Part shown: positions 1 through 64,000 of the stretch, in pieces
Numbering within the stretch: position 1 is the first letter of the stretch
Layout of the letters: every line of letters begins with the position of its first letter
From: Alphaproteobacteria bacterium
GTDB lineage: Bacteria; Pseudomonadota; Alphaproteobacteria; Micavibrionales; Micavibrionaceae
NCBI GenBank assembly: GCA_016125135.1
Contig: WGMJ01000003.1
Location: 186,001 to 250,000 of the forward strand
Length of the DNA stretch: 64,000 nt
Reading direction: 5' to 3'
Notes under the pieces: generated by a model
Databases searched by the model: none
Told to the model about the DNA's origin: nothing
The model's input: the letters and a program-made list of their open reading frames with translations, nothing else
Position numbers and translations under genes: made by a program

Positions 1-278
1 CGAGTGTAAACTGTGAGATAAAAATCCTGCAAGGTTTTTGCAAGACCGGCGGCCTCGCCATCTGAATTTAAATGCGCTTGAAGCGCTTCGATAATCTTGA
101 AAGCGCGGTCACATTTCTGGAACATCTCTACATGATTACCCACTTCATGCGCCGCCTTCGCCTCGCGCAAAAAGCGGATCATACCTTTATAAAGCTCGAC
201 AACAATTTCAACGCCACTTTTGCCTTCATCATCCATGGCACCGTAGGCTTTATGGGCTTTACCGTAAGGATTATTCAT
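1..278 (-). CDS. fliS: Flagellar export chaperone FliS (partial, C-terminus beyond the left edge)
   Basis: FliS is the cytosolic chaperone that binds the flagellin C-terminus, prevents early polymerisation and delivers flagellin to the export gate. Reading the minus strand from the ATG at 278 gives a frame open to the window edge (92 codons). It has an N-terminal NNPYGKAHKAYG stretch, then VEIVVELYKGMIRFLREAK, matching the conserved FliS helix that carries LYdgaixfl. An amphipathic region follows with KCDRAFKIIEALQAHL and DGEAAGLAKTLQDFY, as in the FliS helical bundle. The gene lies just downstream of fliD with only a few bases between them, the usual fliD-fliS order, so the two are probably co-transcribed. 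The stop codon is not in the window. Confidence 0.9.
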   Translation of the reverse strand, partial: MNNPYGKAHKAYGAMDDEGKSGVEIVVELYKGMIRFLREAKAAHEVGNHVEMFQKCDRAFKIIEALQAHLNSDGEAAGLAKTLQDFYLTVYT

Positions 279-284
279 ACTTTG

Positions 285-1988
285 TTACCTGTCATCTCTT
301 TTATCGGTGCCCAGAATAGCACGCAACTGGGCCAGCAATGCTTTTGATGCCGCTAATTGCTCTTCGAATTTCGCATATTTTTCGATCAGCCGGTCACGAT
401 AGGCCTCTGCCCGTTCGCGGACACTGTCCGCACGTGCTTCCATGCGTTCGTTATCCTGTGCAAGGCTATTGATTGCTTTCTGTATAGAGCCTGTAAGTTC
501 ATCACCATAACGCTTGGTCACACCAGACACCAGATCTGCTATGCCTTGCTCAACGGTTAAATTCACTGTTGTACTGGTTGTGCCGATGTAGGCAAATGAC
601 AACCCTTCATACACAGTGCCGGTTTTACCACGGATCAAATTACCCACAATATCGAACAGGTTTGCATCACCACCCACAGAGACACTCGTAATGCTACTAC
701 CATCATGAGTTATATCCATAGCAATATTCAGGCTTTTTGTACGGCTGGTATTTGCAACAATGTTGAACTGTGCGTTATCGGAACTGAATTGCGTTTCAAA
801 CAACGCCTTCACGCTGTCAAAATTATCAATAATTGCGGAATCAAGCTTGGCTTCGTCTTGCAAGGCGATCTTGTTGGTAGCCGTAAAAGTAAACCCAATA
901 TTCCGCAAGTTTGTAAACCCTGCCGAGTTGGTGAACGTTCCACTTAAAATCGTCTGCAGCTCGAGATTTAATGATGAAAGCTGCTGGTCTTTATACAAAA
1001 AAGCATCCTCGGAAGCCACACCATCCACCAGTGTCTGGTTCTGTATAACAAAATCACGAAGCTCGTTATATGCATCAACAAAGTCAAGAATGCCCGTTTT
1101 AACGCTGGAGTAATCTTCTGTTACAGACAACGTCATTGTATTGCCGGGTTCGGCCTTCAGAATATTAAACTGTACGCCGCTAATTGCGTCACTAAAGGAG
1201 TTTGTATTTCTGAAGATTGTAATGCCGTCAATCACAAGCTCGGCCTGGCCCGAGGCCTGTACTTCATTGTTGAAACCACCGACACCATCTGTAACGCCAA
1301 GCAGGTTCATAACATCATCCCCGCCTGTGCTGGTAATCTGGATATCCTGCGCGGTATCAAGGCCCGTCAGAACAAGCTGATAGGCTGTATCAGACACTTT
1401 TACTACGGAGGCCGCCACACGGCTTGTTGTTGATTGCGTATTAATGGCCGCAGCAAGCTGTTGGAGCGTCATGCCGGCCGTCACATTAATGCTCGCGGCT
1501 GTCCCGCCAGAGAGCTGTATATCGAAGGTACCTGTGTAACCAAGTGCTGCGGTGTTGCTGGCGACATCGGTGCCACGCACTTTTTGGGCAGTCGCTTTGG
1601 AAACAATTTCAATTTCGTAGTCACCCTTCACCGCGCCCGCATTCACACCTACGGCCAGAAGAGTAGAGGGATCAGTTGCCGTACTTGAGGCAAGGGTTCC
1701 TGCTTTTTTATTGAAGACGCTATTATTGGTGGTTGAAGAACCATAAACCCGTTTCAGGTTTGTCAACGAGCTTTGGACGTTGAGCAGCATATCCTGCAAC
1801 TGGGCGTAGGCCGAACCCTTATTGTTGTTGATATCAACCTTGTCAGCCAGTTTTCTGGCCTCAGATAAACGCGCCTGATAGGCCGCTTCAACAAGTGCTG
1901 ACGTGTCGATCCCGGACGCACTACCCGAAATAATCGTGCGACCGCCTATCTGAACTACCGTACCCGTACCTATTGATGTCGATGACAT
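285..1988 (-). CDS. fliD: Flagellar filament cap protein FliD (hook-associated protein 2)
   Basis: FliD forms the cap at the filament tip and promotes flagellin polymerisation outside the cell. The 567-residue product starts with a short N-terminal segment and a SGIDTSALVEA motif near residues 25-35, typical of the FliD_N domain. The centre is rich in Thr/Ser/Asp like the exposed domains of this family. The C-terminal quarter is a long helical, coiled-coil-prone region (about residues 480-560) containing ITVEQGIADLVSG-like and AINSLAQDNERMEARADSVRERAEAYRDRL-like heptads, as in FliD_C. Length is normal for the family. It is preceded by a near-consensus sigma-54 promoter at 2035-2050 and followed by fliS, so it probably heads a fliD-fliS unit expressed late in flagellar assembly. 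The ribosome-binding site is a weak AGAGAAA. Confidence 0.93.
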   Translation of the reverse strand: MSSTSIGTGTVVQIGGRTIISGSASGIDTSALVEAAYQARLSEARKLADKVDINNNKGSAYAQLQDMLLNVQSSLTNLKRVYGSSTTNNSVFNKKAGTLASSTATDPSTLLAVGVNAGAVKGDYEIEIVSKATAQKVRGTDVASNTAALGYTGTFDIQLSGGTAASINVTAGMTLQQLAAAINTQSTTSRVAASVVKVSDTAYQLVLTGLDTAQDIQITSTGGDDVMNLLGVTDGVGGFNNEVQASGQAELVIDGITIFRNTNSFSDAISGVQFNILKAEPGNTMTLSVTEDYSSVKTGILDFVDAYNELRDFVIQNQTLVDGVASEDAFLYKDQQLSSLNLELQTILSGTFTNSAGFTNLRNIGFTFTATNKIALQDEAKLDSAIIDNFDSVKALFETQFSSDNAQFNIVANTSRTKSLNIAMDITHDGSSITSVSVGGDANLFDIVGNLIRGKTGTVYEGLSFAYIGTTSTTVNLTVEQGIADLVSGVTKRYGDELTGSIQKAINSLAQDNERMEARADSVRERAEAYRDRLIEKYAKFEEQLAASKALLAQLRAILGTDKRDDR

Positions 1989-2025
1989 AATTTTTCTCTT
2001 TTTTATTTATAGCTTGAAAAACAGA

Positions 2026-2058
2026 GGGGAGGAAGGCAATTTTCGTGCCGACCTCCCC
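2026..2058 (-). terminator. Inverted repeat / likely flagellin terminator overlapping the fliD promoter
   Basis: The bases at 2026-2032 (GGGGAGG) pair perfectly with 2052-2058 (CCTCCCC). After a two-base mismatch, 2035-2038 (GGCA) pairs with 2046-2049 (TGCC), leaving a 7-base loop. Read on the minus strand downstream of the flagellin stop, this hairpin is followed by CTGTTTTTC, a short U-rich tract, so it could terminate or protect the flagellin mRNA. The inner stem and loop contain the whole sigma-54 core of the fliD promoter. Confidence 0.6.
2035..2050 (-). promoter_or_regulatory. Sigma-54 (-24/-12) promoter for fliD
   Basis: On the minus strand the bases read CGGCACGAAAATTGCC. This matches the RpoN consensus (T)GGCACG-N4-TTGC with GG and GC separated by exactly 10 bases. 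Transcription would start near 2024, giving an untranslated leader of about 36 nt before the fliD start at 1988. Sigma-54 control of late flagellar genes is established in several alphaproteobacteria, notably Caulobacter. The element sits inside an inverted repeat (2026-2058). Confidence 0.8.
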
Positions 2059-2086
2059 GACCTGTTAGGTATTCTTTAGATTAACC

Positions 2087-2905
2087 TTATCTAACCAGGG
2101 CTAGAAGGGACGACTTCATCTGGTTTGCCTGCGCAAGGGCGGCAATCGCAGCTTCTGTCATAACCTGCTTACTGGTGAGGTTTGTCTGTTCGGAAGCAAT
2201 ATCAACGTCATAGATCGAAGATCTTGCAGCACTCAGGTTTTCAACCGCTGTATCGATAACATCACCGCGGAATTCAAAGCGAGAGATGAAACCACCAAGG
2301 TCAGCGCGCCATGTCGAGATTGTGTCAATATCAGCATCGATATCGGCAATCGCGGTTGTTGCAGCTGTATAAGATGTAACATCACCACCCGCAGATGACA
2401 ACGATGTCGCATCAACGGCAGTCAAGTCAACAGCAATCACGTTACCGCCTGTTGCATCCACACCAACCAAAAAGCTTTCGTTGTAGTTGGCGTTTAGCAA
2501 TGTTTGGCCGTTGAATTCAGTTGTCGTCGCGATATCATCAATCTCCAACAAAAGCTGTTGGTATTCTGTATCAATAAACCCACGTGCAGCAGAGTCAACA
2601 GAACCTGAAGCAGACTGTGCAGCCAGCGATTTCATACGCTGAAGAATATCACCGATACGGGCAAGACCACCATCGGCAACCTGAAGCACGGAACGTGCCT
2701 GCAGGGCGTTACGGCCCGCTTGCTGGAGAACGGTAATATCTGCTTGCAGACGGCTTGCAACAGCAAGACCGGCAGCATCGTCAGACGCTTTAACGATACG
2801 TGTACCAGCGGAGAGTTTTCCGAGGGACTTTTCCATATCGCGTGAGTTTTTATTTAAGTAGACAAGTGCCGTGTTGGCAGATGTGTTGGTTGCAATTACT
2901 GGCAT
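2087..2905 (-). CDS. fliC: Flagellin
   Basis: Structural subunit of the flagellar filament, secreted through the flagellar type III apparatus. The 272-residue protein has the conserved N-terminal D0/D1 helix (TNTSANTALVYLNKNSRDMEKSLGKLSAGTRI, KASDDAAGLAVA near residues 60-72) and the C-terminal D0 helix (about 235-272, ending in MKSSLLALVR). The central variable region is short (about 145-195), as in many alphaproteobacterial flagellins. The start is supported by a strong AGGAAGGAG ribosome-binding site 9 bases upstream. It is the only flagellin gene in the window. It probably has its own promoter, since the leader of about 100-200 bases contains a predicted hairpin. fliD and fliS follow on the same strand. 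Confidence 0.95.
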   Translation of the reverse strand: MPVIATNTSANTALVYLNKNSRDMEKSLGKLSAGTRIVKASDDAAGLAVASRLQADITVLQQAGRNALQARSVLQVADGGLARIGDILQRMKSLAAQSASGSVDSAARGFIDTEYQQLLLEIDDIATTTEFNGQTLLNANYNESFLVGVDATGGNVIAVDLTAVDATSLSSAGGDVTSYTAATTAIADIDADIDTISTWRADLGGFISRFEFRGDVIDTAVENLSAARSSIYDVDIASEQTNLTSKQVMTEAAIAALAQANQMKSSLLALVR

Positions 2906-2955
2906 AGTAAGTACTCCTTCCTAGGGGTTAAGTAACGATCCCATTCTTGGAACCG

Positions 2956-2992
2956 GGAAGAGCCTGCGGCCACAATGGCTACCGAATCTTCC
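2956..2992 (-). promoter_or_regulatory. Predicted stem-loop in the flagellin 5' leader
   Basis: Within the 286-base gap upstream of flagellin, 2956-2961 (GGAAGA) pairs with 2987-2992 (TCTTCC). Nested inside, 2969-2972 pairs with 2976-2979 (GCCA-CAA-TGGC). The structure lies about 50 bases ahead of the flagellin start and its ribosome-binding site. Flagellin leaders in Caulobacter are targets of post-transcriptional control by FlbT, so a regulatory role is possible, but nothing in the sequence proves it. I could not identify a convincing -35/-10 or -24/-12 promoter for flagellin in this gap. Confidence 0.4.
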
Positions 2993-3140
2993 TAAGCAAC
3001 TATTTTATATGAACCGGTCAAGACCGCGAAGGTTATTTGTCCACTCCATATTCTTTAATCCTACATCAGCAATGGTTAATAAACTGTTTAACGAACCAAC
3101 CGCTTTACGGAAAATTACGGGAGTCGCCCCATAGGCAATA

Positions 3141-3168
3141 AAAAAAGACCGATTTTACGGCCTTTTTT
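3141..3168 (-). terminator. Rho-independent terminator of the RTX gene
   Basis: On the minus strand the transcript would form an 11-bp stem, AAAAAAGGCCG with CGGUCUUUUUU (one G-U pair) around a 6-base loop, ending in a run of six U. It lies 24 bases past the stop codon of the RTX-repeat gene at 3192. The plus-strand version has one A-C mismatch, so it is expected to act mainly on the minus strand. Confidence 0.8.
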
Positions 3169-3191
3169 GTTGCGTTTATGGAGAAATATTT

Positions 3192-3845
3192 TTATTCCAC
3201 AATCATATTGCCGCTTGAAATCATCCCACCCACTGTAAGGCCTGTGATGTTTGATAATTGCACAATATTAATCCAACTATGGAATGTGCCTGGCCCGTCA
3301 TGATCAACTTGAACCGTTGTGTGGTATGTGCCTGTTACAAACTTCACATAGTCAGCGATGTTATCAGTTGCTGAATCGTAGGGTATCATTTGGTCCAGAT
3401 CTAAAATATCGCCTTCCGAGAGATCAAAATCCTGAATGAAGTCTTTGTTGCCGTTATTATAGTTCCAGACAAAGACAAATGTATCTGCGCCATCGTTGCC
3501 ATACATGGTATCGACACCTCCCTCGCCATACAAGATGTCATCCCCCTCTCCGGCAATTAATGTATCGTTTCCTGCTCCACCATATATCGTATCTGAGGAA
3601 TAATAATCGAAATAGTTAGGATGCCCATCGTAAATTTCGTCATCACCATCGCCTCCTTCTATATAATCAGATCCATAACCACCGTGTATAATATCATTTC
3701 CGCCGCCGCCATATATTTCGTCGTCATCATCTAGGACGCCACCCGTGATCGTATCGTTGCCTGCATAGCCCCACATCTGGTTATTATCTGTATCGATCCC
3801 GTTCAAAGTATCATTACCACTCGTGCCATATACGTAATTTGTCAT
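3192..3845 (-). CDS. Small RTX (calcium-binding nonapeptide repeat) secreted protein
   Basis: A 217-residue acidic, glycine-rich protein built of RTX-type nonapeptides of the GGxGxDxUx kind, for example GYAGNDTIT, YGGGGNDII, GGDGDDEIY, YGGAGNDTL and GEGDDILYG, covering about residues 6-125. These form calcium-binding parallel beta-rolls after export. The C-terminal segment (TFVFVWNY, then DFIQDFDLSEGDILDLDQM) resembles the targeting domain of type I secretion substrates. The ATG at 3845 is chosen because a good ribosome-binding site (GGGAGAAAATC) precedes it and the RTX repeats begin at once; an in-frame extension further upstream is possible but not supported. No N-terminal signal peptide is present, as expected for type I secretion. 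It sits alone between flagellin and the hook genes. The substrate and role are unknown; a surface or adhesin function is inference. Confidence 0.85.
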   Translation of the reverse strand: MTNYVYGTSGNDTLNGIDTDNNQMWGYAGNDTITGGVLDDDDEIYGGGGNDIIHGGYGSDYIEGGDGDDEIYDGHPNYFDYYSSDTIYGGAGNDTLIAGEGDDILYGEGGVDTMYGNDGADTFVFVWNYNNGNKDFIQDFDLSEGDILDLDQMIPYDSATDNIADYVKFVTGTYHTTVQVDHDGPGTFHSWINIVQLSNITGLTVGGMISSGNMIVE

Positions 3846-3901
3846 GATTTTCTCCCTTTGGTTGATTAACTGAAGCAGTGCCCCCCAAGCACGATTTCTC
3901 T

Positions 3902-3917
3902 TGGCATTAAACTTGCA
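3902..3917 (+). promoter_or_regulatory. Sigma-54 (-24/-12) promoter for the flgD-flgE-flgK-flgL operon
   Basis: The bases TGGCATTAAACTTGCA give GG and GC separated by exactly 10 bases, matching TGGCAC-N5-TTGCA at all but one core position. It points towards flgD. The predicted start is near 3928, giving a leader of about 165 bases. Hook genes are classic sigma-54 targets in alphaproteobacterial flagellar hierarchies. It lies within the 247-base divergent gap between the RTX gene and flgD. Confidence 0.78.
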
Positions 3918-4062
3918 ACTTCCGTTATCCGAATGGAAAAAGCGCGACTCTACAGAACAAATTCCGATAATGCGGTAAAATTTGCCGTATTCCCGTATTG
4001 CTCTGTGCGTCAACTAAAAATAAAAAATGCGCCCCAAAATAAAAGATGCACCGTTGTAACAG

Positions 4063-4077
4063 TTAAGAGGCCCTTAA
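4063..4077 (+). promoter_or_regulatory. Palindromic TTAA-N7-TTAA element ahead of flgD
   Basis: TTAAGAGGCCCTTAA lies 16 bases before the flgD start. It fits the TTAA-N7-TTAA core recognised by the alphaproteobacterial regulator CtrA and is also a near-perfect dyad. It is downstream of the predicted sigma-54 start site, so if bound it could act as a roadblock, or it may belong to a second promoter. A chance match is possible. Confidence 0.3.
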
Positions 4078-4092
4078 AAGGATAAAAAACGT

Positions 4093-4902
4093 ATGACAAC
4101 CATTACCTATTTACCCGGCGCAGGCAGTCTTGATGGCACAAAGATTATCAAGAATGGTGTTGGCACACAAACGCCGACTGAAACAGATGCGGCCCGCGAA
4201 CAATATAAAAAGCAGCGCGAGCAGTTTTTACAGGTGCTTTTAACACAGCTTGAAAACCAGAACCCGCTTGACCCTGTTGACCCGAGCGAGTTTACAGGCC
4301 AGCTGGCGCAATATTCATCACTCGAGCAGTTGCTAAACCTGAACGAGAATTTCGAAAGCTTGAAAGAAGCAATGGAAGTGAACTCGAACGCTTCTGCTTT
4401 CTCGTATATCGGCAATTCAGCATTACTGAACACCAACATGTCGGCAGCGCAAGACGGTAAAGCAACGTGGAATTACACAATTGATGGCGATGCAAAAGAA
4501 GCTGTTATTACAATTCGCAATTCGAACAACCAGAAAGTATATGAGTTGACCAGCAACGGACTATCAAAAGGCACCTACAAGCTTGATTTCGATACGGCCG
4601 AGGCCTTGCGTGACATTGCCCCCGGTGAAGTTTTGACACTCAGCGTGCAGGCAAAAGATGCCGCTGGTAACAGCATTAAGACAAGCACAACAACAACCGT
4701 GAGAATTGACGGGATTGAAACCGATAATGGCGAAACATATTTGCGCGCCGGTGACCTGATATTCAGCTTCGCGGATATTGAAAAAATTACATCGACCATT
4801 AGCACAACACTAAATAATGGCGGGGCAGGTAACGACACAACAGCAGAAACGGATACGGGCGACTCAGGTGACGAGCCGGTAGATACCGAAGAAGCAGCTT
4901 AA
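4093..4902 (+). CDS. flgD: Flagellar hook assembly scaffold FlgD
   Basis: FlgD caps the growing hook and is replaced by FlgK when the hook is finished. The 269-residue product carries the conserved N-terminal FlgD export and capping region, REQFLQVLLTQLENQNPLDPVDPSEFTGQLAQYSSLEQL (about residues 38-80), which is diagnostic. It then has a FLG-D Ig/tudor-like domain (about 100-240) with the typical ATWNYTIDG and VYELTSNGLSKGTYKLDFD strands. The C-terminus is an acidic, low-complexity tail rich in Asp, Glu and Thr. It is the first gene of the plus-strand hook operon, 28 bases ahead of flgE, and follows a sigma-54 promoter. Confidence 0.95.
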   Translation: MTTITYLPGAGSLDGTKIIKNGVGTQTPTETDAAREQYKKQREQFLQVLLTQLENQNPLDPVDPSEFTGQLAQYSSLEQLLNLNENFESLKEAMEVNSNASAFSYIGNSALLNTNMSAAQDGKATWNYTIDGDAKEAVITIRNSNNQKVYELTSNGLSKGTYKLDFDTAEALRDIAPGEVLTLSVQAKDAAGNSIKTSTTTTVRIDGIETDNGETYLRAGDLIFSFADIEKITSTISTTLNNGGAGNDTTAETDTGDSGDEPVDTEEAA

Positions 4903-4930
4903 CCAATTTCAACCCAAAAGGAGAAAAACT

Positions 4931-6235
4931 ATGAGTTTATCAGGCGCACTAAATACCTCGGTGAGTGGTCTTAGAGCACAGGCGGCACAAATTGCCGCGG
5001 TGTCGGAGAACATCGCCAACGCCACAACAACGGCTTACAAAACACGCGGCCTTGCTTTCCAGGCATTAGTAACCGGGGCACAAACACGCACGGGCCTCTC
5101 GTCAGGTGGCGTTATTTTCAACTCGTACCAGAATATTGGAAAACAAGGCCTGGTGCAGGCGACCGATAACGGAACCGATATCGCGATTAACGGTAACGGC
5201 TTCTTCGTTGTAACAGACGAGTTGAATGCTCTGCCATCAGAGTTCAAATACTCACGTAACGGTAACTTCAAAACTGACGCGGCAGGCTTCCTGATCAATA
5301 ATGAAGGCTACTACCTGCTTGGCCAGCTAACAGATGATACGGGTGCTGTAATTGCCACCAACAATAACGACATCAGCTCGCTCTCGCCGATTGATGTAAA
5401 CAGTATTGGTGGTACAGCGCAGTCGACAACAGTTATCCGTATGGATTTGAACTTGCCTGCTGAAGCTGCTGCAGCTGACACATTCACTAACTCGATCGAG
5501 ATTTTCGATGCGCTGGGTGTTGCACACAGCATTTCGATTACCTGGACGAAGAACGGTGCCAACGACTGGACAGCCACATTCTCTGACCCTGTACAAACAA
5601 ATACGGGATTGGTGTCAGGCGTGATTGATACTGACTCTGGTACCGCCGGTATTCAAACCGATATTGATATTACCTTTAACGGTGATGGTACAGTCGCTTC
5701 ATTTACCCCAGCCATTACATCCCTTGATATCACAGGCTGGACAACTGGCGCCCAGAACAGCACGATTGCGCTTGATCTTGGTACGGTTGGCCTTGCTGAT
5801 GGTTTGACACAATTCTCGTCATCAACAGCAAATACAGGCCTCGAGATCTTCTTGATCGATCAGGATGGTACACGTTTCGGTCAGCTTTCAAGCGTTTCGA
5901 TTGATGATAACGGCCTTGTAACAGCCTTGTTCGAGAACGGTGTGCGCTTGCCGGTTTACCAGATACCGATTGCAACCTTCCCGAATCCTGAAGGGCTAAC
6001 ACCGGTTGCCGGAACAGTGTATGATGAAAACGAACGTGCGGGTAACTATAACCTTCGTTTACCTGGTCAAGGTAACGCGGGCCAGATAGTCGCCAGTGCA
6101 CTGGAACTTTCGACAACCGATACGTCCGAGGAATTCAACAAGATGATCGTAGCGCAGCAGGCTTACTCTTCTGCCGCACAGGTTGTCAGTACGTCGGATG
6201 AAATGTTCCAGGAGCTGATATCCGCCGTTAGATAA
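4931..6235 (+). CDS. flgE: Flagellar hook protein FlgE
   Basis: Main subunit of the hook, the universal joint between rod and filament. The 434-residue product has the rod/hook family N-terminus (LSGALNTSVSGLRAQAAQIAAVSENIANATTTAYK, residues 3-40) and the flagellar basal-body motif GTDIAINGNGFFVV near residue 84. A central FlgE D2-like domain is present (about 160-330). The C-terminal segment has NLRLPGQGNAGQIVASALELS, then the D0 helix FNKMIVAQQAYSSAAQVVSTSDEMFQELI. A good AGGAGAAAA ribosome-binding site precedes the ATG. Its last residues (ISAVR) resemble those of FlgK and flagellin from this locus. Confidence 0.96.
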   Translation: MSLSGALNTSVSGLRAQAAQIAAVSENIANATTTAYKTRGLAFQALVTGAQTRTGLSSGGVIFNSYQNIGKQGLVQATDNGTDIAINGNGFFVVTDELNALPSEFKYSRNGNFKTDAAGFLINNEGYYLLGQLTDDTGAVIATNNNDISSLSPIDVNSIGGTAQSTTVIRMDLNLPAEAAAADTFTNSIEIFDALGVAHSISITWTKNGANDWTATFSDPVQTNTGLVSGVIDTDSGTAGIQTDIDITFNGDGTVASFTPAITSLDITGWTTGAQNSTIALDLGTVGLADGLTQFSSSTANTGLEIFLIDQDGTRFGQLSSVSIDDNGLVTALFENGVRLPVYQIPIATFPNPEGLTPVAGTVYDENERAGNYNLRLPGQGNAGQIVASALELSTTDTSEEFNKMIVAQQAYSSAAQVVSTSDEMFQELISAVR

Positions 6236-6257
6236 TTTCTAGCCGGAGGATAATTAA

Positions 6258-6578
6258 ATGACTGATCTGCACCTTTTTCTAGCCGCGTGGGCGGATACGC
6301 CCGACCCTGTAGTTATACTTGAAAAAGGCCTTTCCCTCCCCGATGCGGAAGAGGTGCAGAGAATCTTAGCTGAAGCTAGCGCCACCGAAAGAAAAAAAAT
6401 TCTGGAAACGCTTGCAGAGGTTGAGAAAGCACTTGCACTTTTTGCCCAAGAGATTGCACTAAAAAGCAAAGAAGCAAAAGCCGAGATAGACCAGAGTCAT
6501 AAAACGCAGCAAGCCTGCTTCAAATATGCCGATGCCGGCAAACTTGCAGGAGGCGAGAAAGACAGAGAAGAGACATGA
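6258..6578 (+). CDS. Small unrecognised protein in the hook operon
   Basis: A 106-residue, charged, mostly helical protein with no signal peptide or membrane segment. About residues 35-80 (AEASATERKKILETLAEVEKALALFAQEIALKSKEAKAEI) should form an amphipathic or coiled-coil helix. A GGAGG ribosome-binding site stands a few bases before the ATG. The stop overlaps the next gene's start by 4 bases (ATGA), so the two are translationally coupled. I do not recognise the family. Its size, helical content and position between flgE and the FlgN-like gene suggest a cytosolic flagellar chaperone or assembly factor, but this is inference. Confidence 0.8.
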   Translation: MTDLHLFLAAWADTPDPVVILEKGLSLPDAEEVQRILAEASATERKKILETLAEVEKALALFAQEIALKSKEAKAEIDQSHKTQQACFKYADAGKLAGGEKDREET

Positions 6579-6937
6579 AAGTAAGAAATATCAGAAAAGA
6601 AGCCACGCTGGATAATGATATGCTGTCATTCCTTTCGCTTGCCCAGCAACTCTTGAGTTTCTTGCAGCATGAGAACGCTATTTTTCTTGACCGCGGCAAG
6701 CTTAGCTATGAAGGCTTTTTAAAGCGCAAGCAGAGCCTGCTGGCAGATTTCGAGTTAATGGCCAGCCATCTTATCCGCTCACTTTCCATGAAAGAAGGAC
6801 AAAACAATTTATTGACAGCTATCGTGCAGGACCAGCTCGATTCAGTCAAAGAAGCCGTTAAAATTAATACATCGCTTCACACCCAAAGCATAAATGTACA
6901 AGCCGTCCATGACAGGAAGGATGCCGTATGTCACTGA
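6575..6937 (+). CDS. Probable FlgN-like flagellar chaperone
   Basis: A 120-residue all-helical protein lying immediately upstream of flgK and overlapping its start by 10 bases. FlgN is the export chaperone of FlgK and FlgL and is often encoded beside them. Visible similarity to FlgN is weak but fits: a helical bundle of the right length with LAQQLLSFLQHENAIFLDRGKLSYEGFLKRKQSLLADFE at about residues 23-61, resembling the FlgN pattern of a helix with LL..E...L..GD...L.....K..LL..L. The C-terminal part (about 85-120) would be the substrate-binding helix. The assignment rests on pattern and neighbourhood. An unrelated small assembly factor is possible. Confidence 0.7.
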   Translation: MKVRNIRKEATLDNDMLSFLSLAQQLLSFLQHENAIFLDRGKLSYEGFLKRKQSLLADFELMASHLIRSLSMKEGQNNLLTAIVQDQLDSVKEAVKINTSLHTQSINVQAVHDRKDAVCH

Positions 6938-8673
6938 TATACGCCCTTAACGTCACCCAGCTCGGCCTGATGGACACCGAGACAAGGATGAATCTTGTCA
7001 CGCAAAACATCACGAATGCCGACAAGCCAGGCTATAGCCGCAAAGAATATGGCGCACGCTACCTTACAACAACAGGTGTTGGCAGTGTTCCCATCCGCGG
7101 CGTCTATAACGGTTCAATCAACCAGTTTCTTGTCAAATCTGTTGTGGGTGATGTTTCCGACATGGCGCGTGCGCGGACTGTCTCCAACTCCCTTGACTAC
7201 TATGCCAAGCGATTAGGCAATACCGATTCCGGGTACACAATTGTCGGCACAATGAATATGCTGTTTGCTAGCTTGCAGCGCCTTTCTTATACCCCCGAGA
7301 ACGCGCCAGACAAAGCGCAAGTGGTAAACGATGCACAAGCGGCTGCCTACCAGTTCAATGCGCTCTCGGGCGAAATCCAGAAGCTTCGCCTGCAGGCCGA
7401 CCAGCAAATCGAGCAGTCCGTTAACCGCATTAATGATGCTCTCACACAAATCAACACACTTAATTACAAATTACGGGATGGTGTTAACAATGATGTTAGC
7501 ATCGCTGAATTTGAAGATCAAAGGGCGCGCTACCTGCAAGTTGTCGCCGAAGAGCTGGATATTCAATATTTCATCAGCAGTGATAATATCCTGAATATTT
7601 ATACTGCAGGCGGCCAAGCCTTGGTTAATAGTACACCGCACGTACTTGATCATACCGCCCTAAGTAGCGTAAACAGCACAGTAACCTACCCTGCCATTTT
7701 TGATACGATTGATCTGGATGGTGTTGATATTACTACTTCAGTGCGTAGCGGTACACTTGCAGGCCTTATACAACTACGCGATACAATTTTGGTAAACGAG
7801 CAAGCAAAGCTCGATGAGCTTGCCACAACTTTTATGGATGAAATTAATGCTGTCCTGAACACAGGCGCTTCCGTGCCCTCACGCAACGTAATGACTGGCG
7901 TTGTTGACGGGCTCCTCCCTGGTTCACTTGCTGCCGCCACAGGATTTGTGCGCCTCTCGACAACAGACAGTGCTGGCGTTGTGCAGGCCTACTATGACAT
8001 TGACCTCTCAACAACGGGCGGCACTGTTATAGGCATTATGGCAGCCATTAACGCCTTTCCCGAATTCACAGCTGTACTGGATGCTGATGGCCAATTGCAG
8101 ATTTCAGCCGTTAACCCTGCGCATGGCGTCGCCATTAACGAGATGGATAGTTCGGTCGGGCCAAGCGGCCGCGGCTTCTCGCACTTCTTCGGTCTCAATA
8201 ACCTGTTTGAAGGCACCGGCTCCGAGAACATGGCAATTGCTGCCTATCTGCAAACCTCACCAGACTATCTGGCTGTCAGCGTTCTTTCGAATAGCCTCAC
8301 ACTTGCCGTTGGTGATATCGGTGTATCCGCCGGTAATGGCGCAACCGCACTCGCTGCGGCAAATATTCTTAAGGACGCAAACGTCTCCTTCTCGGCCGCC
8401 GGCGGTTTTGCGGCACAAAACACATCTATTTTTACGTACGCAGAGAAATTCACATCCAACGCCGCCTATGCGGCAGCACTCGCCGAGAATGATTACACAA
8501 CACTGAACCTCACATATGAACAAACTGTTTCATTATTAAATAACGAAGCCGGTGTAAACGTTGATGAGGAAACAGCAAAAATGATTGAACTGGAAGCAAA
8601 ATACGGAGCTTCCGCAACAATGATTGCCACCATCCGCAACATGTTTGAAGCATTGCTGGCGGCGGTCAGGTAA
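6928..8673 (+). CDS. flgK: Flagellar hook-associated protein 1 FlgK
   Basis: FlgK forms, with FlgL, the junction between hook and filament. The 581-residue product begins with the conserved SLIYALNVTQLGLMDTETRMNLVTQNITNADKPGYSRK segment (residues 2-39), typical of FlgK (xxNIANxxTPGYSRQ). It continues with a helical D1 region holding NDALTQINTLNYKL and a mid-domain with IYTAGGQALV, and ends with a D0 helix containing VNVDEETAKMIELEAKYGASATMIATIRNMFEALL (about 540-581). This matches the family signature VNLDEE.a.l...Q.aY.A.A.....d.m...l. It is translationally coupled to the upstream FlgN-like gene and is followed by flgL after 12 bases. Confidence 0.96.
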   Translation: MSLIYALNVTQLGLMDTETRMNLVTQNITNADKPGYSRKEYGARYLTTTGVGSVPIRGVYNGSINQFLVKSVVGDVSDMARARTVSNSLDYYAKRLGNTDSGYTIVGTMNMLFASLQRLSYTPENAPDKAQVVNDAQAAAYQFNALSGEIQKLRLQADQQIEQSVNRINDALTQINTLNYKLRDGVNNDVSIAEFEDQRARYLQVVAEELDIQYFISSDNILNIYTAGGQALVNSTPHVLDHTALSSVNSTVTYPAIFDTIDLDGVDITTSVRSGTLAGLIQLRDTILVNEQAKLDELATTFMDEINAVLNTGASVPSRNVMTGVVDGLLPGSLAAATGFVRLSTTDSAGVVQAYYDIDLSTTGGTVIGIMAAINAFPEFTAVLDADGQLQISAVNPAHGVAINEMDSSVGPSGRGFSHFFGLNNLFEGTGSENMAIAAYLQTSPDYLAVSVLSNSLTLAVGDIGVSAGNGATALAAANILKDANVSFSAAGGFAAQNTSIFTYAEKFTSNAAYAAALAENDYTTLNLTYEQTVSLLNNEAGVNVDEETAKMIELEAKYGASATMIATIRNMFEALLAAVR

Positions 8674-8685
8674 GGGAGATATAAA

Positions 8686-9588
8686 ATGGTTGCACGCATC
8701 GCTACATTTCCTTTTCAGGCAACGCTTATCAGCGAGAATGCGCGTATCCAGCAAAACCTGGCCAAAACACAGCTTCAGATTTCATCAGGCTTGCGTTCGG
8801 ACAACTATAAGGGTATTGGCTCAAGCAGCCAGTTGCTACTGAGCTACGAAACACAATACAGCAAACTGAAATCTTACACTGACAACATTAACGTTGGCAT
8901 TAGCAGGCTTGAAAGCATGTTTTCGGTGCTCGGAAATATGAATGGCACAATCCAACAGTTCCTCGGTGGGCTTAGTGCCGCTATGTCAGGCCTCAGCAGC
9001 ACCGCCGACTTGCAAGCGCTTGCGCAGATTGGCCAAGAGGCTGTGGTTTCGTTATTAAATTCAAATATTGGCGGCCGGTATTTATTCGGTGGCTCTATCA
9101 TCAATCACCCACCTGTTGATCTAACAGATCCCGGCTATATTGCACAGACGCCGCCATCTGTTGCCGATACAACCTATTATCAAGGTGATAATATTGTTGA
9201 GTCGATCCAGTTGGATGATAACTTCGTAGTGAGCTACGGAATCCAGGCTGATAACACCGCTTTTGAACAGATACTACGCGGCTATAACCTGATCCTCAAT
9301 AACCCGGGAAGTGTTGTCGCCATGCAGGAAGCCTTCGGGCTGATTAATGCGGGGGTAGATCTGGTTGCAACACTCCAGAACAATGTATCGAACGCGGCGA
9401 ACCTGATTGAAGACCAGCAGGGTGAAAACCTGGCTGACCTGAACACAATTGAAAACCTTGTTTCACAGCTCAAGGATACAGATCTCTCGGTGGCTTCCGT
9501 TTTAATGGCCGAGTACGAAACACAACTCGAGGCGTCATATTCAACAATGACACGCTCTCTCAGGCTGAACCTGCACGACTTCTTGTAA
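8686..9588 (+). CDS. flgL: Flagellar hook-associated protein 3 FlgL
   Basis: FlgL is the second hook-filament junction protein and resembles flagellin. The 300-residue product has an N-terminal flagellin-like helix (ISENARIQQNLAKTQLQISSGLRSDNYKGIGSSSQLLLSYE, about residues 15-56), a NSNIGGRYLFGGSI motif near residue 125 characteristic of FlgL, and a C-terminal helix (AEYETQLEASYSTMTRSLRLNLHDFL). A GGGAGA ribosome-binding site precedes the ATG. It is the last gene of the flgD-flgE-orf-orf-flgK-flgL operon and converges on the AAA+ gene, with 5 bases between the stops. Confidence 0.95.
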   Translation: MVARIATFPFQATLISENARIQQNLAKTQLQISSGLRSDNYKGIGSSSQLLLSYETQYSKLKSYTDNINVGISRLESMFSVLGNMNGTIQQFLGGLSAAMSGLSSTADLQALAQIGQEAVVSLLNSNIGGRYLFGGSIINHPPVDLTDPGYIAQTPPSVADTTYYQGDNIVESIQLDDNFVVSYGIQADNTAFEQILRGYNLILNNPGSVVAMQEAFGLINAGVDLVATLQNNVSNAANLIEDQQGENLADLNTIENLVSQLKDTDLSVASVLMAEYETQLEASYSTMTRSLRLNLHDFL

Positions 9589-9593
9589 CTATT

Positions 9594-10469
9594 TTATTTT
9601 TTCAGCGCGTCTGCGTGAATACCGGTCTCGTTGCCGATAACCTTGTAAATATAATCAATATCAAGCTTGCCGCCGATACCCTTGTTAAAAACATGGTGCG
9701 CACAGGCGGCATCCATCATCACAATCGACTTATCCGGCTGGTTGCGCTTGCGCAAATGCTGCTCTGTAAGATTTACAACAAGCTCGAGTGCCGCATCTTC
9801 GATTTTGATCTGGTGGTGCTTTTCGTATGACGGGCGCAACGCCTCAAGAATTTTAATAGTACCCGCAACATCTGGAACAGAAAGTTGTACTTTCTGGAAA
9901 CGGCGATCCATCGCGGGGTCAACGCCAACAAAAAGCCGGTATTCATCAAGTGTTGTGGCCCCGATAACATGCAAATCACCAACAGTAAGATAGGGCTTCA
10001 TAACTTCGGAGAGGCCTTTATAAGAACTGCCCTCACAGCCCGGCATAATCGTATGCATCTCGTCAATAAACAAAATAAATTTCGGGTGGTCCTTACTACG
10101 GTAACGCTCGGCAATGCCACGACACAGTGGAATGAAACGGCCTTGGAATTCAGAAACAGTAGAAGTGCCCGCTGCCATACTAGCAAGGTCAACCTCGAGT
10201 ACGCGCGCGCCCTTCAAATAGGCTGGCACTTTTTCTGCGACAATCGTTTGTGCCAAACCAACGCAAAGGGCCGTTTTACCGACCCCCGCAGGCGCTTGCA
10301 GGGCGGCGTTCTTTCGGCCCTTTTGCAGCAGGATAAGAATAACCTGATTGATCTCTTCATCACGCCCATGGATCGGGTCAAAACGCCCTTCCGCAGCTAA
10401 CGCGGTGAAATCACGACAATATAAATGAATAAGTTCTTCGAGCTGCTTATCGGAGACTTTATAAGCCAC
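9594..10469 (-). CDS. Stand-alone Clp/Hsp100 D1-type AAA+ ATPase
   Basis: A 291-residue protein consisting of only one AAA+ module of the ClpA/ClpB D1 type. Visible motifs are IHGRDEEINQV (residues 33-43, the usual pre-Walker motif), Walker A APAGVGKTA (59-67, first Gly replaced by Ala), Walker B FILFIDEMHT (131-140), sensor VIGATTLDEYR (168-178), the paired arginine finger DPAMDRRFQKV (184-194) and a small helical lid domain (about 200-280). It lacks the Clp N-domain, the middle domain, the D2 module and the IGF loop that docks ClpP, so it is not a normal ClpA/B. It lies 8 bases after mlaC on the same strand and tail-to-tail with flgL. Function is unknown: an adaptor-driven remodelling ATPase is plausible, and a decayed clpB remnant is unlikely given intact motifs. 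Confidence 0.85.
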   Translation of the reverse strand: MAYKVSDKQLEELIHLYCRDFTALAAEGRFDPIHGRDEEINQVILILLQKGRKNAALQAPAGVGKTALCVGLAQTIVAEKVPAYLKGARVLEVDLASMAAGTSTVSEFQGRFIPLCRGIAERYRSKDHPKFILFIDEMHTIMPGCEGSSYKGLSEVMKPYLTVGDLHVIGATTLDEYRLFVGVDPAMDRRFQKVQLSVPDVAGTIKILEALRPSYEKHHQIKIEDAALELVVNLTEQHLRKRNQPDKSIVMMDAACAHHVFNKGIGGKLDIDYIYKVIGNETGIHADALKK

Positions 10470-10477
10470 GAAACGCC

Positions 10478-11131
10478 TTAGCTCTTCTGACGAAGGTAAT
10501 CCAGCAACGCCTTCACGTTACCGCCACCCGACTGAATAACAGAGGCAAAGTCAGAACGTTGGGTTACGCCCATGCTAACACCAGCAACCACAACATCGAC
10601 AACTTTATAGCTGCCGCCCTTGTTGCGCACGCGCCAGTCGACCTGTACTTTTTCACCACCGCTTGCAGGAATGATGTAGGAGGTCACAATTTTATCTTTT
10701 TCATTCAGGTCACGTGCCGTGCTGACCTCTATTTTTTCGCCGTTATATTCGCTGAAGCGTGCCGTATAGACATTCAAGATCATTTTTCGGAACAATCTTG
10801 AATATTCTTCGCGTTCGGCGGCACTGGCTGTATTCCAGTATTTGCCCAGTGTGAATTTGCCGATTGTCTGCAAATCGAAGCTGCGATCGAGAATCGAGGC
10901 AAATTTTGCTTTTTTCTGCTCGAAACCAAGGTCCTTATGTGTCAGAACCTCGATGCCACTATCAACCATCTTCTGGACAAACCCCTGGGCATCGGCCTGA
11001 CTGACAAGTGAGATTTCAATTGCCTCGCCAGCTGCGGGCTCGATAGAGGCAACATTGCTCGTCACCGCAAGCGCAGGGACCGCCAGAACTGCAGCAACAA
11101 TCAAAAATGGCAACATGACAAAACCTTTCAT
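10478..11131 (-). CDS. mlaC: Periplasmic phospholipid-binding protein MlaC (Ttg2D family)
   Basis: MlaC shuttles phospholipids across the periplasm between the outer-membrane MlaA complex and the inner-membrane MlaFEDB transporter. The 217-residue product has an N-terminal signal peptide (MLPFLIVAAVLAVPALAV near residues 6-23). The MlaC domain follows, with the typical features FASILDRSFDLQTIGKFTLGKYWNTASAAEREEYSRLFRKMILNVYTARFSEYNGEKIEV (about 65-125) and KVQVDWRVRNKGGSYKVVDVVVAGVSMGVTQRSDFASVI (about 160-198). It follows mlaA by 65 bases on the same strand. mlaF, mlaE and mlaD are not in the window. Confidence 0.93.
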   Translation of the reverse strand: MKGFVMLPFLIVAAVLAVPALAVTSNVASIEPAAGEAIEISLVSQADAQGFVQKMVDSGIEVLTHKDLGFEQKKAKFASILDRSFDLQTIGKFTLGKYWNTASAAEREEYSRLFRKMILNVYTARFSEYNGEKIEVSTARDLNEKDKIVTSYIIPASGGEKVQVDWRVRNKGGSYKVVDVVVAGVSMGVTQRSDFASVIQSGGGNVKALLDYLRQKS

Positions 11132-11196
11132 AGCAAAGACACCCTTCTATTTTTATTTTCTATTTATTAGTTTTTATAGCGTCTGCGACAAAATAA

Positions 11197-11931
11197 TCAA
11201 GGTATATCGGGCGCATTATTTGCGTCGTAGCCTTCGTCACGGATCATGGCCGCACGGCGCTGCGCGTATGTACTACGAACAGCGGCGTAGTAATCAATAG
11301 AGTTTTTGCGCAAGTCCGATATCACATCCAGCAGCTCTTCGCGGGCATCGATTGTATTGGCTGCCACGCGAGTGTAGTACCAATGTGAGCGATCTGTATT
11401 CTCGAGCCAGAGGCGGATCGGGTCAGCATATGTATCAACTGCAATACCGGTTAAATCGCGGGCATTTGTAGGGCCAAGGATTGGCGCAACGATGTACGGG
11501 CCATCACCAACACCCCATGTTGCAAGCGTTTGACCGAAATCTTCCTGCTCGTACTTCAGGCCCATTGAATCAGCAACGTCAAAAAGGCCGATACCAAAAA
11601 CTGTATTCACTGTTGTGCGTAGCAGCTGTTCGCCAGCACCCGTGAAGTCGCCTTGCAAAAGCTGGTTTGCGAAATTGATCGGGCTACGAAGATTGCGCAA
11701 GAAGTTACGGACACCTGTACGCACACCTTCTGGTGTCATTGTGCGGTAACCACGTGCAACCGGTTCGAGAAGTGCGCGGTCAAGCGCATCATTCACTTTA
11801 AAAATGCCGCGGTTCAGTCCTTCCATCGGATCACTGACTTCACCCATATCATCAGTCTCTTGCGCTTGCGCAAGAACAGGGAATGAAGCACCCATAATAA
11901 ATAGGGAAAGGGCAAGAAGGAGAGCGCGCAT
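11197..11931 (-). CDS. mlaA: Outer-membrane phospholipid-removal protein MlaA (VacJ family)
   Basis: MlaA sits in the outer membrane and extracts phospholipids from its outer leaflet, passing them to MlaC. The 244-residue product has a signal peptide (residues 1-22, ending ...VLAQAQ). The VacJ domain follows, with DPMEGLNRGIFKVNDALDRALLEPVARGYRTMTPEGVRTGVRNFLRNLRSPINFANQLLQGD (about 34-95) and the family motif EDFGQTLATWGVGDGPYIVAPILGPTNARD (about 129-160). There is no lipobox cysteine, whereas enterobacterial VacJ is a lipoprotein, so this one probably depends on signal peptidase I. It begins the mlaA-mlaC-AAA+ unit. The 133-base gap upstream (11932-12064) is AT-rich and should hold its promoter. 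Confidence 0.94.
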   Translation of the reverse strand: MRALLLALSLFIMGASFPVLAQAQETDDMGEVSDPMEGLNRGIFKVNDALDRALLEPVARGYRTMTPEGVRTGVRNFLRNLRSPINFANQLLQGDFTGAGEQLLRTTVNTVFGIGLFDVADSMGLKYEQEDFGQTLATWGVGDGPYIVAPILGPTNARDLTGIAVDTYADPIRLWLENTDRSHWYYTRVAANTIDAREELLDVISDLRKNSIDYYAAVRSTYAQRRAAMIRDEGYDANNAPDIP

Positions 11932-12064
11932 TTTTTATAGTCCTAAAGTTAGTATTCTCAATAACTTGAGCATATGGTTAATTTGTTATGACTTGGTTAA
12001 TAAAAGGATTTTCATTACCAAGTAAAGAGGATTTTATTGTGCCCTGTGGATGGATAACGGTCAA

Positions 12065-13153
12065 TTACCCGTCCTCGTTATAAACAAGGAAACCAACACC
12101 ACCGAGAAATGTGATGAGGGGCGGTGTCCATGCCGAGATGACGGGTGGCAATTGGTGGGAAATCCCGAAAGCTTGCAGGACACTCGAAAAGAAAAACAGG
12201 CAAAACCCGGTCAGAACTCCAACTATGACAAACAGAAAGGCGCGTGTGTCGCGCGGGGGTCGCAAAGTGACGCAGGCCGCCAGTAAAACCATCGTGATAA
12301 AGGTGAAAGGCACTGCGAGTAAATACTGGAAGTACACCTCTTGTGGCCTTGCATCGAAACCTGTGGCTTTTAAAGTTGTAATAAATTGGGGCAAAGCCCA
12401 GAAAGAAACTGTCTCGGGACGCGCAAATGACCCCTCTATATCATCCTGCGTAATCGATGTCGGGATTTGTAAGCTCTCTCTGTATTCAGGATCATGCGCC
12501 TTCTTATGTATAGCCACACTCTTTAACGCCCAAGCGCTCTTACCCAGATAAGCCTCTTCCGCGTCATAACGCGCGATAAAATTGTCATCTGCCGTAAAAT
12601 TATAGACGATGATGTTTTCCAATTTCTTTTCGGGCCAGTTTACTTTCTGAGCGTTTAGAACTAGATACCCTTTGTTCAACGGTTGCCGCAGCCAGAAGCC
12701 CTTGTCGAAAATCGCAACCTCGCTTCCCTTACGCTCGAGAAATTTATTATTCATATTGTAATAGGTATTTGTCAGCATCGCACTTAACGGGTTTAAAATA
12801 AAAACCATCAAGCAGCCAAGAAAACACGCACCCGCCATCAATGTCCCCAGAAATTGCCACGCCGAGATACCGGCCGAGCGTAAAATAACCAACTCCTGCC
12901 GCCTGTTGAGCTGCATGATGGTAGCCATCGCCGCAAAGAGAATAATAAAAGGCGCAACGGTTTGCGTAAAACTGGGCAGCTTCAATAACCCCATCTGGAG
13001 AACAAGCCCTAACGGCACATTATCAAACTTGCTAGCACGGCGCATCAGTTCGACTGTATCAAAAAGATAAATCAGTGCCATTAATGTGACCGCAAAGAAC
13101 AAAAAATAGGACAGGTAATAACGCGTCAGATAGTGGGGCAAAATATATTTCAT
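12065..13153 (-). CDS. lptG: LPS export permease LptG
   Basis: LptG pairs with LptF and the LptB ATPase to extract LPS from the inner membrane. The 362-residue product is a YjgP/YjgQ-family permease. It has an N-terminal TM at about residues 10-33 (YLSYFLFFAVTLMALIYLFDTVEL) and further TMs at about 60-80 and 100-122, then a periplasmic beta-jellyroll-like domain (about 135-265) and three TMs at the end (about 275-360). The start overlaps the end of lptF by 4 bases, indicating an lptF-lptG operon. The C-terminal assignment to LptG rather than LptF rests on gene order and the N-terminal YLTRYYLSYF stretch. Confidence 0.9.
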   Translation of the reverse strand: MKYILPHYLTRYYLSYFLFFAVTLMALIYLFDTVELMRRASKFDNVPLGLVLQMGLLKLPSFTQTVAPFIILFAAMATIMQLNRRQELVILRSAGISAWQFLGTLMAGACFLGCLMVFILNPLSAMLTNTYYNMNNKFLERKGSEVAIFDKGFWLRQPLNKGYLVLNAQKVNWPEKKLENIIVYNFTADDNFIARYDAEEAYLGKSAWALKSVAIHKKAHDPEYRESLQIPTSITQDDIEGSFARPETVSFWALPQFITTLKATGFDARPQEVYFQYLLAVPFTFITMVLLAACVTLRPPRDTRAFLFVIVGVLTGFCLFFFSSVLQAFGISHQLPPVISAWTPPLITFLGGVGFLVYNEDG

Positions 13154-14253
13154 TGTGTACGGCTCGCCTGCTGGAGCGCAAACAATGTTACAAGAATTGT
13201 AAACACCGGAATAACATACAAACCCGCAAGCGCCGGCAAATAATCACGCGCCATACTGGCAAACATCAGCATGAGTCCCTGCAAAACAACACCGAGCGTT
13301 CCCGCGAGAATAAGACGCGATGTCATACCTCGTCGCCTGAAGGGCATAAGCAACAAAGAGACAAGCGCCACACCCGCATAAGCAAGACAAAGAAGGGGGC
13401 TAACAAGCCTTTTGTGAATCTCGATTAGAAATTCGCGCTTGTTCATAGCCGCGTTGAGGTCATCGGGCGAAGGCTGTAAAAGCTCGATAATTGTGCGCTC
13501 TTCCGGTTCGCGCCAGCGCTGGCGGATAGGCGTGGCCTCCTCTGGGATTTCAATGGCATATGAGTCAAATGATAATTGTGAAAGCGCTTTGCGCTCCATG
13601 TCATAGCTATGCCGTGCACCGTCATGAACGATAATCTTCTGGCCCGCCTCACCACTTACCAATTCCCCACGTCGCGCCGTGATGATCTGTGGTGGTGATT
13701 TCTTGTCACGCGCGTCCTGAATAAAAAGACCGCGCATATCCTGTGCGCCTGCGCGCTCGCGAATATAGATTGTGATGTCTTTACCAACACGGTTAAAAAC
13801 GCCTTCCCGCAGTAACATAACTGAGTATTGCGCCTTCACAACCTGCCGCAAATGCTGCATAGAAGAAAGCGAGAGTGGTGTAATAAAGAACATAAAGAGC
13901 CAGAGGAACAGCATCGTACCACCAGCAATCATGTAGACGGGCTTTGCAAGCGTAACCGGTGAAAACCCAAGCGCACGCAGGGATGTAAGCTCGTGGTCCT
14001 GATACATTTTATTATAGGTGAAGAAAATAGCGCCCATCAGTGACAACGGGACGATAATTTCAAGGAAGCGCGGCATGGCCAGTAATGTGAGCCAGATAAA
14101 CATGAGGCCAGAAGCCCCCGAATTAATGACAAGCTCCAGAAATTTCAGGGACTGGCTGAGCAGGATAACAGCTGTCAAAGTCAGCATGACAAACAACATA
14201 ACGGTCAGGGTTTGACCGCCCAGATAAATACCTATGGTTTTTGAATTTTTCAT
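13150..14253 (-). CDS. lptF: LPS export permease LptF
   Basis: The partner permease of LptG in the LptB2FG complex. The 367-residue protein is of the YjgP/YjgQ family with six predicted TM segments: one at about 12-34 (QTLTVMLFVMLTLTAVILLSQSL), two before the periplasmic domain (about 50-72 and 100-122), and three at the end. The family motif ITIYIRERAGAQDMRGLFIQDARD is visible at about residues 157-180. The start is divergent from pepA, with an 85-base shared gap, the common lptF-pepA arrangement in proteobacteria. It is cotranscribed with lptG through a 4-base overlap. Confidence 0.92.
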   Translation of the reverse strand: MKNSKTIGIYLGGQTLTVMLFVMLTLTAVILLSQSLKFLELVINSGASGLMFIWLTLLAMPRFLEIIVPLSLMGAIFFTYNKMYQDHELTSLRALGFSPVTLAKPVYMIAGGTMLFLWLFMFFITPLSLSSMQHLRQVVKAQYSVMLLREGVFNRVGKDITIYIRERAGAQDMRGLFIQDARDKKSPPQIITARRGELVSGEAGQKIIVHDGARHSYDMERKALSQLSFDSYAIEIPEEATPIRQRWREPEERTIIELLQPSPDDLNAAMNKREFLIEIHKRLVSPLLCLAYAGVALVSLLLMPFRRRGMTSRLILAGTLGVVLQGLMLMFASMARDYLPALAGLYVIPVFTILVTLFALQQASRTQ

Positions 14254-14338
14254 ATCATCAATTTATGGCGGGGCTTGCTTGACACAAGATAAACCTGCCT
14301 TCACCCTTCTGCTGTAACCCTAACAAAACGCATGTACC

Positions 14339-15865
14339 ATGACATTATCCATTGAATTTATACCGGCCCTCGCAACCCGTAAAGCCTCGGCAGGCATTTT
14401 AGCACTCGGGCTTTATAACAGCACAATTCCGGCCGGTCTGCCTAAAAATCTAGACAGCTTTATCGGCAAAACGGTTTCCCATCTGGTAAAGGATATGCCT
14501 GATTTTTTTGAGACCACACAGGCGTCATCTCCGATCCCGCTACCAGAAGGCCACGCGTTTCGCTATCTCATTCTTTTCGGCCTTGGAAAGGACAAGGATG
14601 TAAAAACACTGACGCTGGAAACGGCAGGTGGCAAAATTCTACCCGCGCTGCGTAGTGCCGGTGAAAAAGCCGGTGATATTACGCTTTTACTCGCCCCTGC
14701 AGCAAAAGCCGGCTTGTCTGTTGCCGAGCAGGCCGCAGCCTTTGCCAACGGGCTGGCACTCGCTTCCTACAAATTCAAAAATTATAAAACCGCAAAAGAC
14801 GAGAAAAAGAAAAAATCTTTTAGCGTCTCGATTGTTGCAAAAGAAAACAAAAAAGCAAAAGACCATTACAGCCACGCACTGGCAGTGACGAAGGGCGTTT
14901 ATCTGGCACGTGACTTGGGCAACGAACCGCCGAATATTATCTACCCCGCCAGCTTTGCTGCACGGCTAAAAAGCGAGCTAACGCCACTAGGCCTCAAAGT
15001 CACCATCCTTGATGACAAACAACTAAAAACAAAAAAAATGGGCGGCCTCACAAATGTTGGCGGCGCGTCCGAACACACGCCACGCCTTGTGATTATCGAA
15101 TGGAGTGGCAGCAAAACAGCAAAAGGCAGCAAGATTAAGAACCCCGTAGCACTTGTTGGTAAAGGCGTAACCTACGATAGCGGGGGTTTGAATATTAAAA
15201 CCTCCGGCATGGCCGATATGAAATTCGACATGATGGGCGCAGCAGGGATTGCCGGCACAATGAAAGCTGTTGCACTTGCCAAGCTGAAACAGCCTGTTGT
15301 TGCAGCAATTCCACTGGCTGAAAATGCTATTTCCAGCACCGCCTACCGCGCGGCTGATGTTATTACGGCCTATGGCGGGAAAACAGTTGAGGTGCTGAAT
15401 ACAGATGCCGAAGGGCGATTGATTTTGATGGATGCGCTTGTTTATATCCAGCAAACCTATAAGCCACAAAGTGTTATTGACATGGCCACACTGACCGGCG
15501 CGATTATCGTTAGCCTTGGGTCTGAATTTGCAGGCGCTTTTGTGAATAACGATAAACTCTGGACACAACTTGCAGATGCTGCAGCAAATACCGGCGATAA
15601 AATATGGCGTATGCCGCTCGATGCCGCCTACCGCAAAGACATGGAAAGCCATATTGCAGACCTGCGCAATATCGGTACGCCCGGTGAAGCTGGCTCTTGC
15701 ACGGCCGCTGCCTTCCTCGAGCATTTCATCGAAAAAAATATGCCTTGGGCGCATATTGATATTGCAGGAAAAATGGCCTTCAAGGGCGATAGCGCCCTCG
15801 GACCCAAAGGGGCTGCTGGCTTTGGTGTGCGGTTACTGACGGATTATATCGCTAACCTTTCATGA
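14339..15865 (+). CDS. pepA: Leucyl aminopeptidase (cytosol aminopeptidase, M17)
   Basis: PepA removes N-terminal residues from peptides in the cytosol and is a two-metal hexameric enzyme. The 508-residue product has the M17 N-terminal domain (about 1-165) and the catalytic domain with VGKGVTYDSGGLNIK (about 276-290), containing the metal- and substrate-binding Lys and Asp. The signature NTDAEGRL (about 353-360) carries the Asp/Glu ligands and the bicarbonate-binding Arg. A Lys-rich stretch (KKKKSFSVSIVAKENKKAKD) links the two domains. It ends with ATGA overlapping holC, so the two are coupled. Length matches the family. Confidence 0.96.
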   Translation: MTLSIEFIPALATRKASAGILALGLYNSTIPAGLPKNLDSFIGKTVSHLVKDMPDFFETTQASSPIPLPEGHAFRYLILFGLGKDKDVKTLTLETAGGKILPALRSAGEKAGDITLLLAPAAKAGLSVAEQAAAFANGLALASYKFKNYKTAKDEKKKKSFSVSIVAKENKKAKDHYSHALAVTKGVYLARDLGNEPPNIIYPASFAARLKSELTPLGLKVTILDDKQLKTKKMGGLTNVGGASEHTPRLVIIEWSGSKTAKGSKIKNPVALVGKGVTYDSGGLNIKTSGMADMKFDMMGAAGIAGTMKAVALAKLKQPVVAAIPLAENAISSTAYRAADVITAYGGKTVEVLNTDAEGRLILMDALVYIQQTYKPQSVIDMATLTGAIIVSLGSEFAGAFVNNDKLWTQLADAAANTGDKIWRMPLDAAYRKDMESHIADLRNIGTPGEAGSCTAAAFLEHFIEKNMPWAHIDIAGKMAFKGDSALGPKGAAGFGVRLLTDYIANLS

Positions 15866-16317
15866 CCGAGATTCGCTTCTACCATTTAACACGCTCTTCA
15901 ACCGATGATGCGATGCCACCTTTGCTCGAAAAAGCTTTAAAGGGCTATAAGCGCATCGTTGTGCAATGTGCGGATGACGTAAATGCAAAACATGCCGATA
16001 AAGCCCTCTGGGGGGGGCGGCCCGATAGTTTTATTCCACATGGCCTCGATACAGCAGAACATGCAGCAGAACAGCCCGTGCTGGTTACATCAAACGATAA
16101 TCATGATCATGACGCAGAAATGCTTCTTGTGCTCGGCAGTGCTAAATTGCAGGAAAGCAGAATTGAAAAATACAAACTCGTCTGCCTGATGTTTGATGGA
16201 AGTGACGACGCACAAGTTCAGGCCGCGCGGGCGCTTTGGAAAACACTGAAAGACAATGCAAGTCTGACCCTGACCTACTGGCAACAGGGAGATACGGGCT
16301 GGTCCCAAAAAAGCTAG
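15862..16317 (+). CDS. holC: DNA polymerase III chi subunit
   Basis: HolC links the clamp loader to single-stranded DNA-binding protein in the replisome. The 151-residue protein fits the family length. It begins with the typical TEIRFYHLTRSSTDDAMPPLLEKALKGYKRIVVQCAD stretch and has the HADKALWGGRPDSFIPHG motif (about 44-62), which corresponds to the conserved LW...p.sFlPHg of chi. It overlaps pepA by 4 bases; pepA-holC is a frequent pair. It converges on the cytochrome c gene with 2 bases between the stops. Confidence 0.92.
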   Translation: MTEIRFYHLTRSSTDDAMPPLLEKALKGYKRIVVQCADDVNAKHADKALWGGRPDSFIPHGLDTAEHAAEQPVLVTSNDNHDHDAEMLLVLGSAKLQESRIEKYKLVCLMFDGSDDAQVQAARALWKTLKDNASLTLTYWQQGDTGWSQKS

Positions 16318-16319
16318 GT

Positions 16320-16946
16320 TTAGTGCGCGCTAGCTGCCGGTGCTTCAGCGCCCTCTGTAGCATCTTCTGCGGGTGGCGCAAGCTGGGCCTGCTCTTTGGC
16401 AATCGCCGCTTCTGATGGCAAGCCAACTGAGTTATCAGCCTGTTCACGTAGCCATGCAATCAGTGCTGCACGCTCGTCCGGTTTTTTGAGGCCGATATAA
16501 TTCATTTTTGTACCAGGCGCATAGGCTTTTGGCTTCCAGATAAACTTGTTCAGCTCTTCATAACTCCATGTGTTGCCGCCATGTTTTGTCAGCTCGCCAG
16601 AGTAAGCAAAACCAGCCATATGGTGTTTTGGCCCCCCTACAACATTCCAAAGATTAGGCCCTACACCGTTCGGGCCACCTTTTGTAAAGGTATGACAAGC
16701 AGCACAAGCCTTCGCAAGCTTTTCACCCTTGGCAATATCAGCTGTTGAAATTAGGCCAAGAATTGGGTCAGGCCCTGCCGGCTTGCCGGAACCACCCGCG
16801 CTCACTTCAGCAACTTCGATTTTAACCGCGTTTTCTTTCAAATGCGCTGGTTTAGTCAAAACATCGGCAACAAACCCCGCAAGCATGGCAATAATACCTG
16901 CAACCAGTAACGCGGCGAAAATTTTGTTGAATTCGAGGTTGTGCAT
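16320..16946 (-). CDS. Membrane-anchored c-type cytochrome (CycM-like)
   Basis: A 208-residue protein with one N-terminal TM (about residues 8-30) and a class I cytochrome c domain: haem-attachment motif CAACH at 81-85, then GPNGVGPNLWNVVGG (91-105) and the axial methionine in PGTKMNY (Met148). The TM seems to be retained as an anchor, as in CycM-type cytochrome c552 of alphaproteobacteria, which passes electrons from the bc1 complex to the aa3-type oxidase. The C-terminal 35 residues are Ala/Glu/Pro-rich and probably disordered. It is divergent from pheA, with a 70-base gap that must hold both promoters. Confidence 0.92.
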   Translation of the reverse strand: MHNLEFNKIFAALLVAGIIAMLAGFVADVLTKPAHLKENAVKIEVAEVSAGGSGKPAGPDPILGLISTADIAKGEKLAKACAACHTFTKGGPNGVGPNLWNVVGGPKHHMAGFAYSGELTKHGGNTWSYEELNKFIWKPKAYAPGTKMNYIGLKKPDERAALIAWLREQADNSVGLPSEAAIAKEQAQLAPPAEDATEGAEAPAASAH

Positions 16947-17016
16947 AGAAAAGTTCCTTTTACTGTATCCGGTGGTAATATACGGATATTCGGCCTAAGC
17001 GTAAAGTGAGGACAGA

Positions 17017-17862
17017 ATGAATTTTTCACAATATAAAACTGTAGCATTTCAAGGGGTTCACGGTGCCTATTCCGACCTAGCCGCACGTGAAATGTGCCCT
17101 GATCTGGCTACGATTCCGTGCCTTTCCTTTGATGATGCTTTTGATGCCATAAAATCGGGCGCAGCAGATTTGGGCATGATTCCGGTTGATAACACGCTTG
17201 CAGGCCGCGTTGCCGATGTCCACAGGCTTCTGCCCGAAAGCGGGCTTCATATTATCGGCGAGCATTTCCTGCCTATCCAGCATGCACTTCTTGGCACGAA
17301 AGACAGCGCACGTGAAACCGTGAAGGATGTCTATAGCCACGTACACGCCATACCCCAGTGCCGCAAACTTATCAAAGAGCTTGGTTTGCGCGCCCATGTT
17401 ACAGGCGACACAGCCGGAGCCGCTGAAGAAATTGCGAGTAGAAACAACCCGCAGCATTGCGCTATCGCTTCGAAACTTTGCGCCGAAATATACGGGCTGA
17501 AAATTCTGCGGGAAAATGTGCAGGATGCCGACAACAACACAACCCGCTTTCTGCTCCTGTGCCCTGAAGCAAAAATACCCGCACAGGACAAACATTGTAT
17601 TACCAGCTTCATATTCGAGGTGGGCAATATTCCTGCAGCGCTTTATAAAGTCTTGGGCGGCTTTGCGACCAATAATGTGCAGCTACTAAGACTTGAAAGC
17701 TACAATGGCGGCGATTTTAAAGTTGCACGTTTTTACGTTGATATTCAGGGCCATAGCGAGGCTGAGAATGTAAAGCGAGCATTCGAGGAAATGCGGTTTT
17801 TTATCAGCCATTTCAGCCTGCTTGGCTGTTACGAGGCTTCGCCCTTACGCGAAAGATTCTGA
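17017..17862 (+). CDS. pheA: Prephenate dehydratase
   Basis: Converts prephenate to phenylpyruvate in phenylalanine synthesis. The 281-residue product is a single-function PDT without a chorismate mutase domain. The PDT catalytic domain (residues 5-180) shows VAFQGVHGAYSDLAARE and the TGDTAGAAEEIASRNNPQHCAIASKLCAEIYGL motif. The C-terminal ACT domain (about 195-275) has ITSFIFEVGNIPAALYKVLGGFATNNVQLLRLESYNGGDF, the phenylalanine-sensing region. The usual ESRP is ESYN here, as is common in alphaproteobacteria. Feedback inhibition by phenylalanine is expected. Its 3' end overlaps the convergent small gene by 34 bases. Confidence 0.95.
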   Translation: MNFSQYKTVAFQGVHGAYSDLAAREMCPDLATIPCLSFDDAFDAIKSGAADLGMIPVDNTLAGRVADVHRLLPESGLHIIGEHFLPIQHALLGTKDSARETVKDVYSHVHAIPQCRKLIKELGLRAHVTGDTAGAAEEIASRNNPQHCAIASKLCAEIYGLKILRENVQDADNNTTRFLLLCPEAKIPAQDKHCITSFIFEVGNIPAALYKVLGGFATNNVQLLRLESYNGGDFKVARFYVDIQGHSEAENVKRAFEEMRFFISHFSLLGCYEASPLRERF

Positions 17863-18140
17863 ATAAAATCAGCAAGAAAATTTTTCCGGCGATCAATTAC
17901 CTTCCAGGTTTCATCCCACGTCTCGGACCTCTTGCGAATTTCAACACGGGCAACTTGCTGGTTGTGGAACAGGTTTTTGGCTTGAATAATTGCTTCACGG
18001 CTGGAATCAAATGCGTTGTGGTAGCGCCATGGCGCTCCGCGTTTTTCATCCTTGTGGTAATCATAGCTATAAACAACAAAGAGCGGCGCTTTGCCTGCTA
18101 CTGCGTGTTCTGAAGCATTTTTGTCGCTTGTGACGATCAT
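17829..18140 (-). CDS. Small conserved-looking protein of unknown function
   Basis: A 103-residue protein with no signal peptide or TM. It opens with ~20 Ala/Ser/Lys residues, then LFVVYSYDYHKDEKRGAPWRYHNAFDSSREAIIQAKNLFHNQQVARVEIRKR, an alternating beta/alpha pattern of a small compact domain, and a Trp-rich motif ETWDETWKVID near residues 73-83. A GGGAGC ribosome-binding site precedes the ATG. It overlaps the end of pheA by 34 bases tail-to-tail. It lies downstream of the EVE-domain gene and may share its operon, 51 bases away. I do not recognise the family. The repeated Trp and Tyr content suggests a real fold. Confidence 0.7.
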   Translation of the reverse strand: MIVTSDKNASEHAVAGKAPLFVVYSYDYHKDEKRGAPWRYHNAFDSSREAIIQAKNLFHNQQVARVEIRKRSETWDETWKVIDRRKNFLADFIQNLSRKGEAS

Positions 18141-18191
18141 TTCGCTTTGCTCCCTGATACCTGTTTTAGCAGGGAAAAGCTTAAAGAAAGG

Positions 18192-18596
18192 TTAAGCCGC
18201 GAGCTTACAAATATAGGCCCACTCTGCCTTTGTAACGGGTGAAACCGACAGGCGTGATTGCTTGAGTAACGCCATGTTTTGTAACGATTTTTGGCTCTTT
18301 ATTTGCGCCAGCGTAACGCTATTTTTGACCGCTTCAACGGGCTTTACATCAACCATCACAAATTTTCCTGTTTCATCGCTGGGGTCGAGGTAGGCTGTTT
18401 TTACGATCTCGACAATCCCGACAATTTCCTTGCCCTCATTGGAATGATAGAAGAACGCGCGATCGCCCTTTTCCATGGCGCGTAAATTATTCGCCGCCTG
18501 AAAATTACGCACACCGTCCCATGATGTTTTCTTGTCTTTCAAAAGCTGCTCCCAGCTATATTTGAAAGGTTCCGATTTCATCAGCCAGTAATTCAT
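18192..18596 (-). CDS. EVE-domain protein
   Basis: A 134-residue protein consisting of one EVE (PUA-like) domain: MNYWLMKSEPFKYSWEQLLKDKKTSWDGVRNFQAANNLRAMEKGDRAFFYHSNEGKEIVGIVEI is diagnostic. EVE domains bind modified bases in RNA or DNA through an aromatic cage; the cellular substrate in most bacteria is unknown. The ATG at 18596 overlaps the gpsA stop as ATGA and fits the conserved start (xYWLxKSEP), so longer upstream starts inside gpsA are rejected. It is the last gene but one of the gpsA-EVE-small gene unit. Confidence 0.93.
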   Translation of the reverse strand: MNYWLMKSEPFKYSWEQLLKDKKTSWDGVRNFQAANNLRAMEKGDRAFFYHSNEGKEIVGIVEIVKTAYLDPSDETGKFVMVDVKPVEAVKNSVTLAQIKSQKSLQNMALLKQSRLSVSPVTKAEWAYICKLAA

Positions 18597-19582
18597 GCGC
18601 CCTCTTCTTTTGCTGCGCGTGACAAAATGCCGTGAATAACTTCTTTCACCGGTTTGCCCGCATATAAACAATCATAAACGCCCGCTGCTATCGGCATATC
18701 CAGCCGTGCTTTTTCAGCCAATACCTGCAGGGCTTTTGTCGTGTAATACCCTTCGGCAATACCTGCAGCATTTTCAAGCACTTTTTCAGCACTTCCTGCC
18801 TCAACAAAATTGAACCCAAATGAATAGTTGCGCGATTGTTTCGATGTACAACTCAGCATCAAATCACCGATACCACTGAGGCCCATCAATGTTTCAGACT
18901 TACCGCCAAAATGCCGTGTGAGACGCGCCATTTCCGCCAAAGCGCGTGTAATAAGCCCTGCGCGGGCACTCTCGCCCAGTTCAAGCGCATCGACAATACC
19001 GCAGGCAATTGCCATCACGTTTTTCACAGCGCCGCCCACCTGCGCGCCAATCACATCATCCGAGGCATAAAGCCTGAAAAGTGTCGTGCCGAAAACATGA
19101 CTCCAGCGCATTGCCTCATCCATCCGCGTCATCGCCAATGTAAGTGCAACGGGGCGGCCCGACGTCAGATCCCGCGCAAAGGACGGCCCACTGAGAACCC
19201 CGACAGGGTTCTCAGGGCAAGCAATCTCGATAAGACGGGAAAGTAATACGCCATTTTGTTGGTCAATTCCCTTACTTGCGAGGAAAAACGGGACGCCTGC
19301 CGCAAAAACGGGGCAAAGCTCTCGCAAATGAATTTGCAAACTTTGCGCAGGCAACGCGATAATCACGGCCTCGGCACCCTGCAGCAATTCCTTGTCATTT
19401 GTCGCCGTAATGTTTTGCGGCAACGTCACCCCCGCAAGACGTTTTTTGTTTTCACGCACCCTGTTTATTTCGTCGGCTTGTTTGGCATCGCGCAGCCAGA
19501 GCACAACCTCATGCGCATTTTGCGCCGCTTGCCATGCAAGCGCCGTACCCCATGCCCCAGCTCCAAGAACTGCTATTTTCAT
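18593..19582 (-). CDS. gpsA: NAD(P)H-dependent glycerol-3-phosphate dehydrogenase
   Basis: Reduces dihydroxyacetone phosphate to sn-glycerol 3-phosphate for phospholipid synthesis. The 329-residue protein starts with the nucleotide-binding motif MKIAVLGAGAWGTALAWQAA (GxGxxG at residues 7-12). It then shows the substrate-binding ASKGID and the VGVLSGPSFARDLTSGRPVALTLA segment, GGAVKNVMAIACGIVDALELGESARAGLITRALAEM with the catalytic Lys, and GLSGIGDLMLSCTSKQSRNYSFG. The ATG at 19582 is chosen because the Rossmann motif starts right after it; longer starts would add a non-conserved extension. It is normally next to tsaD, but here a PDZ-M48 gene on the other strand stands between them. Confidence 0.95.
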   Translation of the reverse strand: MKIAVLGAGAWGTALAWQAAQNAHEVVLWLRDAKQADEINRVRENKKRLAGVTLPQNITATNDKELLQGAEAVIIALPAQSLQIHLRELCPVFAAGVPFFLASKGIDQQNGVLLSRLIEIACPENPVGVLSGPSFARDLTSGRPVALTLAMTRMDEAMRWSHVFGTTLFRLYASDDVIGAQVGGAVKNVMAIACGIVDALELGESARAGLITRALAEMARLTRHFGGKSETLMGLSGIGDLMLSCTSKQSRNYSFGFNFVEAGSAEKVLENAAGIAEGYYTTKALQVLAEKARLDMPIAAGVYDCLYAGKPVKEVIHGILSRAAKEEGA

Positions 19583-19708
19583 AGCCCTACCAATACCCTG
19601 TGCACAAGCCGAAGAAAAGGGGGGTGGAAAATAATTATACATCCTAGTCTTTTCTTGTTATAAACTCCGCACGCTATACTAAATAATTATATTTTTAGGC
19701 TGCTTAAC

Positions 19709-20737
19709 ATGAACCATATTCAAAAAACACTTTTTATACTTACATTTTCGCTACTCGTGGCTTGTGCTCCAACGATGCACATGCCCCAAATTTCAGACGA
19801 AATGGCGCAAGGGGAAGCTCTCAAACAGCAAAAACTAGCACTTGGGAAATTTCTATCCCAACAAGAAAGGCTTCAAAGAATTGCTCACCCCATTTTGACG
19901 AAGAACATACAATTCTGTGAAAACGACATCGGGCCTGTTTTTGGATTTGGCGCCGCCACCCAAAATGATTTTGGCAGAGAGTGGCAGCAAGCCGCCGCCG
20001 AGGGATTTGGCCTTGCGGAACAACCTACTGTTTTTTATGTGGGGGCAGGCAGTGCAGCAAGTGGTAAGCTCCAAAAAGGAGACGTTCTCCTTGCCGTAGA
20101 TGGAAAAGCGATTGGTAAGCAAGGTACCAACCCTATCAAAAACAACAAAAATTCAGAAATCACGCTTACGATTGACCGCCATGGCAAACAAAAAGATGTC
20201 ACCTTGCGGGGACAAAAAGCATGTGACCATCCTTCTTTTGTTGAGTTGAATGAAACGGTTAATGCCTATGCTGATGGTAATCGTATAGTGTTCACAACAG
20301 GCATGATGAACTTTGCCAACGATACGGAACTTGCGACAGTATATGGTCACGAACTAGCACACAACGTAATGGGACATATAGATTCCAAAATGGGTAATGC
20401 TGCTTTGGGCGCTCTTTTGGGTGCGGTTATTGCAGTCGGCACAGGCGTGGATGTGACACAAGAAATGTCGAATATAGGGGCCGGCGCTTATAGTCAAAGC
20501 TTTGAAGGCGAAGCCGATTATGTTGGGCTCTACCTAACGGCAAGAGGTGGCTACAGTATAGCGAACGCATCTCATTTCTGGCGCAAAATGGCAGAGGCTC
20601 ATCCCGCTTCTATCCACCTTGAAGGGGGGTCACATCCCTCAACAGCAAAACGGTTTCTTGCCCTTGAGCACACTGTAAAAGAAATCAATAAAAAGAAAGC
20701 TGCGGGCCAGCCCCTAGTCCCCAATAAAGCACAATAA
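19709..20737 (+). CDS. PDZ-containing M48 metallopeptidase lipoprotein
   Basis: A 342-residue protein with a lipoprotein signal peptide (LLVAC lipobox, Cys19). A PDZ domain lies at about residues 100-170 (FYVGAGSAASGKLQKGDVLLAVDGKAI). The M48 peptidase domain has the zinc motif HELAH (214-218) and the third ligand in EGEADYVG (Glu266). A hydrophobic glycine/alanine stretch (about 230-250) follows the zinc helix. Envelope-anchored M48 peptidases such as BepA and LoiP act in outer-membrane protein quality control; a similar role is inferred here. It is the only plus-strand gene between gpsA and tsaD. The 3' end carries a direct duplication of AAAGCACAAT around the stop codon. A TATACT -10-like box lies at about 19673, but no good -35 matches it. 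Confidence 0.9.
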   Translation: MNHIQKTLFILTFSLLVACAPTMHMPQISDEMAQGEALKQQKLALGKFLSQQERLQRIAHPILTKNIQFCENDIGPVFGFGAATQNDFGREWQQAAAEGFGLAEQPTVFYVGAGSAASGKLQKGDVLLAVDGKAIGKQGTNPIKNNKNSEITLTIDRHGKQKDVTLRGQKACDHPSFVELNETVNAYADGNRIVFTTGMMNFANDTELATVYGHELAHNVMGHIDSKMGNAALGALLGAVIAVGTGVDVTQEMSNIGAGAYSQSFEGEADYVGLYLTARGGYSIANASHFWRKMAEAHPASIHLEGGSHPSTAKRFLALEHTVKEINKKKAAGQPLVPNKAQ

Positions 20738-20751
20738 AGCACAATAAAGAT

Positions 20752-21792
20752 CTAGGACGATTGCTTCATTTCTTCCAGTGGCCAGCGTGGCCGTGCCTTT
20801 GCATCAAGCCCGTCAACAAGGCCGGCCGCAAGCCGCTCATACCCCGCCCATGCAATCATAACCCCGTTATCACCGCAATATTTAAGCGGCGGGGCGAAGA
20901 ATAAAAACCCGTTCTCCTGCATCAACCCTTCAAGACGTGCGCGGATTGTTTTATTGGCGGCCACACCACCACTCACCACAAAGGCAGGGTGCGCGACATC
21001 GGGGTAAATGGTGCGGAAACGTTTAATAGCTTGCGCACAGCGATCCGCCAAAATCTCAGAAGCTGTGTGCTGGAAACTATAAGCAAGTTCAGGCGCAAGA
21101 TGCGGTTTTTGTGTAGCAAGCCGCACGGCGTTTTTAAGGCCTGAAAATGAAAAATCACAATTCGGCTTGCCCGCCATCGGTTGCGGCAGGGGTACATTTT
21201 GCAGGGCTTTTGCTGCGTCTTCACACTTCGCCGCCACCTTTTCAAGATGCGGGCCACCAGGGAATGGCAGGCGCAGCAATTTTGCGCATTTATCAAACGC
21301 CTCGCCGCACGCATCATCAAGCGTTGTGCCCCACAACTCGTAATCGCTCAAACTTTTTGCGACCAGTATTTGCGTGTGCCCGCCTGATACCAGCAAAACA
21401 AGATAGGGGAATGGCACATCCTGCAATAAACGTGGTGTGAGGATATGCGCTTCAAGGTGATTCACAGCGATAAATGGTTTTTGGTGCGCGAGGGCAATGG
21501 CCTTACCTGCCATCATCCCCACCATAACGCCACCAATAAGGCCGGGGCCGCATGTTGCCGCAATACCGTCGAGATCTTTAAATTCAAGTTTTGCTTCGCG
21601 CATCACATGCGCGATCATCCCGTCAATCACGTCAATATGCGCACGCGCGGCAATTTCGGGCACAACGCCGCCAAAAACCTGATGCGCATCAATCTGGCTT
21701 TTCACGCTTTCGGCGATAATCTCGCGCGTTTTACCGTTAATAACGGCAATGCCCGTTTCGTCGCAGCTTGTTTCGATGCCCAGAATATGCAT
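20752..21792 (-). CDS. tsaD: tRNA threonylcarbamoyltransferase TsaD
   Basis: TsaD transfers the threonylcarbamoyl group to A37 of tRNAs reading ANN codons. The 346-residue product begins MHILGIETSCDETGIAV and has the Kae1/TsaD metal site NHLEAH (His112 and His116), LVSGGHTQI and the C-terminal GGVAANKTIRARLE and CGDNGVMIAWAGYERL motifs. It is divergent from hemC across 42 bases and ends 14 bases from the convergent M48 gene. In related genomes gpsA usually follows directly, so it and gpsA have probably been separated by insertion of the M48 gene. Confidence 0.97.
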   Translation of the reverse strand: MHILGIETSCDETGIAVINGKTREIIAESVKSQIDAHQVFGGVVPEIAARAHIDVIDGMIAHVMREAKLEFKDLDGIAATCGPGLIGGVMVGMMAGKAIALAHQKPFIAVNHLEAHILTPRLLQDVPFPYLVLLVSGGHTQILVAKSLSDYELWGTTLDDACGEAFDKCAKLLRLPFPGGPHLEKVAAKCEDAAKALQNVPLPQPMAGKPNCDFSFSGLKNAVRLATQKPHLAPELAYSFQHTASEILADRCAQAIKRFRTIYPDVAHPAFVVSGGVAANKTIRARLEGLMQENGFLFFAPPLKYCGDNGVMIAWAGYERLAAGLVDGLDAKARPRWPLEEMKQSS

Positions 21793-21834
21793 AGCTATGA
21801 CCTACCAATAGACCCTCATAAGCGCAAGGAAAAG

Positions 21835-22776
21835 ATGAGTAAAATCATACAGGTTGGTACACGCGGCAGTAAAATGGCCCTGCTCCAGACGCAGGCCGTT
21901 GTTGATGCTGTCCACGCGCTTGATCTGGGCTATACGCTGGAGCCCTTTATTATTCAAACAACAGGCGACTGGAAACCAGAACATGGCGAAAAATCGCTCG
22001 GCAGCTACGGCACAGGTGGAAACGGGGTTTTTGTGCGCGAGATTGAAAACGCCCTCGCTGACGGCCGTGTGCGTTGTGCCGTTCACTCCCTAAAAGACAT
22101 GCCCTCAACCCCGCCCGAAGGCTTTGCGGTTGATCATGTCCTGAAGCGCGAAGAACCGCGCGATGCTTTTGTATCGTTCAAATATAATTCGCTGGATGAC
22201 ATGCCTGCGGGTGCTGTATTGGGCACTTCAAGCCTGCGCCGCCGTGCTATTATTTTGCAAAAGCGGCAAGATTTACAGCTCGCTCCCTTAAGGGGCAACG
22301 TCCCCACACGGCTTGAGAAAATGCAGCAAGGCCAGGTCGATGCAGCAATTTTGGGCGCGGCCGGTTTGCAGCGTGTCGGTATGACAGAGCAGATAAAACA
22401 TTATTTTGACCCCGCCGAAATGCTCCCCGCTTGCGGGCAAGGGACTGTTGCCATTGAAATTAAAAGCGATGATGATGAGCTACGCACATTGTTTGATAAA
22501 ATACATTGCGCCACAACAGGCCTTTGTATTGCTGCAGAGCGCGCGGTATTGCGCACGCTTGGTGGCTCATGCCAAACGCCGATGGGCGCTTATGCCTCGC
22601 TTGCAAACGGGCAGATGGCCCTTGCCGCATTGATTGCCGATATGGATTGCAGCAATGTGCGTGAAGCAGCACTTACGGGCGCTGTGAATACACGACAAGA
22701 GGCCGAGGCATTGGGCACAAAACTAGCGCAGCAATTATTGGCGCAAGCCCCTGCAAAATCAGCCTGCAGCTGTTAA
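21835..22776 (+). CDS. hemC: Porphobilinogen deaminase (hydroxymethylbilane synthase)
   Basis: Polymerises four porphobilinogens into hydroxymethylbilane in tetrapyrrole synthesis. The 313-residue product starts MSKIIQVGTRGSKMALLQTQAVV and contains the substrate-binding arginines in LGTSSLRRRAIILQ and RGNVPTRLEKM. The dipyrromethane cofactor cysteine is in GGSCQTPMG (about residue 245). The ATG at 21835 is chosen because it matches the family N-terminus; the same frame extends upstream through tsaD but that part is antisense to tsaD and not conserved. It is followed by hemD after 3 bases. Confidence 0.96.
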   Translation: MSKIIQVGTRGSKMALLQTQAVVDAVHALDLGYTLEPFIIQTTGDWKPEHGEKSLGSYGTGGNGVFVREIENALADGRVRCAVHSLKDMPSTPPEGFAVDHVLKREEPRDAFVSFKYNSLDDMPAGAVLGTSSLRRRAIILQKRQDLQLAPLRGNVPTRLEKMQQGQVDAAILGAAGLQRVGMTEQIKHYFDPAEMLPACGQGTVAIEIKSDDDELRTLFDKIHCATTGLCIAAERAVLRTLGGSCQTPMGAYASLANGQMALAALIADMDCSNVREAALTGAVNTRQEAEALGTKLAQQLLAQAPAKSACSC

Positions 22777-22779
22777 AAA

Positions 22780-23448
22780 ATGGCAAGCCACGCCCTGATA
22801 ACCCGTATTGATGAAGCCAACGAAACCCTTGCCGCAGGGCTTCAAGCCAAAGGCTGGCAACCTGTCACCGCTCCTCTTTTTAACATTATTCAAACGGGGC
22901 CGCAAACCATCGACGCGCAGCAATATCGCCGCATCATCATCACCAGCCCGCATGCCGTGCCGGCACAAATTATAACAGGGGCTGATTTTTACGTGGTCGG
23001 TGAGCGCGCGCAAAAAGCACTGGCGAAGATCGGCGCAACAACAGAAGTCAAAGCCTTCCCGACAATCGATGCGCTCCTCGCCAACTTGGCACAAGAGCCT
23101 GCCACCCCCATCCTTTACCTGCGCGGGGCCCATGTAAAAAAAGACCTGAAAACAGCTTTAGACAATCTGGATGAAATTACCCTTTACGAGGCACGCCCGC
23201 GCGAAACTCTGCCCGAAGACATAAAAACGATGCTCGCAAAGAAATCCATAAAGCTTGTAACCCTGCATTCTCCGCGTAGTGCGGCTATTTTTATGGGCCT
23301 AGTGGCCGATTATACCTTGGATGAGGTGGTTTTTTTGTGTATGAGTGAGGATATTGCAAAAGAACTACCTCGTACGGCCCGTATTATTGCCGCCGTACAG
23401 CCAAACGTAACGGGATTACTAAACGTATGTCCGAAAGCGAACAGCTGA
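22780..23448 (+). CDS. hemD: Uroporphyrinogen-III synthase
   Basis: Closes and inverts ring D of hydroxymethylbilane. HemD is poorly conserved; the 222-residue product fits the family length and two-lobed alpha/beta pattern. Visible features are the N-terminal ALITRIDEANETLAAGLQAKGWQPVTAPLF, IIITSPHAV (about 48-56), FYVVGERAQKALAKIGA, ILYLRGAHVKKDL and VTLHSPRSAAIFMGLV near residue 165. Its place between hemC and the Mic60 gene supports the call. The 3' end overlaps the next gene by 22 bases. Confidence 0.93.
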   Translation: MASHALITRIDEANETLAAGLQAKGWQPVTAPLFNIIQTGPQTIDAQQYRRIIITSPHAVPAQIITGADFYVVGERAQKALAKIGATTEVKAFPTIDALLANLAQEPATPILYLRGAHVKKDLKTALDNLDEITLYEARPRETLPEDIKTMLAKKSIKLVTLHSPRSAAIFMGLVADYTLDEVVFLCMSEDIAKELPRTARIIAAVQPNVTGLLNVCPKANS

Positions 23449-24863
23449 ACCAACTGAATAATGCCGGCGCGATTATCGAGCGTTTCGGGGGCATACGCCC
23501 CATGGCAACCAAAATGAACGTACCCGTCACCACCGTACAAGGGTGGAAGAAGCGGGACGCCATCCCCGCGAACCGCAGGGAAGAAATCATTAAAGTTGCA
23601 AACGACCATAATGTCAGCATACAGGATCTGCTTAAAGCGCCTCAGCAAACGTCCAGCTATACAGGCGGGTACGTACCCCCCGTACAGGCGCAAGACTCTG
23701 CCATTGTTCGCTACCTGAAAAACTACAACATCACAGCGTACAGCGTTGTTCAGTTCCTTGTTTTTATAGCGCTGATGGGTAGCATCATCTATCTAGGCCT
23801 GACAATTTTCCACGTACGAGATGAAAATACCCGCCTGCAGACCGCTTTGCTGAAAACCGAGAAAGACCTGCAAAGTTTCATGGAAAAACAGCCCGAGACC
23901 TTAACGCAAGACTTAAACGTGATTGAGGCAACCGCGCAGGCGCTAGAAGAAAAAATCGAGAGCCTGAACCTGAAAACCCGTGAGTTAAATGACTTCCTGA
24001 ATACCGGCGAGAAGAACAAGGATATTTCCGAGCGCCTCAATAGCCTTGAGCAGCAGCTTACCGAGATGGCGGCCGTTGCCGCCCCGCAATCGCTCCGTAG
24101 CTTTTACGCTAAAATTCAAGGCTACAGGCAAGACCCGCAGCAAGAGCCTTTATTGCAAGAAAGTATCAAACTGCTGGAAAGCCAGTTCAATGCTGCGGGT
24201 AAAGAAAGCGCAACAAAGCAGCTTGAGGATTTGCGCAAGTCTGACTCTTTGTTGCGTGTGGTTCTTGAGGGCGTTGCTCCTCAAGAACTGCCAAAAGCCG
24301 CACAATTACTGGCACTTGACGGTATTCGTACAGCCCTCGCTGACGACAAAAAGTCGTACACGCGCCCGCTAAACCTTGCCGACAAGGTTCAAAAAGCGGA
24401 AGCGGCCCAAGGCAATAAAAACGCCCATAACTACCTTGTCGCCTCTCTTGTATCCGAACTAGCGCCTTATGCCGAAGGCGGAACGCCGAGCGTAGCCGGA
24501 CTAGCAAAAGAGTTTGATGCTGCGGCAGGCGAAATTGTTGTCGCTTATCTGAATGACCCCAAAGTACCCCTGAAGGAAAAAGCCAAAGCCCGGCTGAATG
24601 ATGTGGTGCAGGTGAAAAAATCGGGCGACCTCGTCACGGGTACGGAAACACAGGTTCTTGTCAGCAAGGCACAAATGCTGCTTGCAGAAGGCAAAGTTGA
24701 AAATGCCATTATAGCCTTGCAAGGACTGCAAGGCGCAGCAGCCGCAAAGGCCCAACCCTTCTTGCAACAAGCCCGTGTAACACTTCTTGGTATGCAGAAG
24801 CAGGAAGAAATTTCGCGGTTGATCATGTCATATTTGCTGCAGCAAACACCAGCTGCAGAATAA
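23427..24863 (+). CDS. Mic60/mitofilin-family membrane protein with an N-terminal HTH-like domain
   Basis: A 478-residue protein in the position of the alphaproteobacterial mitofilin homologue (COG4223) of the haem cluster. Residues 17-70 (IERFGGIRPMATKMNVPVTTVQGW, then KKRDAIPANRREEIIKVANDHNVSIQDLL) look like a compact DNA-binding helix-turn-helix. A linker of about 35 residues, one TM helix (about 106-128) and a coiled coil (about 130-215) follow. The helical C-terminal domain (about 260-478) has the mitofilin-type ALDGIRTALADDKKSYTRPL-like pattern. By family knowledge, the coiled-coil part is periplasmic and helps shape intracytoplasmic membranes and contact outer-membrane proteins. The HTH-like part would then be cytosolic. 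No signal peptide is present, as expected for a type II anchor. Confidence 0.88.
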   Translation: MSESEQLNQLNNAGAIIERFGGIRPMATKMNVPVTTVQGWKKRDAIPANRREEIIKVANDHNVSIQDLLKAPQQTSSYTGGYVPPVQAQDSAIVRYLKNYNITAYSVVQFLVFIALMGSIIYLGLTIFHVRDENTRLQTALLKTEKDLQSFMEKQPETLTQDLNVIEATAQALEEKIESLNLKTRELNDFLNTGEKNKDISERLNSLEQQLTEMAAVAAPQSLRSFYAKIQGYRQDPQQEPLLQESIKLLESQFNAAGKESATKQLEDLRKSDSLLRVVLEGVAPQELPKAAQLLALDGIRTALADDKKSYTRPLNLADKVQKAEAAQGNKNAHNYLVASLVSELAPYAEGGTPSVAGLAKEFDAAAGEIVVAYLNDPKVPLKEKAKARLNDVVQVKKSGDLVTGTETQVLVSKAQMLLAEGKVENAIIALQGLQGAAAAKAQPFLQQARVTLLGMQKQEEISRLIMSYLLQQTPAAE

Positions 24864-24881
24864 AATATAAGGGGAGAAAAG

Positions 24882-26336
24882 GTGCTTAAAGCCCTTGGTT
24901 TCATCGTTAAATTTCTGATCCTCGCGGGCGCAATTGCCTATCTTGTGAGCTTACCCGGCGTTGTTGCGATTGCAACACTGGATTACCAACTTGATATGCC
25001 GCTAGGCTATTTGCTGGCAGGGGTGGTCGGCGTTGTTTTCTTTGCGCTTATCTTTTTTCAATTACTGGATGGTGCGGTACGTTTCCCGCGCTGGGTGAAG
25101 CACTGGCGTGACCGCACAAAGGGTAAGAAGGGCCAGCAAGCCATTTTGCGCAGCCTTTCGGCACTGGCGGCGGGTGATGCAAAAATTGGCTACTATCAGG
25201 CGTGGCGTGCAGCCAGTTTATTACCGCCCGAGCAACATAATCTGCCTATTTTGCTGCAGGCACAAGCTGCGCAAATGAAAGGCGAAACCACAACCGCAAA
25301 CGCTCTTTTCACAAGGCTTCTTGATAACCCCGACACAGCTTTTCTGGGCCTTCGCGGCTTACTGCGTGGGGCGAATGACAGTATGGATTACGCACGTATA
25401 CGCCGCATTGCCGAGGCCACAAAACATCGCTTCCCGAAACAACCTTGGTTAGTAAAAGCAAGCTACGATATGAAGCTGCGCCAGCTTGCATGGGGTGATG
25501 CGCTGGACGACTTGAAACTTCTCGCAAAAAGCCGCGTTTATGAACCTGCACAAATTCAGGCTGACCGCGCAGCACTTCATACCTGCATGGCGCAGGATGC
25601 CGAAATGCCGGGCCAGAATGATGCCGCCATAAAACATTATAAACGCGCCTTGAAATATGATCCGTCTTTCTTGCCCGCAGCATTGGCGCTCGCGCGTTTC
25701 TACCGGCGGCAAGGCCAGTTGGGCAAAATGGTGGCCGTCATCCGCCATATCTGGCCACTTGCGCCCTGTACGTTACTGGCTGATTTATGGGGCGAGGCTG
25801 CGCCAGCAAAAAGCCGCAAAATCGGCGCGCGTTTGCAATGGTTTGAACAGCTTCATAATCTCAACGAGACGAGTTACGAAAGCCTGCTGATGATGGCACG
25901 TATCGCACTGGATGAAGGCTTTAACGGGCAAGCCAAAACCTATCTGGCCCGTGCCGAAAAACACGAAAAAACAGCACTTTTTTACCAACTCAGTGCGCTG
26001 CTTTTGAAAAAAACAAATGGCAGCGAAGAGGATACAGAAAGATTACTGTTGGAAGCATCGCGTGCACAGAACGACAAAACATGGACATGCCAGCAAACAC
26101 ACCATACCTTCGAGAACTGGCAACCTTTGATCATGCCCGAGGGTCTTTTCAACACAATTCGCTGGGCCACGCCGCCGAGCCGTGCAGGCTTACAAAACAG
26201 CACAGGTTTGCTGCAGGAATTTACGCGTCCGGATCAGGCTTCCGGAATGGCAGCACAACTCCAGAAGCCTGCGCATGATTTTGCTTCTGTGAGGAGCGTC
26301 TATGCCCGCCGCGATGCTGCAGGCGGTAAAGAATAA
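24882..26336 (+). CDS. hemY: HemY-like TPR membrane protein of the haem operon
   Basis: A 484-residue protein with two N-terminal TMs (about residues 7-26 and 40-64), matching HemY_N, then a tetratricopeptide-like helical region (about 95-430). Examples are QILRSLSALAAGDAKIGYYQAWRAASLLPPEQHNLPILLQAQAAQMKGE and DAAIKHYKRALKYDPSFLPAALALARFYRRQGQ. The start is GTG (24882), supported by GGGGAG 6 bases upstream; TAAAATATAA precedes it. HemY of this type is not protoporphyrinogen oxidase; its exact role in late haem synthesis is unclear. Its last 116 bases are antisense to the rhomboid gene. Confidence 0.92.
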   Translation: MLKALGFIVKFLILAGAIAYLVSLPGVVAIATLDYQLDMPLGYLLAGVVGVVFFALIFFQLLDGAVRFPRWVKHWRDRTKGKKGQQAILRSLSALAAGDAKIGYYQAWRAASLLPPEQHNLPILLQAQAAQMKGETTTANALFTRLLDNPDTAFLGLRGLLRGANDSMDYARIRRIAEATKHRFPKQPWLVKASYDMKLRQLAWGDALDDLKLLAKSRVYEPAQIQADRAALHTCMAQDAEMPGQNDAAIKHYKRALKYDPSFLPAALALARFYRRQGQLGKMVAVIRHIWPLAPCTLLADLWGEAAPAKSRKIGARLQWFEQLHNLNETSYESLLMMARIALDEGFNGQAKTYLARAEKHEKTALFYQLSALLLKKTNGSEEDTERLLLEASRAQNDKTWTCQQTHHTFENWQPLIMPEGLFNTIRWATPPSRAGLQNSTGLLQEFTRPDQASGMAAQLQKPAHDFASVRSVYARRDAAGGKE

Positions 26337-26916
26337 ACGCAACAACCAACCCGCCGGCAAACCCGCCAATATGAGCGACCCACGCAATATTCTCGCCATT
26401 CGGCCCACCCAACATGCCGAACACGAATGAGATGGCAATAAAAAGTGCAATGAGTGTTGCAATTTTTTTCGGGTTGTTCTGCCCCATCATTGTTACGAGT
26501 ACCACCGCTAATAAACCGCTGATCCCGCCCGATGCGCCAATCACAGGAATCGCCGATTGCGGATAAAGCACAAGATGCAGCAAAAGCGCAAACAGGCTTG
26601 AAATGATCAAGGTCAACACAAGCCATTTTGCGCCTAAATTTCGTTCAACGCCTGTGCCCAGTGCCAGCAACATTGCAGCATTCAGTCCCATATGTAGCCA
26701 GCCGCCATGCAGGAAAAAATAGGTAACAAGCGACAGCAAAGAAAACGGCGCAAAAGGTGCGGCTAAAAATATTGCGGGAACGAAGCCAAATCTGAAATAT
26801 ATGGGCGCAATAATGGCTTCTCCCGCAACCATGCTCCATATGAAAAGTGCAACATTTAAAAGCAGGATAGAACCCGCCAAAATCCATGTAATTTTATTGC
26901 CACGCAACTTTATCAT
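26221..26916 (-). CDS. Rhomboid-family intramembrane serine protease
   Basis: A 231-residue protein with about six hydrophobic segments. The rhomboid hallmarks are HGGWLHMGLN (His70, His75, Asn79), the catalytic serine in IGASGGISG (Ser129) and the catalytic histidine in VAHIGGFAGG (His182). A basic, glutamine-rich C-terminal tail (about 200-231) overlaps the end of hemY tail-to-tail. Rhomboids cleave substrates within the membrane; the substrate here is unknown. It is monocistronic on the minus strand, divergent from the aminotransferase. Confidence 0.94.
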   Translation of the reverse strand: MIKLRGNKITWILAGSILLLNVALFIWSMVAGEAIIAPIYFRFGFVPAIFLAAPFAPFSLLSLVTYFFLHGGWLHMGLNAAMLLALGTGVERNLGAKWLVLTLIISSLFALLLHLVLYPQSAIPVIGASGGISGLLAVVLVTMMGQNNPKKIATLIALFIAISFVFGMLGGPNGENIAWVAHIGGFAGGLVVAFILYRLQHRGGHRRSSQKQNHAQASGVVLPFRKPDPDA

Positions 26917-26975
26917 GCCGGAACTTTAATGTTAGAATAGAGATTAATCTATAAAGCATTTTCCGAGGTTTTTCC

Positions 26976-28313
26976 ATGACTTACGACTTTACGAAAACTC
27001 CCGCATCACTTGATGAATTCTGGATGCCCTTCACCCCCGAGCGTATGTTCAAAAAGAACCCGCGTATTGCTGTACGCGCCGACGGTATGCACTTTACAGA
27101 CGATAAGGGGAACAAGATCCTCGATATGTCAGCCGGTCAATGGTGCACGAACGCGGGGCATAACCGCCCGAAAATCCGTGAAGCGATTATGAGCCAGCTT
27201 GATAGCCTCGACTTCATGACCTGTATGAATATGAGCCACCCTTCTGCCTTTATGGCCGCAGAGCGTCTGGTTAAAGTGTTCCCAAAAAACATGAAACATG
27301 TTTTCTTCAGCAATTCAGGTTCTGAAGCGGTTGATACAGCTTTGAAAATTGCCCTTGCCTACCAACGCAAGCGGGGCAAGCCGACAAAACGCATTCTTAT
27401 CGGCCGTGAACAAGCCTATCACGGCGTGAATTTCGGCGGTATTTCTGTGGGTGGCCTTTCCTACAATAAATCCGATTATGGCGGGCAACTACTCCCCGCC
27501 CTTGACCATTTACCAACCACATTCGACCTTGAAAATGCCGCCTTCTCGAAGGGCGAGCCTGACACCAACCGTGGCATTGAAAAAGCCAATGCGCTGGAAG
27601 GCTTGATTGCCCTGCATGATGCTTCGAATATTGCTGCAGTCATTGTCGAGCCTGTTGTAGGCTCATGGGGCGTTATTCCACCGCCAAAAGGTTATTTGAA
27701 ACGCCTGCGCGAGATCTGTGACAAGCACGATATTTTGCTGATTTTTGATGAGGTTATTACAGGCTTTGGTCGCTTGGGTGATTACTCGGCATCAACATAT
27801 TTCGATGTTCTGCCTGATATCATTACAACGGCGAAAGGCCTCACCAATTCTGTTGTACCAATGGGCGCAACATTCGTGACGGGAGAAATTTATAACGCCT
27901 TTATGCAGGGCAGTGAACTGAGCGCTGAACTGATGCATGGCTACACATACTCGGGCCACCCACTTGCAGCAGCAGCAGCTATTGGTAACCTTGATACATT
28001 CGAGGAAGACAAAATATGCGCGAACGCCGCAAAGATGGCCCCCTTCTTTGAGGAAGCGCTCCACTCGCTCAAAGGCCTGCCGCATATCATTGATGTCCGG
28101 AACCTCGGCATACTTGGGGCCGTACAGTTTGAAAGCCATAGCGCCGACAACCCCTATCATTACTCGAGACAGGCCTTCCTGAAGCTTTACGAGAAAGGAA
28201 TCTATATACGTTTTACGGCCTACAGCTTGACGCTCAGCCCGCCGCTGATTCTTGATCAAAGCCATATAGATCAGTCTGTTAGCGCTATCCGTGACGTTGT
28301 AAAATCTCTTTAG
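26976..28313 (+). CDS. Class III aminotransferase (omega-amino acid:pyruvate type)
   Basis: A 445-residue PLP enzyme. It opens with the beta-alanine/omega-amino acid:pyruvate aminotransferase pattern SLDEFWMPFTPERMFKKNPR and AGQWCTNAGHNRPKIREAI. It contains the class III motif VFFSNSGSEAVDTALKIALAYQRKRGKP (about 109-136), FDEVITGFGRLG (about 256-267) and the PLP lysine in TTAKGLTN (about residue 288). Substrate range cannot be read from sequence; beta-alanine or another omega-amino acid with pyruvate as acceptor is the closest analogue. No obvious partner gene sits beside it. Confidence 0.9.
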   Translation: MTYDFTKTPASLDEFWMPFTPERMFKKNPRIAVRADGMHFTDDKGNKILDMSAGQWCTNAGHNRPKIREAIMSQLDSLDFMTCMNMSHPSAFMAAERLVKVFPKNMKHVFFSNSGSEAVDTALKIALAYQRKRGKPTKRILIGREQAYHGVNFGGISVGGLSYNKSDYGGQLLPALDHLPTTFDLENAAFSKGEPDTNRGIEKANALEGLIALHDASNIAAVIVEPVVGSWGVIPPPKGYLKRLREICDKHDILLIFDEVITGFGRLGDYSASTYFDVLPDIITTAKGLTNSVVPMGATFVTGEIYNAFMQGSELSAELMHGYTYSGHPLAAAAAIGNLDTFEEDKICANAAKMAPFFEEALHSLKGLPHIIDVRNLGILGAVQFESHSADNPYHYSRQAFLKLYEKGIYIRFTAYSLTLSPPLILDQSHIDQSVSAIRDVVKSL

Positions 28314-28362
28314 ACACACATTTATATTGACATAATATGTTACCTCTGCCACACTCCTTGGC

Positions 28363-28827
28363 ATGGACAATGTTGTGTCATTTCGGCGTGCCTCAAACGC
28401 CATGGAAACTTTCCTTGACGATGAATATATCAAGGCGTGCTTCAAGATATTCGAAAAACTGGCAACAAAACTAGAAAGCACGCGACCTTTTGAAGTTTTC
28501 TTTAAAGAGGGCAAATGGGATCAACTCGCAACGGCCTTTATTACGCCCAAGGAGCTAAAAACACGTGAGGGGGATGCATATCGTGATATTACCTTTTCTG
28601 CTGGCCTTATAAAGCTAGGAGCAGGTAACTACGATTACAAAATCGAGATGACACTGACTTCAACGGAAACGACTGACTGGCCTTTTTCTTATAAAATTGA
28701 AGCCAAGTCTCCTGAAGCACTCTTTAGCAAATTGAAAGAGTTTATAGACTGGTTCTGCCTTCCGGATGTTGCCGATAACGACACAGACTTGAAGACTGCT
28801 ATGGATTATGCACTTAATTGTGCATGA
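28363..28827 (+). CDS. Unrecognised 154-residue protein upstream of the MFS pair
   Basis: A 154-residue acidic soluble protein, starting ATG 28363 with MDNVVSFRRASN, a short basic N-terminus. The rest is mixed alpha/beta with TRPFEVFFKEGKWDQLATAFITPKELKTREGDAYRDITFSAGLIKLGAGNYDYKIEMTLTSTETTDWPFSYKIEAKSPEALFSKLKEFIDW, which looks like two beta-hairpins followed by a helix. No signal peptide or TM. Its stop TGA overlaps the start ATG of the first MFS gene (ATGA), so they are co-translated. I do not recognise it. A TTGACA box lies at 28327-28332, 35 bases before the start, with only a poor -10. Confidence 0.75.
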   Translation: MDNVVSFRRASNAMETFLDDEYIKACFKIFEKLATKLESTRPFEVFFKEGKWDQLATAFITPKELKTREGDAYRDITFSAGLIKLGAGNYDYKIEMTLTSTETTDWPFSYKIEAKSPEALFSKLKEFIDWFCLPDVADNDTDLKTAMDYALNCA

Positions 28828-29981
28828 AACGTCTTTCGAACGTTAAGCTTCTCTACTGGCATAATTTTCTGCTTTATTTCAGGCCTTATGACCCGTTGGC
28901 GATCCTGTATTTCAACGAGATAACGGGCAATTTCGCGGCGGCCATGGGTATATTTGCTGCAACTCAAATTGCCTCTGTTCTTTTTGAAATACCTACGGGT
29001 GTAATCTCCGACCGCATCGGCCGCAAGAAAACATTCATATTCGGGAGCGCCACCGCCATTCTTGCCATTACCGCCTATGCACTTGCAACATCTTCATTCC
29101 TGCTGATTATTGGCGCCCTGCTTGAAGGCAGTGCCCGCACATTTTTTAGCGGCACACGGAATGCCCTCATTTACGAAACCCTCAAAGAAGAGGGCCGCGA
29201 AAAAGAATATCACCATGACCTCGGCAAAGCATCGAGCTTCGTCCATGTCGGGCTAGGCATCGGCGCGTTGGCAGCCATTCCCTTCACCGATATATCACTA
29301 CGTACAGTGTTCTTTGCCAGTATCTTCCCGCAAATTGTAGCACTCCTGCTGTGCTTTTTGCTGCATGAACCAAAAATCCATTTACAGGAAAAACAGAAAA
29401 GCCTGCAAATCTTCTGGGAGGCTTTCAAGAAAATATGGCATAACAAAAAGCTGCGTACTTTTACACTTGCACAATCACTCGCACGCGGGACAGATTATGC
29501 CGGCTTTCGTTTCCGTGGCGCCTTTATAGAAACAGTGTTCCCGCTTTGGGGCCTTTCGGTTATCACATTTATTGACCATATCGCCTCCTCTATCAGTTAC
29601 TGGTTTGCGGGCAAGGCGATCGATAAAATTACACCCAAATGGGTTGTGATGAGTTTTGAGGCCCTGAACTTTGTTTCCATTAGTCTTGCCATTCTATTAA
29701 AAAATATGGTGTCATCCATTCTTCTGATCCTGCCCGCTTTTGCTTACGGCACAATGATGACGGCGAAAGAACAACTTATTCAGGACGAATTTACAGACGC
29801 GCAACGCGCAACCATGGGCTCAATCGGCCAATTACTGCAGGCTTTCTGCTATATGTTCGTGGCACTCTTTATCGGTTTTCTGGCAGATCTTTATGGGCCC
29901 GCCGTAGGGCTTTTTGCCGCTGTTGCCATCCAGTTCGCGGTAACGCCGCTTTATGCCGGGTTCTTCAAGCGGGAAGCGTAG
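28824..29981 (+). CDS. MFS transporter, first of a tandem pair
   Basis: A 385-residue protein of the major facilitator superfamily with 11-12 predicted TMs. Diagnostic are the motif A between TM2 and TM3, EIPTGVISDRIGRKKTF (GxxxDRxGRK), and a TM region with EGSARTFFSGTRNALIYETLKEEG. The start ATG at 28824 overlaps the upstream TGA; an in-frame TTG two codons earlier is less likely. The next gene is a close paralogue with the same N-terminal motif LLYWHNFLLYFRP. The substrate is unknown; small-molecule or drug efflux is possible, but no resistance-specific feature is visible. Confidence 0.9.
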   Translation: MKRLSNVKLLYWHNFLLYFRPYDPLAILYFNEITGNFAAAMGIFAATQIASVLFEIPTGVISDRIGRKKTFIFGSATAILAITAYALATSSFLLIIGALLEGSARTFFSGTRNALIYETLKEEGREKEYHHDLGKASSFVHVGLGIGALAAIPFTDISLRTVFFASIFPQIVALLLCFLLHEPKIHLQEKQKSLQIFWEAFKKIWHNKKLRTFTLAQSLARGTDYAGFRFRGAFIETVFPLWGLSVITFIDHIASSISYWFAGKAIDKITPKWVVMSFEALNFVSISLAILLKNMVSSILLILPAFAYGTMMTAKEQLIQDEFTDAQRATMGSIGQLLQAFCYMFVALFIGFLADLYGPAVGLFAAVAIQFAVTPLYAGFFKREA

Positions 29982-30020
29982 CCGGCTTGAAAGTACAGCA
30001 CGACTATGCGCTAATAAAGT

Positions 30021-31172
30021 ATGAAGCGGCCTTCCAACGTACAGCTCCTTTACTGGCATAATTTTCTTCTTTATTTCCGTCCGCTTGACCCACTTGCGGT
30101 ATTATATTTTAACGAAGTCACAGGCAGCTTTACAGCTGCAATGGGTATCTTTGCTATCAGCAAGATTTCTGCAATCCTTCTAGAAATCCCCACAGGCATA
30201 CTTTCGGATAGAATTGGCCGTAAAAAAACATTTATACTCGGCACACTAACAGGCATTATTGCCACCATATTCTATGCCCTTGCAGCATCATCATTTTTTC
30301 TTTTACTTGGTGCGGCACTAGAGGGCACAGCACGGACCTTCTTTAGCGGGACACGAAATGCCTTCCTCTATGAAGTGCTGAAAGAAACTGGTGCGGAAAA
30401 AGAATACTCCAGAGACTTGGGCCGTACCTCAAGCTTTATTCATGCGGGCCTCGGCCTTGGCGCTTTGGCAGCCATACCATTTGCCGATATTTCACTCAGA
30501 CTTGTTGTTGCTGTTGGCATTATACCGCAGATTCTAGCATTTCTGGTTTGCCTCTTTCTCGTAGAACCTAAAATCCACCTGCAGGAAAAGCAAAAGAGCT
30601 TCTCCATTTTATGGGCTGCCACACAAAAGCTTTGGCAAAACAAGAGACTTCTGGTTTTTACCTGCGCCCAATCTCTTGCCCGCGGCATTGATGATGCGGG
30701 TTATAGATTCCGATCCGCCTTTATTGCGCCTCTTTGGCCCGTATGGGGCATATCGGTTCTGGCTGTCTTTGATCATATTGGCGCGGTGATTACCTATTGG
30801 TCCGCAGGAAAGATCATAGAAAAAATCACGCCCAAATGGATTATTATTGGCTTCGAGTTCCTAACTGTTGGCTGCAAGGGCATTGCCGTACTCCTGAATA
30901 ATGTTTTCTCGCCACTTATCATGGTTATTCCCGCATTCGGATTCGGTCCGATGATGACGGCGAAAGAGCATATAGTTCAAAATGAGTTCACTGATTCACA
31001 GCGCGCCACCATGGGGTCCATCGGCTCATTACTGCAGGCGCTTTGTTACCTTGTCATCGCGCTTCTCATGGGTGCGGTCGCCGATCATTGGGGACCGGCA
31101 GTCGCAATTCTTGCTGTCATTGTTATACAGCTTGCGGTAACACCGCTTTATGCACGGTTCTTCAAGCAATAA
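30021..31172 (+). CDS. MFS transporter, second of a tandem pair
   Basis: A 383-residue paralogue of the preceding transporter, aligned over its whole length: MKRPSNVQLLYWHNFLLYFRPLDPLAVLYFNEVTGSFTAAMG against MKRLSNVKLLYWHNFLLYFRPYDPLAILYFNEITGNFAAAMG. The motif A EIPTGILSDRIGRKKTF and the EGTARTFFSGTRNAFLYEVLKETG segment are kept. The two genes are 39 bases apart. It probably arose by local duplication, followed by divergence in the second half of the protein. Its last 11 bases overlap the end of the Xaa-Pro aminopeptidase gene tail-to-tail. Confidence 0.9.
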   Translation: MKRPSNVQLLYWHNFLLYFRPLDPLAVLYFNEVTGSFTAAMGIFAISKISAILLEIPTGILSDRIGRKKTFILGTLTGIIATIFYALAASSFFLLLGAALEGTARTFFSGTRNAFLYEVLKETGAEKEYSRDLGRTSSFIHAGLGLGALAAIPFADISLRLVVAVGIIPQILAFLVCLFLVEPKIHLQEKQKSFSILWAATQKLWQNKRLLVFTCAQSLARGIDDAGYRFRSAFIAPLWPVWGISVLAVFDHIGAVITYWSAGKIIEKITPKWIIIGFEFLTVGCKGIAVLLNNVFSPLIMVIPAFGFGPMMTAKEHIVQNEFTDSQRATMGSIGSLLQALCYLVIALLMGAVADHWGPAVAILAVIVIQLAVTPLYARFFKQ

Positions 31173-32928
31173 AGCCTTGTAGCCACGCGGCTGTTTCATT
31201 ATCCAAGAGCGGTGAAACTTTTTCCATTAGCAATTTATAATAGCGGACCATATAGTCTTTCTCGTTTTCATTAAGCATCGAGAAATCAATCAGCCGTTTA
31301 TCGTAGGGGATCAGCGTGAGCGGCTCGAAGCGCAGCATTTTTTTACCTGCTTTATTTTCACCAGCGCTCACAACCAGTTGTAAATTCTCGATACGGATGC
31401 CGAATGCGCCTGCTTTATAATAGCCCGGTTCGTTAGAGAGGATCATCCCCTCGCGCAAGGCCTCTTGCCCGCGGGGACTGATGGTTGCTGAATCTTCATG
31501 GACCGAAAGGTAAACGCCCACACCATGCCCCGTGCCATGGCCAAAATCATACCCGTGCTGCCACAAAGGGGCACGTGTTACACCATCAAGCTGCGCACCT
31601 GTTGTTCCCTCCGGAAATACGGCGTTTGCAAGCGCGATATGCCCCTTCAGAACGGCTGTATAGGCCGTTATAATTTCCTGCGATATCTTGCCGATGGGGA
31701 TCACACGCGTCATATCCGTTGTTCCATCAATATATTGCGCCCCGCTATCAAGGAGCAAAATATTGTCCTGTGTTATGGGCGCGCAACTATCGGCCTCGGG
31801 CTTGTAATGCACAATTGCGCCGTTACCGGCCCAACCACTAATGGGCGCAAAACTGAGGCCACGAAACTCGGCATATTCTTTACGGAATTTCTGCAATTGA
31901 TCAGAAATGGTCACTTCTGTTTCGTCATTAAAATCCTTCTTACCGTCCAACCAATGGAGGAATTTGCACCACGCCGCGCCGTCCCTTATGTGGGCTGCGC
32001 GCATTGCATTTCTTTCTGCTTCGTTTTTGCAGGCCTTCGCCTGAAAAGTCACATCGCGCCCGTGTTTGATGTTCGCACCACCCGCTTCCAGCTGCTGCTT
32101 GAACCAAACGGCAATATCATTTTCATCGAGTAAAACGGTTTTGCCGCCAAGCCCTTGCAAGGCCGCGGCTAGTTTATCGGGCGCTATAGTTCTGATGCTA
32201 TTTCCCAGTTGTGCGCGCGCCTCTGCTGTTAGTCGCGCCGCATCAACAAACCAGTCGAGCGTGCCCGTATCAGCATCCAGCAGCGCGTAGGAGAATGCCC
32301 ATGGCGTCATCTGCCCGTCTTCACTGCGGATGTTTAAAAGCCATGCAATAGCATCTTGCCTGTGAAGGATGGCGATATTTGCTTTCTCTTTTTTGACCTG
32401 CTCGGTAATTTTTTGCAGCTTCGCCGCCGTTGTTGTGCCTGCATATTGTTGTGGAAACGGGACGATTTCAGCCAACTTCATATCGCTACTGCCATCGCGT
32501 AAAGTATCGATTGGATTTTTATCAAGCGGGACAAATTCAAGCTGTGGTAATTCTTCTTCCAGCTTTCGCAGAGCGCCGATTTTATGCAGGTGTGGGTCAT
32601 ACCCTATTTTTTCTGCTGTTTTTGTATTTTCTCCCAACCATGATTCCGGCTTTGCCTCGGCAATATCAAGGACGGGGATGTTACTATTTTGAAAAAGAGT
32701 TCCAGCCGCCAGCGTGTAACGGCTGTCCGTAAAAAAGGCGACTTTGTCTTGCAAAACTACCAGCATCCCCAAAGAGCCTTCAAACCCCGTCAAGTAAGCA
32801 AGGCGCGCAAAAATTTCCGGCATGTGCTGCCCATGATCCCCCTGAAACGGGTCGGCCTGCGGAACAAGAAAGCCGTTAAGACCCAATTCTTTTAACTTTT
32901 GCCGTAAAAGTGAGAGTTTTTCCTGCAT
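31162..32928 (-). CDS. Xaa-Pro aminopeptidase (M24B family)
   Basis: A cytosolic metallopeptidase removing N-terminal residues before proline. The 588-residue protein has the creatinase-like N-terminal domains (LRQKLKELGLNGFLVPQADPFQGDH and YLTGFEGSLGMLVVLQDKVAFFTDSRY) and the pita-bread catalytic domain. Metal ligands are in LLDSGAQYIDGTTDMTR (Asp), YDFGHGTGHGVG (His) and ILSNEPGYY and GIRIENL (Glu). The long form (about 590 residues) is the three-domain type found in eukaryotes and many bacteria. The start ATG 32928 fits the conserved QEKLSLLRQKL start. It is divergent from lepA and convergent with the MFS gene. Confidence 0.93.
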   Translation of the reverse strand: MQEKLSLLRQKLKELGLNGFLVPQADPFQGDHGQHMPEIFARLAYLTGFEGSLGMLVVLQDKVAFFTDSRYTLAAGTLFQNSNIPVLDIAEAKPESWLGENTKTAEKIGYDPHLHKIGALRKLEEELPQLEFVPLDKNPIDTLRDGSSDMKLAEIVPFPQQYAGTTTAAKLQKITEQVKKEKANIAILHRQDAIAWLLNIRSEDGQMTPWAFSYALLDADTGTLDWFVDAARLTAEARAQLGNSIRTIAPDKLAAALQGLGGKTVLLDENDIAVWFKQQLEAGGANIKHGRDVTFQAKACKNEAERNAMRAAHIRDGAAWCKFLHWLDGKKDFNDETEVTISDQLQKFRKEYAEFRGLSFAPISGWAGNGAIVHYKPEADSCAPITQDNILLLDSGAQYIDGTTDMTRVIPIGKISQEIITAYTAVLKGHIALANAVFPEGTTGAQLDGVTRAPLWQHGYDFGHGTGHGVGVYLSVHEDSATISPRGQEALREGMILSNEPGYYKAGAFGIRIENLQLVVSAGENKAGKKMLRFEPLTLIPYDKRLIDFSMLNENEKDYMVRYYKLLMEKVSPLLDNETAAWLQGFIA

Positions 32929-32988
32929 TATCTTGCTATTTCCGAAGCGTTGTTGCATACCATTATGCACTTATAAGCGTACACGTAA

Positions 32989-34803
32989 ATGTCTGAAACG
33001 AAACCGATTAACCTGATCCGCAACTTCGCGATTATCGCCCATATTGACCATGGGAAATCGACCCTTGCCGACCGCCTGATCCAGAGCTGCGGCGGGTTGG
33101 AAGCACGTGAAATGAAAGAACAGGTGCTCGATAATATGGAGCTTGAGCGTGAGCGCGGCATTACGATTAAAGCGCAGACCGTCCGTCTCTCCTATACGGC
33201 GAAGGACGGCCAAACATATCAGTTCAATCTAATGGACACACCGGGCCATGTGGACTTTGCCTATGAAGTTAGCCGCTCGCTGGCATCTTGCGAAGGCTCG
33301 CTGCTGGTTGTGGATGCAACGCAAGGTGTAGAAGCACAAACACTGGCAAATGTTTATCAAGCAATTGATAACGGCCACGAAATTATTCCGGTCATTAACA
33401 AAATTGACCTTCCCTCTGCAGATGTCGAACGCGTAAAACTACAAATTGAGGATGTCATCGGCATTGATGCGTCCGATGCCGTGCCTGTATCAGGAAAATC
33501 TGGCATCAATATCGACCAATTGCTGGAAGCGATTGCCACAAGATTGCCACCACCAAAAGGTGATGCAAGCGCAACAACAAAAGCACTTCTTGTTGATTCC
33601 TGGTATGACTCATACTTGGGCGTTGTTATTCTGGTTCGCGTGATTGATGGTTATTTAAAAAAGGGCCAGAAGATTCGCTTCATGGGGGCTGCCACCACAC
33701 GCGAGATTGACCGTGTTGGTATCTTTACCCCCAAACACGTGATTGTTGATGTGCTCGGCCCCGGTGAAATGGGCTTTATTACAGCGAGCATCAAGGATAT
33801 TCAGGATACGAAAGTTGGTGATACGATCACCGATGAGCGTAACCCGTGCGCCGAGCCCCTCTCCGGCTTCAAGCCGTCGGTGCCAATGGTTTTCTGCTCA
33901 CTCTTTCCCGCCGATTCATCGGAATTTGAAAAACTACGCGAGTCACTCGGAAAATTAAAATTAAACGATGCTTCATTGCATTACGAAGCTGAAAGCTCGC
34001 AAGCGCTTGGTATGGGTTTCCGTTGCGGCTTTTTGGGCCTGCTGCACATGGAGATTATTCAGGAACGCCTTGACCGCGAATTTGACCTTGATCTGATCCC
34101 CACCGCCCCGAGCGTTGTTTATAAAGTCTACACAACAAATGGCGAGTCAAAAGAGCTTTATAACCCTGTTGATATGCCCGATGCCTCACGCCTCGAGAAA
34201 ATCGAAGAGCCGTGGATTAAAGCCACCATCATGACGCCTGATGAATATCTGGGCGGCTTGTTGCAATTGTGCCAAGAGCGCCGCGGCGAACAGATAAACC
34301 TCACCTATGTGGGCTCGCGCGCGATGCTGGAATATTTGCTACCACTCAATGAAGTTGTGTTTGATTTCTATGACCGTTTGAAGTCCATCTCACGTGGCTA
34401 TGCGTCTTTTGATTATCAGCTCGCTGAATACCGTGAAGGCAACCTTGTGAAAATGGATGTACTGGTTAATCAAGAACCTGTTGATGCGCTTGCGATGGTT
34501 GTGCACCGCTCGCAAGCCGAACGTCGTGGTCGCCAGCTTTGCGAGCGTTTGAAAGAACTAATCCCGCGCCAGATGTTCAAGATTGCCATTCAGGCAGCCA
34601 TTGGCGGCAAAATTATCGCCCGTGAAGATATCGGCGCACTCCGTAAGGACGTAACGGCGAAATGTTATGGTGGCGACATTACCCGTAAGCGCAAACTCCT
34701 CGACAAACAAAAAGAGGGGAAAAAGAAAATGCGCCAGTACGGGAATGTTGATATTCCACAATCAGCCTTTATTGCAGCCCTACGCATGGGTGATGAGAAT
34801 TAA
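32989..34803 (+). CDS. lepA: Elongation factor 4 (LepA)
   Basis: A ribosome-associated GTPase that assists translation under stress and in ribosome assembly. The 604-residue product has the G1 motif [10 protein letters not shown] (about 17-26), [29 protein letters not shown] (G3) and NKIDLP (G4). The LepA C-terminal domain is present with [21 protein letters not shown] and [12 protein letters not shown] near the end. Length and motifs match LepA and not EF-G. It is divergent from the aminopeptidase gene, and its stop overlaps the convergent unknown gene by 4 bases. Confidence 0.98.
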
Positions 34804-35642
34804 GGCCCGTTTGGTGTGTTTAAGTTCTTGAGAGTTGGCACAAAGCTATTCACAAACAATTTCTCAAAAGCGCGGCGGGCATTTTCCTCACGGATATTCA
34901 TCGCTTCCCTGTCTTGAAAGTTCAAAACCCCATCCCAGCTTTCACCCACCAAAAACCACTTCCCGATAGCCAGATATTGTGCACCCGCCTCGTCCTTGCC
35001 CCAGAACCAGTCATCAAACGTTCTTTCTAAACGTCCCAAAGAAGCGATAGGGCGCACAGCAACAAGATCAGACATAAATAGATTTAACGCAGCAATCTTC
35101 CGTATCGCTTTTGGATCGAAATCAAGATTCTCAATACACTCTCCTATATATGCTGATACGTCTGGCTTTAAATCAAATCCCGCATCAAGCAATTTTGCAG
35201 AAAGTTTTCCGATTTTTTTTTCAAGGGCACGCGCAAGATATGCTCTATGCTTTACATCAGGCAGATAACCACATCTCGCCCACATATAAGAGCCGCTTAG
35301 GTCGGCAGCATAAACTTCACTGGCGGCGAACCCGCTTTTAATAAAAATATTCTCAAGCAAATACTGGCAAACAGTACCAAGCCCCGCATAAGAGAGATCA
35401 TGTAAATTGATGTTTCCTTGTTTAAGATGCATGCTAACATCGCAATAGGCTTGGAAGCGCTGGAAAATAGTAGTCCCCGTGCAGCAATCAAGGATCTCTA
35501 GATAAAGCTGTGGGCTTCCCTCCTTGCGCATATAGGCCGCCTTTGCCCTCAAGGGATGTGGCATAAAATAATCGATATAAGTTTCGATCTCAGCGGGCGG
35601 GCCTATGATTTCTAATTCTCCCATGCGCCCATATATTTCCAT
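34800..35642 (-). CDS. Unrecognised 280-residue protein
   Basis: A 280-residue soluble protein with no signal peptide or TM. The segment [65 protein letters not shown] (about 108-172) recalls a GNAT-type or phage-associated nucleic-acid fold, with a helix-strand core and aromatic residues ([10 protein letters not shown]). The C-terminal third has [33 protein letters not shown], rich in Trp. No catalytic motif is certain. It is oriented away from the polysaccharide genes and converges with lepA by 4 bases. The function is unknown. Confidence 0.75.
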
Positions 35643-35683
35643 AAAAATCTAAAATTGGCAAGATTTTCATTCCTTATAACTCG

Positions 35684-35713
35684 TTGATAAATAATGGATT
35701 TTTAGCCTATACT
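35684..35713 (+). promoter_or_regulatory. Sigma-70-type promoter for the 35778 gene
   Basis: TTGATA at 35684-35689 and TATACT at 35708-35713, separated by 18 bases, each match the housekeeping consensus at 5 of 6 positions. They lie in the AT-rich divergent gap 35643-35777, about 65 bases before the start of the small gene at 35778. No other clear element is seen in that gap. Confidence 0.6.
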
Positions 35714-35777
35714 TTTTGTTAACCCCGTTTCTGGCAGAATTAAGGAAATAAAAAAGTAGAAATAAGGGTGTAGTTAG

Positions 35778-36074
35778 ATGTTTCGATATTGTGATTTTTT
35801 GCTGGGAGATAATGACTCAATCGTCATTGTTGTGCCCACGCAACTGCCGAAGGACCAACCATTGAGTATTGAAGTACAAAGAGCAGGGCTTGTTTTCAAA
35901 TCGGGCGATCAGCCGCTAACCACAATTCGTTGCGAGAAATCCGAAGTGCTGAAGCGCTTGATGAACGCAGGCCGTGTTGGCCTTGTTGAGTTCTTGCACG
36001 GCTTGCCAAAGCTGCCAAGCTATATTACGGCCGTAGCCGATATTGAAGTAAATCTTGAACTGGAGGCTGCGTAA
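35778..36074 (+). CDS. Unrecognised 98-residue protein
   Basis: A 98-residue protein of mixed alpha/beta pattern with no signal peptide or TM: IVIVVPTQLPKDQPLSIEVQRAGLVFKSGDQPLTTIRCEKSEVLKRLMNAGRVGLVEFLHGLPKLPSYITAVADIEVNLELEAA. It begins MFRYCDFLLGDNDSI. It has its own plausible sigma-70 promoter. The stop TAA overlaps the next start by one base (TAATG), so it is coupled to the 72-residue gene. The family is unknown. Proximity to the polysaccharide genes is the only context. Confidence 0.7.
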   Translation: MFRYCDFLLGDNDSIVIVVPTQLPKDQPLSIEVQRAGLVFKSGDQPLTTIRCEKSEVLKRLMNAGRVGLVEFLHGLPKLPSYITAVADIEVNLELEAA

Positions 36075-36292
36075 TGGTGGCTACAGGTGATAGAATTAGT
36101 ATGGCAAGGTCACGGCACGTTTCAGGCCAAGAGGGCCTTTGTGGAAGTTTTAATCCTGCGGTTATATTTGGTGGGGCACAAAATCTAGGGAATATGATTG
36201 GCGATCTCGTTAACAGCTTCAATAGTGTTGTTGATGTACTTGCACACAACGCTAATATTACACTTGGTGGACCAACAGCAGGTGGCCCCTAG
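36074..36292 (+). CDS. Unrecognised 72-residue glycine-rich protein
   Basis: A 72-residue protein translated from ATG 36074, overlapping the preceding stop by one base. It is glycine/asparagine-rich, with MIGDLVNSFNSVVDVLAHNANITLGGPTAGGP at the C-terminus and a basic stretch (RISMARSRHV) at the N-terminus. No signal peptide or strong TM. It ends 3 bases before the convergent tyrosine autokinase gene. It could be a small secreted or regulatory peptide; nothing in the sequence identifies it. Coding is supported mainly by the tight coupling to the preceding gene. Confidence 0.55.
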   Translation: MVATGDRISMARSRHVSGQEGLCGSFNPAVIFGGAQNLGNMIGDLVNSFNSVVDVLAHNANITLGGPTAGGP

Positions 36293-36295
36293 TTA

Positions 36296-38560
36296 CTAAT
36301 TCGAATAGTATTCTTTGAACTTGCCGTAGTAATAGGCTGTATCGCCATAGCCGTAGCGCACATGGCGGCTGACATCCACATTCGACAACACAAAGGACAG
36401 CGGCCGGTAGCCGATATCGGCAAATTGTTTCACGCCCATCGTGACAATTTCACGTGGTGTTTTGTTCCAGCCGACAAGGTAGAACGTATGGTCGGCGTAA
36501 GTCGCTAGCATCCGCGCATCAGAAACGGCCAAGGCCGCCGGCGTATCAATAATAATCAGATCATAGACTTGCCGGAGTGAGCCAATAAGCATGCGCATGG
36601 CTTCGCTACTGATCAGGTCCATCGCGCTATTGGGCACAGAGCGAGCATAAATTGTATGCACGCCCGATTTATCGGAGCGGTCAACAACTTCATCAATACG
36701 TGCCTGCCCGCTAAGGAATTCAACAATAGTTCTCTCGGGCTTTTTGCCTACAATACCGTTAATGCGCGGCCTCCGTAAGTCGGCATCGATAATAATAACT
36801 TTCTCGCCTGCTTTTGCAGCCAAACGGCCCATCCAGACAGAGAGCGTGCTCTTTCCTTCGCCGGGCAATGAAGATGTAAACGCAACAACACGTGGTGCTG
36901 GCTTGTCAGCAGGCTTACGCAATGGAAGAACCGCGCGAAGGGCGCGCACGGATTCTGCCAAGGCCGAGGCTGGTTTATTGAGCGGATAGTCTGCAAGATC
37001 CTTGTCGTTCAGGCCACGTATAGCAGGAACCAGACCATAGCACGGGAAGTGGAGTGCTGTTTCAAGCTGTGTCGCGCTCCGGAACGCGTTATCCATTTTT
37101 TCAAGCACCATCACAACCAACACACCCATAAAGAGAGAAGCCGTGAAAGCGAGGAACACAATCAACGGACGATTCGGGAATGACGGATGATGTGGAATAG
37201 ACGCATAAGAAAGAATACGGGCATCTGGCTCTTGCAGCTCGTCTTGTTTATCGGAACGTTTATAGGTCTCAAGGAATTTATTAAAGAGCAACCTGTTTGA
37301 CTCGGCCTCGCGCTCAAGCTCGCGCAATTTGATAGTTGCCTGGTTTTCCGTTTTCTTCTGTCCTTCGACAATTCCGAGGTTTTCTTCGAGCGATGCCACA
37401 CGTGCTTGTTCGACACCTAGATTATTCTCTAATGTTCTGGCAACCTTGCGCATCTCTTCATCTATTTTCGTACGCACCTCGCGCAGCTCGGCCTCAAGGT
37501 TCACCATTGCCGGATGCTTCGGCCCATAACGCTCGCTCAGTTCCCCCCTACGGCGGATAATGTCTGCCTCGACCCGCTTGATAGACAAGACGAGATCTGC
37601 ATTCAACACCTCGCTGGATAGTTCTATTTTCGCGGGGTCGGAAATCCAGCTCTTGATCTGGTCAAGCTTGGCCTGTGCCTCAGCCTCCTTGGCCTTCGCA
37701 AGCACCAGTTGTGAATTCAGCTCGCTAAGCTCTTGTGCTGTCAGTTCGGCACGTGCCCCCACCGTAATATTATTTTCTGCCTTATAATCTTCTACTGCTG
37801 CCTCGGAAGAGCGTAATTGCTCACGCAAAGTGTGCAAGCGCTGATCCAGCCATGTGGTCAACTTCTCTGTTGATTTGAATTTGCTATCAAGACGCTGTTC
37901 GATATAGACATCGGCAAAGGCATTGGCTATGCGCGCAGCTTTCTGTGGACTTTTCGCAGAAAAAACAATCTGGATAACATAGGAGCCAGGCACCGCACGC
38001 ACTTCGAGATTGCGCAACAGGCTATCGGTTACGCGATTTATATCCCCCTCAAGCGCGCGTGAAGCACTACCGCTCAAATCCTTATCAGACAAAGAAAGCG
38101 CCTTGTAATCCGCTGCCGCGGGCTGCTCAGCTTCGGTGCCGTTCCGGCTCGGGACTGCATTGTTAAAATCTGAATCTGCCATGAGATTCAAACGGTCAAC
38201 AACACGCCTTGCCAATGTACGCGATTTAATAACCTCGATCTCGCTGAGGATCATTGTTGTATCCACGCGGATATTCATCATGAAGGCTGGCAGATCAAGT
38301 GGCTTTTGGCGCGCTTGCCCGCCTTCAATCATTACAAGACTGCGGCCCGAGTAATAAGACGGAACAAATTGTAGAGCGAGTACAGTCAAACTGATAACAA
38401 TCAGAACGATGCTCAGGAATACAAGCCGCCGCCGGATAAACATCATGAAAAGGCGGCGTATATCAACCTGCCATTCATCAAACGGGCGGAACAGCAAACC
38501 GCTGCCACCCTGCACGCCGGCAGGAGCGCCCAAATTCGATTGTGGTGATTGATAAACCAT
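36296..38560 (-). CDS. Polysaccharide co-polymerase / bacterial tyrosine autokinase (Wzc/GumC + BY-kinase)
   Basis: A 754-residue inner-membrane protein that controls chain length and export of surface polysaccharide. It has a first TM at about residues 40-62 (VFLSIVLIVISLTVLALQFVPSYY) and a periplasmic Wzz-like domain with long coiled coils (about 230-430). A second TM lies near 468-490 (PLIVFLAFTASLFMGVLVVMVLE). The cytosolic BY-kinase domain has Walker A LPGEGKST (about 560-570), Walker A' IIIDADLRRP (about 588-598) and Walker B DLIIIDTPA (about 671-679). The C-terminal tail is rich in tyrosines (HVRYGYGDTAYYYGKFKEYYSN), the usual autophosphorylation cluster. It overlaps the Wza-like gene by one base (TAATG). 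Confidence 0.93.
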   Translation of the reverse strand: MVYQSPQSNLGAPAGVQGGSGLLFRPFDEWQVDIRRLFMMFIRRRLVFLSIVLIVISLTVLALQFVPSYYSGRSLVMIEGGQARQKPLDLPAFMMNIRVDTTMILSEIEVIKSRTLARRVVDRLNLMADSDFNNAVPSRNGTEAEQPAAADYKALSLSDKDLSGSASRALEGDINRVTDSLLRNLEVRAVPGSYVIQIVFSAKSPQKAARIANAFADVYIEQRLDSKFKSTEKLTTWLDQRLHTLREQLRSSEAAVEDYKAENNITVGARAELTAQELSELNSQLVLAKAKEAEAQAKLDQIKSWISDPAKIELSSEVLNADLVLSIKRVEADIIRRRGELSERYGPKHPAMVNLEAELREVRTKIDEEMRKVARTLENNLGVEQARVASLEENLGIVEGQKKTENQATIKLRELEREAESNRLLFNKFLETYKRSDKQDELQEPDARILSYASIPHHPSFPNRPLIVFLAFTASLFMGVLVVMVLEKMDNAFRSATQLETALHFPCYGLVPAIRGLNDKDLADYPLNKPASALAESVRALRAVLPLRKPADKPAPRVVAFTSSLPGEGKSTLSVWMGRLAAKAGEKVIIIDADLRRPRINGIVGKKPERTIVEFLSGQARIDEVVDRSDKSGVHTIYARSVPNSAMDLISSEAMRMLIGSLRQVYDLIIIDTPAALAVSDARMLATYADHTFYLVGWNKTPREIVTMGVKQFADIGYRPLSFVLSNVDVSRHVRYGYGDTAYYYGKFKEYYSN

Positions 38561-39180
38561 TAGAAAAAGCGCTCTTTCACTGTAACGACATCGCCCGGCA
38601 TAACAGGGTCTGTCATATCAACATCAAAAATATCTTCTCTACCGCCGGTTTTGCGAAGAATAATAATGTCATCTGTATCGGCGCGGTACGTAAAGCCGCC
38701 GCTCACCGCAACAGCATTTAATACACTCATATTTTCAATATAGGCATAGCCGCCAGGTTTGCGGACCTCACCCATAATGTAGAAGGGACGGCCTTCTGCA
38801 ACTTCAACTGTGATTTGTGGGCCTACAAGATAGCCATCAGCGTATTTTTGTTCGAGCACATCTTCCACTTCACGTGTTGAAAGTCCGGCAACATATACCG
38901 CGCCCACGAGCGGCAGAACAAGATGCTGGGAACCATCAACCGTATAGGTGCCCGTCAGGTTATCCTCGCCAAAAACAACAACCTTTAGTTTATCGCCAGA
39001 GCTAACGCGGTAATTAGATGCTTCCATCTGTGGGGCATTTTCTGCGACCTGCTGGAAAAGCTGCTCATGTGTTTCAGGCACGATTGTGCACGCAGAAAGG
39101 CACACCACTGCAATGGATAAAGCAATGGCGAAGCAAAACGCTGTCGCGTTTTTATTTTTATGCGTCCCCGAACGGGTCAT
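38560..39180 (-). CDS. Polysaccharide export lipoprotein (Wza/KpsD family)
   Basis: A 206-residue outer-membrane export protein. It has a signal peptide with lipobox LSAC (about residues 29-32). The Poly_export domain (about 55-125) has YRVSSGDKLKVVVFGEDNLTGTYTVDGSQHLVLPLVGAVYVAGLSTREVEDVLEQKYADGYLVGPQITVEV, and an SLBB domain (about 128-190) has FYIMGEVRKPGGYAYIENMSVLNAVAVSGG. It lacks the long barrel-forming C-terminus of full-length Wza, so another protein probably forms the exit channel. It is followed by the tyrosine autokinase and preceded by an outer-membrane barrel gene on the same strand. Confidence 0.93.
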   Translation of the reverse strand: MTRSGTHKNKNATAFCFAIALSIAVVCLSACTIVPETHEQLFQQVAENAPQMEASNYRVSSGDKLKVVVFGEDNLTGTYTVDGSQHLVLPLVGAVYVAGLSTREVEDVLEQKYADGYLVGPQITVEVAEGRPFYIMGEVRKPGGYAYIENMSVLNAVAVSGGFTYRADTDDIIILRKTGGREDIFDVDMTDPVMPGDVVTVKERFF

Positions 39181-39313
39181 TGAGTGCGCCCTTTATGAAG
39201 TGAGGCAAAGGTGCAGAAAACCGACACAAGAGAAAGTTTTCCACAATCATTGTGAATGATTTGCCAGACTCTGACAATATAATGTTAACAATGTTATGGA
39301 TAATAAATATCCC

Positions 39314-40684
39314 CTAATACTGGATGCCAGCGCGAATCATAAAGATATTTCGTGCGAAATCATTGCCAAGCACACTGCTCTCTTGCGTCGCGTGATAATA
39401 ATCGGCCCCTGCATATAAATTATCGCTAAGCAGATACTTGGTTTGTAGACGAAGCCTGAACACATCATCATCGCGATTGATTTCCTCGAAGCTACGCTGC
39501 AAGTAAGTTGCTGTTGCACCAACATACCAGTTGCGGCGTAACTCGTGGAACAAACTTGCGGAAAGACTTGTTTGTGTCAGCCCCTGAACAACCGAGTTGT
39601 CTTCTATGTAGCGCCGATCAATGTTCAGGCCTAGTGTTGTAAGCCTTGTAATGTTCCAATCTGCCTTACCACCTAAAACCCAGCCCGTGTTATCGGTGAT
39701 CGAGGAATCATCATAATCATAATAACTGTAACCCGTACCAATTTCTGCTTGTAAAATTCCTTTATACTCGCTCCTTACGCCCGCCAAGCCAATATAATGC
39801 ATATTGTCACGGAAAAGATTTGTATAGGCATTAACAGCATTATTATAGAGCCCGCGGGCGTATTCTGTTTTACCGGCTGTAAGGCGTGCAAAAAGTGTGT
39901 GGTCAAGCGGTGTTTTGTAACTCACTTCCGTCTCGATATCGTTGGTCACAAAATCGGCATCATCGCGCACGACCAACTCGTTACTGTTTAACCCCAGATC
40001 ATTCTCGAAATAGCGTTGCGTCCGCTTCCATAAAGCACTGATACCAAGGCGGTTAGGCTGCCAACCAACCCCAACAACTGTAGAAAGATCCTGCACACCG
40101 ATAGCCTCGCGCGAGAAGCGACCCGAGAGATCATCCTCGCGCCCCAAATGAAATGATTTATAAGAAACCTCGAACGGAATTTTTATATCGTGGTGAACCT
40201 CATAAGCCGTTTTAAATTCTGCCGTGTAGTTATTATGGTCTTCGCGATCATTTTCCTTGTAAGTTATCAACTCGGCAGAAAGCGCTAAATTAACAGGTAG
40301 CTTCTGGTTTAACCCCTTGAAAGACATTGCGGGCCGAATTGTCGAGATATAATCATCCGTCGTGCTCGTATCTGTTGCATAAATGTTGTCATCATAACGC
40401 CCTTCAACCTCAAGTGTCGGCAGGAACAAAAAGGTGCCTAATCGTAAACCTTGCGGTGCGAATTCACGATGAACACGTTTATCAACCGGACTTGCGGTTT
40501 GCGCATCAATATCGCTTTGTAAAAGCCTGATATCGGTGAGTGCACTTTGCTCGTATTCAACATCTTCCCATGTCTCAACCGCATCATTTTCCACTTGCGC
40601 AAAAGCGCTGTGTGGCGACATGTTTATACATGCCGCAACCACGCAAAGCAGAGCCACAAAAATGGCGGTCTTGTTTCTCATCAT
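39314..40684 (-). CDS. Outer-membrane beta-barrel protein of the polysaccharide cluster
   Basis: A 456-residue protein with an N-terminal signal peptide (about 1-30, ...AFAQVEN). The rest alternates polar and hydrophobic residues as in transmembrane beta-strands, with many aromatic girdle residues. Examples are [50 protein letters not shown] and [53 protein letters not shown]. It resembles the outer-membrane barrel (BBP2-type) that accompanies Wza/Wzc-like genes. The start codon is not certain: ATG 40684 or 40681, or a GTG at 40699; none has a strong ribosome-binding site. It may be the polysaccharide exit channel. Confidence 0.8.
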
Positions 40685-40775
40685 TTTTTTGCAGAACACG
40701 GACAGGCAGAACGCCGCCGTGATTGGATGCCTCCAGTTTACCTGAAGAAGCGCCGGAAAACAAAGAATAGATTAT

Positions 40776-41606
40776 TTATGCAACTTTACGCGGGGCGACC
40801 AGAACCGTGTGTTCGGCCTGTACAGCGCCATGCGGAAGCGCAACAAGGCGCACGGTTATTTCAGCATCGACCTGCCCCGCACCCGTAATTCCCTGCAATT
40901 TGGAGAGTGATTCCACAAAGCGGCGCGCTGCTTCTTGTGGCTCTTTGGCTGTATTGGGCCGTTGCAAAATCAGCGCGTATTCGTACTTACCTGTCTGGCC
41001 CATAATATCACTCTGGCGGCGCAGACGTTTCAATTCAGCAGCCATGGCAGCGCTTGCAAATTCCGTTACAGACTTCCCATGCTGGAACGAAATAACATCA
41101 TGATTTGAAAGGGTGAAGAACAATACATAGCACTCTTCGCCGTAGCGGTCGGCACGCTCAATACCTGATAAGAAAAGCTGGTTAAAGGCTGATTTTGCAA
41201 TCACACCGCCAGCGCTCGGGAAATCTTCACGTTCATCGCCAAGCTGTTTTACAAGCCCGATCAACCGCGCGGCATTATCAAGCTTTTCAAGAATTGTGTC
41301 GGGCGCAAGCGGCTTGGGCAAAATGTCATTCGCCCCTGTTTGCCAACCCGCAATCTGGTCAAGATCACGGCCCAGAAGGAATATATAAGTGTAGCGGCCC
41401 GTCAGACGACGAAGCGTAATAACAGCCTGCCTTAAATCTGTTTGCGGGGACGGGTCAACCATCACAATATCAAATTGGTTATTTTCCAGAATATTGAAAG
41501 CATCGGCACGGCTTGGCATATGGTGAAGCTCATGGCCCAGCGCCTGCAGTTTTGATTGCAAAACAGGCACCAGCGCATCCTCATTATCAATAAGAAGAAC
41601 CTTCAT
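40776..41606 (-). CDS. Response regulator with receiver and degenerate GGDEF domain
   Basis: A 276-residue protein. The N-terminal receiver (about residues 1-118) begins MKVLLIDNEDALVPVLQ and has acidic residues Asp7/Glu9/Asp10, the phospho-acceptor Asp51 in IVMVDPSP and the conserved lysine in DILPKPL (Lys98). The rest (about 135-270) has the shape of a GGDEF domain but not its active-site motif: GKYEYALIL replaces GGDEFxxL, so diguanylate cyclase activity is not expected. The ATG 41606 is chosen because the receiver begins there. It heads the polysaccharide operon (regulator, barrel, Wza, Wzc), so it may control polysaccharide production or sense c-di-GMP. That role is inference. Confidence 0.85.
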   Translation of the reverse strand: MKVLLIDNEDALVPVLQSKLQALGHELHHMPSRADAFNILENNQFDIVMVDPSPQTDLRQAVITLRRLTGRYTYIFLLGRDLDQIAGWQTGANDILPKPLAPDTILEKLDNAARLIGLVKQLGDEREDFPSAGGVIAKSAFNQLFLSGIERADRYGEECYVLFFTLSNHDVISFQHGKSVTEFASAAMAAELKRLRRQSDIMGQTGKYEYALILQRPNTAKEPQEAARRFVESLSKLQGITGAGQVDAEITVRLVALPHGAVQAEHTVLVAPRKVA

Positions 41607-41672
41607 CCCCCTTTTATGCCTGATTTGCGGGTGAAAACCAATAGCGCAAAGCACCGGAGGCCTCTAATAGAT

Positions 41673-41699
41673 TTGACTTTAAAATGGGGTTTCTATAAA
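41673..41699 (+). promoter_or_regulatory. Promoter for tRNA-Leu
   Basis: TTGACT at 41673-41678 and TATAAA at 41694-41699 are separated by 15 bases. The spacing is short, but both boxes match well, and a start about 7 bases later would fall just before the tRNA at 41713. The 106-base gap 41607-41712 holds no other clear element. Confidence 0.55.
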
Positions 41700-41712
41700 T
41701 CTGTCCCCTGCT

Positions 41713-41797
41713 GCCCAGATGGCGAAATTGGTAGACGCACTAGCTTCAGGTGCTAGCGCCGCGAGGCGTGGAGGTTCGAGTCCTCTTCTGGGCACCA
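41713..41797 (+). tRNA. tRNA-Leu (anticodon CAG)
   Basis: An 85-base tRNA with acceptor stem GCCCAGA/TCTGGGC and encoded CCA tail. The D-arm has GGCGAAATTGGTAGACGC and the anticodon stem-loop is CTAGC-TTCAGGT-GCTAG, with anticodon CAG at 41747-41749 (reads CUG). A long class II variable arm (CGCCGCGAGGCG) and a T-arm GAGG-TTCGAGT-CCTC complete it. The extra arm is typical of tRNA-Leu. It lies between the polysaccharide regulator and an RNase D gene. Confidence 0.97.
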
Positions 41798-41842
41798 CTC
41801 AACTTCTTCGCTATAATATGAACCGGAAAGCGAAAGAAAATA

Positions 41843-42457
41843 ATGACGATCACCGTTTACGAAAAAGATATCCCTGCGAACCTCGACCTCGGGAACGCAA
41901 TTGCCGTTGATACCGAAACAATGGGACTGAATACCGAGCGTGACCGATTGTGCCTTGTCCAGCTTTCATCTGGCGATGGCAATGCCCATCTCGTCAAAAT
42001 TGCCGCTGGTCAAAAAGATGCGCCGAATCTGAAAAAGATGCTCGAGAACACAAAAACACTCAAGCTTTTCCACTTCGCACGGTTTGATTTATGCGCGCTA
42101 CGCTTCGGCCTTGGCATTGATTGCCGCCCGATTTATTGCACACGCACAGCCTCACGTTTAGCCCGTACCTATACAGATAAGCACGGACTCAAAGATAATT
42201 GTCGCGAACTTCTTGGTATTGACCTGAACAAGCAGCAACAAACGTCTGACTGGGGTGCTGATGTTTTAAGTGACGACCAGAAAGCCTACGCTGCCAGCGA
42301 TGTGCTTTACCTGCATCAGTTGAAAGAGAAGCTTGATACGATGCTTGCCCGCGAAGGCCGCACCGAACTGGCGCAAGCCTGCTTCGATTTCTTGCCCGCT
42401 CGCGCGCAGCTTGACCTTGCAGGCTGGCCCGAGATCGATATTTTTGCCCACGAATAA
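41843..42457 (+). CDS. rnd: Ribonuclease D (short form)
   Basis: A DEDDy 3'-5' exoribonuclease acting on tRNA and other RNA 3' ends. The 204-residue protein has the three exonuclease motifs: IAVDTETMGL with Asp/Glu (about 20-30), LKLFHFARFDLCAL (about 72-85) and AYAASDVLYLHQLKEKL with the Tyr/Asp pair (about 148-165). It lacks the HRDC domains of E. coli RNase D (about 375 residues), as is usual for alphaproteobacteria. It lies 45 bases after the tRNA-Leu gene and 15 bases before kdsD. Confidence 0.92.
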   Translation: MTITVYEKDIPANLDLGNAIAVDTETMGLNTERDRLCLVQLSSGDGNAHLVKIAAGQKDAPNLKKMLENTKTLKLFHFARFDLCALRFGLGIDCRPIYCTRTASRLARTYTDKHGLKDNCRELLGIDLNKQQQTSDWGADVLSDDQKAYAASDVLYLHQLKEKLDTMLAREGRTELAQACFDFLPARAQLDLAGWPEIDIFAHE

Positions 42458-42472
42458 CTTGTAAAAAGAAAT

Positions 42473-43486
42473 ATGACAGCAACAAACGCCATGACCAAAG
42501 AAACACTTGATGCCAGCGATATCGTTGAAGGCCGCCGCGTCCTGAATGAGGAAGCAGACGCCCTGAAAGCGCTAGCTACATCACTTGATGAAAATTTTAA
42601 TGCCGCTATTAATATGGTTGATAGCTGCCGCCATAATAAAAACGGCCGCCTTGTCGTCACAGGCGTAGGCAAAAGCGGACATGTTGCCCGCAAAATGGTG
42701 GCGACACTCGCCTCCACCGGCACACCGGCTTTATTCGTACACCCTGGTGAAGCGAGCCACGGTGATTTGGGCATGATCACCGGCAATGATGTTGTGCTGG
42801 CGATTTCAAATTCAGGCGAGGCGCCCGAGCTAGCCGTTATTCTTACCTACGTTAAGCGCTTCCATATTCCGCTGATTGCCATTACCAGCAAACCGCAAAG
42901 CACACTGGGCACACATGCCGATATTATTCTAGCGCTTCCGAATTTGCCGGAAGCCTGCCCGAACGGCCTTGCGCCTACAACATCGACAACAATGACAATG
43001 GCACTTGGCGATGCACTTGCCGTTGCACTCCTCAAACGTATTGGCCTCACGCCTGATCAGTTCAAAGTTTTCCACCCGGGCGGGAAATTAGGCCAGCAAC
43101 TGAAGCTTGTTTCTGACCTGATGCTCACACCGCAAGACCTTGCAATGTGCCCCCCCGAAACAACAATGGGTGACGCGCTACTTGTAATGGCCCAGAAAAA
43201 CCTTGGCTCCGTTATTGTTGCGGATAAGGATAGCAAACTACTCGGCATCGTGACCGATGGTGACTTGAAGCGTCATATGGGGCCCGAGCTTCTTACGAAG
43301 AAAATTGAAACCATCATGACGCGTGGCCCACGCAGTATTGCGCCCGAAGTACTGGCCGCCGAAGCAATTGATGTAATGTTACGCCGCGATGGCAGTATGT
43401 TTACTTCACTTGTTGTGACCGACAAAAACAATGTTGTAAAAGGGCTGATCCGCGTGCAGGAATGTCTGCGCGCCGGCTTGATATAG
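42473..43486 (+). CDS. kdsD: Arabinose-5-phosphate isomerase (KdsD/KpsF)
   Basis: Converts ribulose 5-phosphate to arabinose 5-phosphate, the first step of Kdo synthesis for LPS. The 337-residue product has a SIS sugar-isomerase domain (about 45-185) with VVTGVGKSGHVARKMVATLASTGTPALFVHPGEASHGDLGMI and the FHPGGKLGQ motif (about 200-208). It ends with two CBS domains (about 215-335) containing VSDLMLTP and VTDGDLKRH. The first 20 residues form a variable leader. It is the first gene of the kdsD-lptC-lptA LPS unit. Confidence 0.95.
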   Translation: MTATNAMTKETLDASDIVEGRRVLNEEADALKALATSLDENFNAAINMVDSCRHNKNGRLVVTGVGKSGHVARKMVATLASTGTPALFVHPGEASHGDLGMITGNDVVLAISNSGEAPELAVILTYVKRFHIPLIAITSKPQSTLGTHADIILALPNLPEACPNGLAPTTSTTMTMALGDALAVALLKRIGLTPDQFKVFHPGGKLGQQLKLVSDLMLTPQDLAMCPPETTMGDALLVMAQKNLGSVIVADKDSKLLGIVTDGDLKRHMGPELLTKKIETIMTRGPRSIAPEVLAAEAIDVMLRRDGSMFTSLVVTDKNNVVKGLIRVQECLRAGLI

Positions 43487-43492
43487 GCCCGC

Positions 43493-44197
43493 ATGGCAGA
43501 CGCGCCGCAAACGCCTGACCTTGACCATTTTTTGGGCCGAAAACGTAAAACGCGCGCACCACTTCGCTTCATCAATATCCGTACAAAATGGATGCGCCGC
43601 ATCCGCATCCTTATTCCTGTGCTCGGGCTTATTGTCCTTGCGGTTTTGTTTCTTGTACCGCAATTCCACAATGACCGCTTCGAATTTTTACCACAGATGA
43701 AAACTGCACCTGCCGAGAAACAGAAAGACACGGCAATTGATGCCGCTCAAACAGAAAATGAACTAGCAAACCCGCGCTTTGAGTCGCGCGATGAGGATAA
43801 CCAGCCCTACACAGTAACCGCAGAGCGTGCCTTCCAGAAGCGTGGCGACCTTGATAATATCTTCCTTGAAAAGCCGGTAGCCGATATCACACTGAAAACC
43901 GGAGACTGGCTAGCCTTAAAGTCACAGACCGGCACATACAGGCAAAACGAGCAGAAAATTGACCTGCACGATAATGTTAAAATTTTCTACGACAAAGGCT
44001 ACACGTTTGACCTTGAAAGTATGCAGATTGATATAAAAAACCAGCATGCGGCCAGCCCCGACCCCGTGACAGGGCAAGGCCCCTTAGGTACACTGGAGGC
44101 CAACGGCATGGTATTGGATGCGAAATCGAAAACGATTACATTCCAAGGCCCTGCCAAAATGATTTTTGATACAGATAATAAAAATGAAACCAATTAA
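43493..44197 (+). CDS. lptC: LPS export bitopic protein LptC
   Basis: LptC joins the inner-membrane LptB2FG complex to the periplasmic LptA bridge. The 234-residue product has a cytosolic, basic N-terminus (residues 1-40), a TM (about 42-61, IRILIPVLGLIVLAVLFLVPQF) and a periplasmic beta-jellyroll region (about 80-230). The latter contains NPRFESRDEDNQPYTVTAERAFQK and LKSQTGTYRQNEQKIDLHDNVKIFYDKGYTFDLESMQIDIKN, as in the LptC/YrbK fold. It follows kdsD by 6 bases and its end overlaps lptA by 14 bases. Confidence 0.93.
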   Translation: MADAPQTPDLDHFLGRKRKTRAPLRFINIRTKWMRRIRILIPVLGLIVLAVLFLVPQFHNDRFEFLPQMKTAPAEKQKDTAIDAAQTENELANPRFESRDEDNQPYTVTAERAFQKRGDLDNIFLEKPVADITLKTGDWLALKSQTGTYRQNEQKIDLHDNVKIFYDKGYTFDLESMQIDIKNQHAASPDPVTGQGPLGTLEANGMVLDAKSKTITFQGPAKMIFDTDNKNETN

Positions 44198-44954
44198 TTT
44201 CCCTCTATGCCTTCTGGCATTGCTTTTTATAGCGCCCGCACAAGCGGCCCCCGTAGAGATTACGGCTGACGGCGCGCTGGAATGGAAGCAAGAACAAAAA
44301 CAATATATTGCCAGCGGTAACGCCATGGCGAAGCAAGGTGATACCACTATTAAAGCCGAAACGTTGACTGCGGATTACACAGCGAATGATGCCGGCAAAA
44401 CCGATATTACAAAAGTAACAGCAATAGGCGGCGTAACTATTACATCAGGTGAAACTGTTATTACAGGCAACAAAGCTGTTTACGACTTAAAAAAAGGCTA
44501 TGCTGAAATCACAGGCGACAAACTAGCACTCACAGGTAAAGACTTGAATGTAACTGCCACAGAACGTTTTGAATATTGGGACAAAGAACGCAAAATCGTG
44601 GCTGTTGGCAATGCAGTCGTAATAAAAGGCAAAGACCAGATGCAAAGCGCACGCATTGAGGCATGGCTCGGCAAGAACGCACAAACCGGACAGGATGAAA
44701 TTGTCCGCGTTGAGGCCAAGGGCAATGTGAAGCTTGTATCTGATGGTAATATTGCAACAGGTAATGCAGGTACTTATGACGGCAAAACAGGCAAGGCCAA
44801 TCTACAAGGCAATGTTGAAGTAAAGCAAGGTGAGAACGTGATTACCGGTGACCAAGCCGATGTTGACCTCAATAATAAAACGAGTGCCATAAAAACAACT
44901 TCACCCGGGCAAGGCCGGGTGAAGGGCATCTTTGTTCCTGAAAAACAGAATTAA
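44184..44954 (+). CDS. lptA: LPS export periplasmic bridge protein LptA
   Basis: LptA forms the periplasmic bridge carrying LPS from LptC to LptD. The 256-residue product has a signal peptide (about residues 1-21, FIAPAQAAP). The OstA-like beta-jellyroll follows, with VEITADGALEWKQEQKQYIASGNAMAKQGDTTIKAETLTADY (about 23-64) and repeated strands such as GNVKLVSDGNIATGNAGTYDGKTGKANLQGNVEVKQGENVITGDQADVDLNNKTSAIKT. The ATG 44184 is preferred to an upstream TTG because the signal peptide starts there. Its 3' end carries a perfect 10-bp inverted repeat (44899-44924). Confidence 0.93.
   Translation: MKPINFPLCLLALLFIAPAQAAPVEITADGALEWKQEQKQYIASGNAMAKQGDTTIKAETLTADYTANDAGKTDITKVTAIGGVTITSGETVITGNKAVYDLKKGYAEITGDKLALTGKDLNVTATERFEYWDKERKIVAVGNAVVIKGKDQMQSARIEAWLGKNAQTGQDEIVRVEAKGNVKLVSDGNIATGNAGTYDGKTGKANLQGNVEVKQGENVITGDQADVDLNNKTSAIKTTSPGQGRVKGIFVPEKQN
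44899..44924. repeat. Perfect inverted repeat at the lptA 3' end
   Basis: CTTCACCCGG at 44899-44908 pairs perfectly with CCGGGTGAAG at 44915-44924 around a 6-base GCAAGG loop, inside the last ~20 codons of lptA. It is not followed by a T run on the plus strand, so it is not a classic terminator. It might stabilise mRNA ends of the convergent lptA and 44959 genes. The codons it spans are ordinary. Confidence 0.5.
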
Positions 44955-44958
44955 TTCT

Positions 44959-45756
44959 TTATTGCTTATAAGGCATAAAGGTAGGTGCATAAGGGGCAAC
45001 GATGCTTTGCGCCTCACCGCTGATTTCAAGCGCATCAATCGCTGAATCAAGCATGAACTTCAGGTCACTCTCCCCTTTTTTAACCGCCATAACACTTGCG
45101 AAACTTCTGATAGGTGTTTGGCCAGCAATAGCTTTTAGTTTCGTTTTGTTGTTTTTATTAAAGGCATCTAGGTTATCAAGATCACATAGAGATACATCCG
45201 CCTTACCGGTTGCAACGCTTAAAACCACATGGGAGGGATCAGAAAATTCGGGTAAAGCATAGCTGCTCGACAAAGGAAATTTACTTTCTTTAATTTTCTG
45301 TGCGACGTCGTTCTCGACATACGCAATTTTGATATCTGGTTTATTAACACTATCGAGCGTTTTATCAAAACGCTTATCGTTCGCGCGGGAGCAGCCAAAA
45401 AGACCATTGAGATAAATGGGGCGCGTCAGCAATGCAGCACGCGCACGTTGACCCGATTGCCACACAGGCACACACATTACATCAAAGCGATTTGCATTGA
45501 GCCCTTCTTGAAAGTTACCCCAGCCCACTTCTTCAGCCCATTCAAGCTTCAAATCAAGCTCGCGGGCTAAAGCACTCATATATTCGTATGAGAGGCCTGA
45601 CATTTCGCCTGTATTCGGATCTTTATTTATATAAGGTGGCCAAACAACGTAGCCGCAACGAATCGCTCCACTTTTCTCGATACGATCAAGTCCACCAGCA
45701 GCATAAGCGCTGCAAGAAAGCAGAACAACAATAAGAGAAATAAAAATTCTTAACAT
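44959..45756 (-). CDS. Orphan periplasmic amino-acid-type ABC binding protein (SBP family 3)
   Basis: A 265-residue secreted solute-binding protein with signal peptide (about 1-20, LSCSAYAAG) and the SBP-family-3 fold: GYVVWPPYINKDPNTGEMSGLSYEYMSALARELDLKLEWAEEVGWGNFQEGLNANRFDVMCVPVW (about 35-100). These proteins deliver small polar ligands, usually amino acids, to an ABC permease. Neither permease nor ATPase lies beside it. It overlaps the nicotinamidase stop as TGATG and thus belongs to the NAD-salvage cassette, but its ligand is unknown. A nicotinate-like or unrelated ligand cannot be told from sequence. Confidence 0.88.
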   Translation of the reverse strand: MLRIFISLIVVLLSCSAYAAGGLDRIEKSGAIRCGYVVWPPYINKDPNTGEMSGLSYEYMSALARELDLKLEWAEEVGWGNFQEGLNANRFDVMCVPVWQSGQRARAALLTRPIYLNGLFGCSRANDKRFDKTLDSVNKPDIKIAYVENDVAQKIKESKFPLSSSYALPEFSDPSHVVLSVATGKADVSLCDLDNLDAFNKNNKTKLKAIAGQTPIRSFASVMAVKKGESDLKFMLDSAIDALEISGEAQSIVAPYAPTFMPYKQ

Positions 45757-46502
45757 CAGAAGTTAAATTCGTATTTTTTCTCGGGCTGGGGCTTTCCCGC
45801 ATATTGTGGAAGCTCGGCAGCTGTAATGTATTTGACGCCCTTTGCTTCCAGTTCTGCACGTTTTGCAACAGCAGCTTCCGCATTCAGTGGCCTTGTCCCC
45901 TCAAGAACAATGTAAACATTGAAACCCTCATCAACAAGATCAGAGGCGTTGTCTGCCACACAGATCTCTTCGCAAAGGCCAGTCAAGAAAACATCTGTTT
46001 TGCCCTTTTCACGAAGCAGTTCTACAAGCGATTTTCCTGTATGTGGCCCATGATCAAAACGTGGCGCCGTACCATTTTTATCACGCACACCGGAAAGAGA
46101 GTCCACCATTCTGTCTGTACCCTTACGAAGAACCGGAACGTTATTACGCTCAATAGCCGCTTCAATTTTTGGCATATAGCGCGCACCTTCAGAATTTTTC
46201 ACACAATGAACATTCCAGCACAGCTGTTTGCCAAAGGGTGTATCAATTTCCGTGAAAGAAGGTACACCGCGTGTTGGACCAAATGTATCATGGTCCTCAT
46301 CATGCCAGTCGGCCGTAGCCGCGTTATTGTCTTCGGCATTCTCGCCTTGCGCAAAGGCATCAATCATATCCGCACAGAATTCTTGGGTATCCCATCCACC
46401 GGGAACCTGCATCGGTGCACCCTCTTTGCCGAAATCATTTTGGCCATCCACATGAAGGTGGACCGCTTCAGGCTTTACTTCAAAATAAGGTACAAGTGAC
46501 AT
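45756..46502 (-). CDS. pncA: Nicotinamidase (isochorismatase family)
   Basis: Hydrolyses nicotinamide to nicotinate and ammonia in NAD salvage. The 248-residue protein carries the triad Asp19 (HVDGQNDF), Lys127 (VLRKGTD) and Cys181 (GLCEEICVADNA), and the metal-binding Asp65/His67/His71 (DWHDEDH). It is longer than E. coli PncA by about 30 residues, mainly at the C-terminus. It lies 20 bases after the NAPRTase gene on the same strand and overlaps the periplasmic binding protein by one base. Confidence 0.92.
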   Translation of the reverse strand: MSLVPYFEVKPEAVHLHVDGQNDFGKEGAPMQVPGGWDTQEFCADMIDAFAQGENAEDNNAATADWHDEDHDTFGPTRGVPSFTEIDTPFGKQLCWNVHCVKNSEGARYMPKIEAAIERNNVPVLRKGTDRMVDSLSGVRDKNGTAPRFDHGPHTGKSLVELLREKGKTDVFLTGLCEEICVADNASDLVDEGFNVYIVLEGTRPLNAEAAVAKRAELEAKGVKYITAAELPQYAGKPQPEKKYEFNF

Positions 46503-46522
46503 TTTCTTTTCTCCTTTAAAAA

Positions 46523-48409
46523 TTACGGTTCGTATCTCTCGTTAAAGTCGCCAATGCCGGCAGATCCTGCGCGATGCAGGTGCTGTGCTTCGCAAGCACG
46601 GCGATGCTCCATCAATTTATAATCAAAATAAACGGGCATTTTTGCAACGGGGGGCGGTAGCATTTCTGTAAGCGCATCCACACTAACCTCGAACGTGCTC
46701 TCACCGGCTTTCTGGGCATGCTTGAACCAACGTAAGAGCTGATCTTTTGCAACATCATCAGCCGCCGGGTAGATTTCCTTGAGGGCCGCAGGCAGTGTTG
46801 CAAGCTCGGCACGAACAAATTTATTTTGTGCTGCCTTATCTGTTGTCATCTCTGTTGATCCGGGGAAGCGTGGGCGCTGCGGCCATTCATAAACCGTGTC
46901 ACCATTTGCATCAATCATCGGCACGAGCGCATCTTTATAAGGCATGTCCCCGATTGTAATTTCTTTTGAAAAGTCCTTGGCGCTGACTGCGCGCCCCTGT
47001 TCATCCAGTCCGTAGCGCACATCATAAATAACCGAGAAAGCAATCGTGCTATCTTCATTATAATAACGGCGCATATCAAGCACACCGGGGTTTGAGGATT
47101 TTGCGGGCGCTTCTACACATATTTTCATGGTCGAGCGCAGTTCACCTGTTGGTTCCATATCGTCATTGAATATTTCAATAGCAGAGGATTTGAAAACAAT
47201 CCCGACTGGCGGCACGTGTGAAATGGAGGTTCCCACACCGTGCGGGCCATGATACGCCCCTTGCGCGCGCATTTTGCCAATAGAATATTCATCAAGCCCG
47301 TCAGCAGGTGCAACCAGCACATTGCAAAGCGGTGCCGCCTCTTTTAGTAAATCTTCATCACTGATCGTTGCAAGGCGCGTGGCATCAAAACCCGGCGCAA
47401 ACCCTGCTTCTACAAACTTACGCAAAGCAATAAGCGAATATTTCGCAAGATCATCGGAATCAAACCGCACACCGTAATTGCCGCCATGCCCCAAAGCACG
47501 GAGCTCTTTGATAACCGTAATAGCGTTATCAATGCCCTGTATCGGGTCATAGGTATCGCAAAGCAGAATGCCATCATCAGGGTGTGCAAAAGCGTAAGAG
47601 CGGAATGCATCACGCGTTAAAGCCTTTTGCAGCTTTTTAATTTCTCCAGCTTCTTCCATACGGAAAAATTCAGCGAGCGGAATATCAGACAGTTCAAAAT
47701 CATGGTTTTGCACCCAGGCATGGTCCATTGTGCCAGCCCAAACCTGCCCGAATAATTCAGCAGCAGCCCCCGTTGAGGTGCTCGTGAAGCCACCCATTTC
47801 AGCATCAATCGAGCTTTCAATTGCGGAACCGAGTGATGAACCGCGGCGTAACCCCTGCACGCTCGCACGGCCTTTTGGTGAGCCACTTTCATGTTCTTTC
47901 TCGAGCGCAAGCATAATACGTGCTGCACGGGTCACTGTTGCAATTTTTCCGTTATGGAAGCAGAGATCCGGTGACTCCAAAAGTTTCACCGCGCCAATCG
48001 GCCCTTGGAAACGCGCAACGACTTCCTGTGGGAAGAAGACTGAGCCATCTGGCAAAGCGTCTATGCGGATTTTTGCAAAGTCTTTTTTCAAATCATGTTG
48101 TAACCAGTGCAAAAACTCATCGGGGTATTTTTGTTTGCCGGTAGAGGTGCGGATTGAACGCAAGCGGTCAATATTATGTTGGGTAAAACCGCTCTCTTTC
48201 CAGATATTCAAAAGTTCGACGATTGTCTCAACGCCCGCAACAATCCCGAAGCCACCATTTTGTGGCTCTTTGCGGCCAAAAGCATATGTCGCGTAGTCAG
48301 CGCTCGCGCGGCCTTCGCGCCAGTAAGCATATAGAGTTGTAATATGATAGGCATCAACGCCCAGCGGGGTGAGAACGCGGTCGCTATAAATATCCTTTAA
48401 CAAACCCAT
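46523..48409 (-). CDS. pncB: Nicotinate phosphoribosyltransferase
   Basis: Joins nicotinate with PRPP to give nicotinate mononucleotide. The 628-residue protein contains the NAPRTase core motifs: LTPLGVDAYHITTLYAYW (about 13-30), the substrate region RRGSSLGSAIESSIDAEMGGFTSTSTGAAAELFGQVWAGTMDHAW (about 188-232) and GGNYGVRFDSDDLAKYSLIALRKFVEAGF (about 310-340). The GTSISHVPPVGIVFKSSAIEIFNDD region follows. It is about 150-200 residues longer than the common bacterial enzyme, with extra sequence in the C-terminal third. It is the first gene of the minus-strand cassette and divergent from lptB (104-base gap). Confidence 0.92.
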   Translation of the reverse strand: MGLLKDIYSDRVLTPLGVDAYHITTLYAYWREGRASADYATYAFGRKEPQNGGFGIVAGVETIVELLNIWKESGFTQHNIDRLRSIRTSTGKQKYPDEFLHWLQHDLKKDFAKIRIDALPDGSVFFPQEVVARFQGPIGAVKLLESPDLCFHNGKIATVTRAARIMLALEKEHESGSPKGRASVQGLRRGSSLGSAIESSIDAEMGGFTSTSTGAAAELFGQVWAGTMDHAWVQNHDFELSDIPLAEFFRMEEAGEIKKLQKALTRDAFRSYAFAHPDDGILLCDTYDPIQGIDNAITVIKELRALGHGGNYGVRFDSDDLAKYSLIALRKFVEAGFAPGFDATRLATISDEDLLKEAAPLCNVLVAPADGLDEYSIGKMRAQGAYHGPHGVGTSISHVPPVGIVFKSSAIEIFNDDMEPTGELRSTMKICVEAPAKSSNPGVLDMRRYYNEDSTIAFSVIYDVRYGLDEQGRAVSAKDFSKEITIGDMPYKDALVPMIDANGDTVYEWPQRPRFPGSTEMTTDKAAQNKFVRAELATLPAALKEIYPAADDVAKDQLLRWFKHAQKAGESTFEVSVDALTEMLPPPVAKMPVYFDYKLMEHRRACEAQHLHRAGSAGIGDFNERYEP

Positions 48410-48513
48410 CTTTACCTCTTTTATTAATTTCAGCTTTTATAGCCCGTTATTTTGCGTAATACAAGATATGTTTTGCGCTGCGGCACCCTTTTATGGTAGG
48501 TTTTTCGTCCTGA

Positions 48514-49305
48514 ATGACCGAAAAGACCCCGCCTTCCACAGGGCAAGCAAGCCCCCATTTACGCCCTGTACGCCGTGGTTTGATCGCGGAAGGGCTGGCA
48601 AAAACCTATAAAAAGCGCCAAGTGCTGAAAAATGTCTCGCTCACGGTACAAAAAGGCGAGTCTATTGCGCTGCTCGGCCCCAATGGCGCTGGAAAAACAA
48701 CCTGCTTTTATATCCTCACCGGTCTGATACGCCCTGATGCGGGCAAAATATTGCTCGATGGTATTGAGATCACCGCGCTGCCAATGTACCGCCGCGCACG
48801 CCTTGGCATTGGCTATCTCCCGCAAGAAAGCTCGATCTTCCGCGGCCTGACCGTGGAACAAAATATACAGGCTGTTCTCGAAGCGCAGGATTTGAATAGC
48901 GAAGACCAAGGGCATTTCTTGGAAGCGCTGCTCGCCGAGTTTTCAATCCAGCATATCCGCCGCTCGCCCGCGATGGCACTTTCAGGCGGTGAACGTAGAC
49001 GCGTTGAAATTGCCCGTGCACTGGCTGCCCGCCCGCAATTTATTCTACTTGATGAGCCGCTAGCAGGGATTGACCCGATTGCCATCAGCGATATCCGTAA
49101 CCTTGTTTCAACCCTTAAAAACAAAGGCATCGGCGTAATTATTACCGATCACAATGTCCGCGACACACTGGATATTGTCGACCGCGCCTATATTCTGCAT
49201 GATGGCAAAGTCCTCACCGAAGGCACGCCCGAGCAAATCGTCAATAACGAAGATGTGCGCCGCGTTTACTTGGGTGAGAATTTTAATTACGGCACAGCAC
49301 AATGA
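48514..49305 (+). CDS. lptB: LPS export ATPase LptB
   Basis: LptB is the ATPase of the LptB2FG LPS extractor. The 263-residue product has an N-terminal extension of about 25 residues rich in Ser/Thr/Arg, then an ABC domain with Walker [10 protein letters not shown] (about 55-63), Q-loop [17 protein letters not shown] and signature [15 protein letters not shown] (about 154-168). Walker B is [13 protein letters not shown] (about 171-183) and the H-loop is [10 protein letters not shown]. It belongs with lptC-lptA, but is separated from them by the NAD-salvage genes. The start ATG overlaps nothing; the end overlaps tyrS by 4 bases (ATGA). Confidence 0.95.
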
Positions 49306-50573
49306 CAGAAAAATTCAAATCAAAATTCATGAATATTATGCAAGAGCGTGGCTTCCTGCACCAATGTTCGAATCCTGAAGCGCTTGATGCCGCCCTTGTT
49401 GAAGCCGACAAAACCGGCAAACCGCTTTCCGCTTATATTGGTTACGACGCAACAGCACAGAGCCTTCATGTAGGGAACCTGCTTGGCACTATGATGCTGT
49501 ACTGGTGGCAGCAATGTGGTAACGCACCAGTCACACTGATGGGCGGCGGCACAACATTGGTTGGTGACCCGTCAGGCAAAGACGAACAGCGCAAACTGCT
49601 TGACCTCGCTGCTATCAACCAGAATATCAATAGCATCAAGGGCGTATTCGCACAGTTCTTGCGTTACGGCAATAAACCTGCAGACGCTGTGATGATCAAC
49701 AATGCCGAGTGGTTATTGCATTTGAACTATCTCGAGTTTTTGCGCGATTACGGGCGGCATTTCTCGGTAAATCGTATGCTCTCAATGGATTCCGTGAAGC
49801 TACGCCTTGACCGTGAACAAACGCTCAGCTTTCTCGAATTCAATTACATGATCTTGCAAGGCTATGACTTCCTTGAGCTATACCGCCGCATGGGCGTAAC
49901 GGTACAGATGGGCGGGTCTGACCAATGGGGCAACATCATTAACGGAGTCGAACTTGGCCGCCGTGTTGATTCTGTCGAGCTTTTTGCACTCACCTCGCCA
50001 CTTCTCACAACATCATCGGGCGCAAAAATGGGCAAGAGCGTGAACGGCGCCATCTGGCTGAATGCTGATATGCTCAGCCCCTATGATTACTATCAATATT
50101 GGCGCAACACGGAAGATGCCGATGTTGTGCGCTTCGCAAAGCTTTACACCCTTATGCCGATGGATGAGATAGAGAAGCTCGCGAAACTGCAAGGTGCCGA
50201 GATTAACGAAGCAAAGAAAATCCTCGCTTTTGAAGTGACAAAACTTTGCCACGGCGAGAAAGCGGCACTAGAAGCGCAGGAAACCGCACGCAAAGTCTTT
50301 GAAGAGGGTGCCAGTGGCGATAATTTGCCAAGCATTACAATAGAAGCCGCGCGCCTGCAAAGCGGCATTGCACTGATTGATTTGCTTGCCGAAAGCGGTC
50401 TTGTAGAAAGCAAAGGCGAAGCCAAACGCCTGATACAAGGTGGCGGCGCACGCATTAACAATGAAGCGGTTGCCGATTTACAAAAGGTCGTGAGCGCCAA
50501 TGATATTCAAGCAGATGGTTCGATTAAACTATCGGCCGGTAAGAAAAAGCACGCGCTTGTAAAATCACAATAA
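49302..50573 (+). CDS. tyrS: Tyrosyl-tRNA synthetase
   Basis: Class I synthetase that charges tRNA-Tyr. The 423-residue product has the HIGH-like motif SLHVGNLLG (about 55-63), [15 protein letters not shown] and the tyrosine pocket [15 protein letters not shown]. The KMSKS-like motif is GAKMGKS (about 241-247), and the C-terminal S4 RNA-binding domain (about 350-420) has [36 protein letters not shown]. It overlaps lptB and is followed 13 bases later by an ABC transporter set. In related genomes rpoN often follows lptB; here tyrS does. Confidence 0.97.
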
Positions 50574-50586
50574 GGAGGCCCTCCCT

Positions 50587-51555
50587 ATGCGTTTAGTTAT
50601 AGTCCTTTTTAGTCTACTCATACTTTCACTTCCTGTATTTGCCGCTGATTTGGAAAAGGTGACGATTGCTCAATTTGGCAAGGAGAAATTCTTACTCTAT
50701 CTGCCGCTTTATGTAGCGATGGAAGAAAAAATATTTGAAAAGAACGGCATTGAAGTAAATCTGAAATTCGCAGGGAATGACGACCAGATTTTTGCGAGTG
50801 TGATTAGCGGCAATGCCGATTTTGGTATGGGAGACCCCATTTTTACTGCCATTTCGAAAGACAAAGGCGGCCCCGGCAAAGTTGTGGCGATGATGATTAC
50901 GAAGCTGGGCCTCAGTGGTGTTACAAACAAACCTGACCTGAAGCCGATTACCGATGTGAAAGCGTTAAACGGCTTGCGCATTAGCTCGTTCGCACGCCCC
51001 TCCACAACATACACGTTGCTACAAGAGATTAAACGCAACCATAAGCTTGATGACATGAAAATTGTTGAAGGCGCTTTCGGTGCGCAGATCGCACTGCTGG
51101 AAGCCGGACATGTTGATATTGCCGTTGATATCGAGCCTTCCGTTTCCATTGCCGAGGATAAAGGTTATCCAGTCATATTCTCACTTGATAAATTTACAGA
51201 GCCGCAGGCAATTACCGGCCTGATGACCACGGAAGACGTTATTAAAGCCAAGCCGGAAACCGTGCAGAAAGTTGTCAGCAGCCTGCAAGAAGCCGTTACA
51301 CTTATTCATGAAAGCCCTGACGCGTCGCTCCGCACAGCAACAGCGCTTTACCCTGATCTCAGCGAAAAAGTTATCCGGGCTGCGCTTGCGCGCATGGTGG
51401 GGCTGGGCATTTACCCAGATAATATTTCTATACCTGATGCGTTGTGGCAAAGCGCAATAAAAACGCGCCTTGAAAGCGGTGAATTGAAAAAGCCGCAAGA
51501 GACAAATATAGCCGTTGATAACAGCTTTGCAGATACGGCAAATGCAAGTCACTAA
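50587..51555 (+). CDS. NitT/TauT-type ABC substrate-binding protein (NMT1/THI5-like)
   Basis: A 322-residue periplasmic binding protein with signal peptide (about 1-19). The NMT1/SsuA-like domain has VTIAQFGKEKFLLYLPLYVAMEEKIFEKNGIEVNLKFAGNDDQIFASVISGNADFGMGDPIFTAIS (about 25-92). Family members bind sulfonates, nitrate, pyrimidine precursors or other small ligands; the ligand here cannot be read from sequence. An AGGAGGCC ribosome-binding site precedes it. It is followed by an overlapping ATPase and permease gene, giving a complete importer. No thiamine riboswitch can be fitted in the 13-base gap upstream. Confidence 0.87.
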   Translation: MRLVIVLFSLLILSLPVFAADLEKVTIAQFGKEKFLLYLPLYVAMEEKIFEKNGIEVNLKFAGNDDQIFASVISGNADFGMGDPIFTAISKDKGGPGKVVAMMITKLGLSGVTNKPDLKPITDVKALNGLRISSFARPSTTYTLLQEIKRNHKLDDMKIVEGAFGAQIALLEAGHVDIAVDIEPSVSIAEDKGYPVIFSLDKFTEPQAITGLMTTEDVIKAKPETVQKVVSSLQEAVTLIHESPDASLRTATALYPDLSEKVIRAALARMVGLGIYPDNISIPDALWQSAIKTRLESGELKKPQETNIAVDNSFADTANASH

Positions 51556-52237
51556 CCTGACCAAAAAACATGGCGATGAACTTATCATTGCCGATGCATC
51601 TTTCGCGCTTGAACCAGGGAAAGTTACCTGCTTGCTTGGTGCCAGTGGCGCCGGTAAAACGACCATCCTTAAAATCCTCGGCGGCCTTGATAATGATTAT
51701 AGTGGTACAATCGAAAGCGCACTAGCGCGGCCAAGCGCAGCAATTGGCTACCTCTCGCAAAATGATAAATTCCTGCCATGGCGCAGCGTTCACGCCAATG
51801 TTGCGTTGGGGCTAGAGTTGACGGGCCAACATCGTAAAGAAGCATTCATTAAGGCAGAAGAAACACTGGCACGGTTACATCTATCAGACTTTCAGAAAAA
51901 AATGCCGCACCAAATATCGGGCGGCATGTTACAAAAAGCGCTTCTCGCGCGCACACTCGCACTGGAGCCCAAGCTACTTTTACTTGATGAGCCGATGAGC
52001 AATATGGACATGCTTGCGCGGCAGGAATATGCCCGTATGATCCGTGATTATATTATCTCAACGAAGTCCACGGGTTTAATTGTTACACATAGCATCGAAG
52101 AAGCCTGCATTCTTGCTGATAATGTTTATATTCTCTCGGCAAAACCTGCACGCATCATCGCCGAAATCCAACGGAACGATGCCTATGAAGACTATGTTGC
52201 CAAAGTAACAGCCGCACTTATGAAGGCCCTGCAATGA
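51542..52237 (+). CDS. NitT/TauT-type ABC transporter ATP-binding protein
   Basis: The 231-residue ATPase of the importer. Walker A is GASGAGKTT (about 33-41), the Q-loop region is GYLSQNDKFLPWRSVHANVALGLEL, the signature is ISGGMLQKALLARTL (about 123-137) with Met-Leu in place of the usual Gln-Arg, and Walker B is LLLLDEPMSNMD. The ATG 51542 is chosen because it starts MQVTNLTKKHG, the conserved beginning; the preceding in-frame codons lie within the binding-protein gene. It overlaps the binding-protein end by 14 bases and the permease start by 4. Confidence 0.88.
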   Translation: MQVTNLTKKHGDELIIADASFALEPGKVTCLLGASGAGKTTILKILGGLDNDYSGTIESALARPSAAIGYLSQNDKFLPWRSVHANVALGLELTGQHRKEAFIKAEETLARLHLSDFQKKMPHQISGGMLQKALLARTLALEPKLLLLDEPMSNMDMLARQEYARMIRDYIISTKSTGLIVTHSIEEACILADNVYILSAKPARIIAEIQRNDAYEDYVAKVTAALMKALQ

Positions 52238-52983
52238 CACACAAGAAAACGAATGTCTTTCTTATTTTTCTTCCCGCTATTATTTTCCTCGGGCTGTGGG
52301 AGTTTGGTGTTATGGGGAGCGAAAGGTTACGTTTCCTTTTTGCCGCGCCCTCGCTCATATTCCAAGCAGGCCTTGCTGCCCTTTCAACTGGCACCATTTA
52401 CAAAGATGTTTTCTTTACCCTCGCAGAAACAATAGCGGGCCTCTGCTGGGGCATGGCAGCCGGTACGATCGTAGGGCTTTTACTTTCGTGGAACAGCACA
52501 CTCAATGACATCAGCCGCCCTTATATCATTTTACTGGGCGCCATTCCTATTTTTGCGCTCGCCCCTGTTACAATTATGTGGTTTGGCATCGGGTTTTTAT
52601 CAAAAGCCATTATGGCAGGGTTTGCTGTATTTTTCGTCGCGCTTTCGCAAGCCTATGAAGGCGCACGCATCGCCAATAAACAATATGCAGGCTTCGCAAG
52701 AAGTTTGAACGCCCGCCCCACCCTGATGATCAGAAAAATAATTGTACCAGGTGCGCTCGATTGGGTTTTTAACGGATTCAAAATGAATGTCGGGCTTGCA
52801 CTTACCGGTGCCTTTATCGCGGAATTTGTAAGCTCGGAAGCAGGCCTTGGAAATTATATTCTACGGGCAAGCTCGCTTTACGATATGCCAAAAGTTTTCT
52901 TCGGCCTCTTACTCATGTCATGTATTGCGATTTTACTAACCAGTGTGGCAGAAGCGGCACAGAAGAAATTCTGGCCACATTAA
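52234..52983 (+). CDS. NitT/TauT-type ABC transporter permease
   Basis: The 249-residue permease with six predicted TMs and the BPD_transp_1 domain. The cytosolic coupling loop is GARIANKQYAGFARSLNARPTLMIRKIIVPGALDWVFNGFKMNVGLALTGAFIAEF (about 145-200), which shows the EAA pattern of importer permeases. It ends the lptB-tyrS-SBP-ATPase-permease series. Its end touches the convergent giant AsmA-like gene (stop codons 1 base apart). Confidence 0.88.
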   Translation: MTHKKTNVFLIFLPAIIFLGLWEFGVMGSERLRFLFAAPSLIFQAGLAALSTGTIYKDVFFTLAETIAGLCWGMAAGTIVGLLLSWNSTLNDISRPYIILLGAIPIFALAPVTIMWFGIGFLSKAIMAGFAVFFVALSQAYEGARIANKQYAGFARSLNARPTLMIRKIIVPGALDWVFNGFKMNVGLALTGAFIAEFVSSEAGLGNYILRASSLYDMPKVFFGLLLMSCIAILLTSVAEAAQKKFWPH

Positions 52984-55900
52984 TTAATCCCCCTTCACTG
53001 TTGGCGCGCTGTTCTCGAACAAGATACGGCGAATAATGCCGGGCGTGAGGCCAGACAGCGGGTTTACAAATACATCCTGCTTGTCAGTTGTCCCTGTAAT
53101 CGAATAGGTGAAGGCAATTAAACTGCCGCCGCCCGTCAATAACTGGCCAATCAATGGAATATTACCGATGATAGAGTTCACTTCGCTCAGCGGTACAACG
53201 GTGCCCCCAATATTCATCTCTTTTGTTGTGTTGTTAATCTGCCCGTCCATTGTGAGACCAATGGATGCCCCCGATGTTGCGGCATCTTTAACCGTTGTAA
53301 TGACCGCACCATTCTTCAATGTCTCGCGCTGGAACTCACCCTTGAAGCGGCTGAACTCAAGGCCCTCGTTACTCAAAAGACCAAGAATTCCCGGCAAACT
53401 TAGGGCATTGATAAGTCGCGCAAGTACGGGCGTTTTCACAACCTTGAATTTCTCGATATTGAATACACCCTCAACATCATTCGGGTGCGCATCACGCCCC
53501 TGCCATGGCTTACCTTCAAGTGTGAGTTGGCCACCAATCATGTCAGGGAAAATACCCATGGCTGCGAGGAACGCGCCCGCATCAGCCGTGCGCATCACCA
53601 TATTACCGCCAAGCGTATAGTCAAAAGCAAAGGGGGATCGCCCCGCTTGTCCCTTTACATGGATCGCATTGGTAACACCATCAGCGCGCACATCGACTAT
53701 CGCTTCAACGTTTTCCAGCTTACCGTTATCGGATGCATAAACTTCAGCCACTTTTACATTCGCATAAGTGCCAGGGTCCTCCGGTGCAGCAGCAGAATTT
53801 CCCCCTTCCAGTACGCCTTCGGCATCAAAGGCCTTACCGCTAATATCGAAGCGGAATGTGTTATTTGTTTTTTTAACGCCGAGTGCGAAATCATTACGGC
53901 CAAGTTTTACGGCGGGTAAAGAAGCGCTGGCGATATCTGTTTTACCGTTGGCCGAATTAAACAACATTTCTCCCCGCGGTATGCTGCCATTCGGCACGGT
54001 TAATGAAATATCTGAAATTTTTTGCGGCACTTCATCTTTCAAATGAAGTGCAAAGGATAACACACCCTTTTCACCAACGGGCTTTTTATAGTGAAGCGCT
54101 TTCACATTAATATTTGTTGGCGTTAGATCAGCGCTGACTTCCATGACGCCCGTGCCCTTGGCCTGTTCGACAAAGGAAACGTTCGCGTCAACCGTTTCCG
54201 TGAAGAAATCTTTCAGATCAACATCAAGTAAACGGAGAAAATTATTATCTACGCTCCCGCGCGCCTTAAGTGTGCTGCGCGGCTTACCCGCAACAGGCTC
54301 GAAAGGCTGCGCATAATCAATTGTTACAGGCCAGCGCCCGCGATCGGCGGCCAGCGCGCCACTACCGCTTAAAGCAATATTGCCCTCATCTACCGTTAAC
54401 GTATAGGGACCGCCCTGCAGATCAAAATTCCTGAAGATGTCGGGCAATTGCAAATTATCCAGCGTGCCGTTAACACTTACCTTGAAGACGTCTTTCGGAA
54501 TTTCTTTGAGTGTCGGGAAGCGAACAGCAACATCCAGCAATGCTGTGCCATCGACTTGTGCCACTCTCAATCCATGATCCTGCTCCGTTATACCAATTGG
54601 TTCGGAAGCTATATAAGAGAGGATATTTTTAACGCTCCCTTTTATCTTTGCCTTGATAACAGCCTCACCCACTTGATCAACGGTCAGGTTTGTAACATAC
54701 CCTTCACCCTCAAGAACCTCCGCGCCGCCCAATTGGCCCTTTGAAATTTTGACCGATAAAGTGCCCTCCTCAAGATTGGCATGGCCTGTGGCATTTCTTA
54801 GGGGCGGCAATGGCTTCTCGTAATCGACATCCATATTCTCGAAATCAAATGATAATTCTTCGCCATCCGTTTCGAAATCCCATAACCCTGCCTCATCCTT
54901 GAAGCCTTTTAAATCCATACCGAGCTTCAGATTGATTGCCGAGCCTTTGCTCAGCTTCTGCATAATCCATTTTTCCAGATTCTCCTTACCCGCCATCCCT
55001 TCAGGGAACAATTTAGCCACCTCTTCAACGGCCACACGTGGCGTTTTTACAGCGATATAGCCGTGCGGTGTACTCAGATCAGCACTCATTGTGCCCGAGA
55101 GAATGACATCCTGTTTATTCAACTGTGTTTTTAAAGCCTCAAGCACATAGATATTTTCATCGGGGCTGAAACGTGCCTTTAATGTTGTCTCACCGACATC
55201 GGTTTGTGTGAATTTGGTTTTGCCCAAAATATCGGAAAGCGGGAAGCGGCCCGCCGGAACCTTTAATTCAGCGCGGCCATCGGTAATAATACCAAGCGGT
55301 GACACATCAACATTTACATCCCCCGTAATGGAAAGCGCCTCACCGATTTTAAAACCCATTTTTTGCAAAATGAGGGTAATGTCGAGGTCTTGTAGTTGCA
55401 GGTTAATGTCGGTTGGCGCTGTAATAAAATCACGGTAAGCCGTTAACGCAAATTCTGGCTTCTCATGTATTTCTTCAAGCTTCACAACAATGCTGCCATA
55501 AGAGGTTTCTGCCGTCCTTTGTAATTCCATGCTCATTTGTGGTACGGCCCAGCTCATGCCCAGCAAATGATCATCTACGACGGCGGAAGCATCTTTTACA
55601 ACAAGGCTTTGCAGGTTGCGCGTAATAGACCAGCCCTCACCGGGTGCGCTATACCAAAGGCCCTGCACAAGGTTTTCAAGAATATTTTCTTTAGGCGCAT
55701 CATCATGCTTGCTGGCATAACGCACACTTAAAAAATCGATCGTGTTGTCAGTGCGTCTGACAAGCTTGAGAGAAGGCTGCTCGAGAATAAATGATACCGG
55801 CGCAACCTGAAGCCAGAGTAGCGGGAGCTTTGCTACCTCGATATAAGCGCGGCCCAACCCAAGAATTGTGTCATTATTTTTCTTGAGCGCGACGCCCTCT

Positions 55901-56214
55901 GCTGTGAGTTGCAGCGGCGCGTGAATATCAGCCAGTGCAACAGTCAATTTGTCGAATGAGATATCGGCGTCGATTTTATTATTGCTGAAAACCATTTCGA
56001 TCACAGGTTTAACAAAATCGAGATTGATAGGCCCCTGTAAGATTCGCCACCAGAAAACGCCATTTACCAAAGAAGCAATAACAATAAAAATAATGAGAAA
56101 ATCCAGCAGAAGCCCGATAAAAAAGCCGCGCTTTTTCACAGGCTTTTCCGTCGGCGGCGTTACGTCGCTTGATTGTGCGGGAGCGGGGTCTATAATGTCT
56201 GTCTCTTTATCCAT
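52984..56214 (-). CDS. AsmA/YhdP-like large envelope protein
   Basis: A 1076-residue protein of the AsmA/YhdP/TamB group, which are thought to bridge inner and outer membranes and move phospholipids. After a 30-residue acidic/basic cytosolic N-terminus there is one TM (about 31-53, GLLLDFLIIFIVIASLVNGVFWW). A long beta-rich periplasmic part follows, with a DUF3971-like middle (about 250-640) and an AsmA_2-like C-terminal domain (about 860-1060) containing NIEKFKVVKTPVLARLINALSLPGILGLLSNEGLEFSRFKGEFQ and IGGTVVPLSEVNSIIGNIPLIGQLLTGG, the YhdP signature. It is divergent from bcp. No operon partner is seen on its strand. Confidence 0.9.
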   Translation of the reverse strand: MDKETDIIDPAPAQSSDVTPPTEKPVKKRGFFIGLLLDFLIIFIVIASLVNGVFWWRILQGPINLDFVKPVIEMVFSNNKIDADISFDKLTVALADIHAPLQLTAEGVALKKNNDTILGLGRAYIEVAKLPLLWLQVAPVSFILEQPSLKLVRRTDNTIDFLSVRYASKHDDAPKENILENLVQGLWYSAPGEGWSITRNLQSLVVKDASAVVDDHLLGMSWAVPQMSMELQRTAETSYGSIVVKLEEIHEKPEFALTAYRDFITAPTDINLQLQDLDITLILQKMGFKIGEALSITGDVNVDVSPLGIITDGRAELKVPAGRFPLSDILGKTKFTQTDVGETTLKARFSPDENIYVLEALKTQLNKQDVILSGTMSADLSTPHGYIAVKTPRVAVEEVAKLFPEGMAGKENLEKWIMQKLSKGSAINLKLGMDLKGFKDEAGLWDFETDGEELSFDFENMDVDYEKPLPPLRNATGHANLEEGTLSVKISKGQLGGAEVLEGEGYVTNLTVDQVGEAVIKAKIKGSVKNILSYIASEPIGITEQDHGLRVAQVDGTALLDVAVRFPTLKEIPKDVFKVSVNGTLDNLQLPDIFRNFDLQGGPYTLTVDEGNIALSGSGALAADRGRWPVTIDYAQPFEPVAGKPRSTLKARGSVDNNFLRLLDVDLKDFFTETVDANVSFVEQAKGTGVMEVSADLTPTNINVKALHYKKPVGEKGVLSFALHLKDEVPQKISDISLTVPNGSIPRGEMLFNSANGKTDIASASLPAVKLGRNDFALGVKKTNNTFRFDISGKAFDAEGVLEGGNSAAAPEDPGTYANVKVAEVYASDNGKLENVEAIVDVRADGVTNAIHVKGQAGRSPFAFDYTLGGNMVMRTADAGAFLAAMGIFPDMIGGQLTLEGKPWQGRDAHPNDVEGVFNIEKFKVVKTPVLARLINALSLPGILGLLSNEGLEFSRFKGEFQRETLKNGAVITTVKDAATSGASIGLTMDGQINNTTKEMNIGGTVVPLSEVNSIIGNIPLIGQLLTGGGSLIAFTYSITGTTDKQDVFVNPLSGLTPGIIRRILFENSAPTVKGD

Positions 56215-56231
56215 AGCAGCGAGGTGATATC

Positions 56232-56714
56232 ATGCCAGATTTACAGGCCGGTGACAAAGCGCCGGATTTTACGGCTCTTGATGAACAGGGCCGAAAAGTG
56301 ACATTGTCCGACTATAAAGGGCAAAAACTTGTACTTTATTTCTACCCCAAGGATGACACGCCAGGCTGCACGACAGAAGCCTGCGATTTTAACGATAATC
56401 TGAAGAAGCTGAATAAGCTCGATGTGGCTGTACTTGGCGTTTCACGCGATTCTGCCAAAAAGCACCTGAAATTCATCGAAAAATACGGCCTCAAATTCCC
56501 ATTGATTGCCGATGAAGAAGGAGATGTCTGCCAGAAATACGACACATGGATCCAGAAAAGTATGTACGGCAAGAAATATATGGGTATTGAGCGCTCGACA
56601 TTTCTGATCGATGAGAAGGGTAAAATAATCACTCTCTGGCGTAAGGTAAAAGTCGAAGGGCATGTTGATGAAATTTTCGACACACTGAAAAAAAGCACAA
56701 AAAAAGCCGCATAA
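56232..56714 (+). CDS. bcp: Bcp-type peroxiredoxin (thioredoxin-dependent thiol peroxidase)
   Basis: Reduces peroxides at the expense of thioredoxin. The 160-residue product has AGDKAPDFTALDEQGRKVTLSDYKGQKLVLYFYPKDDTPGCTTEACDFND (about 6-55), with the peroxidatic Cys46 and a second Cys51 five residues later, the atypical two-cysteine pattern of PrxQ/Bcp. It also contains VLGVSRDSAKKHLKFIEKYGLKFPLIADEEG. The stop lies inside the stem of a rho-independent terminator. It is monocistronic, divergent from the AsmA-like gene. Confidence 0.96.
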   Translation: MPDLQAGDKAPDFTALDEQGRKVTLSDYKGQKLVLYFYPKDDTPGCTTEACDFNDNLKKLNKLDVAVLGVSRDSAKKHLKFIEKYGLKFPLIADEEGDVCQKYDTWIQKSMYGKKYMGIERSTFLIDEKGKIITLWRKVKVEGHVDEIFDTLKKSTKKAA

Positions 56715-56726
56715 AGCGGCTTTTTT
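56701..56726 (+). terminator. Rho-independent terminator overlapping the bcp stop codon
   Basis: AAAAAGCCGC pairs perfectly with GCGGCTTTTT around the 5-base loop ATAAA, which contains the stop codon; the hairpin is followed by T's. It serves bcp and, being symmetrical, can also stop the convergent yccA-like transcript. Confidence 0.92.
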
Positions 56727-56740
56727 ATTGTCCGGCTTAT

Positions 56741-57451
56741 CTATTCACCACGGCCCACGCCAACAAAATGCAGGATCGTCTGGAACATGGCAATGAAGCT
56801 GATGTAAAGATTTAACGCTGCTGACCATGCCATGCGGCTGTTTGATTCAGCGCCCCAAGCCGGATTATACATTTCCTTGGTTGTTTGTGTTTGCCATGCT
56901 GTAAGGCCCGCGAACGCAATAATAGCAACGATTGAAATTACATTTCCAAGACCGCTATTACCAATGAAGATATTGATCAGGCTTAAAATCAAAACGCCCC
57001 AGATCCCCATGATTGCGAATGAACCAATCGCATCGAGGTTTTTCTTGGTCGTGTAGCCAAAAATGCTTAAGCCCGCAAACATACCTGTTGCTATAAAAAA
57101 TGCCTTAGCAATGCTCTCACCGGTAAAGGCAATAAAGATCACCGCAAAGCTGATGCCGTAAACAACAGCGAGTGCGAAAAACGAAATAGAAAGTTTGCGG
57201 CTATCCATTGTCATCGGGTTAAAGCCAAACCAGATAATCGCAAGTGGCGCAAGCATCACGATCCATTTTTGCGGGCCACCCAGAAAGAGCTGTAAAAGAG
57301 GCTCCGAGCCTGCCACAAACCATGACACAAGGGCTGTCACCAGCACGCCAAGGGTCATACGGCTATAAACGCTGTTCATATGGGCCCGCAGACCGGCATC
57401 ATAGGTTACAGCCTGTTCAGATGTACGGGTTTGAAACTGATTAGATTGCAT
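56741..57451 (-). CDS. BAX inhibitor-1/YccA-family membrane protein
   Basis: A 236-residue inner-membrane protein with seven predicted TMs (about residues 25-235) and the conserved N-terminal SEQAVTYDAGLRAHMNSVYSRMTLGVLVTALVSWFVA. The BI-1 C-terminal segment is AALNLYISFIAMFQTILHFVGVG. E. coli YccA interacts with FtsH; related proteins leak calcium. A sigma-70-like promoter (57490-57519) precedes it, with a GGAGG ribosome-binding site. Confidence 0.94.
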   Translation of the reverse strand: MQSNQFQTRTSEQAVTYDAGLRAHMNSVYSRMTLGVLVTALVSWFVAGSEPLLQLFLGGPQKWIVMLAPLAIIWFGFNPMTMDSRKLSISFFALAVVYGISFAVIFIAFTGESIAKAFFIATGMFAGLSIFGYTTKKNLDAIGSFAIMGIWGVLILSLINIFIGNSGLGNVISIVAIIAFAGLTAWQTQTTKEMYNPAWGAESNSRMAWSAALNLYISFIAMFQTILHFVGVGRGE

Positions 57452-57489
57452 AATTCAATTCCTCCAAGAATTGTGTTTTCATACTATTA

Positions 57490-57519
57490 ATTATATAAAG
57501 GAATAACAGAACCTGACAA
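57490..57519 (-). promoter_or_regulatory. Sigma-70-type promoter for the BI-1/YccA gene
   Basis: On the minus strand TTGTCA (57519-57514) and TATAAT (57495-57490) are separated by 18 bases; the -10 is a perfect consensus and the -35 matches 5 of 6. It lies about 40 bases upstream of the start codon, in the 92-base divergent gap 57452-57543. Confidence 0.7.
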
Positions 57520-57543
57520 GTAAAACCGGACAAGAAACATCCT

Positions 57544-58410
57544 ATGAACAGCCTTCGCATTGCTCTTTTTCTTATTATTTTCAGCCTGTTGCCCTTTGCC
57601 GCTGTTTTTGCTGCAACAGCCGAACAAATCCCATCTGCCGCCCCTGTACCACCGGCTGAACTAGAAGCGTTGAAAAGCAAGGGCGCAGAGTTGCAATATC
57701 TTGGCGAAGACCGCGGCGTTGATGGCTGGATCGTCCTGATGCCCATTGCCAAAAAAGAAGCAGCGCCTGCCGCTAAAGCGGACAATACAAATAATGATGA
57801 CGCTATCAAAGCGTTGCAGGAAAGCCTGAACCAGATTTCAGACGGTCAGGCGCCGACTACCGAAACACCAACCACACTTGCCTTGCCCGAAGTGCCAACA
57901 GCAAAAGCAGAAACCAGAAAGCCGCCAAGTGCTGCCGCGCTTAAGCTCTGGAGCGGTGTTGAAAAAACAAACTGGGTGCAATGGGGCAATTCAGATGCGC
58001 CTTATATTTATGCACTGATAGACCCGTTCTGCCCCTTCTCGCAAAAATTCATGCAAGATGTTCAAACCAAAAACTGGATTAGCGGCAACCGCGTACAGGT
58101 TCGTCTTATTCCGGTTGGCTATGTGAAAAAGGAAAGCCTTGATGTTGCGGCAACGCTTTTAAACACAACTGATGTAAATAGCTGGGCCAACAGAATGGCC
58201 GCGGGCACACCCGCAGGCGATAAGAGCCAAAAAGTTGAAAAATCAGCCCGTAAAAAAGTGGAGAAGAACTTCGATACAGTTGCCGGTTTCCACTTCGACG
58301 CCACGCCCTTTATTGTCTATAAAACCGGCGGCGGCGAGATTAAAATCATCCGTGGCAAGCCCGATACCCTCTATGCCATTGAGGCAGACTTGCTAGAAAC
58401 CACCCGATAA
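57544..58410 (+). CDS. DsbC/DsbG-like thioredoxin-fold protein with CPFS active site
   Basis: A 288-residue secreted protein with signal peptide (about 1-23). The linker is Pro/Ala/Thr-rich (about 70-130), followed by a thioredoxin-fold domain (about 145-285) of the DsbC/DsbG type. The motif is DPFCPFS (Cys163, Ser166), so the second cysteine of CxxC is a serine. The cis-proline loop ATPFIVYK (Pro255) is intact. The single cysteine could act as a sulfenic-acid reducer or a trap, but not as a normal disulfide isomerase. It has a short N-terminal region (about 28-66) resembling the DsbC dimerisation element. It heads a series with the 58426 gene after 15 bases. Its substrate is unknown. Confidence 0.85.
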   Translation: MNSLRIALFLIIFSLLPFAAVFAATAEQIPSAAPVPPAELEALKSKGAELQYLGEDRGVDGWIVLMPIAKKEAAPAAKADNTNNDDAIKALQESLNQISDGQAPTTETPTTLALPEVPTAKAETRKPPSAAALKLWSGVEKTNWVQWGNSDAPYIYALIDPFCPFSQKFMQDVQTKNWISGNRVQVRLIPVGYVKKESLDVAATLLNTTDVNSWANRMAAGTPAGDKSQKVEKSARKKVEKNFDTVAGFHFDATPFIVYKTGGGEIKIIRGKPDTLYAIEADLLETTR

Positions 58411-58425
58411 CCCATAATCACCCCC

Positions 58426-59502
58426 ATGAATCCCAAGGTCGAATTTTTCTCGCAGGTTATTGAACGTCTTGCCGCCCCGCTCTCGGCAGCGGTCAGTGAA
58501 GTGGGTATGCGTTCGGGCGGCAAAACCGATATTGAGACCGAGGCAAAACGTGTGGCCGAACTGCTGACAAAATCGACCCAGCTAGGCATGGATATGGCGG
58601 GTATTGTCGGATTAAAGGGCGAAGAGAATGAAGCAGACTCCGTCAGGCTTGCACTCACCTGTATCGCCTCGATGCTTGTATCCAACCATTACCGTCTGAC
58701 AACAAAGCCACCAGCAGATGCAGATGTTGCAAAATTTTCCGACAGTTTAAAAACAAGTATTGGCTTTGCAGACCAGTTTGCAAGCGGCGCTGAAACCGTG
58801 AACCGCCTGCGCACACTTGACCGTGACTTCTTCCCTGCCGATGCACACCAGGTTACGCTTCTTTACATTAACGCACTTGTGCCTGTTATCAGCGCGGTGG
58901 CAGCTTTCCCGTTTGGCCAGCAAGAGAAAAAACTTGTGCAGGATATTGCTTCACGCCTGCAAGATAATGCCAAAGCCATGGCATCGCTTCACTTCGGCAA
59001 GTTACAGCCGATGGAAAAGGCCCGCGTTGAGCTTTCTATCCTGCGCACACTTGCCGTTATTTACAGCCAGTGCCACTTTGCCGAAATGGCCCGCCTGATG
59101 GCGCTGGGCGATGCGGCCCGCAACGCAGCCCCTGCAAATCTTGATACAGTATGGGCGATGTACGATACCCGCGCAGCACTCGCCGAAACACTGACAGAAA
59201 TGCTGGCGCTTGATGCCCCTGAAACAGTCGCCCCCGCTGCCGTTGCACCAGCCCAACCTGCAACTACACAGCCTGCGGCCGCACAATCCTCGGGTGGTGG
59301 AAACCCGATGGGGTTCTTTGCGCCTAAAACAGGTGATGCACCTGCAGAGCCGCCACCAGCTGCAGCTGCACCATCCGCTCCACCAGTACAACCTGTGGCA
59401 CCACCTGCCGCCGCAACGCCGCCAACAGAAAATACAGGAAGCCCTATGTCCTTCTTTTCAAAGAAAAAAACCGATGAAGATGGAAATACGGATAAAACTT
59501 AA
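58426..59502 (+). CDS. Unrecognised helical protein with Pro/Ala-rich tail
   Basis: A 358-residue protein with no signal peptide or TM. The first ~265 residues are helical, including VEFFSQVIERLAAPLSAAVSEVGMRSGG, IGFADQFASGAETVNRLRTLDRDFFP and AKAMASLHFGKLQPMEKARVELSILRTLAVIYSQCHFAEMARLMALGD. The last ~95 residues are Pro/Ala/Thr-rich and disordered-looking, with the motif NPMGFFAPK (about 294-302) echoed at the end by SPMSFFSKK (about 338-346). It lies 15 bases after the DsbG-like gene and 28 bases before the transglycosylase. The family is not recognised. A cytosolic scaffold with a short repeated docking motif is an inference. Confidence 0.75.
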   Translation: MNPKVEFFSQVIERLAAPLSAAVSEVGMRSGGKTDIETEAKRVAELLTKSTQLGMDMAGIVGLKGEENEADSVRLALTCIASMLVSNHYRLTTKPPADADVAKFSDSLKTSIGFADQFASGAETVNRLRTLDRDFFPADAHQVTLLYINALVPVISAVAAFPFGQQEKKLVQDIASRLQDNAKAMASLHFGKLQPMEKARVELSILRTLAVIYSQCHFAEMARLMALGDAARNAAPANLDTVWAMYDTRAALAETLTEMLALDAPETVAPAAVAPAQPATTQPAAAQSSGGGNPMGFFAPKTGDAPAEPPPAAAAPSAPPVQPVAPPAAATPPTENTGSPMSFFSKKKTDEDGNTDKT

Positions 59503-59530
59503 CCTAAATATGGTTTAATAAACTCAAGAT

Positions 59531-59938
59531 ATGCTGACAAAAGTAATCGCCGCCTGCCTTCTTCTTGCTGCACAAACATACGAGGTGCCGCCCGCTGTGC
59601 TTGTGGGCATTATGCAGGTTGAAGGTGGCAAGGTCGGGCAGGAAGTAAAAAATAAAAACGGCACGTCTGACCTTGGCCCGATGCAAATCAACACACTCTG
59701 GATTCCACAACTTGCACAATATTGGGGCATCAGCGAAACCGATGCTTACCGGATCGTGCGGGATGACCCTTGCACAAATATGGGCGTTGCCGCATGGATT
59801 TTGCGCAATCACCACCTTGAAACCGGCTCCCTATCACAAGCTATTTCCTACTACCATTCGCGCACGCCCTCACTAGGCGGAAAATACAAATACAAAGTTA
59901 TCGGTGCCATGCAGCGCCAAGGCCTGATCAGACAATAA
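59531..59938 (+). CDS. Small lytic transglycosylase (SLT-domain)
   Basis: A 135-residue protein with a short signal-like N-terminus (about 1-15), then a single SLT domain. The catalytic glutamate is in VLVGIMQVEGGKVGQ (about residue 33), followed by SDLGPMQINTLWIPQLAQYW, DPCTNMGVAAWILRNH and AISYYHSR. Such enzymes cut peptidoglycan glycan strands to let envelope machines pass. Minimal SLT enzymes of this kind accompany type IV secretion, conjugation, pili and flagella. Neighbours on the same strand are the DsbG-like and helical unknown genes, but no other secretion component is in the window. Confidence 0.88.
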   Translation: MLTKVIAACLLLAAQTYEVPPAVLVGIMQVEGGKVGQEVKNKNGTSDLGPMQINTLWIPQLAQYWGISETDAYRIVRDDPCTNMGVAAWILRNHHLETGSLSQAISYYHSRTPSLGGKYKYKVIGAMQRQGLIRQ

Positions 59939-59986
59939 TCCATTCCGGAGAGTGACTTTCATGTCGGTGCAGACTATACTTGGCGC

Positions 59987-61633
59987 ATGGATTCAGCCCC
60001 GCTTTTGCAAATAAAAAATCTTGGTGTCACGTTCAGCCCAGCAGGCGCTGTGCCTGTTGCCGCCGTTAAAAACGTCTCGTTACAGATTGAAAAAGGGCAA
60101 ACGCTTGCTGTTGTCGGCGAGTCAGGCTCGGGCAAATCCGTTACGGCACTCTCCATCATTCAATTACTCCCCTATCCGGTCGCGGGACATACAGCAGGCT
60201 CCTCCATCAAATTCACGGGACAGGAACTTGTAGGCGCTGGCGAAAAAATACTGCGCGATATACGCGGCAAACGCGTCAGTATGATTTTTCAGGAGCCACT
60301 TACTTCACTTAATCCGCTCCATACAATTGGAAAGCAGATTGCAGAAGTGATCCTGCTCCATGCACCAGACGGCATTGAAATTTCGAAAAGCACGGTACAG
60401 GCGCGCACAGCCGAACTACTGCAAAAGGTGGGGCTTGAAAATCTGGTGGCGCGCATAGATGCCTACCCGCACCAGCTTTCCGGCGGACAACGGCAACGTG
60501 TCATGATTGCGATGGCCCTCGCCAACAACCCCGATCTGTTGATTGCTGACGAACCCACCACCGCGCTTGATGTGACGATACAAGCACAAATTCTGGAGCT
60601 TCTGCAAAAGCTGCAAAAAGAAATGGGCATGGCACTTTTGCTTATCAGCCATGATCTGAAAGTTGTTCGTAAAATGGCCGATCATATCGCTGTGATGCGC
60701 AATGGCGAGGTTGTGGAATATGCCGCAAAAGAAAAGCTATTCGAAAAGCCACAGCATGAATATACAAAGATGCTGCTTTCGGCCGAGCCCCGCACGGCCA
60801 ATAAGCCGCCGCATCCGGACGCAGAGACCCTACTTGATGTGCAGAATCTACATGTGCGATTCCCGCTCGAACAGCGGATTTTTGGCAAGCCGAAAAAGTT
60901 TCTTGATGCTGTTGATCATGTCTCCTTCAAACTCAAACAGGGTGAAACGCTCGGCATTGTCGGCGAGTCAGGCTCGGGCAAATCCACACTTGTTTATGCG
61001 CTCTTACAGCTCTTAAAAGCGCAGAGCGGACAAGCATGGCTCATGCACAATCTAACCCGCAAAAACCTGCTCTCGCTGCCTGCAGCAAGCATGCGCGCCG
61101 AGCGGAAAAATATCCAGATTGTCTTTCAAGATCCGTTTGGCTCGCTCTCACCCCGTATGAGTGTGGGTGAAATCATTGCCGAGGGCCTTGCCGTGCATGA
61201 ACCTGCTATTAGTAAAAAGCAGCGTGATGAACGCGTGATAAAAGCGCTTGAAGATGTACGGCTTGACCCTGCCATGCGGTTCCGTTTCCCGCATGAATTT
61301 TCAGGTGGGCAAAGACAGCGTATTGCCATTGCCCGTGCGCTTATTTTAAACCCGCGCATTCTTGTGCTCGATGAACCCACTTCCGCACTAGATGTTTCTG
61401 TGCAGGCACAAATTATCGACCTGCTACAGGAAATCCAGGCGCGGGATAAAATATCCTATCTTTTTATCAGCCATGATTTACGGGTGATCGGCGCAATCGC
61501 CGATCACATCATGGTCATGAAAAACGGGAAGGTTGTCGAGCAAGGCCCTGCGCGCACTATTCTGGAATCGCCCAAAGAAGCCTATACACAAGCCCTGATG
61601 AACGCGGCCCTGCATCTTAAAACCGCAGCGTAA
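59987..61633 (+). CDS. yejF: Double-ATPase peptide ABC transporter ATP-binding protein (YejF-like)
   Basis: A 548-residue protein with two fused ABC domains of the DppD/DppF type. The first has Walker A GESGSGKS (about 44-51), signature LSGGQRQRV (about 163) and Walker [21 protein letters not shown]. The second has Walker A GESGSGKS (about 325), signature FSGGQRQRI (about 437) and Walker [21 protein letters not shown]. Each has the oligopeptide C-terminal extension. Single-chain double ATPases are found in YejABEF and related peptide or glutathione importers. The permeases and binding protein are not beside it, so they lie elsewhere. Confidence 0.93.
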
Positions 61634-61686
61634 AGCCACTCCAGCCCCTTTAAAGCGTCATAAAACGTCATTTTTGGCCAAAATGC

Positions 61687-61715
61687 TTGCTTTTGCGCCC
61701 TTTTGGGGCCATAGT
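61687..61715 (+). promoter_or_regulatory. Candidate promoter for rpsU within an inverted repeat
   Basis: TTGCTT (61687-61692) and CATAGT (61710-61715) are separated by 17 bases, a fair match for a housekeeping promoter upstream of rpsU (start 61750). GGCCAAAA (61677-61684) and TTTTGG..GGCC (61701-61710) form an imperfect inverted repeat overlapping the -35 and spacer. Confidence 0.4.
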
Positions 61716-61749
61716 CCCCCCATCTTTTACCGGAAAGGGGTGATTTAGA

Positions 61750-61950
61750 TTGGTTACAGTGAATGTCCGTGACGGCAATGTCGAGCAGGCTTTGCGCGTT
61801 CTGAAGAAAAAAATGCAGCGCGAAGGCTTGTTCCGCGAGATGAAACTACGCCGTGACTTCGAAAAACCTTCCGAGAAAAAGAAACGCGAGAAATCGGAAT
61901 CTGTACGCCGCTGGCGCAAACTTGAGCGCAAACGCCGCGACAGAGACTAA
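61750..61950 (+). CDS. rpsU: 30S ribosomal protein S21
   Basis: A 66-residue basic ribosomal protein of the small subunit. It reads [65 protein letters not shown] after the start, matching alphaproteobacterial S21 along its length. The TTG at 61750 is used because it restores the conserved beginning and has an AAGGGG ribosome-binding site 9 bases upstream; a later GTG (61759) is possible but would drop three residues. A rho-independent terminator follows. Confidence 0.96.
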
Positions 61951-61973
61951 GCATTAAACGCGATAAGCAAAAC

Positions 61974-62006
61974 AAAACCCCGCTTTTTAAGGCGGGGTTT
62001 TTCTTT
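61974..62006 (+). terminator. Rho-independent terminator after rpsU
   Basis: AAAACCCCGC (61974-61983) pairs with GCGGGGTTTT (61992-62001) around an 8-base loop, followed by TTCTTTTT. A 10-bp stem with a strong G/C core ends the rpsU transcript; it can also serve the convergent gene at 62031. Confidence 0.93.
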
Positions 62007-62030
62007 TTCACGAGGCAAAAATCGTGACCG

Positions 62031-62705
62031 TTATGAAGGCGTCATGCCGAACATCGGCTCGTTCTTCTCACGGCTATATTTATAAACAACTGTCTCGTCC
62101 CCCTTGGCTTGCAAGAAGGCAGGCGGTGTATAGCGCGTTACGCATTTGCCTGCTTTTGCAAGCATATCCGTTGCCTTGATATTCGCTTTTGAAACCTGCT
62201 CTTTCATCACACCTAAAACGCTTCCCCACGCTTCCTTGGCGATCTCCATACCCATCACCACCAGCCGCTTTAATTCTGCATGCTCGGGCACCTGTCCCTT
62301 CACCGCGTCACCGAAGCCACGCAATGAAATGCCGAGCTTGTCTTTATCAACGAGTTTTGGCTTTTTGCCACCACCGCCACCCTTGCCGGATGATGATGTT
62401 TCTTCTTCCTCGTCGTCGTCCCTGTTCGCCTCACCGGGCAAATTCGCATTCGCTACACGAAACTCGGCAAAAGTCGGGGCCTGAAAGCTCACCGGATAGA
62501 GTGCCAGTTCTTTTGGTTGTAATTCACGGCCTGAAACACCCGCGCGGACCTCAATGCGGATCGCTTCCGGATGACGCCAGTCAAACACCACACTGTGGCT
62601 CTTATGGTCGCCTGAAATCGGGCACCCTTTGACCAGACGTTTGCCTGGGTAAAGCGCATCCTCTACCCCGCACTCGCTCAAGAATTCTTTTATGTTCGTT
62701 TGCAT
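62031..62705 (-). CDS. Unrecognised protein with acidic and Gly/Lys-rich linker
   Basis: A 224-residue soluble protein without signal peptide. It has two regions. The N-terminal one (about 1-100) includes KEFLSECGVEDALYPGKRLVKGCPISGDHKSHSVVFDWRHPEAIRIEVRAGVSGRELQPKELALYPVSFQAPTFAEFRVAN. After a linker with NRDDDEEEETSSSGKGGGGGKKPK (about 108-131), a helical C-terminal part (about 135-210) carries KLGISLRGFGDAVKGQVPEHAELKRLVVMGMEIAKEAWGSVLGVMKEQVSKANIKATDMLAKAGKC. The ATG at 62705 is chosen over one 7 codons upstream because AAGGAG stands 7 bases before it. I do not recognise the family. Confidence 0.8.
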   Translation of the reverse strand: MQTNIKEFLSECGVEDALYPGKRLVKGCPISGDHKSHSVVFDWRHPEAIRIEVRAGVSGRELQPKELALYPVSFQAPTFAEFRVANANLPGEANRDDDEEEETSSSGKGGGGGKKPKLVDKDKLGISLRGFGDAVKGQVPEHAELKRLVVMGMEIAKEAWGSVLGVMKEQVSKANIKATDMLAKAGKCVTRYTPPAFLQAKGDETVVYKYSREKNEPMFGMTPS

Positions 62706-62820
62706 TTCGGGTCTCCTTATATTCATAACCCCGGCTTTATGCCGTATTGTTTTCTATAATTCACCAAAAACGTTAAAAGGCGCTTAATTTTTTCGGAAAA
62801 TAACGGCATATTATTCAGGC

Positions 62821-63330
62821 ATGACAAAATTATTCCCCGCCGCCCTGTTTCTGGCCCTTTTGGGGGCCTTTCCGGCCCTTGCCCAGCAACCGGTCGAGCT
62901 ACCCAAACCCAGCCCAGCAGATATTAAATACGTACAGGAATATGCCACCCAGCGTGAAACCCAGACGCGCCGCTTTCTCGCGCTTGATGAAAAAATGTTT
63001 CCCCATGCCCGCCAGATGGTTGAACAGCAGAAACAAGCTGCAGAAGCACAAAAGAAAAACTGGCTACAGAATATGATGAACCCGTCAACATGGTTCAAAA
63101 AACCGGAACCTGCGCCTGCACAACAAGCGCAACCAGTCCCCGCAACAACAACCAATGCGACACAACAAGCTGTACCTGCTGCAGCGGCACCTGCTACAGC
63201 CCCGAAAAAGAAAGCGCCAAGTTTTGTCCTCACCCCCGATGATGATGCGCCGCCTGCTAATACGCGGCAGCAACCTCAACAAAAAAATGAAAACGAGGGA
63301 CCTGCCCCCGTATTTGGTTTTACCCGTTGA
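62821..63330 (+). CDS. Secreted protein of unknown function with Pro/Ala/Gln-rich C-terminus
   Basis: A 169-residue protein with signal peptide (about 1-21, FPALAQQP). The mature part has a helical stretch (about 33-80: IKYVQEYATQRETQTRRFLALDEKMFPHARQMVEQQKQAAEAQKKNWLQNMMNPSTWFKK). It then becomes low complexity, rich in Ala, Pro, Gln and Thr, ending GPAPVFGFTR. The function is unknown. Its stop codon TGA overlaps a TTG start of the membrane protein that follows (TTGA). Confidence 0.75.
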   Translation: MTKLFPAALFLALLGAFPALAQQPVELPKPSPADIKYVQEYATQRETQTRRFLALDEKMFPHARQMVEQQKQAAEAQKKNWLQNMMNPSTWFKKPEPAPAQQAQPVPATTTNATQQAVPAAAAPATAPKKKAPSFVLTPDDDAPPANTRQQPQQKNENEGPAPVFGFTR

Positions 63331-64000
63331 ATTATTTTTTTCTGTTTATCGGCCTGCTTCTTTATGGCCTGTTTGGAAGCCCGACACCGGATACGCCGGG
63401 CCTTATAGAGCTTGTTATTTTTGTTTGCTTGCTTGCGGGCCTATGGCCTTATTTGCTCAACCTCTTTGCAACGCTTCACACCCAGCCGCCCGCCTTTTAT
63501 TTCTTCTTCTTTTATATGCTGGCCGTTCCGCTTATGACAGGGACGCTCGCAGGCCACGGTTTCAGCGATATCTTGCGCGACTATATCGCGCTTTCGTTCC
63601 TGCTTTTGCCGTTGCTGGCAAACCCACCCGACACAAAGCTGCATAAAACAATATTAATCGGCATTCTTATCATTGCCTGCGCTTTTTCTGTGCGTAGTAT
63701 TGTGCCTTCACTCAATATCTTCCAAAGCCCGTTCGAGCGGCTTTATCTGGCGAACTCGCCGCTGCTACTATTCCTTGCACTCTATGCCGTTGGTAAAGCC
63801 TTTTATGCGCCGCGCGTGCCTATTATTCTACTTGCAATCTTTATGACCACACTCGTTCTTTTTGTCAGCATACAGAATGAACAACGCGCAACAATTGCAT
63901 TGCTCGGATGCGGAGGCCTCCTCTGCGCTCTTGCCAATCTTCATAAAAAGCCTTTTATTGTTTTGATGTTCGGTGCATCTGCACTTTTATGTGCTCTTCT
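63327..64000 (+). CDS. Multi-pass membrane protein, possibly O-antigen ligase/polymerase type (partial)
   Basis: A frame open to the right window edge (about 224 codons seen). The TTG at 63327 is the likeliest start, overlapping the previous stop as TTGA; there is no ATG before codon 55. The product has at least six very hydrophobic helices of the type seen in O-antigen ligase/polymerase (WaaL/Wzy) proteins: NYFFLFIGLLLYGLFG, LIELVIFVCLLAGLWPYLLN, PAFYFFFFYMLAVPL, DYIALSFLLLPLLAN, TILIGILIIACAFSVRSIVPSL and LLLFLALYAVGKAF. The loop with TKLHKT and RLYLANSPL fits, but the diagnostic periplasmic loop lies beyond the edge. The family is therefore uncertain. Confidence 0.6.
   Translation, partial: MNYFFLFIGLLLYGLFGSPTPDTPGLIELVIFVCLLAGLWPYLLNLFATLHTQPPAFYFFFFYMLAVPLMTGTLAGHGFSDILRDYIALSFLLLPLLANPPDTKLHKTILIGILIIACAFSVRSIVPSLNIFQSPFERLYLANSPLLLFLALYAVGKAFYAPRVPIILLAIFMTTLVLFVSIQNEQRATIALLGCGGLLCALANLHKKPFIVLMFGASALLCAL

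Follow-up and report, generated by a model that had tools for sequence, protein, structure and literature searches.

The systems closest to the locus described here are the Dot/Icm machine of Legionella and Coxiella, a type IVB secretion system (T4BSS), and the IncI (R64-like) conjugation apparatus with its thin pilus, in which TraH, TraI, TraJ and TraK correspond to DotD, DotC, DotB and IcmT. For the order Micavibrionales, no evidence for type III or IV secretion was reported in M. aeruginosavorus ARL-13 (Wang et al., 2011; PMC3189940), and the available passages of a later paper mention a pT4SSi in passing, in seven marine members of the order (Needham et al., 2022; PMC9418006). A search of the open-access literature found no paper linking Dot/Icm with Micavibrio, the thin pilus or DsbG, and no description of the three-gene block analysed below. 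The order includes predators of other bacteria. Judged by gene content and gene order, the block is likely to be an accessory part of a type IVB (Dot/Icm-type) secretion system that Micavibrionales encode on the chromosome.

The three-gene block and the Dot/Icm-type machine

The window, a stretch of 64,000 nucleotides (G000:C4:186001-250000), comes from a genome of 2.23 Mb. Three consecutive genes on its plus strand make up the block. P1 (57544..58410, plus strand) encodes a DsbG-like thioredoxin-fold protein predicted to be exported, as assigned from DsbG family and PDB matches, an alignment, its cysteine columns and a structure model. P2 (58426..59502, plus strand) encodes an all-helical core followed by a disordered Pro/Ala tail, as seen in an AlphaFold2 model and in a motif shared with relatives. 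P3 (59531..59938, plus strand) encodes a minimal lytic transglycosylase (SLT), identified by Pfam SLT, a TrbN model and alignment with the EtgA structure. When coordinates and strand were rechecked, the gaps of 15 bases (P1–P2) and 28 bases (P2–P3) given by a sequence-only reading of this DNA proved exact. A promoter and terminator scan yielded nothing useful above shuffled sequence. Upstream of P1 lies a gene for a Bax1-I/YccA-like membrane protein (56741..57451, minus strand), and 36 of 80 loci from relatives have the same gene in this divergent position. Downstream, an unrelated gene for an oligopeptide-type ABC ATPase (59987-61633) occupies the place where relatives have dotD-dotC-dotB-icmT. 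Elsewhere in the window, an exported protein whose tail is rich in Pro, Ala and Gln (62821-63330) and its divergent neighbour (62031-62726) match no family, and two adjacent, similar MFS-type transporter genes (28818-29981 and 30021-31172) look like a tandem duplication.

Members of the block are widespread in the order. Searches of up to 114 genomes detected P1 in 109, P3 in 105, P2 in 76 and DotH in 108, and the DotH-bearing genomes include small ones; in each of two single-contig genomes (G054 and G047) dotH was matched at 1e-100. P1 and P2 are same-strand neighbours in 71 of the 75 genomes that have both, and P2 and P3 in 72 of 75, so the arrangement is not due to chance; a lack of such neighbourhood, which the sequence-only reading had named as a refutation, was not observed. 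Of the 45 genomes in which the block and dotH share a contig, 32 have the block in the dotH orientation, 11–28 kb upstream of that gene. In the 80 separately fetched loci, dotD directly follows P3 in 69, and the complete order P1-P2-P3-dotD-dotC-dotB is present in 52, with one more in which P1-P2 is inverted. By this synteny, the block is the predicted 5' end of a T4BSS operon, P1-P2-P3-dotD-dotC-dotB-icmT, in Micavibrionales. Two families of the order (f3 and f5, e.g., G025, G041 and G019) have P1 and P3 directly adjacent (13–128 bases) and no detectable P2; thus, P2 is inessential to the machine in general. In two relatives, the flagellar genes flgK and flgL separate the dotB part of the T4BSS locus from the dotI part (L089:9613-12943 and L088:7668-11023).

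Across 385 genomes of the class, a P2 profile added 7 from outside the order. Four of these, which represent three families (G494; G331 and G228; G419), have P2 and P3 adjoining dotD-dotC-dotB-icmT, mostly in the order P2-P3-P1-dotD; P2 is inverted in G331, and P1 was not found in that stretch. P2 and P3 are together in G214, and P1, P2 and P3 in G202, with dotDCB absent from the fetched stretch in both. The seventh genome (G159) gave a weak match.

The genome that contains the window encodes such a machine. DotH is found at C4:312033 (2.4e-78, over the curated cut-off) in a dotI-dotH-dotG cluster 68 kb from the block, where DotI and a DotG-like protein (6e-50, below the strict equivalog cut-off) lie beside it. 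DotD, DotC and DotI were recognized by Pfam over curated cut-offs, and DotD, DotC, DotB and IcmT (7.5e-26, over cut-off) are encoded on contig C15. DotB matches the Dot/Icm model at 3e-117, below the strict equivalog cut-off of that model, compared with 7e-74 for TraJ. It is 49% identical to DotB of Legionella adelaidensis and 28–35% identical to plasmid TraJ-type proteins, which places the machine nearer Dot/Icm than IncI conjugation. A TraU search recovered a VirB4-type DotO/IcmB homologue at C4:442682 (1.8e-98), next to an IcmJ/DotN-like protein that scores below the cut-off of the DotN model. The suggestion that the block serves an envelope-spanning machine is borne out: the machine is a T4BSS of Dot/Icm type whose genes lie outside the window in this genome. 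The accompanying remark that no other component is present is true of the window and untrue of the genome.

Linkage of the block to the dot genes is present in relatives and broken in the window's genome. Since the Bax1-I-like neighbour is common to the window and many loci, the left border has been kept and the break falls between P3 and dotD. Synteny in the 80 loci, together with the genome's own dotD, dotC, dotB and icmT on contig C15, points to a rearrangement just after the SLT gene, with a putative junction at 59939..59986, that would have parted the block from dotDCB-icmT and from dotI-dotH-dotG.

P1 and the loss of a cysteine

P1 is a protein of 288 amino acids with an N-terminal hydrophobic signal. 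It matches the NCBIfam DsbG model PRK11657 at 5.7e-26, below the model cut-off, and E. coli DsbG structures at 6.7e-15. Its active site reads DPFCPFSQ, in agreement with the description of P1 as a secreted thioredoxin-fold protein with CPFS in place of CxxC; Cys163 is the sole cysteine of the whole protein, and Ser166 ends the motif. P1 of the window thus lacks the CxxC of DsbG/DsbC thiol oxidoreductases, and it retains the cis-Pro Thr254-Pro255. In an alignment with 26 relatives, the N-terminal dimerization-type domain is shortened. The structure model (pLDDT 81.9) has low confidence at about residues 71–115 and is confident in the thioredoxin domain, mostly above 90.

The sequence-only reading treated CPFS as a feature of the module, and this did not survive comparison with orthologues. 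Among 53 distinct P1 proteins in a first set of loci, CxxC is missing only from the window protein. In a second set of 72, which shares some source genomes with the first, the motif is CPHC, CSHC, CVHC, CEHC, CPYC, CAHC, CGHC, CVFC or CIHC, and P1 relatives from other alphaproteobacterial families also have CxxC. Orthologues with CxxC were what the sequence-only reading had named as a refutation, and CxxC is present in all the other orthologues that were compared; the lone cysteine therefore characterizes the window lineage and not the module. On this distribution, the one-cysteine state is best described as a derived loss. The tip branch of the window P1, compared on a tree of P3, DotD, DotC and DotB, is the longest of 54: it measures 2.17 substitutions per site, 7.4 times the median of 0.29. 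The corresponding tip-to-median ratio of neighbouring proteins is 1.6–3.2, and P2 and P3 are ordinary in rate. By sequence comparison, P1 of the window lineage evolved more quickly than the proteins around it, and both the resolving cysteine and a segment of the N-domain are gone. A single-sequence search of genome contigs with P1 gave no match, and a search with an alignment of the SLT did.

P1 would act as a periplasmic folding factor of the machine, and in relatives as a dithiol DsbG-like enzyme. In the window lineage, without the resolving cysteine, the two-cysteine reaction is no longer possible; the probable outcomes for P1 there are persistence as a chaperone or single-thiol trap, or decay. 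The last of these, in which the single cysteine marks a lost function and not a new role, has somewhat less than an even chance. The missing cysteine and N-domain segment and the exceptional branch length are what decay would leave; against it, the reading frame is intact, the signal peptide, Cys163 and Thr254-Pro255 are retained, the thioredoxin domain is confidently modelled, and P2 and P3 evolve at ordinary rates. Cys-rich exported proteins of one family are encoded beside dotI in this genome (L005:166-2735 and L004:17104-19998, at C4:305-311 kb) and in a relative (L089:13108-17040). These proteins are possible clients of P1.

P2, P3 and the roles of the block

P2 has 358 amino acids and no recognizable signal peptide, and it matches no family in Pfam, NCBIfam or PHROGs; a phage origin was rejected on the lack of a PHROGs match. 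The AlphaFold2 model, built with 68 relatives, has nine helices (residues 3–262) and an unstructured tail (265–358) in which a motif occurs twice, as PMGFF at 294 and PMSFF at 340. The picture of a helical protein with a long Pro/Ala tail and a repeated motif was accurate. Nearly all P2 proteins of Micavibrionales (69 of 70) have a tail rich in Pro and Ala, of about 100 residues in the median, and near its C-terminus [NSGTDA]PM[SAGT][FYM][FY], summarized as [NSG]PM[SAG]FF; like the window protein, 15 P2 proteins have the motif twice. In the scanned loci, P2 is the sole predicted protein with such a motif within 80 residues of its C-terminus. The P2 proteins of the further genomes outside the order have neither the Pro/Ala tail nor the motif. 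In a Foldseek search of the PDB, the best match of the P2 model had an E of 0.24. The top matches were designed helical proteins and membrane proteins, these helical-bundle matches were uninformative, and none was the fold of a T4SS protein. P2 of a relative had no match among plasmids. P2 is an unnamed and undescribed protein family.

Docking motifs usually take the form of a conserved short peptide that ends a variable linker. Since the P2 tail has this form, its peptide is a candidate docking motif. P2 would be a cytoplasmic helical adaptor whose C-terminal PM-S-FF peptide, carried on a flexible tail, docks on the machine or a coupling component. A more ambitious proposal can be offered only tentatively: P2 would found an undescribed T4BSS adaptor family (helical domain, disordered tether and [NSG]PM[SAG]FF docking peptide) that recruits the SLT/DotDCB assembly or substrates, and the DsbG-like partner of the window would have turned into a single-thiol, non-catalytic folding factor. 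If so, the recruitment would be to a machine that may act on the prey of Micavibrionales. With the block come a conserved but unnamed protein family and a short motif, both open to direct tests in a cultured predator that attacks its prey from outside.

P3 is, as first described, a 135-residue SLT protein (Pfam SLT, 8.3e-8). The closest model by profile is TrbN (6.7e-27, below the model cut-off), and the closest solved structures are those of EtgA. P3 has Glu31 at the catalytic position and GxMQIN, as expected of a VirB1/IagB/TrbN SLT domain. Its Cys9 and Cys81 are invariant and align with the cysteine pair of EtgA, the first of them with a cysteine inside the folded EtgA domain. In a survey of start positions, 79 of 80 genomes have this first cysteine only 8–12 residues after the earliest start that the sequence permits. 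A start so near it leaves no room for an ordinary signal peptide, although the domain has to work in the periplasm; export by another route is possible. P3 would cut peptidoglycan locally so that the envelope-spanning complex, and with it a type IVb pilus, can be assembled, and it may serve both structures; with its invariant cysteines it would be one plausible client of P1. Together, these considerations suggest P1 as an envelope folding factor, P2 as a cytoplasmic adaptor and P3 as a peptidoglycan opener.

It is unlikely, though worth weighing, that the block mainly serves a type IVb (R64-like) pilus of the same locus and that its linkage to dotDCB is secondary. In the relative G001, the locus encodes TcpQ-domain, secretin, PilO, PilQ-type ATPase and PilS/bundlin proteins; P3 shares 43% identity with BfpH, its match to the IncI SLT PilT is at 7.6e-11, and PilT of IncI plasmids sits in the pil operon. 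By analogy, P3 could work for the pilus and not for the T4BSS. However, the block abuts dotD and not pil genes in relatives, and on the IncI plasmid a search of the 41-kb transfer region, pil and tra genes included (by profile for P2), gave no match to P1 or P2. That the block is instead an independent, undescribed envelope system of three genes defined by a one-cysteine DsbG, much as the sequence-only reading proposed, is highly improbable: it stands apart from the other T4BSS genes in the window, but all other P1 proteins examined have CxxC and, in the rest of the order, the block lies in a T4BSS operon ahead of dotDCB-icmT. Service to the Dot/Icm-type machine remains the preferred reading.

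Comparison with known systems

Among single proteins, E. coli DsbG resembles the window P1 in its thioredoxin domain, cis-Pro loop and export. The relatives of P1 keep CPHC/CPYC-type motifs, whereas the window P1 differs by CPFS, a shortened N-domain and one cysteine. Enzymes of the EtgA/IagB/VirB1/TrbN type share with P3 the SLT fold family, the catalytic Glu, GxMQIN and a cysteine pair at the EtgA positions; unlike them, P3 starts about 8–12 residues before its first conserved cysteine in nearly all genomes.

Among whole systems, the pT4SSi of marine Micavibrionales belongs to the same machine class and the same order, and the accessory block does not appear in the available passages of that paper (Needham et al., 2022; PMC9418006). 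The IncI system shares TcpQ/PilL, PilN, PilO, PilQ, PilS, an SLT (PilT) and TraH-I-J-K, whereas traH is preceded by TraE, TraF and a phosphatase, which are unrelated to P1 and P2. Dot/Icm of Legionella and Coxiella shares with this genome DotB, DotC, DotD, DotG, DotH, DotI, IcmT and DotN- and DotO-like proteins. An apparent difference is that P1-P2-P3 precede dotD in Micavibrionales, the search for P2 counterparts having covered alphaproteobacterial genomes, plasmids and the IncI region; another is that type IVb pilus genes lie in the same locus in one relative. In sum, a machine of a known kind has a conserved accessory block here, in which one protein family is undescribed and a single lineage has lost a catalytic cysteine.
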